A stretch of 64,000 bases of DNA from Dokdonella sp. (GTDB lineage Bacteria; Pseudomonadota; Gammaproteobacteria; Xanthomonadales; Rhodanobacteraceae). A program made the translations under genes and the position numbers. Positions within the stretch are counted from its first letter, which is position 1, and each line of letters opens with the position of its first letter. Where the stretch lies: positions 98,577-162,576 of the forward strand of contig JAHCAR010000008.1 of NCBI GenBank assembly GCA_019634795.1, written 5' to 3'. Positions 1 to 64,000 of the stretch are shown piece by piece. Under the pieces are notes generated by a model. It was not told where the DNA came from, searched no databases, and saw only the letters and a program-made list of their open reading frames with translations.

Positions 1-2814
1 GTCCATCGTCAGTGAACTGCAGGTCACGGCGACGTCGTTGACCGCGGCACCCGACACCGTGCCGGTGCCGGAGGCCACGGTGCATACCTGGTCTGGATTG
101 GTCGGCTGCTGGAACACCGTCACCGCGTAGCTGCTGCCATCGTCGAGCGCAGTCGGGAACGTGAACGCACCGTCTGCGCTGAGCGTGAGGTCATCGCCAT
201 CGTTGTTACGCAGGACGAGTTGGCTGCCAGCAGCGAGGCCCGAAACGCTGCCGCCGATGGTGTACTGGTCGGTCACGCAATTGACGACGATGCTGGTGAC
301 GTCGTCGGCGCCGACCTGGCCGCTGGCGTTGCTCACCGTGCAGGTCTGGTTCGGCGACGTTGGTTGCGTGCTGACGCTGACGAAATAGCTCTGGCCGTAG
401 CCGAGCGGGACCGGAAAGGCGAAGGTCCCGTTGGACGTCACATCGACCGTCGCCGATCCGTTGAGCGTGAGGCCGACGCTGTTGCCGGACGCGAGTCCGC
501 TGACGCTTCCGCCGACCGTGTGCGAGGCTGCGCAGTCCTGGAATTCAACCGCGCCCAGATCCACGCTCGAGCAATCGATGCGGGAATTGCCGGCCTGGTC
601 CACGCCGCTACCGAGATCATCGTCGGTGTCACCGTCGCCATTCAGGTCGAAGTCGACCAGGGCTTCGTCCAGACATTCGCTGTTGCCAGTGTCCACCGTA
701 TCGACGTTGTTGCCACTGAGCGGGTAATAGGGGACGAATACGTTCTGATTGAGTGCGCCAAGTTGCGGGTCGGCGGTGAAGGTCGCGCCACAGCTCGCGT
801 CGCTGGCCATGCCGCTATCGACCAGGTAGGAGAGCGAGCCGCCGCCTTCGCAGGCGAAGCTGCCGACGGTGGCGACCACGGTGTTGCAGGACAGCACGGT
901 ACCATCGAACACGGAAATCTCGTTTGCCGCGCCATCGGTTTCGTTGTAGGCAATCGTGCTGTTGACGAGCAGCAGCACGGTGTCATCGCCGTCCGAGCGG
1001 ATTCCGCCTCCCGAGGTGCTCGCGACCATGTTTCGGGTCACTGTGCTGTTCACGAGGATGGCGATGCCGCTGCCCTCGTTGTTCAATCCGCCGCCGAGAC
1101 TTCCATCGTCGAAGGTCGCATTGCCGTCGATAAGGCTGTGACTGAGCAGGAGGTTGCCGAGATTCTGAATGCCACCGCCGCGGCCGGTGAATCCGCGCGT
1201 GCTGTTGCCGCGTACCACCGAGCGGTGCAGCTGGAGGTTGCCGCGATTGTAGATGCCGCCGCCGCGGTGGCTGCTGCCGGCAAGACGACCGCCCTCGATG
1301 GCAACGTCTTGAAGCACCACGGTGTCGAGGTCGGTGTCCACGAACAGGATGCGGAAGTCCTCGCCCGCATCCGGGTCACGCTCGATGAGGGCCTGATGGC
1401 CGACGATGGTGAGATCACCGTCGTCGATGATGCGCGGCAGTGCGGTGCCGCCGAAGTCGCCGTCGGTGTTTTCGGCGACGGTAAAGGTGTAGGTGTCGGA
1501 GACGAGTTCGACCGTGCTGTCGACACTGTCGAAGTTCGCGCAAGCGATCGCTTCGACCAGCTCGCTGGCGGTAGCCGCGTAGTGATCGCCCAATGTGCTG
1601 CACGCGTACTCGACCGCGCCGAGGTCGGTATTGGTGCCCACGCCGCGTGGCTTGCCGGACTGGTCGATGTCGCTCTGGAAATCATCATTCTGGTCGCCGT
1701 CGCCATTGAGATCGATGCCGAGATCGCCCTCCGAGAGCCAGTCGTTGTTGGCCGCTCCGATCGCTGCCGTGGAACCGAAGGAAAGCGGCAGGACTTCGGT
1801 ACCGTTGGCACCGGTTCCGCGATCGAGAAACATCAGGCTGCCGGTGATCGTTGCGCCACAGCTGCCGTCGTAGATCAGCGTATCGGTCGCGGACGTGGCG
1901 TTGCTGCAGTCGCTCACCGCATCGCTTGTGCTCTCGCCGAGGATGGAGTTGTAGACGTCGAGTGTGCCGCCGCTTCGACGGACCTGCTCGCCGGGGGCAG
2001 GCGACACGTTGTCGTAGAACGTCGAGTTGACGATGGTCACATCGCCGCCGGTATTGACTTCGATGCCGCCGCCGCGGCGGGTCGATTCGGTCACGACGTT
2101 GTCGATGATCGTCGAGTTCAGGATCCGCGCAACACCGTCGGACTGGATGCCGGCTCCGGCGCCGAAGCCGGTGATCGTATTGCCCTGGATCGTCGATCGG
2201 TTCATCCACAGCGAACTTCCGCCACTGACGCGCACCCCTGCGCCGTCGGCGTCCGACGTATTGTTGGCCACGGTACTGTCGGTGAGCACGAGGGTGCCGT
2301 TGTTGGAGAGCATGATGCCGCCACCGGCCGCGGTCGAAACATTGTCGACCACGCGGATCGACGAGGCGCGCACGGCGCCACGGATACGCATGCCTCCACC
2401 GAATGCAGTGGCGAGGCCGCCGGACAGGGTCACTTCATTGATTTCGACTACGGCCGAATTCGATACCTCGAGGATGCCGAACGAGTCGACGGAGGCGGCG
2501 TCGCGATGCAGGGTGGCGCCATGCCCGAGCAGGGTGAAGGCACCGTTGGCGCCGATGGAGTTGAGTGCCCGGGTGGAGTTGCTCGTGTCGGCCGAGGTGA
2601 AGACATAGCTGCCGTTGGTCGCCAGTTCGACGACGCTGTCGGTGCCATCGGTATTGGCGCAGGCGATCGCTGCACGCAGCGACGCGATGTCTCCGTCAGC
2701 GATCACATAGGGCGAGACGCAGGGGTCGCCAGCGATGAAGGCGTCGGCACGGGCGGCGCAGCCCAGTGCGAGGATGGCAATAAGCGAGATACGCAATGTG
2801 CGCGGCGTGTCCAT
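1..2814 (-). CDS. Secreted right-handed beta-helix / CSLREA-type repeat protein (C-terminus outside window)
   Basis: The ATG at 2814 follows a GGGGAA ribosome site; 938 codons run off the left edge without a stop. Residues 1-23 form a signal peptide (basic start, hydrophobic 8-18, likely cleavage after A-R-A). Residues ~40-60 resemble the CSLREA start motif (ASLRAAIACAN). Two long Gly/Asn-rich, N-S-T-I/L-containing modules (~60-400 and ~405-755) look like parallel beta-helix coils, and each ends in LGAVE(Y/F), as in choice-of-anchor Q proteins. Residues ~760 onward are at least two copies of an Ig-like repeat (GGSVSGLA...). The protein is probably exported and surface-exposed; its ligand is unknown. 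Family assignment rests on motifs only. Confidence 0.8.
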   Translation of the reverse strand, partial: MDTPRTLRISLIAILALGCAARADAFIAGDPCVSPYVIADGDIASLRAAIACANTDGTDSVVELATNGSYVFTSADTSNSTRALNSIGANGAFTLLGHGATLHRDAASVDSFGILEVSNSAVVEINEVTLSGGLATAFGGGMRIRGAVRASSIRVVDNVSTAAGGGIMLSNNGTLVLTDSTVANNTSDADGAGVRVSGGSSLWMNRSTIQGNTITGFGAGAGIQSDGVARILNSTIIDNVVTESTRRGGGIEVNTGGDVTIVNSTFYDNVSPAPGEQVRRSGGTLDVYNSILGESTSDAVSDCSNATSATDTLIYDGSCGATITGSLMFLDRGTGANGTEVLPLSFGSTAAIGAANNDWLSEGDLGIDLNGDGDQNDDFQSDIDQSGKPRGVGTNTDLGAVEYACSTLGDHYAATASELVEAIACANFDSVDSTVELVSDTYTFTVAENTDGDFGGTALPRIIDDGDLTIVGHQALIERDPDAGEDFRILFVDTDLDTVVLQDVAIEGGRLAGSSHRGGGIYNRGNLQLHRSVVRGNSTRGFTGRGGGIQNLGNLLLSHSLIDGNATFDDGSLGGGLNNEGSGIAILVNSTVTRNMVASTSGGGIRSDGDDTVLLLVNSTIAYNETDGAANEISVFDGTVLSCNTVVATVGSFACEGGGSLSYLVDSGMASDASCGATFTADPQLGALNQNVFVPYYPLSGNNVDTVDTGNSECLDEALVDFDLNGDGDTDDDLGSGVDQAGNSRIDCSSVDLGAVEFQDCAASHTVGGSVSGLASGNSVGLTLNGSATVDVTSNGTFAFPVPLGYGQSYFVSVSTQPTSPNQTCTVSNASGQVGADDVTSIVVNCVTDQYTIGGSVSGLAAGSQLVLRNNDGDDLTLSADGAFTFPTALDDGSSYAVTVFQQPTNPDQVCTVASGTGTVSGAAVNDVAVTCSSLTMD

Positions 2815-3021
2815 CGATGTTCCCCTTGTTGTCGGATCCATGTGCCGGCGTCGTGGCGCCTGGCTGCTTCGAATGCCGGGCGCTGACGTACTGATGGCCA
2901 TGCCCGACCGGTTACGGGGAGCGAGGCTGAAGGAGAAATGTGAAGTCAGTGTGGAGTCCTGCGTGAGCGGGAAGCCGGAATGCGCGAACGCCGCGAATTC
3001 GGAGGCTGCGTGCATGCAGGG

Positions 3022-3576
3022 CGGAGAGGCACGGGACTTCGACTGGCTCAGTCCGAACGGGATTGAGAGGCACGGGACTTCGACTGGCTCAGCCCGAACG
3101 GAGTGGAGAAGCACCAGACTTCGACACGATCACCCATGGCCGTTCGCGCTGAGCCTGTCGAAGCGCATGCGGAGAGGCACGGGGCTTCGACGAGCTCAGC
3201 CCGAACGGATGGGAGAGGCACGGGACTTCGACGAGCTCAGTCCGAACGGAGTTGAGAGGCAAGGGCTTCGACGAGCTCAGCCCGAACGAAATAGAGAGGC
3301 ACGGGGCTTTGACTGCCTCAGTTCGAACGGATTGGAGAGGCACGGGACTTCGACGAGCTCAGTTCGAACGGGATTGAGAGGCGCGGGACTTCGACTGGCT
3401 CAGTCCAAACGGAATTGAGAGGTACGGGACTTCGGCAGGCTCAGCCCGAACGGGTTGGGGAGGCACGGGGCTTCGACGAGCTCAGCCCGAACGGAGTGGG
3501 GAGGCGCGGGACTTCGACTGGCTCAGTCCGAACGGGATTTAGAAGTGCGGGACTTCGACAAGCTCAGTCCGGACGG
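3022..3576. repeat. Tandem array of ~13 units, ~40-41 bp period, core CTTCGAC..GCTCAG.CCGAACGG
   Basis: Cores start near 3036, 3077, 3117 (degenerate), 3184, 3225, 3266, 3306, 3347, 3388, 3428, 3469, 3509 and 3551. Each is joined by a 15-17 bp linker of the type gattgagaggcacggga. An inverted core lies at ~3140-3163. The core is a shortened form of the long palindromic repeat arms near 21-22.5 kb (same CTTCGAC and CTCAG..GAACGG ends). The whole 2815-3596 gap holds this array and no credible gene. Confidence 0.9.
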
Positions 3577-3596
3577 ATTGGATCAGCACGGTGGCA

Positions 3597-4298
3597 TCAG
3601 CCGATGAACTTGTAGCCGACTCCGTAAACCGATTCGATCGGTGATTCACCCGGCGTGATTTCGAGCAGCTTGCGACGCAGGTTCTTGACGTGGCTGTCGA
3701 TGGTGCGGTCGCTGACGACGTGGCCGGACACATAGACGATGTCGAGGAGCTGGGCGCGCGCGTAGACCTGGCCGGGGCGCTTGCCGAGCGTTCGCAGCAG
3801 GCGGAATTCGACCGGGGTCAAGTCGAGGCTGTGGCCATGCCATCGCGCCTCCATGCACGCTTCGTCGAGCTGCAGCGGGGAACCGGGCGCGGCGTTCTGC
3901 CAGTCGATGGAGCGACGCAACAGGGCACGTACGCGGGCGGCGACTTCGGCCGCATGGAACGGTTTGCAGACGTAGTCGTCAGCGCCGAGGTCGAGTCCGC
4001 GCAGGCGATCGGCCTCGTCGGCACGCGCGGTGATCATGATCAGCGGCACCCGGCTGAAGCGGCGGATTTCCTGGCAGATGCTGAAACCGTCCGTGCCCGG
4101 CAACATCAGGTCGAGCAGGACCACGGTCGGCGCCTCCTCGCGGACCCAGGGCACGACCCCTTCGCTGGTGTTGAAGACCGTCGTCAGGAAGCCCTGGTCG
4201 CGCATGACATCGTCGAGCAGGTCGGCAAGCACCGGCTCGTCCTCGACGATCAGGCAATGGCGTTCACGGTCGGCGGTTGTTTCGGTCGCGGCCGTCAC
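3597..4298 (-). CDS. OmpR/PhoB-family response regulator, BaeR-like
   Basis: Cytoplasmic two-component DNA-binding regulator of 233 aa. The receiver domain (~15-125) has the acidic pair in VEDEP, the phospho-acceptor D63 in LLDLMLPG, T in MITAR and K in CKPF. The winged-helix effector (~135-230) has DRTIDSHVKNLRRKL and ends YGVGYKFIG. Overall the closest remembered relative is BaeR. The GTG start at 4298 is preceded by GGAGGG at good spacing; longer versions of the frame lack a ribosome site. It is divergent from the YfiR-kinase operon (133 bp between starts) with no histidine kinase beside it on its own strand, so its partner is unknown; control of the divergent operon is possible but inferred. 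Confidence 0.9.
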   Translation of the reverse strand: MTAATETTADRERHCLIVEDEPVLADLLDDVMRDQGFLTTVFNTSEGVVPWVREEAPTVVLLDLMLPGTDGFSICQEIRRFSRVPLIMITARADEADRLRGLDLGADDYVCKPFHAAEVAARVRALLRRSIDWQNAAPGSPLQLDEACMEARWHGHSLDLTPVEFRLLRTLGKRPGQVYARAQLLDIVYVSGHVVSDRTIDSHVKNLRRKLLEITPGESPIESVYGVGYKFIG

Positions 4299-4431
4299 CG
4301 GGCGCCCTCCATGGTTTCTCCACGAATTGGATGCATTATGACGCCTTGCGCCGATCCGTAAACGGGTTGCGCGGGATCGAATCGGCCCGCGCATGCATCG
4401 CGCACGAGGTCCAGGGAGCTCGCAAAGGCCG

Positions 4432-5051
4432 GTGAAACCGAGCAAACATCGCCAGCGTTCGCACGACGCCCCCGGCCGGCGTCGCTCCTTCGTGCGCAAT
4501 GTCGTCGTCGCCGCGATGATGATGCTCGCGCTGGGCATGGCATTCGGTACGGTCAGTGCGGACAGCTACGACGATCGGCGCGTGCGCTCGGCCGCGCGCC
4601 TGATGCGGGCCTTGCTCGCTGCCGATGAAGGCCTTGCCGCGCGGCATCCCGACGGCAGTCCGGTCCGTGTCGTGGTCCTCGCCCGCAACGCGCGGCGCGC
4701 CGATCCACTCATTTCGCTGATCGCGCCGAGTGCGGAGAAGGAGGCGATCCGCATTTCGGGCCTGGAACTGGAGGTCGTGCCGCTGCTCGAGCTGCCGGCA
4801 GAGGACGCCAGCCCAGCGGACGCCGTGTTCCTCGCCGAACCGCTCGGCGACAGCGACTTCGACACTTTGCTGACCTGGTGCATAGCCCGGCGCGTGATCC
4901 TCTATTCGCCGTTCGAGGGCGATGTCGAACGCGGCGCCACGGCCGGGCTGTCGATCCAGGCCAAGGTCCAGCCCTTCGTCAACCGCCGCACCCTGGACGC
5001 CACCGGCATCACCTTGCGCTCGTTCTTCATCGATCATTCCCGGGTCTGGCC

Positions 5052-5055
<4 letters not shown>
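4432..5055 (+). CDS. YfiR-like (DUF4154) periplasmic protein
   Basis: Protein of ~207 aa with a long basic N-terminus, a hydrophobic stretch (VVVAAMMMLALGMAFG) and a likely cleavage after V-S-A, so exported. The C-terminal half, with ERGATAGLSIQ, FVNRRTLDATGITLR and a final hydrophobic strand, follows the YfiR/DUF4154 pattern; YfiR is a periplasmic repressor of a membrane diguanylate cyclase. The GTG at 4432 has GGGAG about 12 bases upstream; an ATG at 4393 in frame has no ribosome site. The stop overlaps the next start (ATGA), so it is translationally coupled to the sensor kinase. Family call is moderate because similarity is judged by eye. Confidence 0.65.
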
Positions 5056-8224
<3,169 letters not shown>

Positions 8225-8228
<4 letters not shown>

Positions 8229-9196
8229 GCGTCCCGTCGCCCAAGATCGACCGGCCGACCGTGCTGATCGTCGATGACGAACCGGCGAACGTGCAGGTGC
8301 TCGGCGAGGCACTAACGGGGCAGTGCGACGTGCGATTCACGACGCGCGCCGACGATGCGGTCATGCTCGCTGCCCGCTTCAACGTCGACCTGATCCTGCT
8401 CGATCTCGTCATGCCCGATCGCAGCGGCTTCGACGTGCTTGCGGCGCTGAAGGCCGATCCGGCCTGTCGCGACACCCCGGTCATCATCGTCACCGCGATG
8501 AGCGACCTCCTCGACGAGGAGGCCGGGCTGTCCGCCGGCGCGGTCGACTACATCACCAAGCCGTTCAACCCGTCGATCGTGCGCGCTCGCGTGCGCACGC
8601 ACGTCGAGCTCAAGCGTCAGCGCGACCAGCTCGCCGCACTGGCCGATCTCGACGGGCTGACCGGCATCGCCAATCGGCGCCGCTTCGACCAGCAGCTCGA
8701 CCTGCGCTGGCGCCAGGCCGCGCGTTCGCAGGGCCGACTCGCGCTCGTGATCGCCGATGTCGACCACTTCAAGCAGTACAACGACTACTTCGGCCACGGC
8801 CCCGGCGACCAGTGCCTGCGCGCAGTCGCCGAAGCGCTGAGGTCTGCAGTCAGGCGTGCGGACGACCTCGTCGCGCGCTACGGCGGCGAGGAATTCGCCC
8901 TGATCCTCGGTACCGATGAGCTCGAACGACAACTGAGCGGCCTGCTGCGGGCCGTCGCCACCCTCGCGCTGCCGCATCCGCGCTCGACGAGCGGCGACAT
9001 CGTCAGCCTCAGTCTCGGTGCCATCGAGGTCGCGCCGACGTCCGGACGCGGACCCGATCACGGCCTGTCCGCGGCCGATGCATTACTCTACGCGGCCAAA
9101 AATGAGGGGCGCAATCGCGGGGTTTGTCGCCTGCTCGACGGCTCGGAAGCGCGCATCGTGAATCCAGGGGAGCCCAACGATGACCACACGTACTGA
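8225..9196 (+). CDS. Response regulator with REC and GGDEF domains (diguanylate cyclase)
   Basis: PleD/WspR-like cytoplasmic protein of 323 aa. The receiver (~10-130) has IVDDEP and phospho-acceptor D60 (LLDLVMPD). The GGDEF domain (~145-310) has DGLTGIANRRRFD, the active signature RYGGEEFALIL and an RADD product-inhibition (I) site just upstream, so it should make c-di-GMP from two GTP. ATG overlaps the kinase stop (ATGA), and its 3' end overlaps the TonB receptor start by 17 nt. It is the likely output of the preceding phosphorelay. Confidence 0.93.
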
Positions 9197-11132
9197 ATCG
9201 CACAGTCGGCGGCGAAGCTCGCGCTTGCCGCTCGTCGCCTTGCTGCTCATCGGCATGATGACCGGCACGGCATTCGCCGAGGAGCAGGAGCCGGGGCTCG
9301 ACGATCTGCTGCAACTACTGGAGCAGGAAACCGAACTGGCCACGCAGACCAAGCAAAACGCCGATTACGTGCCCGGCACGGTCAGCGTGCTGCAGGCCGA
9401 CGAGTTGCGACTGCTCGGCGCGCGCACCGCGCTCGATGGCATCGCCCTCGTGCCGGGACTCGACGTCCAGCGCAACCGCTTCGGCGCGGCGACGATCCGC
9501 ATGCGCAGCGTGGACTTCTTCTTCAATGCCGGCAACATCAAGGTACTCGTCGATGGCCTGCCGATCTCGCGCGAGGCCGCGTTCCAGAGCAGCGCCGTCC
9601 TGCTCATGCCGATCGAGCAGCTCGAGCGCATCGAGGTGATCCGCGGACCGGGCTCGGGCGTGCACGGCGACTTCGCCTACATGGGCCTGATCAACCTCGT
9701 CACGCGCCACGACCGCAACCTCGTCGGACTCAACGTCGGCAGCGGAAGCCGCACGAATGCCTATGGCGTGTTCCGGATCGACAACGCACAGAAGGATTTC
9801 CATTTCAGCGGCAACGCCTCGGACTGGCGCAGCGACCGCTACGACACGAGCGACGGAAGGGACAACGACGAGCGCCGAAGCTTCCTCAACCTGCAGGCCA
9901 GCTGGGGCGATATCGGGTTCAAACTGGTCGCCCTCGATCGCGATTTCAGCGGTCTGGTTCCGATCCCGCGCAGGACCGGGCAACCGCCGCCACCGGTTCC
10001 GTATTCGCTGCAATTCCAGCGCGAACGCAGCTACAACGCCGAGCTTCGACGCGAGTGGCACGGCGAAGGCGACGATCGCGGCGCCCTGTGGTTCCAGCAT
10101 CAGTACGCGAACTACGAGCGCGAAGAGGCGAGCTTCGAGGGCCCGCGCGATGAGCTCGGCGGCAATCTGATCCGGCGCTGGGGCCGGCATCTCGTTCTCG
10201 CCCAGCTGCAGGTCGTGCGGCTGAAGATCGACGACGCGACCGACTTCACGGGCAATGGACCACCGGTACTCGCCGATGAGAGCCGGCGCATGACTTCGCT
10301 GACCCTGCAGGACCAGGTCGACCTGCGCGACAACCTGCAGTTGACGGCGGGCCTGCGCTGGGACGATCTCGACGGCATTGACAGCGCGCTGACGCCGCGC
10401 GTCGCGGCGCTGTGGCAGATCAGCGACCATCATCTGCTGAAGGCGCAGTACGCGGAGGGCTTCCGCTCGCCGACCTACCAGGAAAGCTACGTCGGCGACA
10501 GCCAACGCGGACCGGTCGATTTCGAGCGCATCCGGTCGAGCGAAATCAGCTACATCTATCGCACGCCGAGCACGGTCTTCCGCGCGACCGGATTCAGCCA
10601 CAAGATCGACCACATGATCTTTCCGGTCGGCGTTCCGATCGCAGACTCCGAACCCGAGATCGACGGCCAGGGCGTCGAGTTCGAACTGACCCGGCAATGG
10701 ACGCCGTGGCTGCGCACCCTTGCGAGCTGGTCGACGGCGAATGCGATGGATGGTCGTTCCGCCTACATCCCGGTCGGAGGGCAGCCGCCCGTTCGATTCG
10801 GCGCGCCGAGCGTCGGACAGCCCGAGGAACTGGCCAATCTGTCGCTGCTGCTCGGAGAAGGCCGCACCTGGTCAGGCGGCATTCACTGGCAGCATGTCGG
10901 CCGACGCACGAACCGCGGCATCGAAGCCTTCGAGGACGGCTACGATCTGCTCAACCTCGGCCTGAGCTACCGTCCCGAGCGCGAGCCGCGCCTGCGCGTG
11001 GACTTCGGTGTCCGCAACGCCCTCGAAGAACGCGTTACCTACCTTGAAACCGGAACCACCGGCCTGGTCCGCAACAATTATCCGGACCGGTTGTGGAGCG
11101 TGGGAGTGAGCTGGGCGTTTGGCGGTCGATGA
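9180..11132 (+). CDS. TonB-dependent outer-membrane receptor
   Basis: 650 aa with a signal peptide ending A-F-A|EE (residues ~1-33), a plug domain (~55-165, including VLVDGLPISREA, IERIEVIRGPGSGVHGDFAYMG and LINLVTR) and a 22-stranded-type barrel with final aromatic strand (RLWSVGVSWAFGGR). The GGGGAG ribosome site precedes the ATG, which lies inside the end of the diguanylate cyclase gene. No clear TonB box is visible. Receptors next to YfiR-like proteins and cyclases or kinases recur in Proteobacteria, suggesting either uptake controlled by, or signalling to, the c-di-GMP circuit; the substrate cannot be inferred. Confidence 0.92.
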   Translation: MTTRTESHSRRRSSRLPLVALLLIGMMTGTAFAEEQEPGLDDLLQLLEQETELATQTKQNADYVPGTVSVLQADELRLLGARTALDGIALVPGLDVQRNRFGAATIRMRSVDFFFNAGNIKVLVDGLPISREAAFQSSAVLLMPIEQLERIEVIRGPGSGVHGDFAYMGLINLVTRHDRNLVGLNVGSGSRTNAYGVFRIDNAQKDFHFSGNASDWRSDRYDTSDGRDNDERRSFLNLQASWGDIGFKLVALDRDFSGLVPIPRRTGQPPPPVPYSLQFQRERSYNAELRREWHGEGDDRGALWFQHQYANYEREEASFEGPRDELGGNLIRRWGRHLVLAQLQVVRLKIDDATDFTGNGPPVLADESRRMTSLTLQDQVDLRDNLQLTAGLRWDDLDGIDSALTPRVAALWQISDHHLLKAQYAEGFRSPTYQESYVGDSQRGPVDFERIRSSEISYIYRTPSTVFRATGFSHKIDHMIFPVGVPIADSEPEIDGQGVEFELTRQWTPWLRTLASWSTANAMDGRSAYIPVGGQPPVRFGAPSVGQPEELANLSLLLGEGRTWSGGIHWQHVGRRTNRGIEAFEDGYDLLNLGLSYRPEREPRLRVDFGVRNALEERVTYLETGTTGLVRNNYPDRLWSVGVSWAFGGR

Positions 11133-11309
11133 TTTCGCTCGTGCCGGCGCATCGGGGCGGCATGCTGCACGCTGGCGGGCAGCGCAGCAATGGCTCGAGG
11201 TGTCTCCAGGACTCTTTCGACTTTCCGCCGCGGAAATTCGAAGACGCGGCTTGGGAAACGCCACTCCGGTCGCCTGCGCGGTTCGCCCGGGTCGAGTGAT
11301 GGGGACCGT

Positions 11310-13937
11310 TCAGTAGGGGATCGGCGGCGGCATGCCGTCGACCGCCACACCGCGACGGCCGAGTTCGGCCCGGGCCAGTGCGGAGCCGGCGCCCTCGGCC
11401 AGCATTTCGGCGCGCAGGGCGAGCAGTTCGAAGCCGGTATCGCGTGCGCGCGCCGCGACGCGTTCGAGTGCCGCGCCCTTGCTGGCCGGCCGCAGCGAAG
11501 CACGCAGCAGGTCGACCCGCAGGGTCAGCAGGGCATCGGGGTTCTCGAGCAGTTCCTTTTCGAGATCATCGAGCATGCGCTCGGCCTGCTCGACGCGACC
11601 CTGGGCGATCAGGGTGCCGGCCAGCAGCACGCCGGCCTGGGCCGCGGCATGGGCGTCGTTGCCGGCACGCATGGCGCGGCGCAGCTCGCGCGCGGACTGT
11701 TCGGCGGCCTCGAGCCGACCCTGGCGGGCGGCCAGCTCGCTGAGGTCGAGTTCGCTCATGCGCACCCAGTCCTCGAGCCCGGCGCGTTCGCGCAGCTCGA
11801 GGGCCAGGCGGAAGCCGGCGTCGGCCGATTCGTTCTCGCCGCGCAGCGCCGCCTGGCGCGCACGAGCGGTCTCGATCGCCGCACGCCGCTGTGCCGGAAC
11901 GCCTTCATCGAGTTCGACCGCCGACAACAACGTGTCGGCGCCTTCGAGATCGGCGCGCAACAGCAGCAACTCGCCGAGACTGGCGATGACCTGCAGGCGA
12001 AAGTCGCTGGCGCGCATGCGCGAGAAACCATCGAGCGCCTCGCGGAAGCGCGCCTCGGCGGCGACGATGCGACCGGCCCGACGATCCTGCACGCCAAGGT
12101 TGAACTGCAGGCGTGCGACATCGAGGGTGGCATCGACCTCCCTGAATGCAACGAGTGCCGCTTCGTTGGCCTCGCGGGCCGCGTCGACGCGGCCGGCCCG
12201 CGCATAGAGGATGGCCAGGTTGCTGCGCGTGGTCGCCTCGCCGCGGCGATCGCCTCCGCGCTCGAACAGGGCCAGTGCCTTCTCCCATTGTTCCTGCGCA
12301 TCGGCGGTGCGGCCGGAGCGCGCCAGCAACATGCCGAGGTTGTTGCGCGCCGATGCTTCGCCGCCGATGTCGCCGGTCTCGAGACAGGCCTGCAGGGCCG
12401 CCTTGGCCGAAACTTCGGCCGCCTCGAGATCGCCTGCGCGCTGCTGGGCGATCGACAGCACATCGAGCGTGCTGGCCTCGGCACGCGGATCGCCGAGCTG
12501 TTTCGATTCCTCGAGCAGGCCGGTCAATTGGCTCACGGCCCTGGCGTGTTCGCCCAGATTGGTCATGACGAAGGCGGCATCGCGTCGCGCTGTCAACGCC
12601 ATGCTGCGCTGACCGAGGGCCAATGCCGACTCGGCAGCCGCGTCGAAGCTCGCGATCGACTCGGCGAACTTGCCTTCCTCGCGCAGCAGCATCGCGCCGA
12701 GCATCTGCCGACGCGGCGCGGCCGCGGGCCAGGGCGTCGCCTGCAGCATCGCGTCGATACGGGCCAGGCTCGCGCGGACTTCGTCGAGATCGCCGGCAAG
12801 CATGCGCGCCGCAGCAAGTTCGAGCAGCGCATCGACGCGGGCATGGTCGCTCGACGCCAGGTCGAAGGCCGCCTCGGCCGCTTGCGCGCGCGCCTTCTGG
12901 TCGCCGCGAATGGCGGCCATGCGGGCTTTCATCAGGCTCAGGCGGGCGCGGTCGACGGCGGGCGACTTCATGGCATCGAGCTGGCCGAGCAGCTCGCCGG
13001 CTTCGTTCATGCGAGCCGCATCGATCAGCGCATCGAGCAGGCGGAAGCCGGCATCGGCGTCGCCGGGATCGAGCTGGTGCAGGGCCTGCAGCGCGGCGAT
13101 GGACTCGTTGCGCCGGTATTCGAGACCGGCGCGGAATCCCTCGAGGCGAAGCTGGTCGGTGCGTGGCAGCCCGCCGGCCGCCGCTGCGGCTGATGCCGCC
13201 CAGGCGCGCGCCTCGACGAGCATGCCGGAGCGCGCTCGGGTGTCGGCCAGCGCGGTCATCGCCGCCACGGATCCGGGCTCGCGCTTGAGCACGCGCTCGA
13301 AGCGGTCGCGCGCGGTCAGCAGGTCGTCGCGGCGCAGCGCATCGATGCCCTCGACATACCAGGCCAGGGCCTGCGGCTCGCGCGGTCGCCCGTCGTGCAG
13401 GACCTCGACCGCCGGCCATGTTTCGGCGCGCTCGGCATCGCGCGCCGAATGCCAGGGTCGCCAGACCAGCAGCGCGACGACCACGGACCCGAGCACGATC
13501 ACGGTCGCAGCCCGCGCGCCCGACGAAAAGCGTCCCGAGGTCGCTTCAGGCACGGGGACCGTGCGCGCCGGCAGCTCGACGGACGGCGTATCGGCCGCGG
13601 CAGGATCCGGGCCGTCCGTCGCTTCGGCCAGAGGCTCCGGCTGCAGCAGAAAGCGGTAGCCGAGCTTGTGCTTGGTCTCGATAAAGCGCGAATTGCGTGC
13701 CGAGTCGCCCAGCGCCTGGCGCAATTCACGGATCGATTGCGAGACGACGCCGACGCTGACCGCCTGGCGGCCCCAGACCTTGTCGAGCAATTCCTCGTGG
13801 CCGATCAGGCGTTGCGCGTTCTCGATCAGGTACCTGAGGACGAGAACGGTGATCGGCCGCAGCGCGATCTCGCCTTGCGGCCCGCGAAGCTGGGCATTGT
13901 CGGTGTCGAAGATGTAGGAGTCGAACCGGTAGCGCAT
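11310..13937 (-). CDS. CadC-like membrane regulator: N-terminal winged helix, TM segment, long TPR region
   Basis: 875 aa. Residues 1-97 are an OmpR-type winged helix (RPITVLVLRYLIENAQRLI, VVSQSIRELRQALGD, FIETKHKLGYRF) with no receiver. A Pro/Ala linker leads to one transmembrane helix (~142-160, AATVIVLGSVVVALLVW). The remainder is Ala/Leu-rich helical repeats (LARIDAML, NNLGMLLARSG, SNLAILYARAGR) typical of TPRs. It likely binds DNA from the membrane like CadC, with the periplasmic TPR part sensing a partner. ATG at 13937; no adjacent target operon is evident, and the next gene at 14074 is divergent. Many xanthomonads have several paralogs of this type. Confidence 0.85.
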   Translation of the reverse strand: MRYRFDSYIFDTDNAQLRGPQGEIALRPITVLVLRYLIENAQRLIGHEELLDKVWGRQAVSVGVVSQSIRELRQALGDSARNSRFIETKHKLGYRFLLQPEPLAEATDGPDPAAADTPSVELPARTVPVPEATSGRFSSGARAATVIVLGSVVVALLVWRPWHSARDAERAETWPAVEVLHDGRPREPQALAWYVEGIDALRRDDLLTARDRFERVLKREPGSVAAMTALADTRARSGMLVEARAWAASAAAAAGGLPRTDQLRLEGFRAGLEYRRNESIAALQALHQLDPGDADAGFRLLDALIDAARMNEAGELLGQLDAMKSPAVDRARLSLMKARMAAIRGDQKARAQAAEAAFDLASSDHARVDALLELAAARMLAGDLDEVRASLARIDAMLQATPWPAAAPRRQMLGAMLLREEGKFAESIASFDAAAESALALGQRSMALTARRDAAFVMTNLGEHARAVSQLTGLLEESKQLGDPRAEASTLDVLSIAQQRAGDLEAAEVSAKAALQACLETGDIGGEASARNNLGMLLARSGRTADAQEQWEKALALFERGGDRRGEATTRSNLAILYARAGRVDAAREANEAALVAFREVDATLDVARLQFNLGVQDRRAGRIVAAEARFREALDGFSRMRASDFRLQVIASLGELLLLRADLEGADTLLSAVELDEGVPAQRRAAIETARARQAALRGENESADAGFRLALELRERAGLEDWVRMSELDLSELAARQGRLEAAEQSARELRRAMRAGNDAHAAAQAGVLLAGTLIAQGRVEQAERMLDDLEKELLENPDALLTLRVDLLRASLRPASKGAALERVAARARDTGFELLALRAEMLAEGAGSALARAELGRRGVAVDGMPPPIPY

Positions 13938-14073
13938 GGCTGCAGTCTAACCGGCATCGATGTCGCCACAAGCCGGCGGGCGAACGGATTTTCGCCGGCC
14001 AGGCGGCTTGCGGGCATGAACGCTGGCCGCCACGATAGAATGAAGTCCCGGACCGGACTGTAAGCTGCCTGCC

Positions 14074-14730
14074 ATGCTGTCGCTGCCTGACCACCCCGTG
14101 CTCGACAAGATCGCCCTGATCGGCGGCTGCGCACGGCTGCCGATCGGTTTCGATGTAGTACGCGCACTGGCCGAAGTGGCCGCCCTGCCCGACGGCCACT
14201 GGGGACAGCGCGGCGGTCGGGTCGGCGTGCACAATCCGGCCCAGGCGATCTTCCTGCGCGGCCACGCGCCGGCCGAAGGCGAACTACCGGTCGAGGATCG
14301 CGAGGTGCTCGGCCTCCTGCCGACCCTGCGCGAGGTGATCGAGCGGATCGTGCCGGCCGCGCCGATGCGCTGTCTGCTGGCCCTGTTGCCGGCCGGCGCC
14401 GTGATCGCCCCGCACATCGACCAGGCCGACTACTTCAGCAAGACCCTGCGCCTGCACTTTCCGCTGACCAGCAACGAGCACGTCTGGATGTACAGCATCG
14501 ACCGCTGCTATCGGATGCGTCCGGGCGAAATCTGGGCGCTCAACAACAGCGCGCGGCATGGCGTGGTCAACGCCGATGCAAGTGCATCGCGCCTGCACAT
14601 GATCTGCGACTTCCTTCCGAGTCCCGAACTGGTCGATCTGCTCGCCCGCGCCGACCGCGGCCTCGGCGAGCCCAACGCCGAGATCGAAAGACAGCTGTTC
14701 GCCGCCCCGCTGCCCGCACGGCGCGCATGA
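14074..14730 (+). CDS. Aspartyl/asparaginyl beta-hydroxylase-fold Fe(II)/2OG dioxygenase
   Basis: 218 aa. The iron and co-substrate ligands of the family are visible: HID in APHIDQADYFSKTLRLHFPL, the distal His in ARHGVVNADA and the Arg in SRLHMICDF. No signal peptide, so cytoplasmic. The stop overlaps the start of the sulfotransferase (ATGA), making a coupled pair. The fused protein at 16224-18134 has the same two activities on one chain, which suggests the pair modifies one common substrate (hydroxylation then sulfation); that order and the substrate are inference. Confidence 0.82.
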   Translation: MLSLPDHPVLDKIALIGGCARLPIGFDVVRALAEVAALPDGHWGQRGGRVGVHNPAQAIFLRGHAPAEGELPVEDREVLGLLPTLREVIERIVPAAPMRCLLALLPAGAVIAPHIDQADYFSKTLRLHFPLTSNEHVWMYSIDRCYRMRPGEIWALNNSARHGVVNADASASRLHMICDFLPSPELVDLLARADRGLGEPNAEIERQLFAAPLPARRA

Positions 14731-15422
14731 TCGCCACCGATCGTTTCGTCTACGTGCATCTGCACAAGTCGGGCGGCACCTTCGTCAATGAATGCCTCGA
14801 GCGCTACTTCCCCGGCGCGCGCCGGCTCGGCTATCACCTGCCGGCGAGCCTGATCCCGGCCGAACTGCAATCGCTGCCGGTGCTCGGATTCGTGCGCAGT
14901 CCGTGGAGCTACTATGTCTCCTGGTACACGTTCCAGTCGCAGATGGCGCAACCGAACGCGCTGTTCCGCTGCGTCAGCGAGAATCGCCGGCTCGATTTCC
15001 GCGGAACGATCCGCAACCTGCTCGATCTCGGCAGCAGCAGCGAGCGCCTCGACGCGCTGTTGCCGCAGTTGCCGGCGGCCTATGGCCAGCATGGCCTGAA
15101 CCTGCCCGGGTTCGCACTTGCGCCGATCCGCGACAGCGGCAAGGGCTTCTACAGTTATCTGTTCGACTACATGTATGGCGGCAGCCGTGGCCCGCTGACG
15201 ATCGGCCGGGTCGAGTCGCTGCGCGCGGACCTGCTCGCCTTCCTCGAACGGCTAGGGCCGCCGATCAGCGCCGAACTGCGCGCCTTCATCGAACAGGCGG
15301 CACCGCGCAACACTTCGAGCCACGGGCGCTACCGCGACTACTACGACGACGCATTGGCCGCGCTCGTCGCCGAGCGCGACGAGCCTTTGCTCGAGCGCTT
15401 CGGCTACCGCTTCGAAGCCTGA
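14727..15422 (+). CDS. Sulfotransferase family protein
   Basis: 231 aa. Residues 8-18 (YVHLHKSGGTFVN) match the 5'-phosphosulfate loop of PAPS-dependent sulfotransferases, and LGFVRSPWSYYVSWY (~56-70) the 3'-phosphate motif. No signal peptide. Translationally coupled to the upstream hydroxylase by ATGA. Acceptor unknown. In many proteobacterial genomes this annotation covers enzymes of cell-surface or metabolite sulfation, so carbohydrate, tyrosine or small-molecule acceptors remain open. Confidence 0.82.
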   Translation: MIATDRFVYVHLHKSGGTFVNECLERYFPGARRLGYHLPASLIPAELQSLPVLGFVRSPWSYYVSWYTFQSQMAQPNALFRCVSENRRLDFRGTIRNLLDLGSSSERLDALLPQLPAAYGQHGLNLPGFALAPIRDSGKGFYSYLFDYMYGGSRGPLTIGRVESLRADLLAFLERLGPPISAELRAFIEQAAPRNTSSHGRYRDYYDDALAALVAERDEPLLERFGYRFEA

Positions 15423-15464
15423 AACGCGGCGCGCGACGAATGCGCCACGGGCCCTGCGTCCAGC

Positions 15465-16052
15465 CTACTTGCGCTTGGCCGGCTTGGCCGGCTCGCCCTT
15501 CTTGCCGAGCGCCTCGAGCAGGGTGCTCATGTCGTCGGCGTGCTCTTCCTCGACCGCGAGGATCTCTTCCATGATGCGTCGCGTGGTCGGATCGGCGTTG
15601 CCGAGATAGGTGACGATCTCGCGATAGCTGTCGATGGCGATGCGTTCGGCGACGAGGTTTTCCTTGATCATGTCGACCAGGTCGTCGCCTTCGACATAGT
15701 CCGAATGGCTGCGCGTGAGCAGGCCTTCCGGCGACAGATTCGGCGCGCCACCGAGCTGGGTGATGCGCTCGGCGATGCGGTCCGCATGCCCCTGTTCCTC
15801 GTTCGCATGCTCGAGGAATTCGGCGGCGACGCTCTGCGCGTTGATGCCCGAGGCCATGTAGTAGTGGTACTTGTAGCGCAGCACGCAGACGATCTCGGTG
15901 GCCAGCGCCTCGTTGAGGATCTTGATCACGGTCTCGCGATCGGCCTTGTAGCCTTCGGTGACCGCACCGCGCTCGATGTGCTCGCGCGCACGCTTGCGGA
16001 TGTTCTTGATGTCGGAAACAAAGGGTTTGCTCGCGGACTTGCTGGCAGCCAT
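15465..16052 (-). CDS. Ferritin-like (bacterioferritin-type) diiron protein
   Basis: 195 aa. The four-helix ferritin-like pattern has the carboxylate/His motifs EALATEIVCVLRYKYHYYMA, EHANEEQGHADRIAERI, ENLVAERIAIDSYREIV and EILAVEEEHADDM, i.e. the usual E...ExxH spacing twice. Lys-rich tails at both ends (ASKSASKPF and KKGEPAKPAKRK). The ATG at 16052 sits behind AAGGAGA, an excellent ribosome site. Likely iron storage or peroxide/iron detoxification. It lies between the two hydroxylase/sulfotransferase loci, whose hydroxylases need Fe(II), but a functional link is speculation. Confidence 0.88.
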   Translation of the reverse strand: MAASKSASKPFVSDIKNIRKRAREHIERGAVTEGYKADRETVIKILNEALATEIVCVLRYKYHYYMASGINAQSVAAEFLEHANEEQGHADRIAERITQLGGAPNLSPEGLLTRSHSDYVEGDDLVDMIKENLVAERIAIDSYREIVTYLGNADPTTRRIMEEILAVEEEHADDMSTLLEALGKKGEPAKPAKRK

Positions 16053-16223
16053 GCTTGTTCTCCTTGTGGGGTTGGCGCTTGCGTGCCGCGGCATGCGGGC
16101 AGGACCCGGGCACCCGGCGGCACGACAACGTCGGACCATTGTGCCGGTCCTCGTGCAGCCCAAGCTGAACGGAAATCCGGGGGGCGCTGCCGAGGGCAGC
16201 GTCGCGCTCCGGTCCGGGCCTGC

Positions 16224-18134
16224 TCAGGTCCCGCGCGAGGCGCTATCGGCGCGTGCGGCGGTCGCCTCGATCAAGGGCAGGACGGCCTCGATCTCGGCCT
16301 CGTGGCGGCGCCATTTTTCGGCGGCCGGCGCCGACAGGGTATGCACCGAATGCGGCAGGGCTGCTTCGAGTGTGGTGTCCCAGTCGAGATCCAGTTCCGA
16401 ACACAGGCGCTGCATCTGGGCCTGCGGGTCGGCGAGGAAGGCGTCGTAGCGGATCCGGTGGACGCGATCGGCGGGCACCGCAGCCAGATCGTCGAGCAGG
16501 ATGCGCGTGGTCGTCTCCCACTGCCGCGCGACGATCTCGGGCAGCGGCTTGCCGATCAGGTCCTTCCAGCCCGGGATCAGCAGCAGCGACCAGGCCGGAC
16601 CGGTCCAGCCCGGCAGTCGCGGGTAGGTGCGGAATGTGCCCGAGTTCCAGGCCTCGATCATGCTCGACAGGGTCTCGCGCGGATCGCGATGCAGGTAGAC
16701 GAAACGGGCCTCGGGAAACACCTCGCGCAGGAACGGAATGCGCAACGCGTTCTTCGGGGTCTTTTCGAGCAGGCGGATCGCGCCCAGGGGCGGACGGCGG
16801 CCGTCGCGATCGCGCAGGGCCTGGTCGAAGCGGGCGCGCAACTGCGCGACCACCTCGGGTGTGGCGGCATCGACGCCGAGTGCGTTCGATGCAAAATCGC
16901 GCGCCGCCGGATGCAGGGCGTCGATGCCCTCGATCTGTACGTGACTCTCGCCACCGACCGTGTACAGGTCGGCAGCGCGCATCAGGGTTTCGAACAGCAG
17001 GGTCGATCCCGAACGCGGTGAGGACAGGATGATCACGGGGCGGTCGAAGCGCGGGTCGGCGGTCGCATCGCCGGCCTTGCCCTGCTTGGTCGGCGCGCTC
17101 GCGCGCAAAGGTACCGCAGTGGCCTTGGCGCCGGCCTGCGCCACTGGCTCGGCGAACGCATCGGGATCGTAGTCGCCCTTGACCTCGAGGCCGCGCTTCG
17201 GATCGTCGTTCAATGCGGCCTGCACGATCATCGCGCGAAACGCGCCGATGAAGCGCATGCCGTTCCTGAGCAGCAGGTTCGAACCGAGGCTCTCGATGGC
17301 CGCCGCGAACGGTTCGAGCGCGGCCCGGTAGTCGGCCCAGCCCTGCTCGCTGGTTCCGTATCGGGCCCACAGCCCGAGCCAGATCGCGTTGAAGCGCTGG
17401 CAGACCTGATGGATGGTCGCGAGCTGGGGCGCCGGGGCCGCTTCGCTGACGATGAAGTTGAGGTGCTCGCGCAGCTCCCACGGCGTCATCACGCTGCCGA
17501 GGTTTTCCGATTCGTAGACCAGTTGCGGATCGCTGGCCGGGTCGGGCGCGACCAGGCGCGCCTGCCAGCCCGGCGCGGGATGCCCCGGAACACGTCCACC
17601 GCTGGCGTGTTCCCAGAACTGTTCGCCGCCGACCGTGTCGGCGACCAGGTGGATGCGCTGCGCCGGATTCGCGTTGATGACCCGGTGCGGGCTCCAGGTA
17701 TCGAAGATCCAGCATTCGCCGGCGGCCATGTTGACCTCGGCATCGCCGCACTGGAAGCGCACGCTGGGCTGGGTCTGGATCGGCACGTGCACACGCACGC
17801 GATCGCGCCAGTAGTAGGCGAGGTCGGCATGCTTGGGCACTTCGGCGTGGCCGGACAGGCGCATCAGCCGGCTGCGGCCCCAGATCGCGCCGAGACTGGC
17901 CATGACCTGGCGCAGGTAGGGACAGGCCTCGAGATGTGCGGTCGGCCGCATCGGCCCCGAGATCGAATCGCTCGAGGGATCGCCATTGACCGCGATCAGC
18001 GGCAAGGCCGAGTTGCCGGCATAACCCTGCGGATGCGGGCGCCAGACCTCCTCGCCGAGCCGCTCGACTTCCTCGAGCAGACGTGCCGCGTCGTAACGCA
18101 GCGGCAACTGGACAAACGGGACTTGCAGCTTCAT
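16224..18134 (-). CDS. Fused aspartyl/asparaginyl hydroxylase - sulfotransferase
   Basis: 636 aa, two-domain protein. The N-terminal ~1-190 is an Asp/Asn beta-hydroxylase-like dioxygenase (KHADLAYYWRDRVRVHVPIQ, WSPHRVIN, QRIHLV give His-x-Asp...His...Arg). A helical linker (~210-350) contains several L/E-rich helices and an Ala/Lys low-complexity stretch. The C-terminal ~380-636 is a sulfotransferase with PAPS loop ILSSPRSGSTLLFETL and RFVYLHRDPRETLSSMIEAW, followed by the conserved RYDAFLADPQAQMQRLC helix. ATG at 18134 (MKLQVPF); longer upstream versions cross an unlikely region. It parallels the split pair at 14074-15422 and is encoded on the opposite strand 1.2 kb away. Confidence 0.85.
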   Translation of the reverse strand: MKLQVPFVQLPLRYDAARLLEEVERLGEEVWRPHPQGYAGNSALPLIAVNGDPSSDSISGPMRPTAHLEACPYLRQVMASLGAIWGRSRLMRLSGHAEVPKHADLAYYWRDRVRVHVPIQTQPSVRFQCGDAEVNMAAGECWIFDTWSPHRVINANPAQRIHLVADTVGGEQFWEHASGGRVPGHPAPGWQARLVAPDPASDPQLVYESENLGSVMTPWELREHLNFIVSEAAPAPQLATIHQVCQRFNAIWLGLWARYGTSEQGWADYRAALEPFAAAIESLGSNLLLRNGMRFIGAFRAMIVQAALNDDPKRGLEVKGDYDPDAFAEPVAQAGAKATAVPLRASAPTKQGKAGDATADPRFDRPVIILSSPRSGSTLLFETLMRAADLYTVGGESHVQIEGIDALHPAARDFASNALGVDAATPEVVAQLRARFDQALRDRDGRRPPLGAIRLLEKTPKNALRIPFLREVFPEARFVYLHRDPRETLSSMIEAWNSGTFRTYPRLPGWTGPAWSLLLIPGWKDLIGKPLPEIVARQWETTTRILLDDLAAVPADRVHRIRYDAFLADPQAQMQRLCSELDLDWDTTLEAALPHSVHTLSAPAAEKWRRHEAEIEAVLPLIEATAARADSASRGT

Positions 18135-18227
18135 GGCGGGATTATCCCACAGTGTCCGCATTCCTCGGCATCTCGCGCCGGCTCATTGCGGGCGGTTGCG
18201 GAGGTGGCGGCAAGGAAGCCGCTCGTA

Positions 18228-18854
18228 TCAGCGCTTGCCGGTTCTCCCGGACCGCCGTTTGCCGGCCGCGGATTTCCGTGCCCTGGCCATGCGCTGCCAG
18301 AACGCCAGCAGCTCCGACAATTGCGCGTTGACGGCCGCGATGTCGAACCGGTCCGCATCCCATCCACCATCGAGCCAGTCCAGCGTCTCGGCGTACTCCG
18401 GATGTGACGGCTGGGCCAGGATCTCCAGCAACTCCTGATAGCGCCACGGACCACCGCAATCTTCAGGCGGGCATGCGCCACTGCCTGTCAGACACTCCAA
18501 TACATCGCCCGCATCGTCGGAGGGCGAAACCGACTTGACCGTCAGGTCATGGATCCAGTCGTCGCCGAAATCGTACCAATACGTCATGCGCGCCCCTTCG
18601 GCGGCGGCGACTTGCTGCAGGGTCACCTTGCGTTCGTTGTCGGCGTCATCGAATTCCGAATCCGGCGGGCCATAACGCGTGCCGCTGCCCAGGTCGGCAC
18701 CGACCACGAATTGATGCAGGTGCGAATCCAACCAGCCCATCACGATCTGGATCGCATCGTGCAGCTGGTCCAGCCGCAGCCACGATGGCACGGCGACTTC
18801 GCGGACGACGGCCGGGGTGACGTCCCTCAGTACGATCTGCAAATGATGCGTCAC
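18228..18854 (-). CDS. pRiA4b ORF-3-like family protein (IS1096 passenger TnpR-like fold)
   Basis: 208 aa. MTHHLQIVLRDVTPAVVREV, LDQLHDAIQIVMGW, HLHQFVVG, YWYDFGDDWIHDLTV and CLTGSGACPPEDCGGPWRYQ are the standard signature of the plasmid pRiA4b ORF-3 family. Function in the family is unknown; the Cys/His cluster suggests metal binding. The basic tail (RKSAAGKRRSGRTGKR) is unusual and may be disordered. It sits 26 nt downstream of thiC on the same strand, so probably co-transcribed with it; no transposase is nearby. Confidence 0.85.
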   Translation of the reverse strand: MTHHLQIVLRDVTPAVVREVAVPSWLRLDQLHDAIQIVMGWLDSHLHQFVVGADLGSGTRYGPPDSEFDDADNERKVTLQQVAAAEGARMTYWYDFGDDWIHDLTVKSVSPSDDAGDVLECLTGSGACPPEDCGGPWRYQELLEILAQPSHPEYAETLDWLDGGWDADRFDIAAVNAQLSELLAFWQRMARARKSAAGKRRSGRTGKR

Positions 18855-18880
18855 CGACGACTCCTTTCCGCCCTCGCGAT

Positions 18881-20776
<1,896 letters not shown>

Positions 20777-20826
20777 CTAGGGATCGACCTCTGCGGATCG
20801 ACTCCCGCGAGGGATTCGCAAATCAG

Positions 20827-20855
20827 AAAAGCGGGCCGTCGGGCGCGCGACGCCC
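20827..20855 (-). terminator. Attenuator terminator of the thiC TPP riboswitch
   Basis: Read on the minus strand, GGGCGTCG pairs with CGAC(G)GCCC around a short GC loop, followed by GCTTTTC. It lies ~10 nt after the aptamer and ~70 nt before thiC, the position expected for transcriptional attenuation. One bulged G in the stem. Confidence 0.65.
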
Positions 20856-20860
20856 ATCAG

Positions 20861-20942
20861 AAAAAGCTCCCTACACCGGTGCAAACCGGATCAGGTTCCA
20901 AGGGACTCTCTCAGCCGGCCAACGCCGGCACCCCCGCTTCAG
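20861..20942 (-). promoter_or_regulatory. TPP riboswitch (THI element)
   Basis: On the minus strand the order of conserved blocks is GGGGTGCC, GGCTGAGAGAGTCCC, GAACCTGATCCGGTT and ACCGGTGTAGGGAGC, which is the thi-box aptamer with its pyrimidine-sensing CUGAGA and the pyrophosphate-side loop. It is 100 nt upstream of thiC on the same strand, with a terminator between. Confidence 0.95.
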
Positions 20943-20997
20943 GCAGGCATTGAAGCACGTCGCCGCGCATGAGGCCAGCCGCTCATGCTTTGGGGTC

Positions 20998-21368
20998 GAG
21001 ACGGGCGCTGTCGAAGCGGCTCGGGGACGTCAGGCACCCTTCGACTCCGGCGCTGCGCGCCTACGCTCAGGGCGAACGGGAGATATTGCACGGTCGCCGC
21101 CCACACGACCCTTCGCGCTTGCCTCCCACCCCACCGTTCGCGCTGAGCACCCCATCCAACCGTTCGCGCTGAGCGTAGCTTGCGAAAGCAAGCGAAGTCG
21201 AAGCGCCTCGGGACGCCAAACACCCTTCGACTCCGGCGCTGCGCGCCTACGCTCAGGGCGAACGGGGGAGGTTGCAGGGTCGCGGGCCGCGCGCTTGTTC
21301 GCGCTGAATACACCACCCAACCGTTCGCGCTGAGCGTAGCTTGCGCCAGCAAGCGAAGTCGAAGCGGC
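20998..21368. repeat. Palindromic repeat field, left part (A and B arms)
   Basis: The arm A consensus starts CACCCTTCGACT, ends CTCAGGGCGAACGG and is ~45 bp (copies 21035-21079, 21221-21265). Arm B is its near inverse, starting CCGTTCGCGCTGAGCGTAGC and ending GAAGTCGAAGCG (copies at 21160 and 21320, with a truncated one near 21133). B followed by A after ~15 bp makes a ~105 bp imperfect hairpin. The last B here (21320-21368) is not followed by A but by the GIY-YIG gene. Apart from the riboswitch, the 20759-21377 gap holds nothing else. Confidence 0.92.
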
Positions 21369-21377
21369 TCGAATCGA

Positions 21378-21674
21378 CTATCGCACTCGCTCGTGTCGAT
21401 GCCGCCCTCTGGCCAATTCGGAGATTCGGCCCCAGTCGCCACGCATCCAGGCCAACTTCTTTGCCCGACTCCATCCCTTGAGCTTGCGCTCCATGACCAG
21501 AGCCTCATAGCGAGTCTCGAACTCCTCGACATGCACCAACTTCAAGGGCCGGCGTGAGGCTGTATAGCATTCGACACCGGCATCATGCTGCTGTAGGCGC
21601 TTGTCCAGGTCGTCGGTGTGACCGATGTACAGGCTCGCGTCCGCGCATTCGAGAATGTACAGGCTGAATGCCAT
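21378..21674 (-). CDS. Single-domain GIY-YIG nuclease (YhbQ/UPF0213-like)
   Basis: 98 aa, the whole protein being one GIY-YIG domain. S-L-Y (Y6) and L-Y-I-G (Y16-G18) are the signature tyrosines, R26 is in DLDKRLQQH, and the metal-binding Glu is in ALVMERKLKGWSRAKKLAW. No extra DNA-binding domain; the C-terminal tail is basic (RGRHRHERVR). The ATG at 21674 follows CGGAG at 8 nt. The frame stays open far upstream through the repeats, but those codons are repeat-derived and not part of the gene. The gene lies precisely between a B arm (21320-21368) and an A arm (21737-21781) of the surrounding palindromic repeat, as if carried in its loop. Confidence 0.9.
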   Translation of the reverse strand: MAFSLYILECADASLYIGHTDDLDKRLQQHDAGVECYTASRRPLKLVHVEEFETRYEALVMERKLKGWSRAKKLAWMRGDWGRISELARGRHRHERVR

Positions 21675-21736
21675 GTGCGGCGCTCCGACCAACTTTGCGC
21701 CAAGCGTATCGCAGTGAGATGGTGTGGTCATGCAAG

Positions 21737-22470
21737 CACCCTTCGACTCCGGCGCTGCGCGCCTACGCTCAGGGCGAACGGGGGGAAGTCGCATGGTCGC
21801 TGCCTGCGCGTCTGCTCGAGTCGAATACCCCTCACTGCCGTTCGCGCTGAGCGTAGCTTGCGAAAGCAAGCGAAGTCGAAGCGTCTCGAGGACCCCATAC
21901 ACCCTTCGACTTCGGCGCTGCGCGCCTACGCTCAGGGCGAACGGACAAATTGCAGGGTCGCCGGTCACCCCATCGTTCGCGCTTGCCGTCACCCACCGTC
22001 GGCGCTTGCCTCTCACCCCACCGTTCGAGCGCGCCCACCCCACCGTTCGCGCTGAGCGTAGCTTGCGAAAGCAAGCGAAGTCGAAGCGTCTCGGGACGCC
22101 AAACACCCTTCGACTTCGGCGCTGCGCGCCTACGCTCAGGGCGAACGGACAAATTGCAGGGTCGCCGGCCACCCCACCGTCAGCGCTTGCCTCTCACCTC
22201 ACCGTTCGCGCTGAGCGTAGCTGCACCAGCAAGGGAAGTCGAAGCGTCTCGAGGGCCCCAAACACCCTTCGACTTCGGCGCTGCGCGCCTACGCTCAGGG
22301 CGAACGGGGGGATGTCGCATGGTCGCTGCCTGCGCGTCTGCTCGAGTCGAATACCCCTCACTGCCGTTCGCGCTGAGCGTAGCTTGCGCCAGCAAGCGAA
22401 GTCGAAGCGTCTCGTGGACCCCAACCACCCTTCGACTCCGGCGCTGCGCGCCTACGTTCAGGGCGATCGG
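21737..22470. repeat. Palindromic repeat field, right part (four complete B-A hairpin modules plus one A arm)
   Basis: A arms at 21737-21781, 21900-21944, 22104-22148, 22263-22307 and 22426-22470 (last one degenerate). B arms begin at 21838, 22043, 22202 and 22364. Every B here is followed by A after ~15 bp. Linkers are also duplicated: 21781-21840 recurs at ~22305-22366 with one visible mismatch, and a stretch after 21944 recurs after 22148. Degenerate half-arms occur near 21970 and 22020. The field ends ~90 bp before pepQ. No gene is credible in 21675-22560. Confidence 0.92.
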
Positions 22471-22560
22471 TGGAGCTTTGGTTTTCGATGCTTTCGCTCC
22501 CGCCAATCGCCATGCGAGCGCTTGCGGGGCACAATGGGCGCTCAACACCGAGGAGTCGTC

Positions 22561-23901
22561 ATGGATACGCAGCACCCCGACCTGTACCCGCTGTTCGCCG
22601 CCCACATCGATGTCCTGAAGGCGCGTTCCGACGCCGCCCTCGCGCGCGGCGGCTTCGACCACCTGGTCGTGCCGGCCGGCGTCCTGCGTTACCAGTTCCT
22701 CGACGATCGCGACTACCCGTTCTTCGTCAATCCGCATTTCAAGCACTGGCTGCCGGTGACGCGGGCGCCCGGCTCGTGGCTGGTTTACACGCCGGGGCGC
22801 AAGCCTAAGCTGGTCTACCTGCAGCCGGCCGACTACTGGCATGTGGTGCCCGAAGCACCGGCAGGCTATTGGGTCGAGCATTTCGACATCGTCGTGATCC
22901 GCGAAGGACAGGAGGCGCTGGCCGAGCTGCCGACCGACATCTCGCGCTGCGCGATCATCGGCGAGGACAACGCGGCGCTCGGCGGATTCGTGCCGAACAA
23001 TCCGCAGGGCGTGCTCGACGCGCTGCATTACCAGCGCATGTACAAGACCGACTACGAGTTGGCCATGATGCGGGTCGCCAGCAAGATCGGCACGCGCGCG
23101 CACCGCGCCGCCGAGGCCGCCTTCCGCGCCGGCGAGTCGGAATACGGCATCCACATGGCCTATCTCGATGCCGCGCGCCAGACCGAGAACGAACTGCCCT
23201 ACAGCAACATCATCGCGCTCAACGAGCATGGCGCGATCCTGCACTACCACGACCTGCGCCACGCACCGCCTTCGCACCTGAACTCGTTCCTGATCGATGC
23301 CGGAGCCAGCTTCCACGGCTACGCCAGCGACATCACGCGCAGCTACGCGGGCGCCGATGCCGGCGAGTTCCAGGCCCTGATCGATGCCGTCGATGCGGTC
23401 CAGCAGGGCCTCTGCGACAGGGTCCGCCCGGGCCAGGATTACGCCGCCCTGCACGTCCACGCGCACCACCAGCTTGCCGGCGTGCTGAAGGACCACGGCT
23501 TCATCCGCATGAGCGCGGAAAGCGCGGTCGAATCGGGCGTCTCGGCGACCTTCTTCCCACACGGCCTCGGTCATCCGATCGGCCTGCAAGTGCACGACGT
23601 GGCCGGATTCGCCCGCGACGACTCCGGTGCGACGATTCCGCGTCCCGAAGGACACCCCTACCTGCGCATGACGCGCACGATCGAGCCCGGTGCCGTGGTC
23701 ACGATCGAACCGGGCCTCTACTTCATCGACATGCTGCTGGAAAAACTCAAGGGCAGGCCCGAAGGCAGGGATGTCGCCTGGGACCGCATCGATGCCTTCC
23801 GCAAGTACGGCGGCATCCGCATCGAGGACGATGTGGCCTGTACCGACGCGGCGCCGGAGAACCTGACCCGCGACGCGTTCGCCCTGGCCAAGGCGGCTTG
23901 A
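22561..23901 (+). CDS. pepQ: Xaa-Pro dipeptidase PepQ
   Basis: 446 aa, M24 metallopeptidase (pita-bread fold) with N-terminal creatinase-like domain. Dinuclear metal ligands can be placed: D in LIDAGASFHGYASDITRSY (two Asp), H in FFPHGLGHPIGL, E in TIEPGLYFID and E in GGIRIEDD. Cleaves Xaa-Pro dipeptides in the cytoplasm. The ATG at 22561 follows GAGGAG at 7 nt. Upstream codons come from the palindromic repeats and are excluded. Monocistronic; bordered upstream by the repeat field. Confidence 0.95.
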   Translation: MDTQHPDLYPLFAAHIDVLKARSDAALARGGFDHLVVPAGVLRYQFLDDRDYPFFVNPHFKHWLPVTRAPGSWLVYTPGRKPKLVYLQPADYWHVVPEAPAGYWVEHFDIVVIREGQEALAELPTDISRCAIIGEDNAALGGFVPNNPQGVLDALHYQRMYKTDYELAMMRVASKIGTRAHRAAEAAFRAGESEYGIHMAYLDAARQTENELPYSNIIALNEHGAILHYHDLRHAPPSHLNSFLIDAGASFHGYASDITRSYAGADAGEFQALIDAVDAVQQGLCDRVRPGQDYAALHVHAHHQLAGVLKDHGFIRMSAESAVESGVSATFFPHGLGHPIGLQVHDVAGFARDDSGATIPRPEGHPYLRMTRTIEPGAVVTIEPGLYFIDMLLEKLKGRPEGRDVAWDRIDAFRKYGGIRIEDDVACTDAAPENLTRDAFALAKAA

Positions 23902-24038
23902 ACGGCCCGACACGCCTGAACCACACGCGAACGAGGACGGCACAGCGCGATCGCCGATGCAACTGAATGGCGTCCTGCAACGTCCATACGGACCGGAGGG
24001 TGCGCAAGCGATGCGCGCCCAGCCCCACGGAGATCGAC

Positions 24039-24596
24039 ATGAACCGAATTTCATCCCGCTGCCGCTGGTTCGCCATTCTGGCAATGCTCGGCCTGCTCGT
24101 CGCCAGCGCGACGACCACGCAGGCCGCCGAGGCTACCGATGCGGATCGCGTTACCGTCAACTGGACGGATCCGGCGCAGTTCACCGAGGTCCGCTACAGC
24201 CATGCCTTCGGCCAGCCGAAGCCCGAGACCTGGCTCGAAGCGATGCGCAAGACCGTGGTCCAGCGTGCCGACAAGCTGCTCAAGCCAGGGCAGCATCTCG
24301 ACGTCACCTTCACCGACGTCAAGCTGGCCGGCCAGTACGAGCCGTGGCGCGGCCCGGCCTACCGCGACGTGCGCGTCGTCAGGGACATGTATCCGCCGCG
24401 CATCGATCTGCGCTTCAGCCTGACCGACGCGAACGGCACGGTCATCGCGAGCGGCGAGAGAAAGTTGCGCGATCCCGCCTTCCTGAGCCGCAGCACGCCC
24501 AACGGCAGCGACTCCTACCGCTTCGAAAAGAGCCTGCTCAAGGACTGGCTGGTGCGCGAGTTCGGCGCGGACGAATCATCGGCCGCCCGCAAATAG
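24039..24596 (+). CDS. DUF3016 domain-containing exported protein
   Basis: 185 aa. Signal peptide (~1-30, WFAILAMLGLLVASATTTQAAEA). The mature part begins VTVNWTDPAQFTEVRYS and contains LKPGQHLDVTFTDVKLAGQYEPW and PPRIDLRFSLTD, the DUF3016 pattern of predicted periplasmic or outer-membrane-associated proteins. ATG at 24039 with CGGAGAT. Function unknown; convergent with the next gene. Confidence 0.85.
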   Translation: MNRISSRCRWFAILAMLGLLVASATTTQAAEATDADRVTVNWTDPAQFTEVRYSHAFGQPKPETWLEAMRKTVVQRADKLLKPGQHLDVTFTDVKLAGQYEPWRGPAYRDVRVVRDMYPPRIDLRFSLTDANGTVIASGERKLRDPAFLSRSTPNGSDSYRFEKSLLKDWLVREFGADESSAARK

Positions 24597-24651
24597 CCCC
24601 GCCAATCCGTCGGGTCACGACGGGAGTGCCCGGACCGGGATCCGCGGCCGC

Positions 24652-25425
24652 CTAGCGCTCGTCGGAGCCGGCCCAGGGATCGCGCGTGGTGCTGCGCAGC
24701 CAGCCCATCCGATAGGCGGCCTCGCCGATCATTTCGTGGATCGCGGCATCGGACTTGTCCAGGGCCGAAGTCGAAGGCAGGTAGTAGCCGAAACTGTTGG
24801 GGCCCGCGTAGCGCGAATCGGCCGGCGCGGCACAGACCTCGAAGCCGGCCTGCTCGAAGGCGTAGACCGCGCGCGGCAGGTGCAGGGCCGAGGTCACCAG
24901 CTCGATGCGTCCCGGAAGATCCAGTTCACGCACGAACTGCGCGTTCTGCCAGGTCGAATGCGAGGCGGATTCCAGTCTGATCGCATCGGCCGGCACGCCG
25001 AGCCGCTGCGCCAGCGCGCCCATCAGGGCGCTCTCGGCGATTCCGTACTGCCCCTCCCCGCCGGAAATCACCAGACGCCCATTGGCTTGCGCGTCGAAGC
25101 GCTCGACGCCGGCGAACAGGCGGCGCAGGCTCGATTCGCCGAGCGCGGCATAGTCGGATGCATTGGCCGGCTCGTAGGCAATTCCGCCGCTCAGGACGAC
25201 GATCGTCGACGGTTGCGGCGGCGTGCAGAAGCTGTGCGCCGGTACGCGCGACTCCTGCCAGCGCACCAGCTGGTTGGCGACCACGGGCAGGCTGGCCAGC
25301 ACGCAGGCCGCCAGCGGCAGCACTGCCAGCACGCGCAGCCAGCGCGGCAGCCAGCGCCAGACCGGCAGCAGCACGAGGGCAAGCAGGACGCCGATGCGTG
25401 TCGGCGAGAGCAGGGTAGTCAGCAT
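24652..25425 (-). CDS. YdcF/ElyC-family (DUF218) membrane protein
   Basis: 257 aa. Two N-terminal transmembrane helices (~9-27 and ~32-50), then the DUF218 domain with IVVLSGGIAYEP, RLVISGGEGQYGIAES, RLESASHSTWQNA and VTSALHLPRAVYAFEQAG. Relatives (ElyC, SanA) act in envelope/peptidoglycan homeostasis, with no reaction established for this member. Start is uncertain: ATG at 25425 is used because it opens the first membrane helix, though the ribosome site is weak. 37 nt downstream of the methyltransferase on the same strand, so likely one transcript. Confidence 0.85.
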   Translation of the reverse strand: MLTTLLSPTRIGVLLALVLLPVWRWLPRWLRVLAVLPLAACVLASLPVVANQLVRWQESRVPAHSFCTPPQPSTIVVLSGGIAYEPANASDYAALGESSLRRLFAGVERFDAQANGRLVISGGEGQYGIAESALMGALAQRLGVPADAIRLESASHSTWQNAQFVRELDLPGRIELVTSALHLPRAVYAFEQAGFEVCAAPADSRYAGPNSFGYYLPSTSALDKSDAAIHEMIGEAAYRMGWLRSTTRDPWAGSDER

Positions 25426-25462
25426 CGGGTTGGCACCGCTCGAGTATCCAGGTCCGGGCGAC

Positions 25463-26653
25463 TCACAGCCGCGAGCCCTGGTCGATCGCCGCGAGGCCGG
25501 GTGGCAGCGCCGACTCGGGCACGTTGCGCGCGAGCAGCATGGCCTGGAAGCGCTCACCCATTTCGCCCGGCAGGGTCAGGCGCTTGACCTCCTGGGCGAG
25601 GCGATAGGTGGCCGCTTCATCGACGCCGTCGCTGGCCTGCGCGAACCGCTGCGGCAATCCGGCCGCGATCAGGAAGCGGCCCTGCGAGGCGTAGCCGGCC
25701 ACGCCGAATCCGGCCTGGTTGCCGGCCTCGGCCAGCGCGGTGAAATCGACGAAGGCGGTGAGATCCTGCAATCCTGGCCAGAGCAGGGCCTCGCCATGCG
25801 CGCGATGCCGGTAGTGGCAGACCAGGGTGCCGTCGTCGCGTTCGGGCAGGTAGTACTCGTTGCGCGGGTAGCCGTAGTCGACGAACAGCACGAGGCCGGC
25901 CTCGAGCGAGCCGAGGACGGCCTGCATCCAGTACGGCAGTTGCGGCAGGATTTCGGAGCGGTAGCCGTCGACGAACTCGCGCCCGAGATCGCGCTCGACA
26001 TGGCGCACGGCGCCGGCCACGAGCGCGTCGGCGGGACGGTCGATGCGCCGGAAGCCGCCGTCTTCCCCGAGCGTGACATGTTCCTCGAAGACTTCGCCAT
26101 CGCGTTTGCTGAAGCGCGTCGCCGGCAATGCATCGATGACTTCGTTGGCGAACAGCACGCCGCGCCAGCTCGCCTCGGGCGGGCGTTCGAGCCACTCCAC
26201 GCGGGCGAACAGGGCGGGCTCGAGAGCATCGCGCAGACGCTCGCGCTGGCGCTCGCGCAGGTCCGCGCTCGGTTCGAGGATGCGGTAGCGGCGCGGCAAG
26301 GCGTTCGCCGCGGCAAACGCGCCGAGCGCGGCCTCGGCAAAGGCGCCGCTGCCGCCACCCAGTTCACAGAAGTCGGCATCGGCGCCGAATTCACTCAGGC
26401 AGGGCGCGAGGGCGTCGGCGACGGTCCGGGAAAACAGCGAGCCGAGTTCGGGCGCGGTGACGAAATCGCCATCCGCACCGAACTTGGTGCGGCCGGCGCT
26501 GTAGTAACCGAGCCCCGGCGCGTACAGGCAACGTTCCATGAAGCGCGAGAACGGCATCGGCCCCTGGCTGGCGATTTCTTCGCGGATCAGCGCGACCAGG
26601 CGCCCGGAATGGGCGCGTTCCTCGGCCGAGGGTTGCGGAAGGGGGGTGTTCAC
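25463..26653 (-). CDS. MidA/NDUFAF7-family SAM-dependent protein methyltransferase
   Basis: 396 aa. PMPFSRFMERCLYAPGLGYYSAG opens the family signature; the SAM motif is FCELGGGSGAFAEA (~100-113); GVLFANEVIDALPA and LFVDYGYPRNEYYLPERDDGTL follow. The mitochondrial homolog methylates an Arg of a complex I subunit, and bacterial members are presumed protein arginine methyltransferases. GTG start at 26653 is chosen because it begins the family homology; there is no strong ribosome site. Divergent from the SDR gene (64 bp apart). Confidence 0.9.
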   Translation of the reverse strand: MNTPLPQPSAEERAHSGRLVALIREEIASQGPMPFSRFMERCLYAPGLGYYSAGRTKFGADGDFVTAPELGSLFSRTVADALAPCLSEFGADADFCELGGGSGAFAEAALGAFAAANALPRRYRILEPSADLRERQRERLRDALEPALFARVEWLERPPEASWRGVLFANEVIDALPATRFSKRDGEVFEEHVTLGEDGGFRRIDRPADALVAGAVRHVERDLGREFVDGYRSEILPQLPYWMQAVLGSLEAGLVLFVDYGYPRNEYYLPERDDGTLVCHYRHRAHGEALLWPGLQDLTAFVDFTALAEAGNQAGFGVAGYASQGRFLIAAGLPQRFAQASDGVDEAATYRLAQEVKRLTLPGEMGERFQAMLLARNVPESALPPGLAAIDQGSRL

Positions 26654-26717
26654 GGCTGGCCCGCTGCGCCGACTTGCGGCAATCTGCGCAGGATACCGAC
26701 GCGCACGGAGAACACCA

Positions 26718-27470
26718 ATGACGGAAACCGCGAACGCCCGGCCGGTCGTGCTGGTCACCGGCGCGGCCCGCCGCGTCGGTGCCACGATCGCGCGGACCCT
26801 GCACGCGGCCGGCTACGACCTGGCCCTGCATTGCCGGCATTCGCGCGACGAACTCGACACGCTGATCGCAAGCTTCGAGCAGGTGCGGCCTTCGAGTACG
26901 CTGGCCCTGCAGGCGGACCTGGCCGATTTCGAGCGGCTGCCCGACCTCGTCGATGCGACCCTCGGCCGCTTCGGCCGCCTCGATGGCCTCGTCAACAACG
27001 CCTCGTCATTCCACCCGAGCACATTCGGCGAGGTCGGGCAGGCGCAATGGGATGAACTGTTCGCCTCGAACGCGCGCGCGCCGTTCTTTCTCTGCCAGGC
27101 CGCTGCCGGCGCCTTGCGCAGCAACAGCGGCGCCATCGTCAACCTGCTCGACATTTACGCGGAGCGCCCGCTCCCCGGCTATGCGGTCTACTGCATGGCC
27201 AAGGCCGCCCAGGTCGCGATGACACGCGCCCTGGCCCACGAACTCGGCCCGCACGTCCGCGTCAACGGCGTCGCTCCGGGCGCCGTGATGTGGCCGGAGC
27301 AGGGCAAGGCCTATGCGAAACAGGAAAGGATCATCGACGGCACGCCGCTCAAGCGCGCCGGCTCACCCGAGGATGTCGCCTCGGCCGTGCTCTGGCTGCT
27401 GCGCGATGCGCAGTTCGTGACCGGCCAGATCATCAACGTCGACGGCGGCCGCTCGATCGCGATCCCTTGA
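26718..27470 (+). CDS. Short-chain dehydrogenase, pteridine-reductase-like
   Basis: 250 aa. Rossmann nucleotide motif TGAARRVGATIARTL (the TGxxxRxG form typical of pteridine reductase/FolM proteins rather than TGxxxGIG), LVNNASSF, catalytic Y-x3-K in YCMAKAA, and the C-terminal GQIINVDGG. Predicted NADPH-dependent reduction of dihydrofolate, dihydromonapterin or another pterin. ATG at 26718 after ACGGAGA. folK and folB lie within 5 kb, in keeping with a folate/pterin role. Substrate not provable by sequence. Confidence 0.85.
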   Translation: MTETANARPVVLVTGAARRVGATIARTLHAAGYDLALHCRHSRDELDTLIASFEQVRPSSTLALQADLADFERLPDLVDATLGRFGRLDGLVNNASSFHPSTFGEVGQAQWDELFASNARAPFFLCQAAAGALRSNSGAIVNLLDIYAERPLPGYAVYCMAKAAQVAMTRALAHELGPHVRVNGVAPGAVMWPEQGKAYAKQERIIDGTPLKRAGSPEDVASAVLWLLRDAQFVTGQIINVDGGRSIAIP

Positions 27471-27531
27471 TCTGTCCAGGAATGGCGGGAAATCCGTTCG
27501 CCCTGGGCAGAGCGAACAATGCGCGAGATAT

Positions 27532-27567
27532 CCGTTCGTCCTGAGCGTAGCGCAGCGAAGTCGAAGG
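27532..27567. repeat. Solo B-type palindromic repeat arm
   Basis: Starts CCGTTCGTCCTGAGCGTAGC and ends GAAGTCGAAGG; same family as the arms at 21-22.5 kb, shorter in the middle. A partial relative lies ~40 bp before it. In the convergent gap after the SDR gene. Confidence 0.8.
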
Positions 27568-27622
27568 ATGATCCCCTGGGACTGACAACGAGCCTAATAT
27601 GGGTTGGCTCTGATCCAGTGAC

Positions 27623-27649
27623 GCCACTCGCCGCGATGCGGCGAGTGGC
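27623..27649. terminator. Perfect 12-bp hairpin in convergent gap
   Basis: GCCACTCGCCGC and its exact complement GCGGCGAGTGGC around a 3-nt loop, between the 3' ends of the SDR and the DUF6159 gene. No T-run on either side, so termination is likely but not certain. Confidence 0.5.
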
Positions 27650-27671
27650 GCTTGGGCCGTGGTCTTCGTGC

Positions 27672-28517
27672 TCAGGCCTTGACCTTGAACGCGCCTGCAA
27701 CGAGCGCATTGTCGAACGACTCGCCAGCCTCGCCTTCGGTCGCGTAGCGATAGAGCGCGGCCGCGTAGACGCCCTGCAGGGCCGCCTGGATCAGGATCAG
27801 GAGGAGCAGGGCCAGGACGAAGGCGACGATCGTCGTGACGATGATCGAGACGATGCCGGTGGAGACGGCCAGGGCGATCAGCACCCCGCCGAGGATGGCC
27901 AGGGCGAAGATGCCGAGCCCGAACACGAGGCCGATGCCACCGGTGCCGATCAGGTTCTGGCCCCAGGTCTTCTTGAGCAGTTCGGCGCTGCGCTTGACCG
28001 CATCGATCGGACCGATGTCCTGGCTGACCAGCACCGGCACGACGAGGAACGAGGCGATCGTCCAGGCCAGGCCGATCAGGCCGATGACGAAGCGTCCGAT
28101 GAAGCCGGCGCGTTCCTGCAGCGCGCGCAGGATGACGCCGACCGTGGCCGAGATCAGTGCGTAGCCGAGGATCGCCGGCAACTTCGACATGGCGATGCGG
28201 AAGCCGTCGGCGACGGTCGGATCGCCACCCCTGAGGCGGATCATGGCCGCGCCGATCAGGGCCGAATTGAAGAAGATGATGACGAAGTACTGGACCACGT
28301 AGAACGCGAACAGGAACACGTAGAGCAGCGGATTGGCGTTCTCCTCGCGCAGGCCGGCGAACAGGCCGCCAAGGATGGCCGGCACGAAGAAACTGGCCGC
28401 CACGATGATGCAGCAGACCGCCGAGAGCAGTGGGAAGACCAGCAACTCCTTGTCTGAACGCAGCACGGCCGCGCTGGACTTGACCAGTGACCAGCTATGC
28501 GAAAACTTCTCGAACAT
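27672..28517 (-). CDS. DUF6159-like polytopic membrane protein
   Basis: 281 aa with about six strongly hydrophobic segments (~25-60, 66-90, ~112-130, 140-160, ~190-225, 225-250). MFEKFSHSWSLVKSSAAVLR, then KELLVFPLLSA, resembles the DUF6159 family; function unknown. ATG at 28517 follows GGGAG at 6 nt. Alone on its strand, with folK upstream at a 115-nt gap. Confidence 0.78.
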   Translation of the reverse strand: MFEKFSHSWSLVKSSAAVLRSDKELLVFPLLSAVCCIIVAASFFVPAILGGLFAGLREENANPLLYVFLFAFYVVQYFVIIFFNSALIGAAMIRLRGGDPTVADGFRIAMSKLPAILGYALISATVGVILRALQERAGFIGRFVIGLIGLAWTIASFLVVPVLVSQDIGPIDAVKRSAELLKKTWGQNLIGTGGIGLVFGLGIFALAILGGVLIALAVSTGIVSIIVTTIVAFVLALLLLILIQAALQGVYAAALYRYATEGEAGESFDNALVAGAFKVKA

Positions 28518-28632
28518 GTCGACTCCCTGAAATGGATACGGTTGCAACGCGGTACCACGGCGCGAGTATACCGTTCAGGTTCGAATCGGGCGCGTCGCGA
28601 GCGCTAGGGCGGTCCGCTTCGGGCCCTCGTCG

Positions 28633-29118
28633 TCACTCCAGGGCCACGCGCTGCAGTTCCGAGCCATGCTCGGGATGCCGGCGCCACAGCTCGGCCATCG
28701 TTTCGCCGCTGAGCGGATGCCGCATGTCGGGCGCGATGTCGGCGATCGGGGCGAGCACGAAGGCGTGGCGCAGTTCGTCGCGCGGCACCTGCAGGTGGCC
28801 CGGGCCGTCGATGACGCCGTCGCCGAACAGCACGATGTCGATGTCGAGCGTGCGGCTGGAAAAGCGCGGCACGTCGCGGCGGCGACCGTGGCGGTCCTCG
28901 AGCGCATGCAGCCAGTTGTCGAGTTGCGGCGCAGTCCAGTCGGTGTCGAGGGCCACGGCCAGATTGAGGAAGGCCGGCCCGTCGAAGCCGACCGCTTCGG
29001 TGCGATAGGTCGGCGACACGAGCAGCGCGCCGAACTGCGCGCGCAACTCGGCCAGTGCCGTGCGCAGATGGTGCTCGGGATCGAGGTTCGAGCCGAGACT
29101 GAGGATGGCCCGGGTCAC
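28633..29118 (-). CDS. folK: 2-amino-4-hydroxy-6-hydroxymethyldihydropteridine pyrophosphokinase
   Basis: 161 aa. LSLGSNLDPEHHLRTAL at the N-terminus and RFSSRTLDIDIVLFGD, the HPPK signature that binds Mg-ATP and pterin. Transfers pyrophosphate from ATP to hydroxymethyldihydropterin in folate synthesis. GTG start overlaps the stop of the MscS-like gene (GTGA), so the two are translationally coupled, an unusual partner for folK. Confidence 0.95.
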   Translation of the reverse strand: MTRAILSLGSNLDPEHHLRTALAELRAQFGALLVSPTYRTEAVGFDGPAFLNLAVALDTDWTAPQLDNWLHALEDRHGRRRDVPRFSSRTLDIDIVLFGDGVIDGPGHLQVPRDELRHAFVLAPIADIAPDMRHPLSGETMAELWRRHPEHGSELQRVALE

Positions 29119-30371
29119 GCCCGCGGTCCTTCGAGAGCCGCGGGGCCGGAGCCGATGTGCTCGATCGCCTCGCGAAGATCGCTGCCGGCCGGCTTCTGAT
29201 AAAGGCGCAGGCCGAACTCGGGCAGGATCGCAATCAGGTGGTCGAAGATGTCCGAGAGGATGCCTTCGTACTCGCTCCAGGCCGTGGTCTTCGTGAAGCA
29301 GTAGAGTTCGAGCGGGATGCCCTCACCCTTCGCGTCGAGCTGGCGCACGATCAGGGTCATGTCCTGGCGAATGCCTTCATGCGCCTTGAGGTAGGCCAGG
29401 GTGTAGGCGCGCAAGGTGCCGAGATTGGTCAGCCGACGCTGGTTGAGCGGCGAACGGCCGTCGTCGCCGAGCGCGGCGTTGAAGCGGGTCACCTCGGAGG
29501 CCTTGTCGGTCAGGTAGGCGCGCAGCACGCGTGATGCGGTCATGCGCCGGATGTCTTCCTCGCCGATGAAATGCACGCTGCCGGCATCGATCAGCAGGGA
29601 GCGCTTGATCCGGCGACCGCCCGCTTCGGTCATGCCGCGCCAGTTCTTGAACGGATCGGCGATCAGGCGCCAGGTCGGGATCGTGGTGATGGTCTTGTCC
29701 CAGTTCTGCACCTTGACCGTGTGCAGGGCGATGTCGATGACATCGCCGTCGGCGCCGGCAGCCGGAACCTCGATCCAGTCTCCGACCCGCAGCATGTCGT
29801 TGGAGGTCAGCTGCACGCCGGCGACGAGGCCGAGGATGGTGTCCTTGAAGACCAGCAGCAGGATTGCCGACAAGGCACCGAGGCCGGACAGCAGGATCAG
29901 CGGCGAGCGATCGATCAGGGTGGCGACGATGACCACCGCGGCGATGATGTAGATGGCGATCTTGAGGAACTGTACATAGGTCTTGATCGAACGCGTGCCG
30001 TTGCTGGCGCGCCGATAGACCTCCTCGATCGCGTTCAGCGCCGCGCCGAGGGCGAGCACGAGGAACAGGATCGTTCCGGCCAGGGCCAGGCTGCGGATCA
30101 GCGCGACGAGGCTGGGTGGCAGACCGGGGATGAAACCGATGCCGAACTGGATGATCAAAGTCGGCGCGATGCGCGTGAACTGGCGCAGGGTGCCGTGGTC
30201 CATCAGCACGTCGTCCCAGGTCCAGGTCGTGCGCGCGGCCAGCTTGCGCATGCCACGGACCAGGGTGCGCCGGACCACCGTTGCGGTCAGCCCCGAAACG
30301 AGAACGAGGGCGAGCAGACCGCCGACAGTTCGCGCCATCGGGTCGGCCAGCCAGGTATTCAGCATGTCCAA
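29115..30371 (-). CDS. MscS-family mechanosensitive channel, YbdG-like
   Basis: 418 aa. N-terminal transmembrane helices at ~15-35, ~68-90, ~95-115 and ~135-160, then the pore-lining/beta domain (LSGLGALSAILLLVFKDTILGLVAGVQL split around ~165-195, RVGDWIEVP, ALHTVKVQNWDKTITTIPTWRL). The C-terminal soluble domain ends GLRLYQKPAGSDLREA, as in YbdG (MscM). Inner-membrane osmotic-shock channel. The TTG at 30371 has GGGAG at ~9 nt; an ATG two codons later (30365) has poorer spacing. Overlaps folK by 4 nt. Confidence 0.88.
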   Translation of the reverse strand: MDMLNTWLADPMARTVGGLLALVLVSGLTATVVRRTLVRGMRKLAARTTWTWDDVLMDHGTLRQFTRIAPTLIIQFGIGFIPGLPPSLVALIRSLALAGTILFLVLALGAALNAIEEVYRRASNGTRSIKTYVQFLKIAIYIIAAVVIVATLIDRSPLILLSGLGALSAILLLVFKDTILGLVAGVQLTSNDMLRVGDWIEVPAAGADGDVIDIALHTVKVQNWDKTITTIPTWRLIADPFKNWRGMTEAGGRRIKRSLLIDAGSVHFIGEEDIRRMTASRVLRAYLTDKASEVTRFNAALGDDGRSPLNQRRLTNLGTLRAYTLAYLKAHEGIRQDMTLIVRQLDAKGEGIPLELYCFTKTTAWSEYEGILSDIFDHLIAILPEFGLRLYQKPAGSDLREAIEHIGSGPAALEGPRA

Positions 30372-30476
30372 GATATTGATCTCCCTGTACAGTTCACCCT
30401 CCGGTCAGGTTTGGGCTATCGCGGCGATAGCAAGCCGTGCCTACAATGGACGACCGGATTGGATGCAGCTTCAACC

Positions 30477-31226
30477 ATGACCTATTGTGTGGGGATCCAC
30501 GTCGACGGCGGCCTCGTGCTGGCGTCCGACACGCGCACCAGCGCCTCGTTCGACGATGTGCGCACGCACGGCAAGATGCACGTGTTCGAGAAGCCGGGTG
30601 AGTGCGTGTTCGTGCTGATGTCGGCCGGCAACCTGGCCACCACCCAGGCCGTGATCTCGACCCTGCGCCGCGACATCGAGAATCCCGAGGCACCGTTCAG
30701 CCTGTTCAAGGCCAAGCGCCTCTATGAGGTCTGCGATTATATCGGTCGCGTGCTGGTCGCCAACCAGGCCCATATCAGCGAGAAGGCCCAGCAGAACAGC
30801 GTCAGCGTCGAGGCCACGCTCATTCTTGGCGGCCAGATCGCCGGCGGCGAAGCGGCCGTGCGCCTGATCTACCCGCTCGGCAACTGGATCAGCGCCTCGC
30901 CCGAGACGCCATACCTGCAGATCGGCGAATCGAAATACGGCAAGCCGATCCTCGATCGCATCATCGATCGCGACACGACGCTGGAAGACGCCGCGCGCTG
31001 CGCCCTGGTCTCGCTCGACTCGACGATCCGTTCGAATGTTTCGGTCGGCCTGCCGATCGACCTCGCGATCATCCAGGACGGCGAATACCGCGTCAGCCAG
31101 AAGGTGCGCATCGACGAGGACACCGAGTTCTTCGCCGATATCCGCCAGGCCTGGGCCGAAAAGCTGGCCGAAGCCGTGCATACGCTGCCGCCGTTTCCGT
31201 GGGAAACCGCTACGAACAACGCCTGA
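30477..31226 (+). CDS. Anbu-type proteasome-like peptidase
   Basis: 249 aa. MTYCVGIHVDGGLVLASDTRTS begins with Met-Thr, so Thr becomes the N-terminal nucleophile after Met removal, and D/K of the Ntn-hydrolase set follow (SDTRTS, GKMHVF). IDRDTTLEDAARCALVSLDSTIRSNVSVGLP is typical of the Anbu/BPH branch, distinct from HslV. In many genomes Anbu is grouped with ATP-grasp, alpha-E and transglutaminase-like genes; none of those is here, so this is an orphan copy. Divergent from the MscS-like gene. Confidence 0.88.
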   Translation: MTYCVGIHVDGGLVLASDTRTSASFDDVRTHGKMHVFEKPGECVFVLMSAGNLATTQAVISTLRRDIENPEAPFSLFKAKRLYEVCDYIGRVLVANQAHISEKAQQNSVSVEATLILGGQIAGGEAAVRLIYPLGNWISASPETPYLQIGESKYGKPILDRIIDRDTTLEDAARCALVSLDSTIRSNVSVGLPIDLAIIQDGEYRVSQKVRIDEDTEFFADIRQAWAEKLAEAVHTLPPFPWETATNNA

Positions 31227-31332
31227 AGGCCACACAGAAGCCGGGGAATTCCACTCGGCTCTGCGCGTTGCGAGCTTTTCTTGCGAAGAAGAGCCGGATG
31301 CTCGCCTTGACGTCGCAGACCTCGCTCCGCCC

Positions 31333-31380
31333 GAACCCTCACCCGCCCCGTCGGGGCACCCTCTCCCGGGGGGAGAGGGA
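31333..31380. repeat. CT-rich intergenic repeat with two hairpins
   Basis: CGCCCCG/CGGGGC and CCCTCTCCC/GGGAGAGGG stems in tandem between the convergent Anbu and folB genes. Same family as the arms of 35129-35269. Confidence 0.7.
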
Positions 31381-31395
31381 AACAGCGCGCCGGCC

Positions 31396-31749
31396 TCAGC
31401 TTCGCGCGCGCTCGATCTGCACGCCGACCGATTTCGAGCCGCGTACCGCACCGGGCTTGGCCAGGCGCAACTTGACGTGGGACACCGAAAACTCGTCGAG
31501 GATGATCGCGGCGCAGCGCTCGGCCAGGGTCTCGACGAGTTGGAACTCGGATGCCTCGACGAACGCGATCAGGCGCTTGGACACGGCCTTGTAGTCGAGC
31601 GTGTCCTCGATGCGATCGGTCGCGGCCGGGCGCGTGTTGTCGAAACGCATTTCGATATCGAGGGCGACGGTCTGGCGGATCCGCCGTTCCCAGTCGTAGA
31701 TGCCGATGACGGTGTCGATGCGCAGGTCTTCGATGAAAACGATGTCCAC
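31396..31749 (-). CDS. folB: Dihydroneopterin aldolase
   Basis: 117 aa. IEDLRIDTVIGIYDWERRIRQ is the FolB signature and FVEASEFQLVETLAERCAAIIL carries the conserved VETLAE helix with catalytic residues; the C-terminal strand has LRLAKPGAVRGSKSVGVQIER. Retro-aldol cleavage of dihydroneopterin giving the FolK substrate. GTG start at 31749; no clear ribosome site. The 3' end abuts the CT-rich repeat. Confidence 0.93.
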   Translation of the reverse strand: MDIVFIEDLRIDTVIGIYDWERRIRQTVALDIEMRFDNTRPAATDRIEDTLDYKAVSKRLIAFVEASEFQLVETLAERCAAIILDEFSVSHVKLRLAKPGAVRGSKSVGVQIERARS

Positions 31750-31955
31750 GGTGGGCTCGAACCAGGGTGCCGTAAAAGTGGGATCCTAAACGAGATCGCA
31801 TCTCCCCGCCGGGTGCCGCAGCACTGCCGACACGTTCGCGTCGATGCACGCGCCAGTGCGCGCGATGCGGATTGGGCTTCGATGCCCTGCTCCGGGTAGA
31901 CTGCAGGCCGAGGCCCGCTGCTGCAACGGGTTCCCACGCCACGCAAGGATGCCGA

Positions 31956-33113
31956 ATGAATACCCAGCCCGAACGATGTGCCCGCCCTGCCACCCGCACT
32001 GCGCGTGCACGAAACCACTGGACACGCCTTCTCCTGTGCTTGTTCGCAACCTCGACGGCGTCGGCCTCGCAGTCGTGGATCCCGGCCGCGGACATGTCGC
32101 ACGAACGCCGCTTCGCGAGCGCGACGCTGCTGGATGACGGCACCGTGCTCGTGGCCGGCGGAGAGAATATCGACGGAGTTCTCTCGGCCAGCGAAATCTA
32201 CGCCCCGGCACTCGATGCCTGGCTTCCGGCCCCGGACATTCCGTGGGGACGGGTCAGCCACCATGCGATCGCGCTGGCGAACGGCGAGGTCATGATTCTG
32301 GGCGGCGTCTCGGCGCTGTCGCCCTCCCCACCTGCGTTGCCAGTGCTCGTCTACGATCCGGATGATGGCCAATGGCATGCATCGCCCGGCGCGCTCGCTC
32401 CGCGCACGCTCGATTCCGCGACCCTGCTCGACAACGGATCGGTGCTCCTCGTCGGAGGCTACGACGAGTCGCAGATCCCCGGCGCGACCCTGTTCGACCC
32501 GACGACCGGCAATTCGGTGAGCACGGCAGCGATGCAGATCCCACGCTTCGATCATGTCGCGCTGAAACTGACCGACGGTCGCGTGCTGGTCGCAGGAGGC
32601 TCGACGACGCCCGGGGCCGGCACCGCGACGGCCGCCTGCGAGGTGTACGATCCGGTTGCGAACACCTGGTCGCCGGTCGCCAGCCTGGCATTCGCCCGCC
32701 AGGCCGCCAACGCCATCCTGCTCGACGACGGCAAGGTGCTCGTTGCCGGAGGCGCCGTGGATGGATCCACCGTGCGCATGTCGGAAACCTACGATCCGAC
32801 CACGAATACCTGGACCGATTCGGGCGAGCTGAGTGTCGGCCGCTTCGTTCCGACGCTGACACGACTGCCCGATGGCAGGATTCTCGCCGTCGGTGGCGTC
32901 GGCGAGGCGGCGCCCGTGGCTTCCGCCGAGTTGTTCGATCAGGTCACGCGGCAGTGGTCCGCTGCGGGTCGGATGGCCGACCTGCGCTCGGGACATACCG
33001 CCATGCTGCTGCCGAACGGACGCGTCCTGGTGGCCGGCGGCAATGGCTTCAACTTCCTGCGCAGCGCCGAACTGTACGATCCGCAACGCATCTACGCCGA
33101 CGGATTCGAGTAG
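31956..33113 (+). CDS. Secreted Kelch-repeat beta-propeller protein with F/Y-A-D-G-F-E tail
   Basis: 385 aa. Signal segment ~22-38 ([16 protein letters not shown]). At least six Kelch repeats spaced ~50 aa, recognised by DG(T/R/K)VLVAGG and ...YDP.TNTW (e.g. [49 protein letters not shown]). The very C-terminus is QRIYADGFE, matching the tails of two other secreted proteins here. ATG at 31956 behind AAGGA. Role unknown; a propeller scaffold for binding is the usual inference. Confidence 0.85.
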
Positions 33114-33120
33114 CTCCAAT

Positions 33121-33137
33121 CGCCGGGGTACCCGGCG
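33121..33137. terminator. Short perfect hairpin between convergent genes
   Basis: CGCCGGG-GTA-CCCGGCG between the Kelch gene and tsaD stops (27 nt apart). No T-run; shared bidirectional termination is plausible. Confidence 0.4.
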
Positions 33138-33141
33138 TCGA

Positions 33142-34179
33142 TCACACTGGCGCGAGGGCCTGCAGATCCCAGCGCGGAAACACGCGGATTTCGGCATCGT
33201 TGTGCTGGCCGGCCTCGAGACGGATCGCCCCGGCCAGGGCAATCATCGCGCCGTTGTCGGTGCAGAACTCCAGGCGCGGGAAGTAAGTGCGGAAACCATC
33301 GGCACTGCCGGCCGCGGCGAGTTGTGCGCGCAGGCGCCGGTTGGCGCCGACGCCGCCGGCCACCACCAGGCGCTTCGCGCCGGTCGCCTGCATCGCGCGC
33401 CGGCACTTGATCGCGAGGGTCTCGACGATGGCCTCCTCGAAATCTCGGGCGACCGCGGCACGCGTGGCCTCGCTGCCGTCGCTGCGCTGCCAGGCCAGCA
33501 GGACCTGGGTCTTGAGGCCCGAGAAGCTGAAATCGAGGCCGGGCCGATCGGTCATCGGCCGGGTGAAGCGGAATTGGCCCGGTTCGGCCGTTTCGGCCAG
33601 CCGGGCCAGGGCCGGGCCGCCCGGATAGGGCAGGCCCATCAGCTTGGCGGTCTTGTCGAAGGCTTCGCCGGCGGCGTCGTCGAGGGTGTCGCCGAGCAGG
33701 CGGTAGCGGCCGATTGCCTCGACTTCGATCAGCATCGAATGGCCGCCGGAAACGAGCAGGGCGACGAACGGCGGCTCGGGCGGGTCGTCCTCGAGCATCG
33801 GCGCGAGCAGGTGCCCCTCCATGTGGTGCACGCCGATGGCCGGGATTTCGAGGCCCCAGGCCAGCGAGCGGGCTGCCGCGGCGCCGACCAGCAGGGCGCC
33901 GACCAGGCCCGGACCGGCCGTGTAGGCGACCCCGCCGAGGTCGCTGACGGTCAGTCCGGCCTCGGCCAGGGTCTGGCGGATCAGCGGCAGCAGCTTGCGC
34001 ACATGGTCGCGCGAGGCCAGTTCGGGCACCACGCCGCCATATTCGGCGTGCAGCTCGACCTGGCTGTACAGGGCGTGGGCCAGCAGGCCGCGCTGGCGGT
34101 CGTAGACGGCCACCCCGGTTTCGTCGCAGGAGGTCTCGATGCCGAGCACCGGACCGGGTTTTGCAATGATCGATGCCAT
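33142..34179 (-). CDS. tsaD: tRNA N6-adenosine threonylcarbamoyltransferase TsaD
   Basis: 345 aa, normal length. [15 protein letters not shown] start, metal-binding H-x3-H in [21 protein letters not shown], and [18 protein letters not shown] fold. Final enzyme of t6A modification at A37 of ANN-decoding tRNAs. ATG at 34179; divergent from rpsU (60 bp apart), the conserved gammaproteobacterial arrangement around the macromolecular synthesis operon. Confidence 0.97.
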
Positions 34180-34239
34180 GAAATAGAATGCGCGGCTCGC
34201 CCGAGAGCCCGGGTTGTCGAGTTTAACAGCGGAGAGACT

Positions 34240-34455
34240 ATGCCAAGCGTCAAAGTTCGCGAGAACGAACCGTTCGAATTTGCCCTGCGCCGCTTCAAGC
34301 GCACCTGTGAGAAGGCCGGTGTGCTGGCCGAAGTGCGCAAGCGCGAGTTCTACGAAAAGCCGACCCAGGAACGCAAGCGCAAGCGCGCGGCTGCGGTCAA
34401 GCGCCACCTGCGCCGCGTTTCGCGCGACGTCACCAAGCGTCAACGCATGTATTGA
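34240..34455 (+). CDS. rpsU: 30S ribosomal protein S21
   Basis: 71 aa, highly basic. [38 protein letters not shown] and a KRKR-rich tail are diagnostic. ATG after GCGGAGAG. First gene of the rpsU-(yqeY)-dnaG macromolecular-synthesis cluster, followed by a hairpin terminator before yqeY. Confidence 0.98.
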
Positions 34456-34549
34456 TCGAACGGCTGCGCGATCGCTGCGGCGATCCGTGCGACCGATCGA
34501 TGCTGGTTCCGGCACCGCGCCGGGGCCGCGACATCCGGGCTGAATCTCT

Positions 34550-34590
34550 CGGCCGGCACTGCCCACGCAGCGCCGGCCGTTTGTGTTTGC
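34550..34590 (+). terminator. Rho-independent-type terminator after rpsU
   Basis: CGGCCGGC pairs with GCCGGCCG (34572-34579) around a 14-nt loop, followed by TTTGTGTTT. Probably sets S21 expression apart from yqeY/dnaG, as in other macromolecular-synthesis operons. Confidence 0.6.
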
Positions 34591-34664
34591 GGCGTTCCGA
34601 TCCGGCCCTGCCCCGGGCCTGAACCGTTCCGGGCAGCCATCCATCCACGACCACGAGGTGCACG

Positions 34665-35111
34665 ATGTCCGTTCTCAAGGCCCGCATTACCGACGACATG
34701 AAGGCCGCGATGCGCGCCGGCGAGAAGGATCGCCTCGGCGTGATCCGCCTGATCCTGGCCGCGCTCAAGCAGCGCGAAGTGGACGAGCGCATCGAACTCG
34801 ACGACGCCCAGGTACTCGGCATCCTCGAGAAGATGGTCAAGCAGCGCCGCGATTCGATCGAGCAGTACACGGCGGCCAACCGTGAGGACCTGGCCGCGGT
34901 CGAGCGCGCCGAAGTCGAGGTCATCCAGACCTACTTGCCGGCTCCGCTTTCGGCGGCCGAACTCGACGCCATCGTCGCCAAGGCCATCGCCGATTCCGGC
35001 GCCACCAGCGCGCGCGAGATGGGCAAGGTGATCGGCCTGGTCAAGCCGCAGGTCACCGGCCGCGCCGACATGGGCCAGGTGTCGGAGTTGATCAAGTCCC
35101 GACTCGCGTAG
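34665..35111 (+). CDS. GatB/YqeY domain-containing protein
   Basis: 148 aa. [34 protein letters not shown] split over ~1-34 and the C-terminal [18 protein letters not shown] are the YqeY signature. Resembles the tail of GatB, suggesting a tRNA or amidotransferase-related role; the exact function is not established. ATG after CGAGGTG. Normally followed by dnaG, but here by a repeat element and a dnaG fragment. Confidence 0.93.
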
Positions 35112-35128
35112 CGAGCCGGGATGGCGTT

Positions 35129-35269
35129 TCCTTCTCCCCTCGGGAGAAGGTGCCCGCAGGGCGGATGAGGGTACGTTTGTGCCTGACAACCCGACCTGCC
35201 TTGAATCTGCTCGCTCCGGCCGTACCCTCATCCGTCGCTTCGCGACACCTTCTCCCGAGGGGAGAAGGA
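35129..35269. repeat. ~140 bp element with long inverted terminal arms
   Basis: Left arm (35129-35175) begins TCCTTCTCCCCTCGGGAGAA; the right arm (~35222-35269) is its imperfect inverse, both ending in GGATGAGGGTAC-like sequence around a ~47 bp centre. Each arm is itself a hairpin (CTTCTCCC/GGGAGAAG). MITE-like. Related single arm at 31333-31380. Confidence 0.75.
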
Positions 35270-35283
35270 AAGGCGATCCCGGC

Positions 35284-35427
35284 CCCCGCTACACTAAGCC
35301 CATGGCCGGCCGCATTCCCGAACGCTTCATCGACGAGCTCCTGACCCGCATCGACATCGTCGACGTGATCCAGGAGCGCGTGACCCTGAAGAAGGCTGGC
35401 CGCGACTGGTCCGCGCGCTGCCCGTTC
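35284..35427 (+). repeat. Left copy of 144-bp direct repeat (dnaG 5' end)
   Basis: Matches 39379-39522 with two mismatches, both silent third-position changes within dnaG codons. Covers the last ~18 bp before dnaG and its first 42 codons. Similarity extends a few more bases upstream with an indel. Confidence 0.95.
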
Positions 35428-35436
35428 GACGGCTGA
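35302..35436 (+). pseudogene. dnaG: Truncated dnaG 5' fragment (44 codons)
   Basis: Encodes the DnaG N-terminus from MAGRIPERFIDELL to SARCPF, then diverges (D-G-stop) in the middle of the CHC2 zinc finger; only the first zinc ligand Cys remains. Same start and leader as intact dnaG 4,095 bp downstream. It could still be translated into a 44-residue peptide, but primase function is impossible. Created by the insertion or duplication that brought in the two following genes. Confidence 0.93.
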
Positions 35437-35563
35437 GCCGGGATCCCTGCCGAGGCCTGACAACCAGGCCGCGCATGCGCTGCTTGTAGGCTCTGCGGAT
35501 TGTTGATAGAAGCGGTAGTCGTCGTTCGCTCATCGCATTCTGTCGCGCACTTGGGGAGAAGTC

Positions 35564-37681
35564 ATGCCGATCTGTATCGAATCGATGCGCAGGCACCGCC
35601 CGACCGAGCCGACTGCTCGTTGCGTGTGGGCGATTGCAGCACTCATTCTGGCCTGCCTTCCGCTCGCAGTGCCCGCGAAATATATCGACCTTGGGCCGTC
35701 CTATCGCATCGATGACTGCGAAACTCCGCTGCGCGTGCATCTGCAGGGCCTCCCCGACGTCGAGGGTATCCCTCTCGCTGCCTCCGTGGCTGATTGCGGG
35801 AGTGGCCATTCGGTCAGGGTGGAACCACGCTACGACGATGATGACCTGACGACGCGCTGGACTCTTCATCGCGATCGCATGCCCCTGATCGCGCTGACTG
35901 TACGTGGCGGCAAGGTGGACGTAGACGTGACGCTGCGCGAAGTGGCACTGCCGCGGAACTATGCGGGGAGGGGTCTCGAGATAGGCAGCCGGGGTCAAGC
36001 GCTCAAGCGTGTTGGGCATTCCGATGGACCTGAGCTTCGGGTAGCGATCGAATTGCTGAAGGATGGTCCGTATGTGGGAATCGACGCCTCGAATATCGGG
36101 TTGAAACAGATCGCCGCAGATCTGTCGCGCATAAAACGGATCGAATTGCGCAGCCGTGACATCCTTGGCGACAAGCTTGCAACCATCAAGCTAGACATGG
36201 TTTCGCTTGGCGGCGCGCTGTCACTGCTCGCCGACGTAGCCGGGGTAGAAGTGCGTGGGGAAGGCGGTTCAGGGTTCGAGTTTGGCACGCCTTCGCATCA
36301 AGCTGAATTGAAGGAGTTGCGTGCGAAAGCCGATCGACTTTGGAACCGGAAAGATACCGCGACGCTCGAGAAGACCCTGCGACAGATAATTGCCGTCGCG
36401 GGGCATCCTGAACCAGGGCACCTGCGCAGCTCCGCCGTGGCCGAAATCGCTTGGCTGGCCGACTTGTTGCTGGGCAAGGCGAATGACGAGGCGGCAGACC
36501 TGATTCGCCAGCAGCTGAATGACATCGAGTACTTCAGCGGATCAGCCGACAGTCCAACCTACGCGTTGGCGCTGCTGGATCTGGCCAGGGTGCAGCGACT
36601 GCAGAACGACGCGAAATCTGCAGCGGCAACACTGGAACGCGCGCTGGCCATGCTGGAAAAAGAAGCGAATGCCGAGAGCCTGCCGGCCCGGATCGAGGTT
36701 CTGGGAACCCTGGCCACGATGGAAGTCGAGGCGGACGATGTATCCCGGACTTCCGCCCACTTGCAGGAAGCCTATTCGCTGCTGGACAGTTCCGATGCGA
36801 AATACTGGGAGCCGCAAAGGCTGCGCTCGGCCCGAGCCCGTGTCTCGACTGCCGCGCTGCTATTGGGCGTCACCTACGACAAGCAGCGCGACCATGCACG
36901 AGCCGAAGCGCACCTGGACCGGGCCCTTGCGCTGACTGGCTTGCTCAAGGGAGCAAACGATCCGTCCGCCGATGTCATTCGCGCAGAGATCGCAAGAAAT
37001 GCGCAGTTGCGAGGGGACACTCCTCGCGAGGTGGAGTCATATCAAGAGCTGATCCATGCATCCGAAGGCCGGCAGCAGCCGCTATCGGTCTACTTTGCAT
37101 TTGCATCGCTCAACCTGTGCCGGATCCGCGCGGAGCAAGATCATCTTGCGGACGCGATCGCACTGATGAAGCGGTTCGCCGGCCAACTCGGCAGCGCACT
37201 GGGACCGAGCAGCCCTGAACACCAGGCGGCACTGGGTGACCTTTCCCTGCTCTACCGGCTTGCCGGTGAAACAGCCTTGGCTAGACGGCTGGAAGGGGAA
37301 CTCGGTCAAGCGAGGCAAGGCGCAACCGCACCGGTGGCAATTGACGAAAGCCTGCGACGGCTACTCGGATCGAGGATCCTGCCCGGCTCACTCGAAATTC
37401 ACTACGCCGACCAGATCGCCGCGTTGGCCAGTTCCGGCAAGACGGACGAACTCGCTCACGCACGCGAGCGATATGCAGAGGTTCTGGCCGCAAACGGAAA
37501 GCCCGCATCGGCTATTGCGGAACTGGCGGCACTCTCGAAAGAGCGTCTGCACATTGGGAACGCGGACGACCGCGAAGTCCGCCGGCTGGAGAACAGGCTG
37601 GATGCTCTGTGCGGCCAGCTCGGCTCGGACGCTGGCGATGCGCAAACCCGCAACGTCTATTGCACGCACCGGGGAGGCTGA
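35564..37681 (+). CDS. Exported TPR-like protein of unknown function in the dnaG insertion
   Basis: 705 aa. Signal peptide ~17-38 (CVWAIAALILACLPLAVPA). A beta-rich domain (~40-155), then ~160-235 (IGLKQIAADLSRIKRIELR, LDMVSLGGALSLLADVAGVEV) resembling the STN/secretin N0 fold. Residues ~250-700 are helical repeats (ALALLDLARVQRLQ, ATLERALAMLEKEA, RARVSTAALLLGVTYDKQ, ALGDLSLLYRLAGE) of TPR type. ATG after GGGGAGAAG. Lower G+C and less biased codons than neighbours by reading. Overlaps the next gene by 44 nt if that start is right. I do not recognise a named family. Confidence 0.75.
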   Translation: MPICIESMRRHRPTEPTARCVWAIAALILACLPLAVPAKYIDLGPSYRIDDCETPLRVHLQGLPDVEGIPLAASVADCGSGHSVRVEPRYDDDDLTTRWTLHRDRMPLIALTVRGGKVDVDVTLREVALPRNYAGRGLEIGSRGQALKRVGHSDGPELRVAIELLKDGPYVGIDASNIGLKQIAADLSRIKRIELRSRDILGDKLATIKLDMVSLGGALSLLADVAGVEVRGEGGSGFEFGTPSHQAELKELRAKADRLWNRKDTATLEKTLRQIIAVAGHPEPGHLRSSAVAEIAWLADLLLGKANDEAADLIRQQLNDIEYFSGSADSPTYALALLDLARVQRLQNDAKSAAATLERALAMLEKEANAESLPARIEVLGTLATMEVEADDVSRTSAHLQEAYSLLDSSDAKYWEPQRLRSARARVSTAALLLGVTYDKQRDHARAEAHLDRALALTGLLKGANDPSADVIRAEIARNAQLRGDTPREVESYQELIHASEGRQQPLSVYFAFASLNLCRIRAEQDHLADAIALMKRFAGQLGSALGPSSPEHQAALGDLSLLYRLAGETALARRLEGELGQARQGATAPVAIDESLRRLLGSRILPGSLEIHYADQIAALASSGKTDELAHARERYAEVLAANGKPASAIAELAALSKERLHIGNADDREVRRLENRLDALCGQLGSDAGDAQTRNVYCTHRGG

Positions 37682-39155
37682 CATCAAGGCGCAGTCCATC
37701 CGTGCAACAGGTCGCCCGCTCTGGCGGCGGTTCCTGCGTGCGTTGGCATGGCTCCTGTTCATCGCAACGATGGCCGTGTTCGTCTTCGTGGCCTGGAACC
37801 GCATCGACGAGCCGCCGACCGAAGCGGCCAGACTACATGCAACGGAAACCCGGCGCATGGTCGCCGATTCCGACAACGCCTGGCTCGCCTTCGCGGGTCT
37901 CGGCGCAGCGCCAGGCGGGGACCCGATTGCCCTCGGGCGACGTCGGGTTGAAGCCTACCGTGCTCGATTCGAGCAATTTCCGGGCAGGCCAGCCGATGCG
38001 AACGAACAGGAACTCTTCACGGATGTGGTGACGGCAGTGAAGCCCGAAGCCGGAGCAGTGGACGGAGACGCACTTTGTCCTGAACGCGATACCGATTGCA
38101 TCGAGTGGGCGCACTCACACAGCAGGGTGCTGGTCCACCTGCGCAATGCAAATGCCGTCCTGCTACGGCGTTTCGAAGTCCTTTCACACCTGCCTGACTG
38201 GCAGATGCTGTATCCCGCATCCGCAGATGCACCCCGGTTGGACACCTTTATTCCGCGCCTTTACCTGAATCTGCTCGCGCTCGGCCTGGCCCCAGACGAA
38301 TCGACCACCGGGAGTCCGCGGGACGCCGCTGCTCTGGTGCGCCTCGCGGATACCGCCGAATTCTGGCGCCGCGTGCGCAGCCAGCCACAGGACCTGGACA
38401 CGATTCTCGAATCCGGTCGCCAACTCGAAACGGCCTACTGGATTTTCTCCGCATGGCTGGATCACGCCGACATCAAGCAGATCGAGGCGAATATGGAATC
38501 GGTCAACCGCGTGGTCCAGCCTTTGCCGACACCCGTCGACTGGAGCGTGGCCATGGCCGCTGAGTACCAGTCGTTTGCCCACACCATGGCCCAGGAATTG
38601 CCCGGACCGGTCGCCGCCCTGGGCCGTTGCGTTTCCGGAAGCGCCAAGGGCGGATGCTTACGCTACCTGGCGATGAATGCCACCTATCTGCCGCAGGCGA
38701 CCCTGAATCTCCGCGCCGGACAACTTGCCGCGATCCAGCAGATCCTGGAATCGTCCCCCACAGACCTCGCCCGCGTCGAGCAGGAAGCAGGCGCGGCCAT
38801 ACAGGCGACTTTTCCGTTACCCGATGACGGGTGGCTGCTCCTGCGTCAGACGAGCTACAACTTCTCTGGCCGCATTCTTGCGGCCATGGCGGTGCCGACC
38901 TTCGACTGGGGTCGGCGCGAGCATGATCGCGAGGCATTGCGGCGGCTGGTTGTGCTCAAGTGGGGAGCAAGGGCAGAGGGCGTGCATGCCGATGAAATGC
39001 CGCAATATCTGCGCGTCCTCGACAGCTCGTTCAACAATCCGCTCACCGGGCAGCCGTTCAATTGGGACCGCCAGCAGCACGTGCTGCATTTTTCTCCGTT
39101 GAGCGAGAACTACTGGAAGCGCAAGCGGGTCGAGGTGAGTTATACGGACCCGTGA
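37638..39155 (+). CDS. Single-pass membrane protein of unknown function in the dnaG insertion
   Basis: 505 aa from ATG 37638. One transmembrane helix near the N-terminus (~35-54, FLRALAWLLFIATMAVFVFVAW), then a large, mostly helical extracytoplasmic region with scattered Trp/Arg and four cysteines (LCPERDTDCIEW, GRCVSGSAKGGCLRYL). Ends with KRVEVSYTDP. No domain recognised. The start is inferred from an ATG inside the previous gene; there is no strong ribosome site and the frame is open further upstream. Overlap and same strand suggest coupled expression with the TPR-like protein, so the pair may form an envelope complex. Confidence 0.7.
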   Translation: MRKPATSIARTGEADIKAQSIRATGRPLWRRFLRALAWLLFIATMAVFVFVAWNRIDEPPTEAARLHATETRRMVADSDNAWLAFAGLGAAPGGDPIALGRRRVEAYRARFEQFPGRPADANEQELFTDVVTAVKPEAGAVDGDALCPERDTDCIEWAHSHSRVLVHLRNANAVLLRRFEVLSHLPDWQMLYPASADAPRLDTFIPRLYLNLLALGLAPDESTTGSPRDAAALVRLADTAEFWRRVRSQPQDLDTILESGRQLETAYWIFSAWLDHADIKQIEANMESVNRVVQPLPTPVDWSVAMAAEYQSFAHTMAQELPGPVAALGRCVSGSAKGGCLRYLAMNATYLPQATLNLRAGQLAAIQQILESSPTDLARVEQEAGAAIQATFPLPDDGWLLLRQTSYNFSGRILAAMAVPTFDWGRREHDREALRRLVVLKWGARAEGVHADEMPQYLRVLDSSFNNPLTGQPFNWDRQQHVLHFSPLSENYWKRKRVEVSYTDP

Positions 39156-39378
39156 GGCCGGGCGACCGTTCAGCTGCGGGTGATGGGCATCGATCCGGAA
39201 CCAGGCCGCCCCGCGCCGCATGCCCCTCGAGGAAGACATATCAGCGGGGCGAAGCCGCACACGTTATGACCAGTCGCCTTGCGGGCCCGGCGCGTCGAGC
39301 CGTCGGGCTCGGGATTGAGATCCAGGATTCCTTTCGCACGAGCGGATCCCGCACCGATTCCGGATTCCCCATCCCCGG

Positions 39379-39522
39379 CCCCGCTACACTAAGCCCATGG
39401 CCGGCCGCATTCCCGAACGCTTCATCGACGAGCTCCTGACCCGCATCGACATCGTCGACGTGATCCAGGAGCGCGTGACCCTGAAGAAGGCCGGCCGCGA
39501 CTGGTCGGCGCGCTGCCCGTTC
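39379..39522 (+). repeat. Right copy of 144-bp direct repeat (dnaG 5' end)
   Basis: Start of the intact dnaG gene plus ~18 bp upstream; partner of 35284-35427 (offset 4,095 bp). Both copies carry TACACT eight bases before the ATG, a possible -10 box that would give a near-leaderless transcript. Confidence 0.95.
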
Positions 39523-41199
39523 CACGACGAGCGCTCGCCCTCGTTCACGGTCAGCCCGGCCAAGCAGTTCTACCACTGCTTCGGCTGCGGTGCGCACGGC
39601 AGCGCGATCCGCTTCCTGATGGACTACGACCGCCTCGAGTTTCCCGACGCGATCGAGGAACTGGCCGCGCGCGCCGGACTCAAGGTCGAGTACGAAGGCG
39701 GCCCGCGCGACAAGCCGCGCGAGGATGTCGGCGATCTCTACACCCTGCTCGATGCGGCAGCCACGTTCTACCGCGAGCAACTGAAACGCAGCGAGTCCGC
39801 ACGCGCCTACTTCGAGCAGCGCGGCCTCGACGCGGCGATCCTCGAACGTTTCAATCTCGGCTTCGCCCCGGACCAGTGGGACGCGCTGAAGAACGCGCTC
39901 GGCACGACGCCACAGCGCATCGCCCTGCTCGACAAGGCCGGCATGCTCGCCAGCGGCGAGCGCGGCGGCAAGTACGACCGCTTCCGCGATCGCGTGATGT
40001 TTCCGATCCTCGACCGACGTGGGCGGACCATCGCCTTCGGGGGGCGCATCATTTCCAGCGATCGTCCTGATCGCGAGGATCAAGAAGCGGACATCCCTGT
40101 CCGCACTTCCGACAAGAGCCCTGGCCCCAAGTACCTGAATTCTCCGGAAACGCCGCTGTTCCACAAGGGTCGCGAACTGTTCGGCCTGTGGCAGGTGCGC
40201 GATGCGCACCAGAAGATTCCGCGCCTGCTCGTGGTCGAGGGCTACATGGACGTGATCGCACTGCACCAGTACGGCATCACCCAGGCCGTGGCGACGCTCG
40301 GCACCGCAACGACCAGCGACCACGCCGAACTGCTGTTCCGCAACTCGGCCGATGTCTACTTCTGTTTCGATGGCGATCGCGCCGGCCGGCAGGCCGCATG
40401 GCGCGCGGTCGAATCGGTGCTGCCGCGCATGCGCGACGGTCGCCAGGCCTGGTTCCTGTTCGTGCCCGACGGCGAAGACCCCGATTCGCTGATCCGCAAG
40501 GAAGGGCTCGATGGCTTCGAGCAGCGGCTCAGGCAGGCCATGCCGCTCAGCGAATTCTTCTTCGCCGAAACCGGCAAGGACGTGAACCTGTCGAGCATCG
40601 ACGGCAAGGCTCGCCTGGCCGAGCGCGCGCGCCCGCTGATCGGACAGATTCCCGACGGCGCCTTCCGCGACCTCATGTATGCCGAACTCGAGCGACTGAG
40701 CGGCGCCAGGACCGTGGCCGCCGCGGCACCGGGCGGCGCGCAGACGGGCTCGTCAGCCGGTCGCAGCGCGCGTCCGGCCCAGCGTTCGCTGGTGCGCACC
40801 GCGGTGGCCCTGCTCGTGCAGACGCCCTCGCTGGCCGCCGAGATCGAACCGCCCTGGACCTTTTCCGAACTGCGCCAGCCCGGCATTCCGCTGCTGGTCG
40901 AACTGATCCGCCTGTGTCGCGAGCGCCCGGCCCTGACCACCGGTGCCCTGCTCGAGCATTTCGCCGGCCGCGAGGAAGCGAACGCACTGAACAAGCTGGC
41001 GACGATGGACCTGCTCGTCGATGGCGAACAGGGGCGCGCCGACTTCCTCGGCGCGATTGGCCAATTGGACGTCCAGACGTCCCAACAGCGACTCGACGAC
41101 CTGATTGCACGCCAGATCGAAGGCCGCCTTTCCGAAGCGGAACGCGACGAACTGCGTCAGCTGATGGCAAGCAAGCCCGCACATCGGCGCAAGCAATAG
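39397..41199 (+). CDS. dnaG: DNA primase
   Basis: 600 aa, complete. CHC2 zinc finger (C-P-F-H...YHCFGCGAHGSAIRFLM, ~40-70), RNA polymerase domain with TOPRIM motifs LLVVEGYMDVIALH and CFDGDRAGRQAAW, and a C-terminal DnaB-interaction domain (~450-600). Synthesises RNA primers at the fork. Two oddities: the 5' end is duplicated upstream, and ~20 extra residues (RPDREDQEADIPVRTSDKS) interrupt GGRIISSD...PKYLNSPET, encoded by DNA containing a perfect small hairpin. Downstream is the thr operon rather than rpoD. Confidence 0.98.
   Translation: MAGRIPERFIDELLTRIDIVDVIQERVTLKKAGRDWSARCPFHDERSPSFTVSPAKQFYHCFGCGAHGSAIRFLMDYDRLEFPDAIEELAARAGLKVEYEGGPRDKPREDVGDLYTLLDAAATFYREQLKRSESARAYFEQRGLDAAILERFNLGFAPDQWDALKNALGTTPQRIALLDKAGMLASGERGGKYDRFRDRVMFPILDRRGRTIAFGGRIISSDRPDREDQEADIPVRTSDKSPGPKYLNSPETPLFHKGRELFGLWQVRDAHQKIPRLLVVEGYMDVIALHQYGITQAVATLGTATTSDHAELLFRNSADVYFCFDGDRAGRQAAWRAVESVLPRMRDGRQAWFLFVPDGEDPDSLIRKEGLDGFEQRLRQAMPLSEFFFAETGKDVNLSSIDGKARLAERARPLIGQIPDGAFRDLMYAELERLSGARTVAAAAPGGAQTGSSAGRSARPAQRSLVRTAVALLVQTPSLAAEIEPPWTFSELRQPGIPLLVELIRLCRERPALTTGALLEHFAGREEANALNKLATMDLLVDGEQGRADFLGAIGQLDVQTSQQRLDDLIARQIEGRLSEAERDELRQLMASKPAHRRKQ
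40087..40104. repeat. Small palindrome inside dnaG coding sequence
   Basis: GCGGACA-TCCC-TGTCCGC, perfect 7-bp stem, in the segment encoding the extra ~20 residues of DnaG. Looks like an intragenic insertion of a small palindromic element kept in frame. Confidence 0.6.
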
Positions 41200-41270
41200 G
41201 TTTCCGATGCAACCGTAGCTTGACAAGCAGGGGCCCGATCGGCTCCACTTGCTGCATGTGCACAATTATT

Positions 41271-41324
41271 ATGACTACGACGATGACGCCACCCCAGCGG
41301 GTGCGGTCAGTCGTGCGCAGTTAG
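41271..41324 (+). CDS. Putative thr operon leader peptide (17 aa)
   Basis: ATG at 41271 encodes MTTTMTPPQRVRSVVRS, with four Thr codons in the first six, ending 91 nt before thrA. Thr-rich leaders drive attenuation of thrABC in enterobacteria (thrL). Ribosome site is weak. Ile codons, present in the enterobacterial leader, are absent. Confidence 0.5.
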   Translation: MTTTMTPPQRVRSVVRS

Positions 41325-41340
41325 TTTTCAACGCAACGAC

Positions 41341-41364
41341 CCCGCAGTCCGAAGAGGCTGCGGG
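41341..41364 (+). terminator. Hairpin after the Thr-rich leader (possible attenuator)
   Basis: CCCGCAG pairs with CTGCGGG 16 nt after the leader stop. The expected T-run is missing (ATGCACGATC follows), so it may not terminate on its own; an alternative is pairing with GCGGGTGCGG inside the leader. Confidence 0.4.
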
Positions 41365-41415
41365 ATGCACGATCCCCCACCCTCGACGAACGCGGGGCCA
41401 CCACCCGGAGGCTTC

Positions 41416-43956
41416 ATGAGTCCGTTTGCCCGTTTGTCCGCCACGCTTGCTGCCACGCGACACAACATCGCCAGCGCAGCGGACGGCATTTCGCTGCCGA
41501 TCGTCGCGCACAAGTTCGGCGGCTCCTCGCTGGCCGATGCCGGGTGCTTCCGCCAAGTCGCCGCGATCCTGCGCGGACGTGATGATGCAACCCAGGTCAC
41601 CGTGGTCTCGGCCATGCAGGGCGTGACCAACGCGCTGATTGCGCTGGCCCAGTCGGCGGCGGCCAAGGATGCGGCCTGGCAGGCGCAATGGGAGGCCTTG
41701 CGCGAACGCCATCTGCAGACCGCACGCGATCTGCTCGGCGAGCGCTCCGGTGCGATGCGGGTCTGGCTCGAGGCGCGCTTCGCCGATCTCGCCGACACGC
41801 TCAAGGCGCTCGCCGTGCTCGGCATTCCGGCGCGCGAGGCGCTCGATGCGATCCAGGGTCTCGGCGAAGTGTTCTCGGCGCATCTGCTGCGCGCGCACAT
41901 CGAATCCTTCGATGAACCCTGTGCCCTGCTCGATGCGCGCGAGGTGCTCGTCGTCAGCCACGCCGAACTTGGCGTCGCGGTCGACTGGCAGGCCAGCGCG
42001 GCGCGCCTCGCCGACTGGCGCGCAAACCATGCACAGCGGCGCATCGTCGTCACCGGTTTCGTCGCCCGCGACGGCGACGGCCGGCCGACCACGCTCGGCC
42101 GCAACGGCAGCGATTTCTCGGGGGCGATCTTCGCGGCCCTGTTCGAGGCCGGCGAACTGCATATCTGGACCGACGTCGACGGCGTGCTCTCGGCCGATCC
42201 GCGACTCGTTCCCGAAGCGGTCTCGCTCGACGCGCTGTCCTACGAGGAGGCCTGCGAACTGGCCTACTTCGGGGCCAAGGTGATCCACCCGCAGACGATG
42301 CTGCCGGCGATGGCGCTCGGCCTGCCGATCCATATCCGCAACACCTTCAATCCAGATCATCCCGGCACGCGCATCGCCGGCTCGGGCAATGCGGCGCAGG
42401 GGCCGGTACGCGGCCTGTCGCTGGCCGACCAGCTCGCCATCGTCAACGTCGAAGGCGCCGGCATGATCGGCGTACCCGGCACGGCCGAGCGCGTGTTCGC
42501 CGCCCTGCGCGACGCCAAGGTTTCGGTGGTGATGATTTCGCAGGGTTCGTCCGAGCACTCGATCTGCGTGGTCGTGCGGGCCAGCGACTGCGCCCGCGCC
42601 GAAGTCGCCCTCGACGCGGTATTCGGCCGCGAACTCGCCTCGGGTCAGATCCAGGCAATTTCGGTGACCCGCGACATCAGCGTGCTGGCCGCGGTCGGCG
42701 ACGGCATGGCCGGCACCCCGGGCGTCGCCGCACGTCTGTTCGCGACCCTCGGCCGCGCCCAGGTCAATATCCGCGCGATCGCCCAGGGTGCCTCCGAGCG
42801 CAACATCTCGGTGGCCCTGGCCCATGCCGACGCGTCGCGCGCGCTGCGCGCGGCGCATGCCGGATTCTGGCTCTCGCCGCAAACCCTTTCGATCGGCGTG
42901 ATCGGTCCGGGCAATGTCGGCCGCGCCCTGCTCGAACAGTTGCGCGAGGCGATGCCGCGACTGCGCGAGGCGGCCAATCTCGATCTTCGCGTGCGCGCCA
43001 TCGCCTCGAGCTCGCGCCTGCTGACCAGCGACCGCGGCGAGCTGCCGGCCGACTGGTCCGCGCGGCTCGGCGCCAGCGAAGCCGGCGCCGACATCGAGCT
43101 TTTCACCGAGCATGTGCACGCCGCGCATCTTCCGCATGCGGTAATCATCGATTGCAGCGCGAGCAACGCGGTCGCCGAGCACTACGCCGGCTGGCTCGCC
43201 GCCGGCATCCACGTGATCACGCCGAACAAGCAGGCCGGCTCCGGTTCGCTGGCGCGCTGGCAGGCGATCCGCGCGGCGCGAGCGGCGAGCGGCGCGCGCT
43301 GGCGCTACGAGGCCACGGTCGGCGCTGGCCTGCCGGTGATCTCGACCCTGCGCGACCTGATCGACACCGGCGACGAACTGATCGCGATCGAGGGCATCCT
43401 GTCCGGCACCCTGGCCTGGTTGTTCAACCGCTACGACGGCAGCCAGCCGTTTTCGGCACTGGTCCGCGAGGCCCTGGCGCTCGGCTACACCGAGCCCGAT
43501 CCGCGCGACGACCTGTCCGGGCTCGATGTCGCGCGCAAGCTCGTGATCCTCGCCCGCGAAGCAGGCCAGTCACTCGAACTCGACGATGTCGACGTGCGCG
43601 GGCTGGTGCCGGCGCCGCTGCTCGAGCTCGACAAGGACCAGGCCATCGCCGCGCTCGACTCGCTCGATGCCTCGATGGCCGAACAACTCGCTGCGGCCAA
43701 AGCGAGGGGCTGCGTGCTGCGCTATGTCGCGCGCCTCGATCGCGCCGGCGCCGCCAGCGTCGGCCTGGTCGAACTGCCGGCCACGCATGCCTTCGCCAAG
43801 CTGCACCTGACCGACAACAGCGTGCAGTTCACGACCCGGCGCTATGCCGACAATCCGCTGATCGTGCAGGGCCCCGGCGCCGGTCGCGAAGTTACCGCGG
43901 CCGGCGTGTTCGCCGACCTGCTGCGCCTCGGCGCGGCGCTCGGAGCGCGCCTGTGA
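41416..43956 (+). CDS. thrA: Bifunctional aspartokinase / homoserine dehydrogenase I
   Basis: 846 aa. Aspartokinase (~30-310: [42 protein letters not shown]), ACT regulatory pair (~335-480: [35 protein letters not shown]), homoserine dehydrogenase (~500-846: [60 protein letters not shown]). First and third steps from aspartate to homoserine; Thr feedback inhibition expected from the ACT domains. The ATG at 41416 has GGAGG at 5 nt and is preferred over an upstream ATG at 41365. Overlaps thrB (GTGA). Confidence 0.96.
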
Positions 43957-44873
43957 GCGCGGTCACGGCCTTTGCGCCGGCCAGCATCGGCAATGTCGCG
44001 GTCGGCTTCGACATCCTCGGCCAGAGCATCGCCGGGGTCGGCGACCGTGCGAGCGTGCGCCGCATCGACGAGCCGCTGGTGCGTATCGAGGCGATCCGCG
44101 GCTGCGTGCGCAACCTGCCGCTCGATGCGCCGGGCAACACCGCGGGCCGCGCCCTGATCGCCCTACGCGAAGCGCTCGACCTTCCTTACGGATTCGCCCT
44201 CGAACTCGACAAGGGCATCGCCCTCGGCTCCGGCATGGGCGGCTCGGCGGCTTCGTGCGTGGCCGCCCTGGTTGCCGCCAATGCCCTGCTCGACCGGCCG
44301 ATGACGCGCGAACAACTCTATCCGCTCGCCCTCGAAGGCGAGGCGGTCGCCAGCGGCAGTCGGCATGGCGACAACGTCGCCCCGATGCTGCTCGGCGGGC
44401 TCGTCCTCGCCGCCGGCGGCCGCCTGGTCCGCATCGGGGTCCCGGACGCCTGGCACAGCCTCGTCGTCCACCCCGATGCGGTGCTCGAGACGCGCCGTGC
44501 GCGCGAGGCCCTGCGCGGCAGCTACACGCTCGAGGAATTCGTCGCGCAAAGTGGAAATCTTGCCCTGGTCCTGGCCGGATGCGATCGTGGCGACGCCGAC
44601 CTGGTTCGCGCCGGACTCGCCGACGTGCTGGTCGAACCGCGTCGCGCAGCGCTGATTCCGGGCTTCCATGCGGTCAAGCAGGCCGCCCTCGACCACGACG
44701 CGATGGGCGCGGCGATTTCCGGGGCTGGGCCTAGCGTGTTCGCCTGGTTCGAGAACCGGACCGCCGCCGAAGCGGCAGCGCCGGCCATGTGCGGCGCGTT
44801 CGAACAGGCCGGTTTCGCCAGTCGCGCCTGGGTTTCCCCGGTGAACGGCCCGGCGGCCACGGTGCTCGCATGA
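43953..44873 (+). CDS. thrB: Homoserine kinase
   Basis: 306 aa GHMP kinase. [17 protein letters not shown] at the N-terminus, ATP loop [20 protein letters not shown], and C-terminal [13 protein letters not shown]. Phosphorylates homoserine. GTG start overlapping the thrA stop; its stop overlaps thrC (ATGA), so all three are translationally coupled. Confidence 0.96.
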
Positions 44874-46171
44874 AATTCCACTCGACCCGCGACGATCGCA
44901 GCCGCGTCGACCTCAGCAGCGCCCTGCTCGCCGGCCTCGCTGCCGATGGTGGCCTCTACGTGCCCGAATCGCTGCCCTCGTTCAGGCCCGCCGATTTCGC
45001 CGCCGACGACTCGTTGCCCGCGATCGCGACAAGGTTGCTGACACCGTTTTTCGCCGGCGATGCGCTGGCCGGCGAACTCGGCACGATCTGCAGCGAAGCC
45101 TTCGATTTCCCGCTGCCGCTGAAACCGCTGGCGGACGACGAGACCTGGGTGCTCGAGCTGTTCCACGGACCAACCGCTGCGTTCAAGGATTTCGGCGCGC
45201 GCTTCCTGGCCCGCTGCATGGCGCGCCTGCGCCGCAGCGACCAGCCGCCGCTGACGATCCTCGTCGCGACCTCGGGCGACACCGGCGCGGCCGTGGCCGC
45301 GGCCTTCCACCGCCAACCGAACCTCGAGGTCGTCATCCTCTATCCGGACGGCCGCGTGTCGCCGCGCCAGGCCCACCAGCTCGGCTGCTTCGGCGACAAC
45401 GTGCGCACGTTCCGTGTCGCCGGCAGCTTCGACGACTGCCAGCGCATGGCCAAGCAGGCCCTGTCCGATCGCGACCTGCAACGGCAGGTACCGTTGAGTT
45501 CGGCCAACAGCATCAGCCTCGGCCGCTTGCTGCCGCAGATGGCGTATTACGCGCAGGCCTCGCTGCGCCACTGGCGACGCCATTCCACTCCGCTCGGTTT
45601 CGTCATCCCGACCGGCAACCTCGGCAATGCGCTCGCCGCGATCATGGCCCGCGCCTGCGGCCTGCCGATCGGCGAGATCGCCCTGGCCACCAATGCCAAC
45701 CGCGTGCTGCCCGAATTCTTTGCCGGCGCCGAATACCGTCCCCGGGCCAGCGTGGCGACCCTGGCCAATGCCATGGATGTCGGTGCGCCGAGCAATTTCG
45801 AGCGCCTCGGCTGGCTCTATCCCGATGCCGCCTCGCTGCGCCACAGCTTTGCGGTGCACGCCGTCGACGATGACGAAATCCGCCAGACCATCATTTCCAG
45901 CCACGAACGCTTCGGTGAAGTGTTCTGCCCGCATACCGCCTGCGCGGCGCGCGTGCTCGAAACGCTGAGGAAGGACGGCGCCCGCGGCCCGTTCGCGATC
46001 GTCGCGACCGCCCATCCGGCCAAGTTCGAGCAGGTCGTCGAACCGCTGCTGCGCATGGCCGTAGCGCCGCCACCCTCGCTGGCCGCCCTGCTCGCCCGCC
46101 CGGCCAGCGCGGAACCGCTCGATCCCGACCCGGCGCTGTTGCGCGAGCGCCTGACCGCGGCCAGCGGCTAA
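44870..46171 (+). CDS. thrC: Threonine synthase
   Basis: 433 aa PLP enzyme, fold type II. N-terminal MKFHSTRD...[14 protein letters not shown] lysine in [17 protein letters not shown], phosphate-binding [28 protein letters not shown]. Converts phosphohomoserine to threonine. Last gene of thrABC, coupled to thrB. A weak AAACGGC/GCCGTTT stem lies directly after the stop. Confidence 0.97.
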
Positions 46172-46599
46172 ACGGCACGACTAGGGCAAAAGGGCCGTTT
46201 GCGTTCTGCCAGCGCCTTCAGTGGGCAGTCCTGGACGCAGGCCAGAGCTGCAGATTCGCGGATACCAGCGCCAGGCGGATCCGGCCGCAGATTGCCCCTA
46301 TTTCCCAAGCCGTTGTTTATGAAAGACTTTCCCAAATCCCCAGGAAGCGCGTCCGGGTCGGACTGGCATCCATGCAACCGGCCTGAACGAAATTTTCATC
46401 CGCCCAGTCGCTTTGTAGAACAATCCTCTGTACAGTGTGCGCACTGTGTTTGCCAGGGTCACTCTGAATCGTGGCCCGATGTGGTCGAATTTCACGATTC
46501 CATCGTTCCGATTGCGCGCTCCTTAGCAACCTCAGTCTCGTCCAGCGGGGTCTCCCCAGGACGTGAATTCCATTACTTTTGAGTTGTTAGGAGTTAGAT
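46172..46599. other. 428-bp gap: long 5' region of the cold-shock gene
   Basis: No credible gene. The last ~150 bases are more AT-rich than the surroundings and end in TTAGGAGTTAG before the csp ATG. A long untranslated leader is typical of cspA-type mRNAs, whose cold induction depends on leader structure. I could not place a convincing promoter. Confidence 0.5.
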
Positions 46600-46809
46600 A
46601 TGTCCAATCGTCAGAACGGTACCGTCAAGTGGTTCAATGATGCCAAGGGTTTCGGCTTCATCACCCCGGAAAGCGGCCCCGACCTGTTCGTGCATTTCCG
46701 TTCGATCCAGGGCAGCGGCTTTAAGTCCCTGCAGGAAGGCCAGCGCGTGACGTTCGTCGCCGTGCAGGGCCAGAAGGGCATGCAGGCCGACGAAGTTCAG
46801 GTTGCCTGA
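46600..46809 (+). CDS. Cold-shock-domain protein (CspA family)
   Basis: 69 aa. OB-fold with RNP1 KGFGFITP and RNP2 [18 protein letters not shown] at the start. Single-stranded nucleic acid chaperone. FVHFRSI is the CspA-like variant typical of xanthomonads. The TTAGGAG ribosome site and the strong terminator directly downstream indicate a single-gene transcript. Confidence 0.97.
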
Positions 46810-46833
46810 GCTTCGCGCCAACGCGATATGAAG

Positions 46834-46864
46834 AACCCCGGGTGGCGACACCCGGGGTTTTTTT
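46834..46864 (+). terminator. Strong Rho-independent terminator of the cold-shock gene
   Basis: AACCCCGGGTG / CACCCGGGGTT, 11-bp perfect stem with a 4-nt loop, followed by a T-run. 25 nt after the csp stop. Confidence 0.97.
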
Positions 46865-46906
46865 ATGGCGCTGCCTGGTCCATGCGGGTGGGTCAGGGAC
46901 CCACCT

Positions 46907-49366
46907 CTACTGTGCGGCCGCCGCTGCCTCGAATCCGTTGGCGAAGATCAGGTCGACTCCGGACATGCACATGCCCGGCACCTGGGCGTGGCTGACCCGG
47001 ATGTCGTCGATCCACCAGCCCTGGTCGGTAAGGCCGCCATCGGTGCTGAAGCGCCAGCGCAGCTGGATGGCCTGGCCCGCGTAGGCCGCCAGGTCGAACT
47101 GCGCGAGCGACCAGTTCAGATTGGCCGCCGCGGTACCGGTAAAGGCGCCGCTGTTGTTCGGGAACCCGCAGGCATTCGTGTTGTTGTTGTTGAACGTGCC
47201 CGGATAGCCGCCGATCGGCGTTATCGTGGTCCAGTCCTGTCCGCCGTTCGCCGAAATCTGCACGACCCCGCCGTCATAGCCGGCCTCGATGCCGAAGCGC
47301 GTCCAGAATTCGAGGGTCGGGCTCTGTCCGGGTGTCAGCGTGATCGGTCCGGTGCCGATCGAGAGGCATTCGGAATTGTTGTAGCCGGAGTAGTAGCTGC
47401 GGCTTCCGCTGTGGGCGACCGTGTCGACGATTTCCCAGGCCACATGCTGCGGGGATTCCATAGTGGCGACCATCGGCGAATCGCCGGTGGCGGAAAGAAT
47501 CGGCGTGCCGAGTTCGGCGCCGCTGATGAAGTCGCCGTCGGCGAGCGGGCCGGCGGCACGCGCACTGAGGCGCAGGTTGTTGCCCTCGACGCTGCCATTG
47601 CCGACATCCGCCGCGCGCACGACGTAGGTATACGGGGCGGCGTCCGAAACCGAGCTGTCGATCCAGCCGAGCGTGGACAAGGCCGAGGCGACGAGGTCGC
47701 CGGGGGCCGGCTCGAAGGCCGGATCCGGCGAGCGATAGACCTGGTAGGTCACCGTGGAACTGCACGTTGACTGCGCGGCCGGCCAGGCCAGTTCGATCGC
47801 GCAGGTCGCGGTACCGGCGGAAACCGCACTGGCGATGCCGCCGAACAGAGGCGGCGCGGTGCAGCTGCCGGTGGTGCTGGCCTCCACGCATGTGGACGGC
47901 ACGGCCGCGCATTCGCCCGAGGCGGCAACGCTGCGCACGCGATAGCCGTAGGTCACGACGCCCGATGCGCTGGTATCGCTGTAGCTCGGGTTGGCGAGAC
48001 CGCTGGCGATGGTCTCGACGGCGCTGCCGCTGCAACCGCCGAGGATGCGTTCGACCGTGTAGCTAGCGTCAGGGGTGGCGCTGGCGGTCCAGTCCAGGTC
48101 GATGCGATGGTCGCCATTGGGCGTCGCGACAAGACCGTTCGCCACCTCGGGCGCGCGGCACAGTTCCGGCTGCAGAACAAAGAATCCACGGTTGATGTCG
48201 CTGACCCCGACCACGCCACTGGCATAGTAGGGATAGTTGCTCCAGGTGCCATTGAAGTTGGCGCTGTCGCTGGCCGGATAGGTGTCGAAGAAGGCCGCCT
48301 CGCTCAGCGTGCCGCTGTCGATCTGCGAGAGGTCGAGGATGCGCAGGCCGCTCTGGTAGTTCGACTGGTAGGCGTAGCCCTCGTGCACGTACATGTTGTG
48401 GTCGATCGCGGCCGTGGCACCGTCGTGGAAGAACTCGAGATGCGGAGCCTCGAGATCCTGCACGTCCCAGACGTAGGTGCGCGTGTTGTGGCCGTCGTTC
48501 TGCTCGTCGAGCTCGTCGTCGATGAGGAAATGACGGCGGTCGTCGGTCAGCCAACCCTGGTGCGTATAGCCCGATCCGGCGTAGCCGTTGCGCGACAACT
48601 GTTGCGGGCTGGCCTTGTTGGTGACATCGACGATGGTCAGCGTGTCCTCGTTCGCGGCGAAGCAGACTTCGTGTCCGACGAAATCCGCATCGGGCCCGTC
48701 GTAGTTGATGCACTGGGCGTCGTGGGTATAGCCGTCCGCGCTGAAACAGCCGGCAAAGGTCGGCATCAGCGGATTGTGCATGTCGATCATGTGCAGGCCC
48801 GCGCCGCACTGCTGGGTGCCCTGGCGCGAGCCGACCGCATAGGCAAACCCGGACGCTTCGTTGACGACGATATTGTGGGCACGACCGAAGTTGCCGTACC
48901 ACGCATCCTCGGTGAAGGTCGCCGGCGGCGAGGCGACCGTGCGCAAGTGGCGCAGGTCGAAGACCTGCAGGCCATGGTCGGCGGCTTCGGAGACGATCAG
49001 CGCGTAGTAGCCGAGAGTCTTGATGTCGCGCCAGGTCGAATTGACGCTGTGCGTGGCCAGGTTGCCGAGCCGGACGGGATGTTCCGGGTCGGAAATATCG
49101 ACGAACGCGGTGCCGTTGTTGAGGCCGACCAGGGCATATTCCTTGCCGGTATCGGGATCGGTCCAGCCCCACATGTCGTTGCCGCTGCCGCCCGCGGTCG
49201 TGCCGAGCGCGACCAGATCCATGTGCGCGAGCAGATCGACATTGTTGCAGGCATAGCCCTCGACGACGCCGTCCACGCATTCACCCGCGTGGCGAGTCGC
49301 CGCTGTTGCGGACAGGCTCGAAAGCAGCATTGCGCAGCAGAACAGGGTTCTTGATCCGGCACTCAT
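46907..49366 (-). CDS. Secreted LVIVD-repeat (choice-of-anchor B-type) protein with F-A-N-G-F-E tail
   Basis: 819 aa. Signal peptide ~1-22 (CCAMLLSSLSATAA). Residues ~40-400 are the choice-of-anchor B region with LVIVD-like blades (DMWGWTDPDTGKEYALVGL, TAFVDISDPEHPVRLGNL, GLQVFDLRHLR, LTIVDVTNKASPQQLS, GLRILDLSQ). ~405-600 holds two fibronectin-III-like domains. ~625-800 is a beta-sandwich of the kind found in carbohydrate-binding or immune-inhibitor-A-like modules (WWIDDIRV). C-terminal SGVDLIFANGFEAAAAAQ. ATG after GGGGAAG. A hairpin GGTGGGTC/GACCCACC follows the stop. Function unknown. Confidence 0.85.
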   Translation of the reverse strand: MSAGSRTLFCCAMLLSSLSATAATRHAGECVDGVVEGYACNNVDLLAHMDLVALGTTAGGSGNDMWGWTDPDTGKEYALVGLNNGTAFVDISDPEHPVRLGNLATHSVNSTWRDIKTLGYYALIVSEAADHGLQVFDLRHLRTVASPPATFTEDAWYGNFGRAHNIVVNEASGFAYAVGSRQGTQQCGAGLHMIDMHNPLMPTFAGCFSADGYTHDAQCINYDGPDADFVGHEVCFAANEDTLTIVDVTNKASPQQLSRNGYAGSGYTHQGWLTDDRRHFLIDDELDEQNDGHNTRTYVWDVQDLEAPHLEFFHDGATAAIDHNMYVHEGYAYQSNYQSGLRILDLSQIDSGTLSEAAFFDTYPASDSANFNGTWSNYPYYASGVVGVSDINRGFFVLQPELCRAPEVANGLVATPNGDHRIDLDWTASATPDASYTVERILGGCSGSAVETIASGLANPSYSDTSASGVVTYGYRVRSVAASGECAAVPSTCVEASTTGSCTAPPLFGGIASAVSAGTATCAIELAWPAAQSTCSSTVTYQVYRSPDPAFEPAPGDLVASALSTLGWIDSSVSDAAPYTYVVRAADVGNGSVEGNNLRLSARAAGPLADGDFISGAELGTPILSATGDSPMVATMESPQHVAWEIVDTVAHSGSRSYYSGYNNSECLSIGTGPITLTPGQSPTLEFWTRFGIEAGYDGGVVQISANGGQDWTTITPIGGYPGTFNNNNTNACGFPNNSGAFTGTAAANLNWSLAQFDLAAYAGQAIQLRWRFSTDGGLTDQGWWIDDIRVSHAQVPGMCMSGVDLIFANGFEAAAAAQ

Positions 49367-49518
49367 GCGTGGGCTTCCCCGGGAAGTCGATCGTGGAAGC
49401 TAGCACATCGGCCCGTCTGCGTTCGAGCAGGGCGCTGCAAGTCGGCCTTCACGGCGGAAATTGCTGCAACGCGGGCAACAAGATTCTTCGCGACCTGCCG
49501 GGCAAGGCGCGATGAACC

Positions 49519-49549
49519 AAAAAAAACGCGCCCGGTTCCCCGGGCGCGC
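49519..49549 (-). terminator. Rho-independent terminator (minus strand)
   Basis: Minus strand: GCGCGCCCGG, 4-nt loop, CCGGGCGCGT, then eight T. 25 nt past the stop of the secreted protein gene at 49575-52508. Confidence 0.95.
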
Positions 49550-49574
49550 TTGATTGCTTGATGCTACCGCCAGC

Positions 49575-52508
49575 TTACGGAGGCGGCGGATCGAAGCCGT
49601 CGGCGAAGATCAGGTCCGATGCCGAGCAGCCCTGGACCTTGACGTCATCGATGTACCAGCCTTCCTTGGCTTGCGAGGTATCGCTGCCGAGACGGAAGCG
49701 GAACTGCGCGTTGTGGCCCGCATAGGTCGACAGGTCGACGACAACGCGGCTGAACGGAAGCGCCGCACCACACCAGGCCTGCAGACCGGCGAGCGGATTG
49801 CTGAAATTGCCCGAGACGGCGCCCCTGTACGGGCCAACCAGAAGCTGCGAGTTCGGGATCTGAGTGAACGCGCCACCGTCGACCGAGATTTCGAGCACGC
49901 CGCCGTCATAGCAGGCAGTAGCTCCGTTGTTCTCGATGTCGACGAACTGCTGGAACTGGAAGTTCAGCCCATTCAAGGCACCCGGCAGCGCGATCGTCGG
50001 CGAGACCAGTCGCTGGTCGGAGACCGTCGCCGGATCGTTCGAGAACCAGGAATGGGTCGGGCTGACGGCGCGGGCCGTGCTGATCGCCCAACTGTCGGTT
50101 CCGGCAGCCGCCGAGTGCGTCCATCCGTTCGTGCCGTTCTCGACGTTGTCGCTGAAGACCACGTTTGTGAACGAGCCCGCCGAGCAATCACCCGGAGCGG
50201 CCTGGGTCGTGAAAGTGAAGGTCGAGCTCGGACCGGCGGTGCCGCAGACGTTGTTGGCGGAGACACGCCAGTAGATCTGCGTGTTGGTCGGCAAGGCCGC
50301 GGCCGGCTGGAAGCTGGTACCGGAGACCGATTGCGACAGGATGATATTGCTGAACGCCGGATCGGTGGCGATCTCGATCAGATAGGAGTTGCCCTGGGCC
50401 GAAGCCGACCAGCTGAAGGTCGGTGTCGCGGACACGTCGGTCGCGTTGTTGGCCGGCAGCGTCAGTGTCGGCGAGCCTGCCACCTGCGTCGCAACGGTCG
50501 CATTGAGCAGGAGATCGCGATCCGTGCCACCGGAGCTGCCGCGCAGGGTGATGACATTGAGGCCGGGCGCTGCCGCATTGGTCACGGTCAGGTTCGCCAC
50601 GGTGGAGCCCGGCGGAACGACCGGCGACACCGTGTAGGACCCACCGAACCCGGCCGGCAGGCCGGAGCCGAAGCCGAAGTCGACCGGGGTGTTGTAGCCG
50701 CTGACCGAACCGACGTTGATGTTGACCGGGCTCAGTGCGACCGGCGTTGCGCTCGGTGCGCAGACTTCCTGCGCCAAGGGCGTACCGGTCACCGAGAATG
50801 TCGGTGATCCGCAGGCATCGAAGCGGAACGATGCAATTCGCGTTGCCCAGTTGCTGGCACCCATGTATTCGCCGGTGAACCAGAAGGTGCAGCCGTCGAC
50901 CGGATCGACGCCCATCTGGAAGTAGTCACCCCAGCGATCGAAGCCGGTCTGCGCCGACGCGCCCAGTACCAGCGAGGTTTCAGCGGTGGTCATCACGCCC
51001 GGGGTATCGCCGGCCTGGCGCCCGACGTAGGACAGGCTGGCAAACTGGGTCGGTGCGACGGCGCGGTCGATGCTGTAGCCGAGGGCGATGTTTCCGGACG
51101 AATCCATGGCCGATGCGCCCATCCAGCGGTTGGTCGGCGCGGGATCGCCAGCCGGCGTATAGGTGCCTTCCTGGAACAGCGTCCACGGATTGGCCAGCCC
51201 ACCGGTCCGGCGCAGCTCGAACCAGCGGATGGCCGACTGGTTGTTGGCGCCGATCTTGGTCACGAAGTTGCCGGTGATCGTTTCGGTGCTGCCGAATGCA
51301 CGGTAATGCACCGGGAACATGATGACCTCGAGCAGCGGATCGAGCAGCCTTGTGGTACCCGGCTGCGGAATCGCGCCGAATCCGGACGGAATATCAAACG
51401 CACGATCGAAATCGTTGATCTGGATCGGGATCGGACCGGTCAGCGTCGTGTTGGCCGGAGTCGCGAAATCGACATGGAACGTGAACAACTCGATACGATC
51501 GTGCACCGGATCGTTGCTGCCCGGATTGTTCAGCTCGTCATCGACCTGGCGCAGAAATGTGCCGGGCGCGCCGGCCGGGGGAGCATCAGTACCATTGAAC
51601 GAAGCCGGCGGCAGCATCTGGAAGCCGAGCTCGCTCAGGGGCGGTACGCCCTTGCGCTGGAACGTGGCCGGCAGGCCGGCCAGCATGGCCGTGCGATCGA
51701 GCGCATAGGTGGCATTGCTCTGGTTGGCGCCGACATAGTACGCATCCGGCCAGACGCCGTATTTCGGGTAGTCCGGGAAGCTCGGCGGCACGAAGGCATA
51801 ACGGGTCCAGGTCGTGGTGACCGGGTTGCTGTCCGCGCTGAGGTAGACGCAGAGATTGTTGCCGCTCGAAGAGAACTCGGTCAGCAACCAGCGACTGGCG
51901 AGCTGGTCGAACAGGATGACCGGATCGCCGTTGCCGCTCGCGCAGGCGCCGCCCGACCCGAGTCCTTCGAGGCTGAATGGTCCGGCGGCGATGGTGCCGT
52001 CGCTGGTGTTGTAGACGACATAGGTGGCGCCGCCGCTGCCATTGATCGACTGCACGTAAAAGCCGCCACCGACGTCTCCGCTGGGGTCGGGCGGAAACAC
52101 GCCGCTGAAGCCCTGTCCGTCCCGATTGACCAGCGGCGTAGTGAACGCGCGGCTGTCGGTTCCGGCACCAAAGGCTCGCTGCAGCTCGCTGAGGATATCG
52201 CCCTGTGGCACCGGATTGACCGGATGCGCCTGCATCTGCCGGACTTTCGGGTCACCATTGAACAGGCGCGGGATCTCGCGAATCGGATCGCCGGGCTTCC
52301 AGGCCGGGACGATCGGCCGCGTGCGCGCATCGAGAAAGAATTTTTCGGGTTGCGATGGTGGGCTGACCCAGTCGGCGCCGACGCTGACCTGGATGCCCTC
52401 GGAATTTATGTAGGTTTGTCCCGGATTGACCTTTTCCGCCGCCAGGGCAGAACCGGTGGCGGCGGTGGCGACGGCCAACGCCAACAAAGTCTGGCAAATC
52501 TTGCTCAT
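49575..52508 (-). CDS. Large secreted multidomain protein with F-A-D-G-F-D tail
   Basis: 977 aa. Signal peptide cleaving after A-L-A|AE (~23). ~130-560 is a beta-propeller-like region with many SGNGDPVILFDQLASRWLLTEF-like segments (~205-225) and GGFYVQSING. ~570-660 is an Ig-like domain. ~665-770 is fibronectin-III-like (LTLPANNATDVSATPTFSWS). ~785-960 is a beta-sandwich with KEGWYIDDVKVQG. It ends SASDLIFADGFDPPPP, sharing the tail of two other proteins in the window. The WYIDD + DLIFA-GF arrangement matches the protein at 46907. ATG after GGGGAAA. Own strong terminator. Surface or secreted role likely. Confidence 0.83.
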   Translation of the reverse strand: MSKICQTLLALAVATAATGSALAAEKVNPGQTYINSEGIQVSVGADWVSPPSQPEKFFLDARTRPIVPAWKPGDPIREIPRLFNGDPKVRQMQAHPVNPVPQGDILSELQRAFGAGTDSRAFTTPLVNRDGQGFSGVFPPDPSGDVGGGFYVQSINGSGGATYVVYNTSDGTIAAGPFSLEGLGSGGACASGNGDPVILFDQLASRWLLTEFSSSGNNLCVYLSADSNPVTTTWTRYAFVPPSFPDYPKYGVWPDAYYVGANQSNATYALDRTAMLAGLPATFQRKGVPPLSELGFQMLPPASFNGTDAPPAGAPGTFLRQVDDELNNPGSNDPVHDRIELFTFHVDFATPANTTLTGPIPIQINDFDRAFDIPSGFGAIPQPGTTRLLDPLLEVIMFPVHYRAFGSTETITGNFVTKIGANNQSAIRWFELRRTGGLANPWTLFQEGTYTPAGDPAPTNRWMGASAMDSSGNIALGYSIDRAVAPTQFASLSYVGRQAGDTPGVMTTAETSLVLGASAQTGFDRWGDYFQMGVDPVDGCTFWFTGEYMGASNWATRIASFRFDACGSPTFSVTGTPLAQEVCAPSATPVALSPVNINVGSVSGYNTPVDFGFGSGLPAGFGGSYTVSPVVPPGSTVANLTVTNAAAPGLNVITLRGSSGGTDRDLLLNATVATQVAGSPTLTLPANNATDVSATPTFSWSASAQGNSYLIEIATDPAFSNIILSQSVSGTSFQPAAALPTNTQIYWRVSANNVCGTAGPSSTFTFTTQAAPGDCSAGSFTNVVFSDNVENGTNGWTHSAAAGTDSWAISTARAVSPTHSWFSNDPATVSDQRLVSPTIALPGALNGLNFQFQQFVDIENNGATACYDGGVLEISVDGGAFTQIPNSQLLVGPYRGAVSGNFSNPLAGLQAWCGAALPFSRVVVDLSTYAGHNAQFRFRLGSDTSQAKEGWYIDDVKVQGCSASDLIFADGFDPPPP

Positions 52509-52592
52509 GTAATTTCCCCGCAGTCTGAATCGAATTCCCCTGTCGTTTGCCGCCCAGGCATTTCGTCCTGGCGGTCCACCCGAGGTTGGAGG

Positions 52593-53432
52593 CTAGTCCA
52601 CCTCGCCGGAAGAGTCGCCATCCTGCTCCAGTAGGACCGCATGTTCAAGAATCACTTCACCTGAATCACTGTAAACCTGCAGTTTGCTCGTCCCTGAACC
52701 GTAGCGGGCGGCGGCCGAGTAGCCGCCTTTGTCGCGTGGATGGACGCTGAGACCGAAGTCCGTGCTGAGGCGGCCCCCTGTTTCCGCGCTCAGGGAGATA
52801 TCGCCGGAAAGCGGCACCAGCGCGATGATCCTGCCGCTGTCGCTGCGGATGCGGCTGTCGCCGCTCCAGCGTTCGCCCAGGATCGCGGCCTTGATCGCGC
52901 CCGTGTCGGTCGCTAGATCGAGTCGGGCATACGAGGAGGCATTGATGGGGCCGCTGGTCGAACGGGCGGTCACCGGGCCGAGACGCTTGCGCGCATCGAC
53001 GCGATCGCGCGCGCCATTCAGGATCAGGTTCAGACTGTGCGGAACGTAGGCCGCCATGTCGTAGCGCCCGCCGGACTTGCCCTTGGGCAGCTGCACGGTC
53101 AAACGCAGCGACTCGCCATCGACCGATGAAACCAGGCGGGCGCGGGCGAAGTCGGGGGGCAGGGTCTGGGCCACGCCATGGACGCCGACCTCGTCCTCAT
53201 CGTGGTCGCGGACGTTGATTTCGCCGTATTGATTGTCGATTTCGACCGTGCTGATGCCCTTTTTCAACGGAAAGCTGACATCTTCGCGAATGATTTCCAC
53301 TTGCCGGATCGGCTGCTGCGCTGGGCGCTGATTCGATGAAGATCCGGCACAGCCAGCCAACACGGCCGGAACGCAAGCGAGAATCAGGGTCTTGGCGACC
53401 GCGGGAACGCGCAGGTAGCGGGCATCAGGCAT
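52593..53432 (-). CDS. DUF4097-like lipoprotein
   Basis: 279 aa. Lipobox V-L-A-G-C (Cys ~27) after a hydrophobic segment, so a lipid-anchored envelope protein. The body is a long series of short beta strands (VEIDNQYGEINVRDHDEDEVGVHG, LNGARDRVDARKRLGPVTARSTSGPI, RIRSDSGRIIALVPLSGDISLSAE), typical of DUF4097 beta-solenoid proteins. Asp/Glu at position +2 is not present (A follows Cys), favouring the outer membrane. Function unknown. 84 nt upstream of the large secreted protein on the same strand, possibly co-transcribed. Confidence 0.75.
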   Translation of the reverse strand: MPDARYLRVPAVAKTLILACVPAVLAGCAGSSSNQRPAQQPIRQVEIIREDVSFPLKKGISTVEIDNQYGEINVRDHDEDEVGVHGVAQTLPPDFARARLVSSVDGESLRLTVQLPKGKSGGRYDMAAYVPHSLNLILNGARDRVDARKRLGPVTARSTSGPINASSYARLDLATDTGAIKAAILGERWSGDSRIRSDSGRIIALVPLSGDISLSAETGGRLSTDFGLSVHPRDKGGYSAAARYGSGTSKLQVYSDSGEVILEHAVLLEQDGDSSGEVD

Positions 53433-53664
53433 GAGTAGGTCCGATCGTCCAGGGAGTCAGATCCCGCATGCTACGGCCAATTGGAAAATTCGTGAACCGT
53501 GCGCGCGCGCATGCAGGCGACCGATCGCCGCCGAGCGCGGCCGGACCACCCGATCGCGCCCGCCGCAGCCGCGCGTCGCGCACTGACGCAATGTCGGCGA
53601 CCTGGCTGGCCCAGGCCTCGGCAGACCCGGCATAATTGGCGAGGTTCCAGGCCAAGGTCGATCG

Positions 53665-54348
53665 ATGAGCGTCATTTCCCTGTTCTCCGTGCCCTTCGTT
53701 CGCACCCAGTTGCCCAGCTCGACGGCGCTCAACGCCGAGTTGCGCAGCCTGTTCCTGAGCCGCGAGGTCGAGGGTGGGCACTGGAGCAATCCCCAGCCGA
53801 GCATGAACATCCCGCGCGGCCTGTTCGAAAGCAAGTTCGATCTGTTTTCGTGGCCCGAGCGCTGCGTCCAGCAGTTGCACGAGTTCTGCATGCGCCAGTT
53901 GTTCGCGACGGTCGGTGAGCTGAACGGCTATTCGGCCGAGGAACTGCACAAGTTCGAGTCGCAGACGCATGCCTGGTTCCACATCACCCGGCGTGGCGGG
54001 CGTTTTTTTGCCCACAACCACCCGATGGCCTCGTGGTCGGGCGTCTATTGCGTGACGCCGGGCCAGCCCGATCCGGACGAACCGCTGTCCGGAGGTTTGC
54101 ACTTCCAGAATCCGCACCAGTTGTCCAACATGTTTTCCGACCCGGCCAACCGTCGCCTGGTCCGCGAATATTCGCTGGCCGGTCGCAACCTGTCGCTGTC
54201 CGCCGGTGAACTGGTCCTGTTTCCATCGTGGCTGTTTCACGAAGTCTATCCATACACCGGCGAAGGCGAGCGCATTACCGTGGCCTTCAACTGCTGGTTC
54301 CGCCAGCTCGGCGTCGACCCGAGCCAGCAGGGGCCGTATGTTCGTTGA
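53665..54348 (+). CDS. TIGR02466-type 2OG-Fe(II) oxygenase family protein
   Basis: 227 aa. SVPFVRTQLP at the start, WFHITRRGGRFFAHNHPMASWSGVYCV with the proximal His, and LVLFPSWLFHEVYPYTGEGERITVAFNCWF with the distal His and the co-substrate Arg, the TIGR02466 pattern. Cytoplasmic, substrate unknown. It is the third Fe/2OG-type oxygenase in the window after 14074 and 16224. ATG after AAGG. Confidence 0.82.
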   Translation: MSVISLFSVPFVRTQLPSSTALNAELRSLFLSREVEGGHWSNPQPSMNIPRGLFESKFDLFSWPERCVQQLHEFCMRQLFATVGELNGYSAEELHKFESQTHAWFHITRRGGRFFAHNHPMASWSGVYCVTPGQPDPDEPLSGGLHFQNPHQLSNMFSDPANRRLVREYSLAGRNLSLSAGELVLFPSWLFHEVYPYTGEGERITVAFNCWFRQLGVDPSQQGPYVR

Positions 54349-54616
54349 ATCCATCGAGGTCGGATCGCCGGATCAGCGAAGGCCGCCTGATCCCGATAAG
54401 CAGAGCCTCTGGCTGAACGCTGCATCGCACGGGTCGGCCGCGAAAGCAGATGCCGATTTCATCGGACTGGTGCAGCATCGGGCGCTTCTGCACTTCGCGC
54501 ATTGAATTGCTTCATGCGCAGCGTCGCTGATTTACCTACTGGATGCTTTGACCGGCTGACTTGTCTGGCACGTCGGGGATGCACAACCCTCCTTGCTGGT
54601 GCCAGAGGTCGGGCAC

Positions 54617-55234
54617 CTAACCTCTTTGCAGGTCGACCAGCCCATCCCGCCAGCGCAGCCTTTTCGCCGCGAACAGTCCGAGCAGCGCGCAGAGCATGAT
54701 CAGCGCCACTGGCGAATTGACCGGGAGTACCTCGCCGGCGTTCGGACCGGCCCCCAGGGGAGGATCGGTGCCTTCAACGATGCGGTATTCGACGAACGGA
54801 TAGCCTGAAACCTCGTAATCCCAGCCGATGCCGCCGAAAACCGAAGCCAGCTCGTCATTGGTGCGGAAGGTCGGCGCTGTTGCAACGCCATTCGCATCGG
54901 TATCGACACCGATGGTTTCCACGAACAGCTGCGGCGGTGGCACGAGGAAATAGCCAAACGTTCCGGCGGGCGGACACATACCCAAGAAGCAGGCGGGCCC
55001 GTCGACGTGGAAGGTGACTGGAAATCCGGAAACGGGATGACCGTTGCCGTCCAGCACGCGCAGCCGGAACGGCTCCTGAAGAACATGCCCGGGCACGACG
55101 CTGAATTCGGTCGGGCCGACCGCTTCGACCGAAAGCGGCGCCGTATAAGTCTGTGCCGTCGCCGGCACGGCGCCGAGCAACAGCATGCCGCACGTCGCGA
55201 CGGATGCCAGAAACCTGGCGACGAAATTGTCCAT
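54617..55234 (-). CDS. Exported protein with IPTL-CTERM-like C-terminal anchor
   Basis: 205 aa. Signal peptide to A-T-A-Q (~28). One Ig-like/Big-domain-like beta region (~35-150: FRLRVLDGNGHPVSGFPVTFHVDGP, GVDTDANGVATAPTFRTND). The C-terminus is VLPVNSPVALIMLCALLGL, then AAKRLRWR, i.e. short motif + TM helix + Arg cluster as in PEP/IPTL-CTERM sorted proteins; ~14 extra residues follow. No exosortase or rhombosortase gene is in the window. ATG at 55234 after a perfect GGAGGAATT. Confidence 0.72.
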   Translation of the reverse strand: MDNFVARFLASVATCGMLLLGAVPATAQTYTAPLSVEAVGPTEFSVVPGHVLQEPFRLRVLDGNGHPVSGFPVTFHVDGPACFLGMCPPAGTFGYFLVPPPQLFVETIGVDTDANGVATAPTFRTNDELASVFGGIGWDYEVSGYPFVEYRIVEGTDPPLGAGPNAGEVLPVNSPVALIMLCALLGLFAAKRLRWRDGLVDLQRG

Positions 55235-55284
55235 AATTCCTCCGGGATGGCGGCGCGTGCGCACCAGGCTGCCGCACAGGTATT

Positions 55285-55335
55285 CTACTTGAAGATTTCC
55301 TCCACTTGAGGATTTTCTCTACTTGAAGATTTCCT
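55285..55335. repeat. Three tandem 17-bp copies of the pilT 3' end
   Basis: CTACTTGAAGATTTCCT at 55285 and 55319, a diverged copy at 55302. The copy at 55319 encodes the last codons of pilT (E-I-F-K-stop); the other two lie just after the stop. Confidence 0.85.
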
Positions 55336-56356
55336 TGTTCTTGGCGTAGCCGATCGCCTGCTGGCGCGTGACCAGGCCGCGCTTGACCAGGTCCTGCAGG
55401 CACTGGTCGAGGGTCTGCATGCCGTGCTGGGCGCCGGTCTGGATCGACGAGTACATCTGCGCGACCTTGTCCTCACGGATCAGGTTGCGGATGGCCGGGA
55501 TGCCGACCATGATCTCGTGCGCGGCAATACGGCCGCCGCCGACCTTCTTCAGCAGCGACTGCGAGATCACCGCGCGCAGAGACTCGGAAAGCATCGAACG
55601 CACCATCGGCTTCTCGCCGGACGGGAACACGTCGATGATGCGGTCGATGGTCTTCGCCGCCGAACTGGTGTGCAGGGTGGCGAAGACCAGATGGCCGGTC
55701 TCGGCCGCGGTCAGGGCCAGGCGGATGGTTTCGAGGTCGCGCAACTCGCCGACCAGGATGTAGTCGGGATCCTCGCGCAGGGCCGAGCGCAGCGCCTCGT
55801 TGAAGCCGTGCGTATCGCGATGCACTTCGCGCTGGTTGATCAGGCACTTCTGCGAGGTATGCACGAACTCGATCGGATCCTCGACGCTGAGGATGTGCGC
55901 GTACTCGTGCTTGTTGACGTGATCGACCATCGCCGCCAGCGTCGTCGACTTGCCCGAGCCGGTCGGTCCGGTGACCAGGATCAGGCCCTGCGGTTGCTCG
56001 ATCAGCTCGCGGAAGATCTTCGGACAGCCGAGATCCTCGAGCGATAGCACTTCGGAGGGAATGGTCCGGAACACGGCACCCGAGCCGCGGTTCTGGTTGA
56101 AGGCATTGACGCGGAAGCGGGCCAGGCCGGGAATCTCGAACGAGAAGTCGACCTCGAGGAATTCCTCGTAGTCGCGGCGCTGCTTGTCCGACATGATGTC
56201 GTAGATCAGCGAATGGATCTGCTTGTGGTCGAGCGCGGGAATGTTGATGCGGCGCACGTCGCCATCGACCCGGATCATCGGCGGCAGGCCGGCAGACAGG
56301 TGCAGGTCGGAGGCCTTGTTCTTGACCGAAAATGCGAGCAGCTCGGCAATGTCCAT
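55319..56356 (-). CDS. pilT: Type IV pilus retraction ATPase PilT
   Basis: 345 aa. MDIAELLAFSVKNKASDLHLSAGLPPMIRVDGDVRRI (split; ~1-37) is nearly identical to known PilT; Walker A GPTGSGKSTTLAAM, Asp box ILSVEDPIEFVH, Walker B DPDYILVGELRD, His box TGHLVFATLHTSSAAKTIDR; AIRNLIREDKVAQMYSSIQ. Hexameric motor at the inner-membrane pilus base driving retraction and twitching. ATG at 56356 after GGGGAG. Divergent from yggS, the standard gammaproteobacterial order, but pilU is not seen next to it. Confidence 0.97.
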   Translation of the reverse strand: MDIAELLAFSVKNKASDLHLSAGLPPMIRVDGDVRRINIPALDHKQIHSLIYDIMSDKQRRDYEEFLEVDFSFEIPGLARFRVNAFNQNRGSGAVFRTIPSEVLSLEDLGCPKIFRELIEQPQGLILVTGPTGSGKSTTLAAMVDHVNKHEYAHILSVEDPIEFVHTSQKCLINQREVHRDTHGFNEALRSALREDPDYILVGELRDLETIRLALTAAETGHLVFATLHTSSAAKTIDRIIDVFPSGEKPMVRSMLSESLRAVISQSLLKKVGGGRIAAHEIMVGIPAIRNLIREDKVAQMYSSIQTGAQHGMQTLDQCLQDLVKRGLVTRQQAIGYAKNKEIFK

Positions 56357-56429
56357 GAGAACTCCCCTGAAGGCGCCTGTCGGCGCGTGGCTGCGGTAAA
56401 CACGAGTATAGCGTGGCAAAATCAATGCC

Positions 56430-57119
56430 ATGCAAGCAAAACCCGCGGATTCCCTCGAACACGCCTGGCGTTCCGTGACACAGCGCGCGGAAGCGGCGGC
56501 CGGCGGCCGGCCGGTCCGCGTGCTGGCAGTCAGCAAGACCCAGCCTGCCACAGCCATCCGCACGCTCGCCGGCTTCGGCCAGCGCGCCTTCGGCGAAAAC
56601 TACGTGCAGGAGGCCCTGGCCAAGCAGTCCGAACTGGCCGACTGCGCGCTGGAATGGCACATGATCGGGCCGCTGCAGTCGAACAAGTGCCGCGACGTGG
56701 CCGAACACTTCGACTGGCTGCAGACCCTGGACCGGACCAAGCTGGTCGGTCTGCTCGCGCGCCATCGACCCTCCGGCATGGCGCCGCTGAACGTGCTGGT
56801 CCAGGTCAACATCGACGACGAGGCGAGCAAGTCCGGCTGTCGGCCCGATGAAGTCGCCGCCCTGGCGGAGGCGATCGCCGAACACCCGCAGCTCTGCCTG
56901 CGTGGCCTCATGGCCATCCCGGCACCGGATCCCGACATGAACCGACGCCGCGCTGCCTTCGCCCGCATGCGCGAATGCTTCGATGCGCTGCGTGCCGGGC
57001 ATGCCGGCATCGACACACTGTCGATGGGCATGTCGGAGGATTTCGAACTGGCGATTGCCGAGGGCGCCACGATGGTGCGCGTCGGCAGCACGATATTCGG
57101 GCCGCGTAGACGGGAATAG
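56430..57119 (+). CDS. yggS: YggS/PLPBP-family PLP homeostasis protein
   Basis: 229 aa. PLP lysine in LAVSKTQPATAI, GENYVQEALAK, WHMIGPLQSNKC, LVQVNIDDEASKSG, LSMGMSEDFELAIAEGATMVRVGSTIFG. TIM-barrel vitamin B6 regulator without catalytic activity. Followed by proC and yggT in the usual order. The last two codons and stop fall in a GGGAATG repeat. Confidence 0.95.
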   Translation: MQAKPADSLEHAWRSVTQRAEAAAGGRPVRVLAVSKTQPATAIRTLAGFGQRAFGENYVQEALAKQSELADCALEWHMIGPLQSNKCRDVAEHFDWLQTLDRTKLVGLLARHRPSGMAPLNVLVQVNIDDEASKSGCRPDEVAALAEAIAEHPQLCLRGLMAIPAPDPDMNRRRAAFARMRECFDALRAGHAGIDTLSMGMSEDFELAIAEGATMVRVGSTIFGPRRRE

Positions 57120-57267
57120 GGAATGGGGAATGGAGAATGGGTCGACGCAAGAGCCTTCGCGTCACGTTGACTGCTCGCCTGCACTGTTCACTTGTTATGC
57201 TGATTGACCAGAAAGCCAACCGACATCAGAAATGCCCTCCATTCCCCATTCCCCATTCCCCACTCCC
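57112..57267. repeat. Inverted pair of GGGAATG repeats around the proC start
   Basis: 57112-57141 has four 7-8 bp GGGAATG-type units on the plus strand; 57239-57267 has the same on the minus strand (CCCCATT units), ~97 bp apart. The left one contains the end of yggS, the right one codons 3-12 of proC. RNA could form a long hairpin between them. Confidence 0.85.
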
Positions 57268-58080
57268 GGCAAGATAGCCTTCATCGGCGGCGGCAACATG
57301 GCGCGCAGCCTGATCGGCGCGCTGCGCCGCGGCGGCACGCCGGCGGCATCGATCGCGGTGGCCGAGCCGAACGAGTCTGTGGGTCGCCAATTGGCGGCGG
57401 ATTTCGGCGTTTCGGTGTTCAGCGATGGGCTCGACGCGGTCGGCGGCGCCGATTCGGTCATGCTTTCGGTCAAGCCGCAGGTCATGCGATCGGTCTGTGA
57501 ACACCTGGCCCCGGCCCTGACCGGACGCCATCCGCTGATCATCTCGATCGCGGCCGGGCTGCGCATCGAACAGATCGATCGCTGGCTCGGCAGCGGATTT
57601 CCCATCGTGCGCTGCATGCCGAACACACCGGCGCTGATCGGCGCCGGCGCCAGCGGCCTGTTCGCCAACGACGCGGTTTCGCCGGCACAGCGCGACCGGG
57701 CCGAGGCAATCCTCGCCGGATCCGGCCTGACCGTATGGATAGAACGTGAGGACCTGATGGACACCGTGACCGGCCTGTCCGGCTCGGGTCCGGCCTATTT
57801 CCTGCTCATGATCGAAGCCCTCGAAGACGCCGCGGTGGGCCAGGGCCTGGCGCGCGAGACGGCGCGGGCGCTGGCCATCCAGACCTGCCTCGGCGCGGCG
57901 CGCCTGGCCGCTGAAGACGGCGAGGCACCGGCCCGCCTGCGCGAGCGCGTCACCTCGCCGGGCGGCACGACGCATGCCGCGCTGCAGGCATTCGCCGAGG
58001 GCGGCCTGCGCGAGCTGGTCGCGTCGGCGGTCGCGGCGGCCACCGAGCGCGGCCGGGAAATGGCCGAGGAACTGGGCTGA
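57232..58080 (+). CDS. proC: Pyrroline-5-carboxylate reductase
   Basis: 282 aa. KIAFIGGGNMARSLIGAL (NADPH fold), VMLSVKPQVM, RCMPNTPALIGAGASGL, GLSGSGPAYFLLMIEALEDAAV, VTSPGGTTHAALQ. Last step of proline synthesis. The N-terminus has a ~12-residue extension (SIPHSPFPTPG) encoded by the CCCCATT repeat; no later start exists before the Rossmann fold, so it is probably translated. Weak ribosome site. Confidence 0.96.
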   Translation: MPSIPHSPFPTPGKIAFIGGGNMARSLIGALRRGGTPAASIAVAEPNESVGRQLAADFGVSVFSDGLDAVGGADSVMLSVKPQVMRSVCEHLAPALTGRHPLIISIAAGLRIEQIDRWLGSGFPIVRCMPNTPALIGAGASGLFANDAVSPAQRDRAEAILAGSGLTVWIEREDLMDTVTGLSGSGPAYFLLMIEALEDAAVGQGLARETARALAIQTCLGAARLAAEDGEAPARLRERVTSPGGTTHAALQAFAEGGLRELVASAVAAATERGREMAEELG

Positions 58081-58090
58081 GGACCTGGCC

Positions 58091-58666
58091 ATGAGCTATT
58101 TCGCCAACGCCGGCCAGATCCTGATCGAATTCGTCTTCGGCATCCTCGTCGGCCTGATCGTGCTGCGCGTGCTGCTGCAACTGGTGCGGGCCAATTTCCA
58201 CAATCCGATCTGCCAGTTCCTGTACAAGGCCAGCAACCCGATCCTGATGCCGCTGCGCCGTGTCATTCCGGCCTGGCGCCGCCTCGATATCGCCGGCGTC
58301 GTGCTGGCCTGGGCCCTGCTGCTGCTCAAGCGCGTGCTGATCTTCGCCATGATGCCGGTGATGCCTTCGTTCGCCGGGCTCGTGGTCATCGCCTTCGCCG
58401 ACCTGATCAGCTTCGTGCTGATGCTGATGCTCATCCTGATCCTCGTGCGGGTGATCCTGAGCTTCGTCGGCAGCGACAGCTATCATCCGGTCGTACCGCT
58501 GGTCTACCAGCTGACCGAACCGGTGCTCAAGCCGGTGCGCACACGCCTGCCCTCGCTCGGCGGCCTCGATTTCTCGCCGATGATCGTCATGCTCGCGATC
58601 GCCCTGCTGCAGGCGCTGCTGGTGGCGCCCCTGCTCGATCTCGGCGCACGCATCGGTTTTGGTTGA
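58091..58666 (+). CDS. yggT: YggT family membrane protein
   Basis: 191 aa. Two YggT repeats, each with a membrane helix pair (LIEFVFGILVGLIVLRVLLQ; FVLMLMLILILVRVILSFVG) and the signature NPICQFLYKASNPILMPLRR / HPVVPLVYQLTEPVLKPVR. Integral membrane, role uncertain (osmotic or division-related in relatives). ATG at 58091, 10 nt after proC stop; co-transcribed with yggS-proC. Confidence 0.92.
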   Translation: MSYFANAGQILIEFVFGILVGLIVLRVLLQLVRANFHNPICQFLYKASNPILMPLRRVIPAWRRLDIAGVVLAWALLLLKRVLIFAMMPVMPSFAGLVVIAFADLISFVLMLMLILILVRVILSFVGSDSYHPVVPLVYQLTEPVLKPVRTRLPSLGGLDFSPMIVMLAIALLQALLVAPLLDLGARIGFG

Positions 58667-58724
58667 ACGCCCCACACCGGGCACTGTCCATGACTGAACC
58701 CGCTGACCGACTCGAGGACTCGCC

Positions 58725-59174
58725 ATGACCCCGCTAGCCCGCATCGCCTCCGCCATTGCCCTGCTCGGTGCGGCCGCGCCGGCCCTGGCCGATACGTCCT
58801 CCGGAACCCAGAAATTCGGCGACTACCTGATCCACTACAACGCACTGTCGACGCAGTCGCTGAACGCCGACATGGCGCGCCAGTATTCGATCGAGCGCTC
58901 GGACAAGCGTGGCCTGATCAACATTTCGGTGCAGAAGGTCGCCGCCGACGGCACCGCGGCGGCAGTGAATGCCGAGATCCGCGGCGAGGCGACCAACCTG
59001 ACCGGCCAGAAGTCGCCGATCACGATCCGCGAGATCCCCGACCAGTACGTCTCCTACATCGGCCTGTTCGACGTCGCGCCACCCGATACCTACAGCTTCG
59101 ACCTCTCGATCAAGCCGGCCGGCGCCGATCGCGCCTACGAAGTACGGTTCAGCCAGAACTTCGTGGCCGAGTAA
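58725..59174 (+). CDS. DUF4426 domain-containing exported protein
   Basis: 149 aa. Signal peptide ~1-22 (A-L-A|DT). Mature body GTQKFGDYLIHYNALSTQSLNADMARQYSIERSDKRG (split ~25-62), NISVQKVA, NLTGQKSPITIREI and VRFSQNFVAE match DUF4426. Periplasmic, function unknown. In the same direction and 58 bp after yggT, a common neighbour in gammaproteobacteria. The next 725 bp is a repeat field. Confidence 0.9.
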   Translation: MTPLARIASAIALLGAAAPALADTSSGTQKFGDYLIHYNALSTQSLNADMARQYSIERSDKRGLINISVQKVAADGTAAAVNAEIRGEATNLTGQKSPITIREIPDQYVSYIGLFDVAPPDTYSFDLSIKPAGADRAYEVRFSQNFVAE

Positions 59175-59199
59175 GACGGGGTTGCGCTGCGATTTCTCG

Positions 59200-59897
59200 A
59201 GTGGTGACGAAGAGCATCGCGCGTGAACGCGCTCCAACGACGAAGCAGCAACGCGTCGACCCCCATCGAAATCCGCGCCACCCTTCGCCGCCCTCTGTAG
59301 GAGCGCCTTCAGGCGCGATGCCCCTTGGCAAGGTTCCGGGAAGAGCATCGCGCGCAAACGCGCTCCAACGACGAGGCAGAAACGCGTCGACCCCCATCCA
59401 AATCCGCGCCAACTTTCGCCGCCCTTCGTAGGAGCGCCTTCAGGCGCGATGCCCCTTGGCAAGGTTTCGGAAAGAGCATCGCGCGCAAACGCGCTTCAAC
59501 GACGAAGCAGAAACGCGTCGACCCCCATCCAAATCCGCGCCAACTTTCGCCGCCCTTCGTAGGAGCGCCTTCAGGCGCGATGCCATTTGACAAGGATCCG
59601 GGAAGAGTATCGCGCGTAAACGCGCTCCAACGACGAAGCAGAAACGCATCGACCCCCATCGAAATCCGCACCACCTTTCGCCGCTCTTCGTAGGAGCGCC
59701 TTCAGGCGCGATGCCCTTTGGCAATATTCCGGGAAGAGCATCGCGCGTAAACGCGCTCCAACGACGAAGCAGAAACGCATCGACCCCCATCGAAAGCCGC
59801 GCCACCTTTCGCCGCTCTTCGTAGGAGCGCCTTCAGGCGCGATGCCATTTGGCAAGGTTCCGGAAAGAGCATCGCGCCTGAAGGCGCTCCTACAGTG
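59200..59897. repeat. Tandem 131-bp repeat array (five units and a partial) with REP-like hairpins
   Basis: The marker GTAGGAGCG recurs at 59297, 59428, 59559, 59690 and 59821, a 131-bp period each time. Each unit has two stem-loops: GGAGCGCCTTCAGGCGCGAT and GAGCATCGCGCG..CGCGCTCC. A partial unit precedes (from ~59200). The array ends with an inverted copy of the first hairpin (~59871-59893). 131 is not a multiple of 3, so apparent reading frames shift each unit. The 59175-59899 gap contains nothing else. Confidence 0.95.
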
Positions 59898-59899
59898 CC

Positions 59900-60730
59900 C
59901 TATAGGGGTAGCGGGGATGGATCCGGCCTCGCGTTGGCCACCGCGGCGATATGCCGGTGCAAGGCGTCGAGCCCGTCGAACAGGGCCGCCGGACCGGGTT
60001 GCAGGATGATCGGCGACTTGATCTCGTGCAGTTGGCCATTGCGCACGGCCGGAATGGCCTGCCAGCCGGGCCGGGCCGCGACGCGATCGGGGCGGAACTT
60101 CTTGCCGCACCAGGATCCGAGAATGAGATCCGGCTGGCGCCGCACGATTTCCGCGCCGTCGGCGATGATGCGATCACGGGCCAGCGACTTTTCCGCCAGT
60201 TCGGGGAACACGTCGTCGCCGCCGGCGATGCAGATCAACTCGGCGACCCAGCGGATGCCGCTGATCGGTGGCTCGTCCCATTCCTCGAAGTAAACGCGTG
60301 GGCGCCGCGGCAATCGCGCCGCCGCCGCTTCGATCGCGGCAATATGGGCCTCGGCTTCGCCCGCATAACGCTCGGCCTTTGCGGACGCGCCGACCATGGC
60401 GCCGAGCCGGCGGATATAACCGAGGATGCCGGCGACCGAGCGGTGGTTGCTGATCCAGACCTCGATGCCGGCCTTGATCAGGTCGCGCGCGATATCGGCC
60501 TGGATATCGGAAAAGCCGATGACCAAGTCGGGCTCCAGCTCGAGGATTGCAGCCGTCTTCGCCGAGGTGAAGGCGGAGACCTTGGGCTTTTCACGGCGCG
60601 CCCGTGGCGGACGTACGGTGAAACCGGAAATGCCGACGATGCGACGCTCCTCGCCGAGCGCATAGAGCACCTCGGTCGGCTCCTCGGTCAGGCAGACGAT
60701 GCGTTGCGGGAACGGATCGCCGACGCGCAT
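59900..60730 (-). CDS. BtuF-like substrate-binding-fold protein without signal peptide
   Basis: 276 aa from ATG 60730. RIVCLTEEPTEVLYALG, VSAFTSAKTAAILELEPDLVIGFSDIQADI, RPRVYFEEWDEPPISGIRWVAELI, PDLILGSWCGKKF: the cobalamin/siderophore-binding (class III) ABC substrate-binding fold. It starts MRVGDPFPQRI with no signal peptide or lipobox, so cytoplasmic as written. No ABC permease or ATPase gene beside it. Start overlaps the pdxH stop (ATGA), so translationally coupled. Ligand unknown; cobalamin or other corrinoid binding is a guess from the family. Confidence 0.8.
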   Translation of the reverse strand: MRVGDPFPQRIVCLTEEPTEVLYALGEERRIVGISGFTVRPPRARREKPKVSAFTSAKTAAILELEPDLVIGFSDIQADIARDLIKAGIEVWISNHRSVAGILGYIRRLGAMVGASAKAERYAGEAEAHIAAIEAAAARLPRRPRVYFEEWDEPPISGIRWVAELICIAGGDDVFPELAEKSLARDRIIADGAEIVRRQPDLILGSWCGKKFRPDRVAARPGWQAIPAVRNGQLHEIKSPIILQPGPAALFDGLDALHRHIAAVANARPDPSPLPL

Positions 60731-61353
60731 CAGGGGTAGAGCAGGCGCCGGCTCCAGACGCCGTTGCGGCATTCGTAGCGCTGGCGGTCGTGCAGGCGGA
60801 AATTCGCGCCGTACCAGAACTCGAACAGGTCCGGCCTGAGCAGGTAGCCGCCCCAGTGCGGGGGTCTCGTCACCTCGATACCCTCGAAGCGACGTTCGAT
60901 TTCGGCGACGCGCGCGTCGAAGACCTCGCGGCTCGGCAATTCCTGCGACTGCAGCGAGGCCCAGGCACCGATCTGGCTCATGCGTGGACGCGTGGCGAAA
61001 TAGGCGTCCGAGTCGGCCGCGCCGAGCTTGCCGACCTCGCCTTCGACACGCACCTGGACCTGGTCGCGCAGGGTCTTCCAGTGAAAGCCGACGGCGGCCT
61101 GCGCATGCGCGGCGAGCTGGCCGGCCTTGGCGCTTTCGTAGTTGGTGAAGAAACGCAAACCGTCCTCGCCGAGGCCCTTGAGCAGGACGATGCGCGAGGA
61201 CACGCGCCCCTGCGCGTCGGCCGTGGCCAGCGACATCGCGGTCGGCTCCGGATCACCGGCCGCGCCCGCTTCCTCAATGAGCCGGCGCAGGGTTTCGATG
61301 GCCTGCTGGTAGAGTGCAGCGGAGTCGGATGATGGAGCGGCGGCATCGGTCAT
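60730..61353 (-). CDS. pdxH: Pyridoxamine/pyridoxine 5'-phosphate oxidase
   Basis: 207 aa. EPTAMSLATADAQGRVSSRIVLLKG (split), GLRFFTNYESAKAGQLAAHAQAAVGFHW, PRMSQIGAWASLQSQEL, PPHWGGYLLRPDLFEFW and C-terminal RLHDRQRY..WSRRLLYP are the PdxH series; FMN enzyme forming PLP. ATG at 61353 directly opposite the start of the kinase gene (the two ATGs overlap in CATG), with no clear ribosome site. Confidence 0.96.
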   Translation of the reverse strand: MTDAAAPSSDSAALYQQAIETLRRLIEEAGAAGDPEPTAMSLATADAQGRVSSRIVLLKGLGEDGLRFFTNYESAKAGQLAAHAQAAVGFHWKTLRDQVQVRVEGEVGKLGAADSDAYFATRPRMSQIGAWASLQSQELPSREVFDARVAEIERRFEGIEVTRPPHWGGYLLRPDLFEFWYGANFRLHDRQRYECRNGVWSRRLLYP

Positions 61354-62233
61354 GGGTCGAAATGCTAGCACGCGACCGGGCTTCGACCCGGCCGTGGTCG
61401 CGGACATCCTGTCGCACATGCTCGAAGGCATCGACGGCTCGTCGCGGCCGCGCCTGGTTGGGCTCAGCGCGCTGCAGGGCAGCGGCAAGAGCACCCTGGC
61501 CGCGCAACTGGTGGCGGCCGCGACGGAGCGCGGGGTGGCCGCACTGACTTTGTCGCTGGACGATGTCTACTTCGGCCGGCGCCGCCGCCAGGCCCTCGCC
61601 CGCGAGGTGCATCCCTTGCTGGCCGTGCGCACGGTGCCGGGCACGCACGATATCGCCCTGCTCGAGCGCACGCTCGATGCGCTGGGCTCGGCCTGCCGCG
61701 CTGCGCCAGCGAGGATTCCGCGCTTCGACAAGGGCATCGATACGCGCCTGCCGCCCTCGCGCTGGCGCCGCGTACACGAGGCTCCGCAGCTGGTCGTGCT
61801 CGAAGGCTGGTGCATCGGCGTCACCGCAGAGGACGACTCCGCGCTGCTCGAAGCGGTCAATGACCTCGAGCGCGAGCACGATCCGGATCGGCGCTGGCGG
61901 CGCTTCGTCAACGCGCAGTTGGCCGGCGACTATGCGCGGCTGTGGCGGCGAATCGAGCGGCTCGTCCTGCTGCGCGCGCCGGCCTACGAGGTCGTGCGGC
62001 GATGGCGCGAAGAGCAGGAACGCGCTCTGCGCCGACGCGCTGCCGCGCGCGCCATGTCGCCCGCGCAGGTTCGCCACTTCCTCGAATTCGCCGAACGCCT
62101 GAGCCGGCATGCCCTGGCCACCCTGCCCGGGCGCGCCGACCTGATCGTCGCGCTCGATGAAGAACGCAAGGTGACTTCGATCAGGCCGCGGACACCGCGC
62201 GCTGCATCGCGCGGGCCAGCTGCTCGATATTGA
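61352..62233 (+). CDS. P-loop kinase related to D-glycerate 3-kinase
   Basis: 293 aa. Walker A GLSALQGSGKSTLAAQLV, LSLDDVYFGRRRRQAL, HPLLAVRTVPGTHDIALLE, PRFDKGIDTRLPPSRW, VLEGWCIGV, RLWRRIERLVLLRAPAYEVVRRWREEQE are the glycerate-kinase-like (GLYK/YggC) pattern. Probable phosphorylation of glycerate or a similar small molecule. ATG 61352 overlaps the divergent pdxH ATG; a later start cannot be excluded. 3' end overlaps the convergent kinase gene by 53 nt. Confidence 0.82.
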   Translation: MGRNASTRPGFDPAVVADILSHMLEGIDGSSRPRLVGLSALQGSGKSTLAAQLVAAATERGVAALTLSLDDVYFGRRRRQALAREVHPLLAVRTVPGTHDIALLERTLDALGSACRAAPARIPRFDKGIDTRLPPSRWRRVHEAPQLVVLEGWCIGVTAEDDSALLEAVNDLEREHDPDRRWRRFVNAQLAGDYARLWRRIERLVLLRAPAYEVVRRWREEQERALRRRAAARAMSPAQVRHFLEFAERLSRHALATLPGRADLIVALDEERKVTSIRPRTPRAASRGPAARY

Positions 62234-63749
62234 TCGGTTTGGTCAGGTACTGGTTGGCGCCGGCATTGAGGGCGACCTTGCGTGCCTCTTCCGTAGGCGT
62301 CGCCGACAGGGTGACGATATGTCCGCGGTAACCCTTGGCGCGCAGCCGGAACACGGCGGTGTTGCCCGACAGCCCGGGCAGTTCGACATCGACCAGCAGG
62401 ACATCGGGCGGATTCGCCAGGGCCTGTTCGACCGCCAGCGTGGCATCGCCGACCGAGCGCACGCGAAAGCCGAGGTCGGTCAGCATCACCTCGAGAAGAT
62501 GGGTGATATCGGGATCGTCGTCGACCACGAGCACGCTGTGCACGCGTTGCTGCTGACCATTCGCGGCATCCGCCCGCGCCGGCGATGCGTCCGCCGGCTC
62601 GGCCGGGGCCAGGCCAGGCAGGACGATACGGAAGCGCGAGCCCTTGCCTAGCGTCGATTGCAGGTCGAGCGTGCCATGCATTTGCCCGACCAGGCGCTTG
62701 ACGATGCTGAGGCCGAGGCCCGCGCCGCTGCCGGGCGCCTGGCCGACCTTGTTGAACGGCTCGAAGACACGCTCGCGATAGTCCTCGCCGATGCCGATGC
62801 CGGTGTCGCGGACTTCGATCAGCAGGGCGGCGTCCTTCCAGGTCAGGCGCGCCTTGACCTCGCCTTGCTGGGTATAGCGCACGGCGTTCGAGATCAGGTT
62901 GACGAGGATCTGGCGCACGCGCAGTTCGTCGAGGATCGGGGTCTTGTCGTCGACCAGTTCTAGCTCGATGTCGAAATCCAGGCCCTGTTCGGCAGCCAGT
63001 GGCCGGAACATGCCGTCGAGGTCGTCGTGCATCGCCTGCAGGTCGGTCTCGACCGGCGCCAGCAGGCTCGAGCGCGAATCGGCCCGCGCGTACTCGAGCA
63101 GGTTTTCGGCCAGCGTGAACAGGTAATTGGCATTGCGCCGGATCGCGCGCAAGGCGTGCCGGGTCTCCGCATCGGGATCCGGGTCGACGCGGGTTTCGAG
63201 CAGGTGCAGATAGCCGAACACCGAGGTCAGCGGCGTGCGGAAATCATGGCTCAGCGTCGCGATCAGCGCATTCTTGAGGGCATTGGCATCCTGCAGGCGC
63301 GCACGCTGCTGCTCGAGTTCGCTGCGGATCTGGCGTAGCTGGGAAATCGCCTTGCCTTTCTGGTAGCCGATCAGGGCCGCCTCGTTGCCAGTCTGCTGCT
63401 GCGCCTGCTGACGATCGTGCTCGCCTTGTGCATCGAGCAGCAACACCCGGAAACCGTCGCCCTCGACCAGCAGGTGAACGTGCGCACTGCGCCCGTTCGG
63501 CATCTGCACGAACGGCAGGTCGACGCTTTCGTCGAGCGACATGCCGATGAAAAGATCCTGCAACTGGCGGGCGCCGGCCTGGGCATTGTCGACGTCGAAG
63601 CCGAACCGGTTCGCATCCCCCTGCAGGTTGATCAGGTGCCAGGCCGAATCGAATTCGAGCAGCAGCGGTTGCGCGCGCTCGAACAGGAAGCGGGCGATGT
63701 GGCGCTCGACCTCGGGCGAGAAGTCGGCGAGCTCCGGCGCGTCCTTCAT
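62181..63749 (-). CDS. Hybrid histidine kinase (HisKA-HATPase-REC), soluble
   Basis: 522 aa, no membrane helix. N-terminal ~1-135 unknown sensor region, coiled coil ~140-170 (ISQLRQIRSELEQQRARLQDA split), HisKA with LSHDFRTPLTSVFGYL, HATPase (LVNLISNAVRYTQQGEVKA, GSGAGLGLSIVKRLVGQM), Ala/Asp-rich linker, C-terminal receiver (VLVVDDDPDITH, LLVDVELPGLSGN, YLTKPINIEQLARAM). Its ATG overlaps the stop of the small GTPase gene (ATGA). Likely takes its signal from, or passes it to, that GTPase. Confidence 0.9.
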   Translation of the reverse strand: MKDAPELADFSPEVERHIARFLFERAQPLLLEFDSAWHLINLQGDANRFGFDVDNAQAGARQLQDLFIGMSLDESVDLPFVQMPNGRSAHVHLLVEGDGFRVLLLDAQGEHDRQQAQQQTGNEAALIGYQKGKAISQLRQIRSELEQQRARLQDANALKNALIATLSHDFRTPLTSVFGYLHLLETRVDPDPDAETRHALRAIRRNANYLFTLAENLLEYARADSRSSLLAPVETDLQAMHDDLDGMFRPLAAEQGLDFDIELELVDDKTPILDELRVRQILVNLISNAVRYTQQGEVKARLTWKDAALLIEVRDTGIGIGEDYRERVFEPFNKVGQAPGSGAGLGLSIVKRLVGQMHGTLDLQSTLGKGSRFRIVLPGLAPAEPADASPARADAANGQQQRVHSVLVVDDDPDITHLLEVMLTDLGFRVRSVGDATLAVEQALANPPDVLLVDVELPGLSGNTAVFRLRAKGYRGHIVTLSATPTEEARKVALNAGANQYLTKPINIEQLARAMQRAVSAA

Positions 63750-64000
63750 CGGTCGAGACTCCGTGCCAGTTCCGCGAACGCCTGCTCCACGCCATCGCCC
63801 GAGAGCGCGCTGGTCTCGATGACGGCCAGGGTCTTGCGCAGTTCGACCAGGGTCGAAGGCGCGACTTCCCAGCGCTCGACGAGGTCGAGCTTGTTGACCA
63901 GCAAGACCGCCTGCGCCTCGGGCAACAGGCTGCGCGACTGCAGGAGCAGGTCGATCGCCGTGCGCAGGGTTTGTTCGCGCGTGCCGTCGGCGACCAGGAG
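63746..64000 (-). CDS. Small Ras-like GTPase, C-terminal part (N-terminus beyond window)
   Basis: 84 visible codons, beginning LLVADGTREQTLRTAIDLLLQ. The G4 motif NKLD (VLLVNKLDLVERW) and G5 (ETSALSGDGV) identify a small GTPase; VADGTREQTLRTA is typical of the bacterial Rab/ARF-like type. Stop overlaps the hybrid kinase start (ATGA). GTPase + kinase pairs recall bacterial signalling modules with roadblock proteins (for example Streptomyces conservons), but the neighbours on the right are not visible. Confidence 0.8.
   Translation of the reverse strand, partial: LLVADGTREQTLRTAIDLLLQSRSLLPEAQAVLLVNKLDLVERWEVAPSTLVELRKTLAVIETSALSGDGVEQAFAELARSLDR

Follow-up and report, generated by a model that had tools for sequence, protein, structure and literature searches.

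A GIY-YIG nuclease gene within a putative REPIN-like family of tagged hairpin repeats in Dokdonella sp. and its relatives

How does a nuclease gene come to lie in the loop of one member of a palindromic repeat family, and do gene and repeats belong together? This question is raised by a 64,000-nt stretch of Dokdonella sp. DNA (contig JAHCAR010000008.1; hereafter the window), in which the gap between thiC, identified by Pfam, and a gene with the look of a prolidase-type peptidase, named pepQ by eye, is filled by two kinds of repeat arm, A and B (21040-22470). A preliminary description of this locus had proposed an autonomous element, with the nuclease inside, surrounded by non-autonomous hairpin copies.

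All seven A arms (TTCGACTYCGGCGCTGCGCGCCTACGCTCAGGGCGAACGG; one of them degenerate) and all six B arms of that description were located, in the order A, BA, B-gene-A, BA, BA, BA, BA, with A on the plus and B on the minus strand. The first A arm (21040-21079), which has a truncated B remnant ahead of it at about 21005-21025, is followed by module B1-A2 (21160-21265; B 21160-21202, A 21226-21265), the gene-bearing module, and modules B3-A4 (21838-21944; B 21838-21880, A 21905-21944), B4-A5 (22043-22148; B 22043-22085, A 22109-22148), B5-A6 (22202-22307; B 22202-22243, A 22268-22307) and B6-A7 (22364-22470; B 22364-22406, A 22431-22470, the latter with two mismatches). As previously placed, the nuclease gene (21378-21674, minus strand) lies between a B arm on its 3' side (21321-21363) and an A arm on its 5' side (21742-21781), both with the tag outward. 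The TTCGAC cores of B and A are 378 nt apart in this module and 23-24 nt apart in the other five; the spacing of ~15 bp initially reported is thus uniform outside the gene module, as described, and its value reflects the counting of longer arms. The A-to-A spacing outside the gene is 159-204 bp and, going by this spacing, the module copies adjoining the gene look like local duplicates; we infer that the long open frames crossing the arms are by-products of the repeats.

Beyond the cluster, the related arms noted earlier near 3 kb and 27.5 kb were found to be an isolated 23-nt arm without inner hairpin (3140-3162, minus strand) and an isolated 34-nt arm with a short inner part (27532-27565, minus strand). 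A genome-wide search with the arm consensus, as initially proposed, returned 71 strict cores and none in the reversed control (3.87-Mb genome, 85% complete), and within the window the A pattern gave 7 matches against 0.00 expected from 100 shuffles; a chance origin of the arms is excluded by this expectation and the empty reversed control. No Rfam family was matched over the arms. A TPP riboswitch (Rfam; 20851-20945, minus strand), upstream of thiC, lies beside the cluster. Elsewhere in this genome (C8:98574-99232), seven 34-nt arms follow one another in the same orientation about every 104 bp, an array that differs from the inverted A/B modules.

A and B are one element in opposite orientations. 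Each arm is composed of TTCGACTYCG, an inner hairpin, TACGCTCA, a variable part and GAACGG, a succession that folds into an outer stem, a TCGA/CTC internal loop, the inner hairpin and the GAACGG tag. Covariation was assessed by comparing X4, the four bases that precede TTCGAC, with Y4, the four that follow GCTCA, in the 137 distinct arms of the loci in hand that carry TTCGAC, an inner part, GCTCA and GAACGG, many of these loci having come from a pattern that constrained Y4 and never X4. The inner three pairs of the outer stem were formed in 123/137 arms (mean 39.5 and maximum 57 in 2000 shuffles), with ten different fully complementary triplets. Similar results were obtained for a second, largely separate set of 85 arms near homologous genes, collected without any pairing demand: 70 pair (shuffle maximum 36), and one position further in, 35 of these 70 have a C-G and 29 a G-C pair. 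The inner stems also remain paired across 44 distinct best stems (mean best stem 5.18 vs 3.95 shuffled; 98 arms). As single-stranded DNA, the whole modules B1-A2 (114 nt) and B4-A5 fold far better than their shuffles (z -5.9 and -8.9). The view of the arms as plain stable hairpins was rejected, with z values of -0.8 for each of two window arms and, weakly, -2.4 for an arm stretch of one relative; as single arms thus show no clear gain in stability over shuffled sequence, it is on the covariation that we base the structure claim.

The arms fall into two classes, which differ in the second base of Y4 and in the length of the inner part: G and 17-19 nt (44/47) in A, C and 21-23 nt (50/51) in B. 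Inner-hairpin arms form 59 distinct adjacent pairs, of which 40 are tags-out, 9 tags-in and 10 direct. All 40 tags-out pairs, 15 of which come from this genome, consist of one A and one B; the tags-in pairs comprise seven AB, one AA and one unclassed arm with A, and the direct pairs nine AA and one unclassed arm with A. Solo arms and direct arrays also exist besides the inverted pairs. Around the gene, the nearest 5' arm is A with its tag outward in 13 of 16 family loci, and the nearest 3' arm is B, tag outward and 4-18 nt past the matched coding stretch, in 12 of 16. The exceptions are a short 3' arm (L065), an A arm ahead of B on the 3' side (L069), a B-like 5' arm in the other direction (L075) and short, changed arms on both sides (L077); at L076 the polarity-scoring pattern found no arm. 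With A as the nearest 5' arm and B as the nearest 3' arm, the gene-bearing unit is therefore A-gene-B, a placement that resembles transposon ends, and the scattered inverted units look like these ends without the gene.

The product of the gene, a single-domain protein of 98 aa (P0001) with the motif KGWSRAKK, matches only GIY-YIG (PF01541; 61.2 bits, cut-off 22.6), and NCBIfam returned no family for it. The GIY-YIG residues Y6, Y16, G18, R26 and E62 are present, as they are in nearly all homolog rows of the comparison described below, and we take Y6, Y16/G18, R26 and E62 to hold the catalytic roles of Tyr, Tyr-x-Gly, Arg and Glu. The gene start lies 67 nt from the A core and its stop 14 nt from the B core. 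Five PF01541 matches were found in this genome, and none of these arms were seen at two of the other loci (L003, L004).

Among 117 genomes of the family, 16 carry one close homolog each (E at most 3.8e-27), and arms are present in all 16, compared with 22 of the 101 gene-less genomes and none in the remaining 79 (Fisher p 1.1e-9, kinship ignored; G025, G043 and G097 are close kin). Structured arms adjoin the gene at 15/15 family loci scored, which bears out the expectation that this clade is flanked by the same arms in other genomes; in G043 and G097, two strict arms occur genome-wide and two strict arms flank the gene. The contrary possibility initially raised, that modules are just as common without the gene, applies in part: these 22 gene-less genomes do carry arms, with up to 42 copies, and copy number shows no significant difference between gene-bearing genomes and gene-less carriers (medians 15.5 vs 5.5; p = 0.25). 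Diverged nucleases are accompanied by diverged arms, of GGTTCGACAGGCTCACC type in G086 (52% identity) and TTCGATACCTCA type in G008 (58%).

The association extends beyond the family. A search of 398 genomes sampled from the phylum gave matches (E at most 1e-14) in 30, of which nine hold two or three. A structured arm lies within about 300 bp at 20 of the 29 loci outside this genome, one locus being read per genome (13 on both sides; controls 2/58; the assumed gene position was wrong for L327 and L331, both cut by contig ends). Of nine named loci, four have structured arms, namely those of a Lysobacterales MAG (G042), Aeromicrobium and, on one side only, Nocardioides and an Acidobacteria MAG, and five have none; family and named loci together show arms at 22/44, with 4 arms in all control windows. 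Six plasmid loci divide into three with structured arms (Sphingomonas parapaucimobilis and two Methylobacterium) and three without (Sphingomonas paeninsulae, with a stop in the matched frame, Xanthomonas citri and Radiobacillus). On Methylobacterium plasmids (L300, L302), GIY-YIG homologs are flanked by CCTTCGAGG...CACCTCAGGATGAGG repeats, which are built like the arms except that the inner pair is G-C in place of C-G. Phages and plasmids were considered as carriers and rejected, all 23 phage and 19 plasmid records that match being under 60% identity.

Within the superfamily, the association is clade-specific. These arms were found at 0/14 loci of other GIY-YIG clades (L078-L091), and at 73 loci the presence of Trp68, within KGWSRAKK, went with that of arms: 42 loci have both, 10 have Trp68 and no arm, none has an arm without Trp68 and 21 have neither, i.e. 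arms at 42/52 loci with and 0/21 without this residue (Fisher p 4e-11, kinship ignored and several rows close kin; true positions were used for L327 and L331, L089 was dropped for want of a hit, and L027 and L065 are one genome). On the protein tree, for which L062 (a duplicate of the window) and L068 were left out and in which most of L302 was read in a wrong frame, there are 4 changes of the arm label vs 15.1 in shuffles; a single arm-bearing clade has an AU p of 0.099, a single origin of the label being neither rejected nor demonstrated. Taken together, the arm-nuclease association recurs across genera and phyla, and nuclease and arms very probably form a cognate pair.

We also compared modules at orthologous gaps, for which the preliminary description had proposed a comparison of presence and absence between strains; both states were indeed seen between related genomes. 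The outer flanks of six modules of G083 were searched in six genomes of the genus to which G083 belongs, and four sites (all but L234 and L237) aligned. The module was absent from G042 at three sites, from G070 and G024 at one, from G055 at one and from G096 and G107 at one, and one module is common to G083 and G096 (by eye). At the gap in G024 (L278) orthologous to a G083 module (L238), an inverted pair of TTCGATACCTC type was seen by eye. This pair occupies the same site where G096 shares the G083 module, and its arm type also occurs beside the gene of G008; since the gap holds another arm pair, the type of arm at a given site can differ between sister genomes. When 15 scattered sites of G083 were set against the 15 G042 regions fetched, one was common to both, which fits loss as well as gain. 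Turnover is read here as presence or absence only, the divergence between relatives being too high to read insertion junctions.

The gene itself adjoins the genes for 4-hydroxyphenylpyruvate dioxygenase (HPPD) and homogentisate dioxygenase (HmgA) in 11 of 15 relatives fetched (G097 counted on one flank only, owing to its contig), so that it rarely moves there; it lies in other contexts in this genome, G026, G057, G008 and G086.

Which known system does such a locus resemble? It has several traits in common with REP/REPIN elements and their RAYT (TnpA-REP, REPtron): there, too, hairpins bearing an unpaired tag are used as inverted pairs, copies that lack a gene are numerous, and the repeats also flank a nuclease gene (PMC3116915, PMC8266576, PMC3733652). 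Like a REPIN, its unit consists of two inverted palindromic repeats, as in the 40 tags-out pairs among 59. In contrast to the HUH tyrosine transposase of REP/RAYT, however, the enzyme here is a GIY-YIG nuclease, the conserved outer tag is GAACGG (with variants elsewhere), and every scored tags-out pair joins A to B; the system resembles REP/REPIN with RAYT in its workings, yet its enzyme places it outside that group. IS200/IS605 elements likewise enclose a gene between hairpin ends that differ from left to right, and have derivatives made up of the ends alone, but the gene here does not encode a HUH transposase. Among the matches listed in our literature searches, no paper connects a GIY-YIG gene with arms of this kind or DUF559 with palindromes, and the novelty of the GIY-YIG/arm pairing is accordingly provisional.

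Overall, we read the locus as a REPIN-like element served by a GIY-YIG nuclease in the role that a HUH transposase has elsewhere, and give this reading, in which cleavage, strand preference and movement are inferred, a probability of about 0.55; that the nuclease drives the dispersal of modules we regard as an even bet. The layout originally proposed stands (A-gene-B, 40/40 A+B pairs, recurrence across phyla), and movement by the nuclease is its conjectural part. According to this model, the locus would be one gene-bearing, hairpin-ended copy (A end, gene, B end) among gene-less A/B modules. The nuclease would recognise the arms as folded single strands, possibly with a strand preference, through the TCGA/CTC loop between two stems and the unpaired GAACGG tag, and would nick near the tag once the arms become exposed as single-stranded DNA, e.g. 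on the lagging strand, in extruded cruciforms or in incoming DNA. We know of no GIY-YIG enzyme that joins strands; host repair, acting on ends that have been freed or broken, would duplicate, remove or reinsert entire A-B units, and modules would thereby disperse in REPIN fashion. We count against this reading the 22 gene-less arm carriers, the copies within a DDE-type MITE in this genome (see below), the single site kept in 11 relatives, the ten Trp68 loci without recognisable arms and the five of nine named loci that are armless.

The most serious alternative, which we consider clearly less probable, is a host-serving system in which the nuclease cuts arms in single-stranded DNA, e.g. DNA taken up in transformation, and the arms are not transposons but are kept at many sites for shaping recombination or uptake. 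Its model would be the Ssn family of site-specific single-stranded nucleases with the NTS repeat of Neisseria, reportedly described by Chenal et al. in 2025. Ssn is said to be a single-domain GIY-YIG nuclease with cognate genomic repeats. It is the nearest precedent for the enzyme, belonging to the same protein superfamily and having repeats both beside the gene and across the genome as seen here, and differing in arm sequence, architecture and the A/B ends. The one close homolog per genome in 16 family genomes and the HPPD-HmgA site kept in 11 would suit such a system. On the other hand, module presence differs between related species, the gene has changed context several times, and the inverted pairs are A+B units, whereas a purely host-serving signal needs no paired ends.

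It also seems unlikely that the arms spread by other means and that a selfish nuclease gene, homing by cutting arm alleles, was copied into the loop of a module. The gene does sit inside an A/B pair, and the thiC gap offers a fitting comparison. We examined this gap in nine other genomes of the genus: thiC and pepQ lie within 120 bp of each other in three (G059, G110, G073; arm content was read in these), their matches are 1.7-8.5 kb apart in four (G117, G030, G118, G086), and they are far apart in two. In G059, whose flanks are 92-93% identical, the place of the 1.4-kb gene-bearing cluster is taken by a solo A arm with a truncated B remnant; the gaps of G110 (55 bp) and G073 (119 bp) showed no match to the arms. 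However, the near-fixed polarity of A and B around the gene is unexpected for homing unless both ends are recognised.

We consider it similarly improbable that unrelated transposases spread the arms, through DDE MITEs or RAYT acting on a GTAG-like inner hairpin, with the GIY-YIG gene as a passenger, although a MITE does carry arms in this genome. Two inserts on contig C23, of 2.5 kb and 858 bp, correspond to empty sites in G059 (5 and 24 bp). The smaller insert (about 14904-15761 of L092, the stretch C23:152000-171000) has CCTGATTRGCC-type terminal inverted repeats, and on either side of it stands one copy of an 8-bp target duplication, the two differing at one position (AAATGGTT/AAATAGTT), where G059 has a single copy; it is an ordinary MITE carrying arm modules, whose movement needs another transposase. 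Part of the dispersal in this genome thus needs no GIY-YIG enzyme. Inside an arm module of the larger insert, likewise absent from G059, an IS256-like transposase gene was noted by eye (L092, about 8600-10050). The passenger view is further favoured by CTAC before GCTCA in 79/99 inner-hairpin arms (CTGC in 13), i.e. GTAG beside the palindrome on the other strand. Yet the terminal repeats, found within 150 bp of arms in 5/12 pieces of this genome, occur near arms in 1/15 pieces of G042, 0/15 of G083, 0/5 of G096 and 0/5 of G026, and nowhere in the window, for which reason we rejected the idea that all modules are one MITE. Moreover, short arms and most arms of other families and phyla, by reading, have no CTAC but flank the same nuclease clade, and a passenger gene leaves the Trp68-arm counts (42/10/0/21) unexplained.

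Is this pairing of a nuclease with palindromes an isolated case? The HPPD-HmgA gap was read in 23 genomes without the GIY-YIG gene. It measures 17-34 bp in five (G039, G105, G116, G107, G055), holds a solo B-arm remnant in G095 and other sequence in several, and in seven (G022, G069, G082, G031, G005, G087, G067) carries a DUF559 nuclease gene (PF04480; the G022 protein scores 130 bits), of which G074 has a truncated copy. In G022, this gene (L142:2787-3268) lies between CCCCTCTCCC palindromes, as it does at L144, L147, L150 and L152. A family-wide search placed the best DUF559 clade in this slot at 17/21 loci tested (G068 on one flank only), and CCCCTCTCCC/GGGAGAGGGG cores were present at 15/15 slot loci scored, a count to be read with a repeat pattern whose reversed control was not clean and an inverted-repeat test whose null is uninformative, since the loci share repeats. 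With either gene in the slot, two nuclease-plus-palindrome systems thus alternate at one site, and do so within the same genus in three genera (g22, g5, g18).

A further pairing was found among the other GIY-YIG genes of this genome. Next to an intact gene (L002; C12:85400-85618) lie CGTC-tagged palindromes, intact on one flank and as a diverged copy on the opposite one, and an internally shortened gene (L005; C48:3690-3836) has them on both sides; the palindromes are of two sequences, with 3 and 4 copies in the 231 kb examined. The L002 protein is 36% identical to P0001 over 72 aa and may be a nearer relative of Ssn than P0001 is. A tandem array with a 59-bp period (L002:2208-2854) was observed beside this gene. 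CGTC-tagged REPs are palindromic, tagged repeats like the TTCGAC arms, with a different tag and stem, and have been described as apparently lacking a dedicated enzyme (Di Nocera 2013, PMC3733652); the genes L002 and L005 bear on this open question.

The recurrence of the GIY-YIG/arm pairing in distant bacteria suggests a little-described kind of mobile DNA that relies on a different enzyme. Going further, one might tentatively see in it a new class of bacterial transposable element, which would move as a single-stranded hairpin unit with two distinct ends, employ a GIY-YIG nuclease in place of a HUH or DDE transposase, have given rise to a family of TTCGAC/GCTCA repeats and occur in at least three phyla, and one case of interchangeable nuclease-plus-palindrome cassettes, alongside DUF559 with CCCCTCTCCC and GIY-YIG with CGTC REPs; we consider this wider proposal rather doubtful. 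In any case, a class of intergenic hairpin repeats can now be linked with one particular clade of enzymes, marked by a single residue, Trp68. Should this nuclease move the modules, bacteria would have a second, non-HUH route to REPIN-like elements; if it does not, these proteins would be candidate structure-specific cutters of single-stranded DNA whose sites are written beside their gene.
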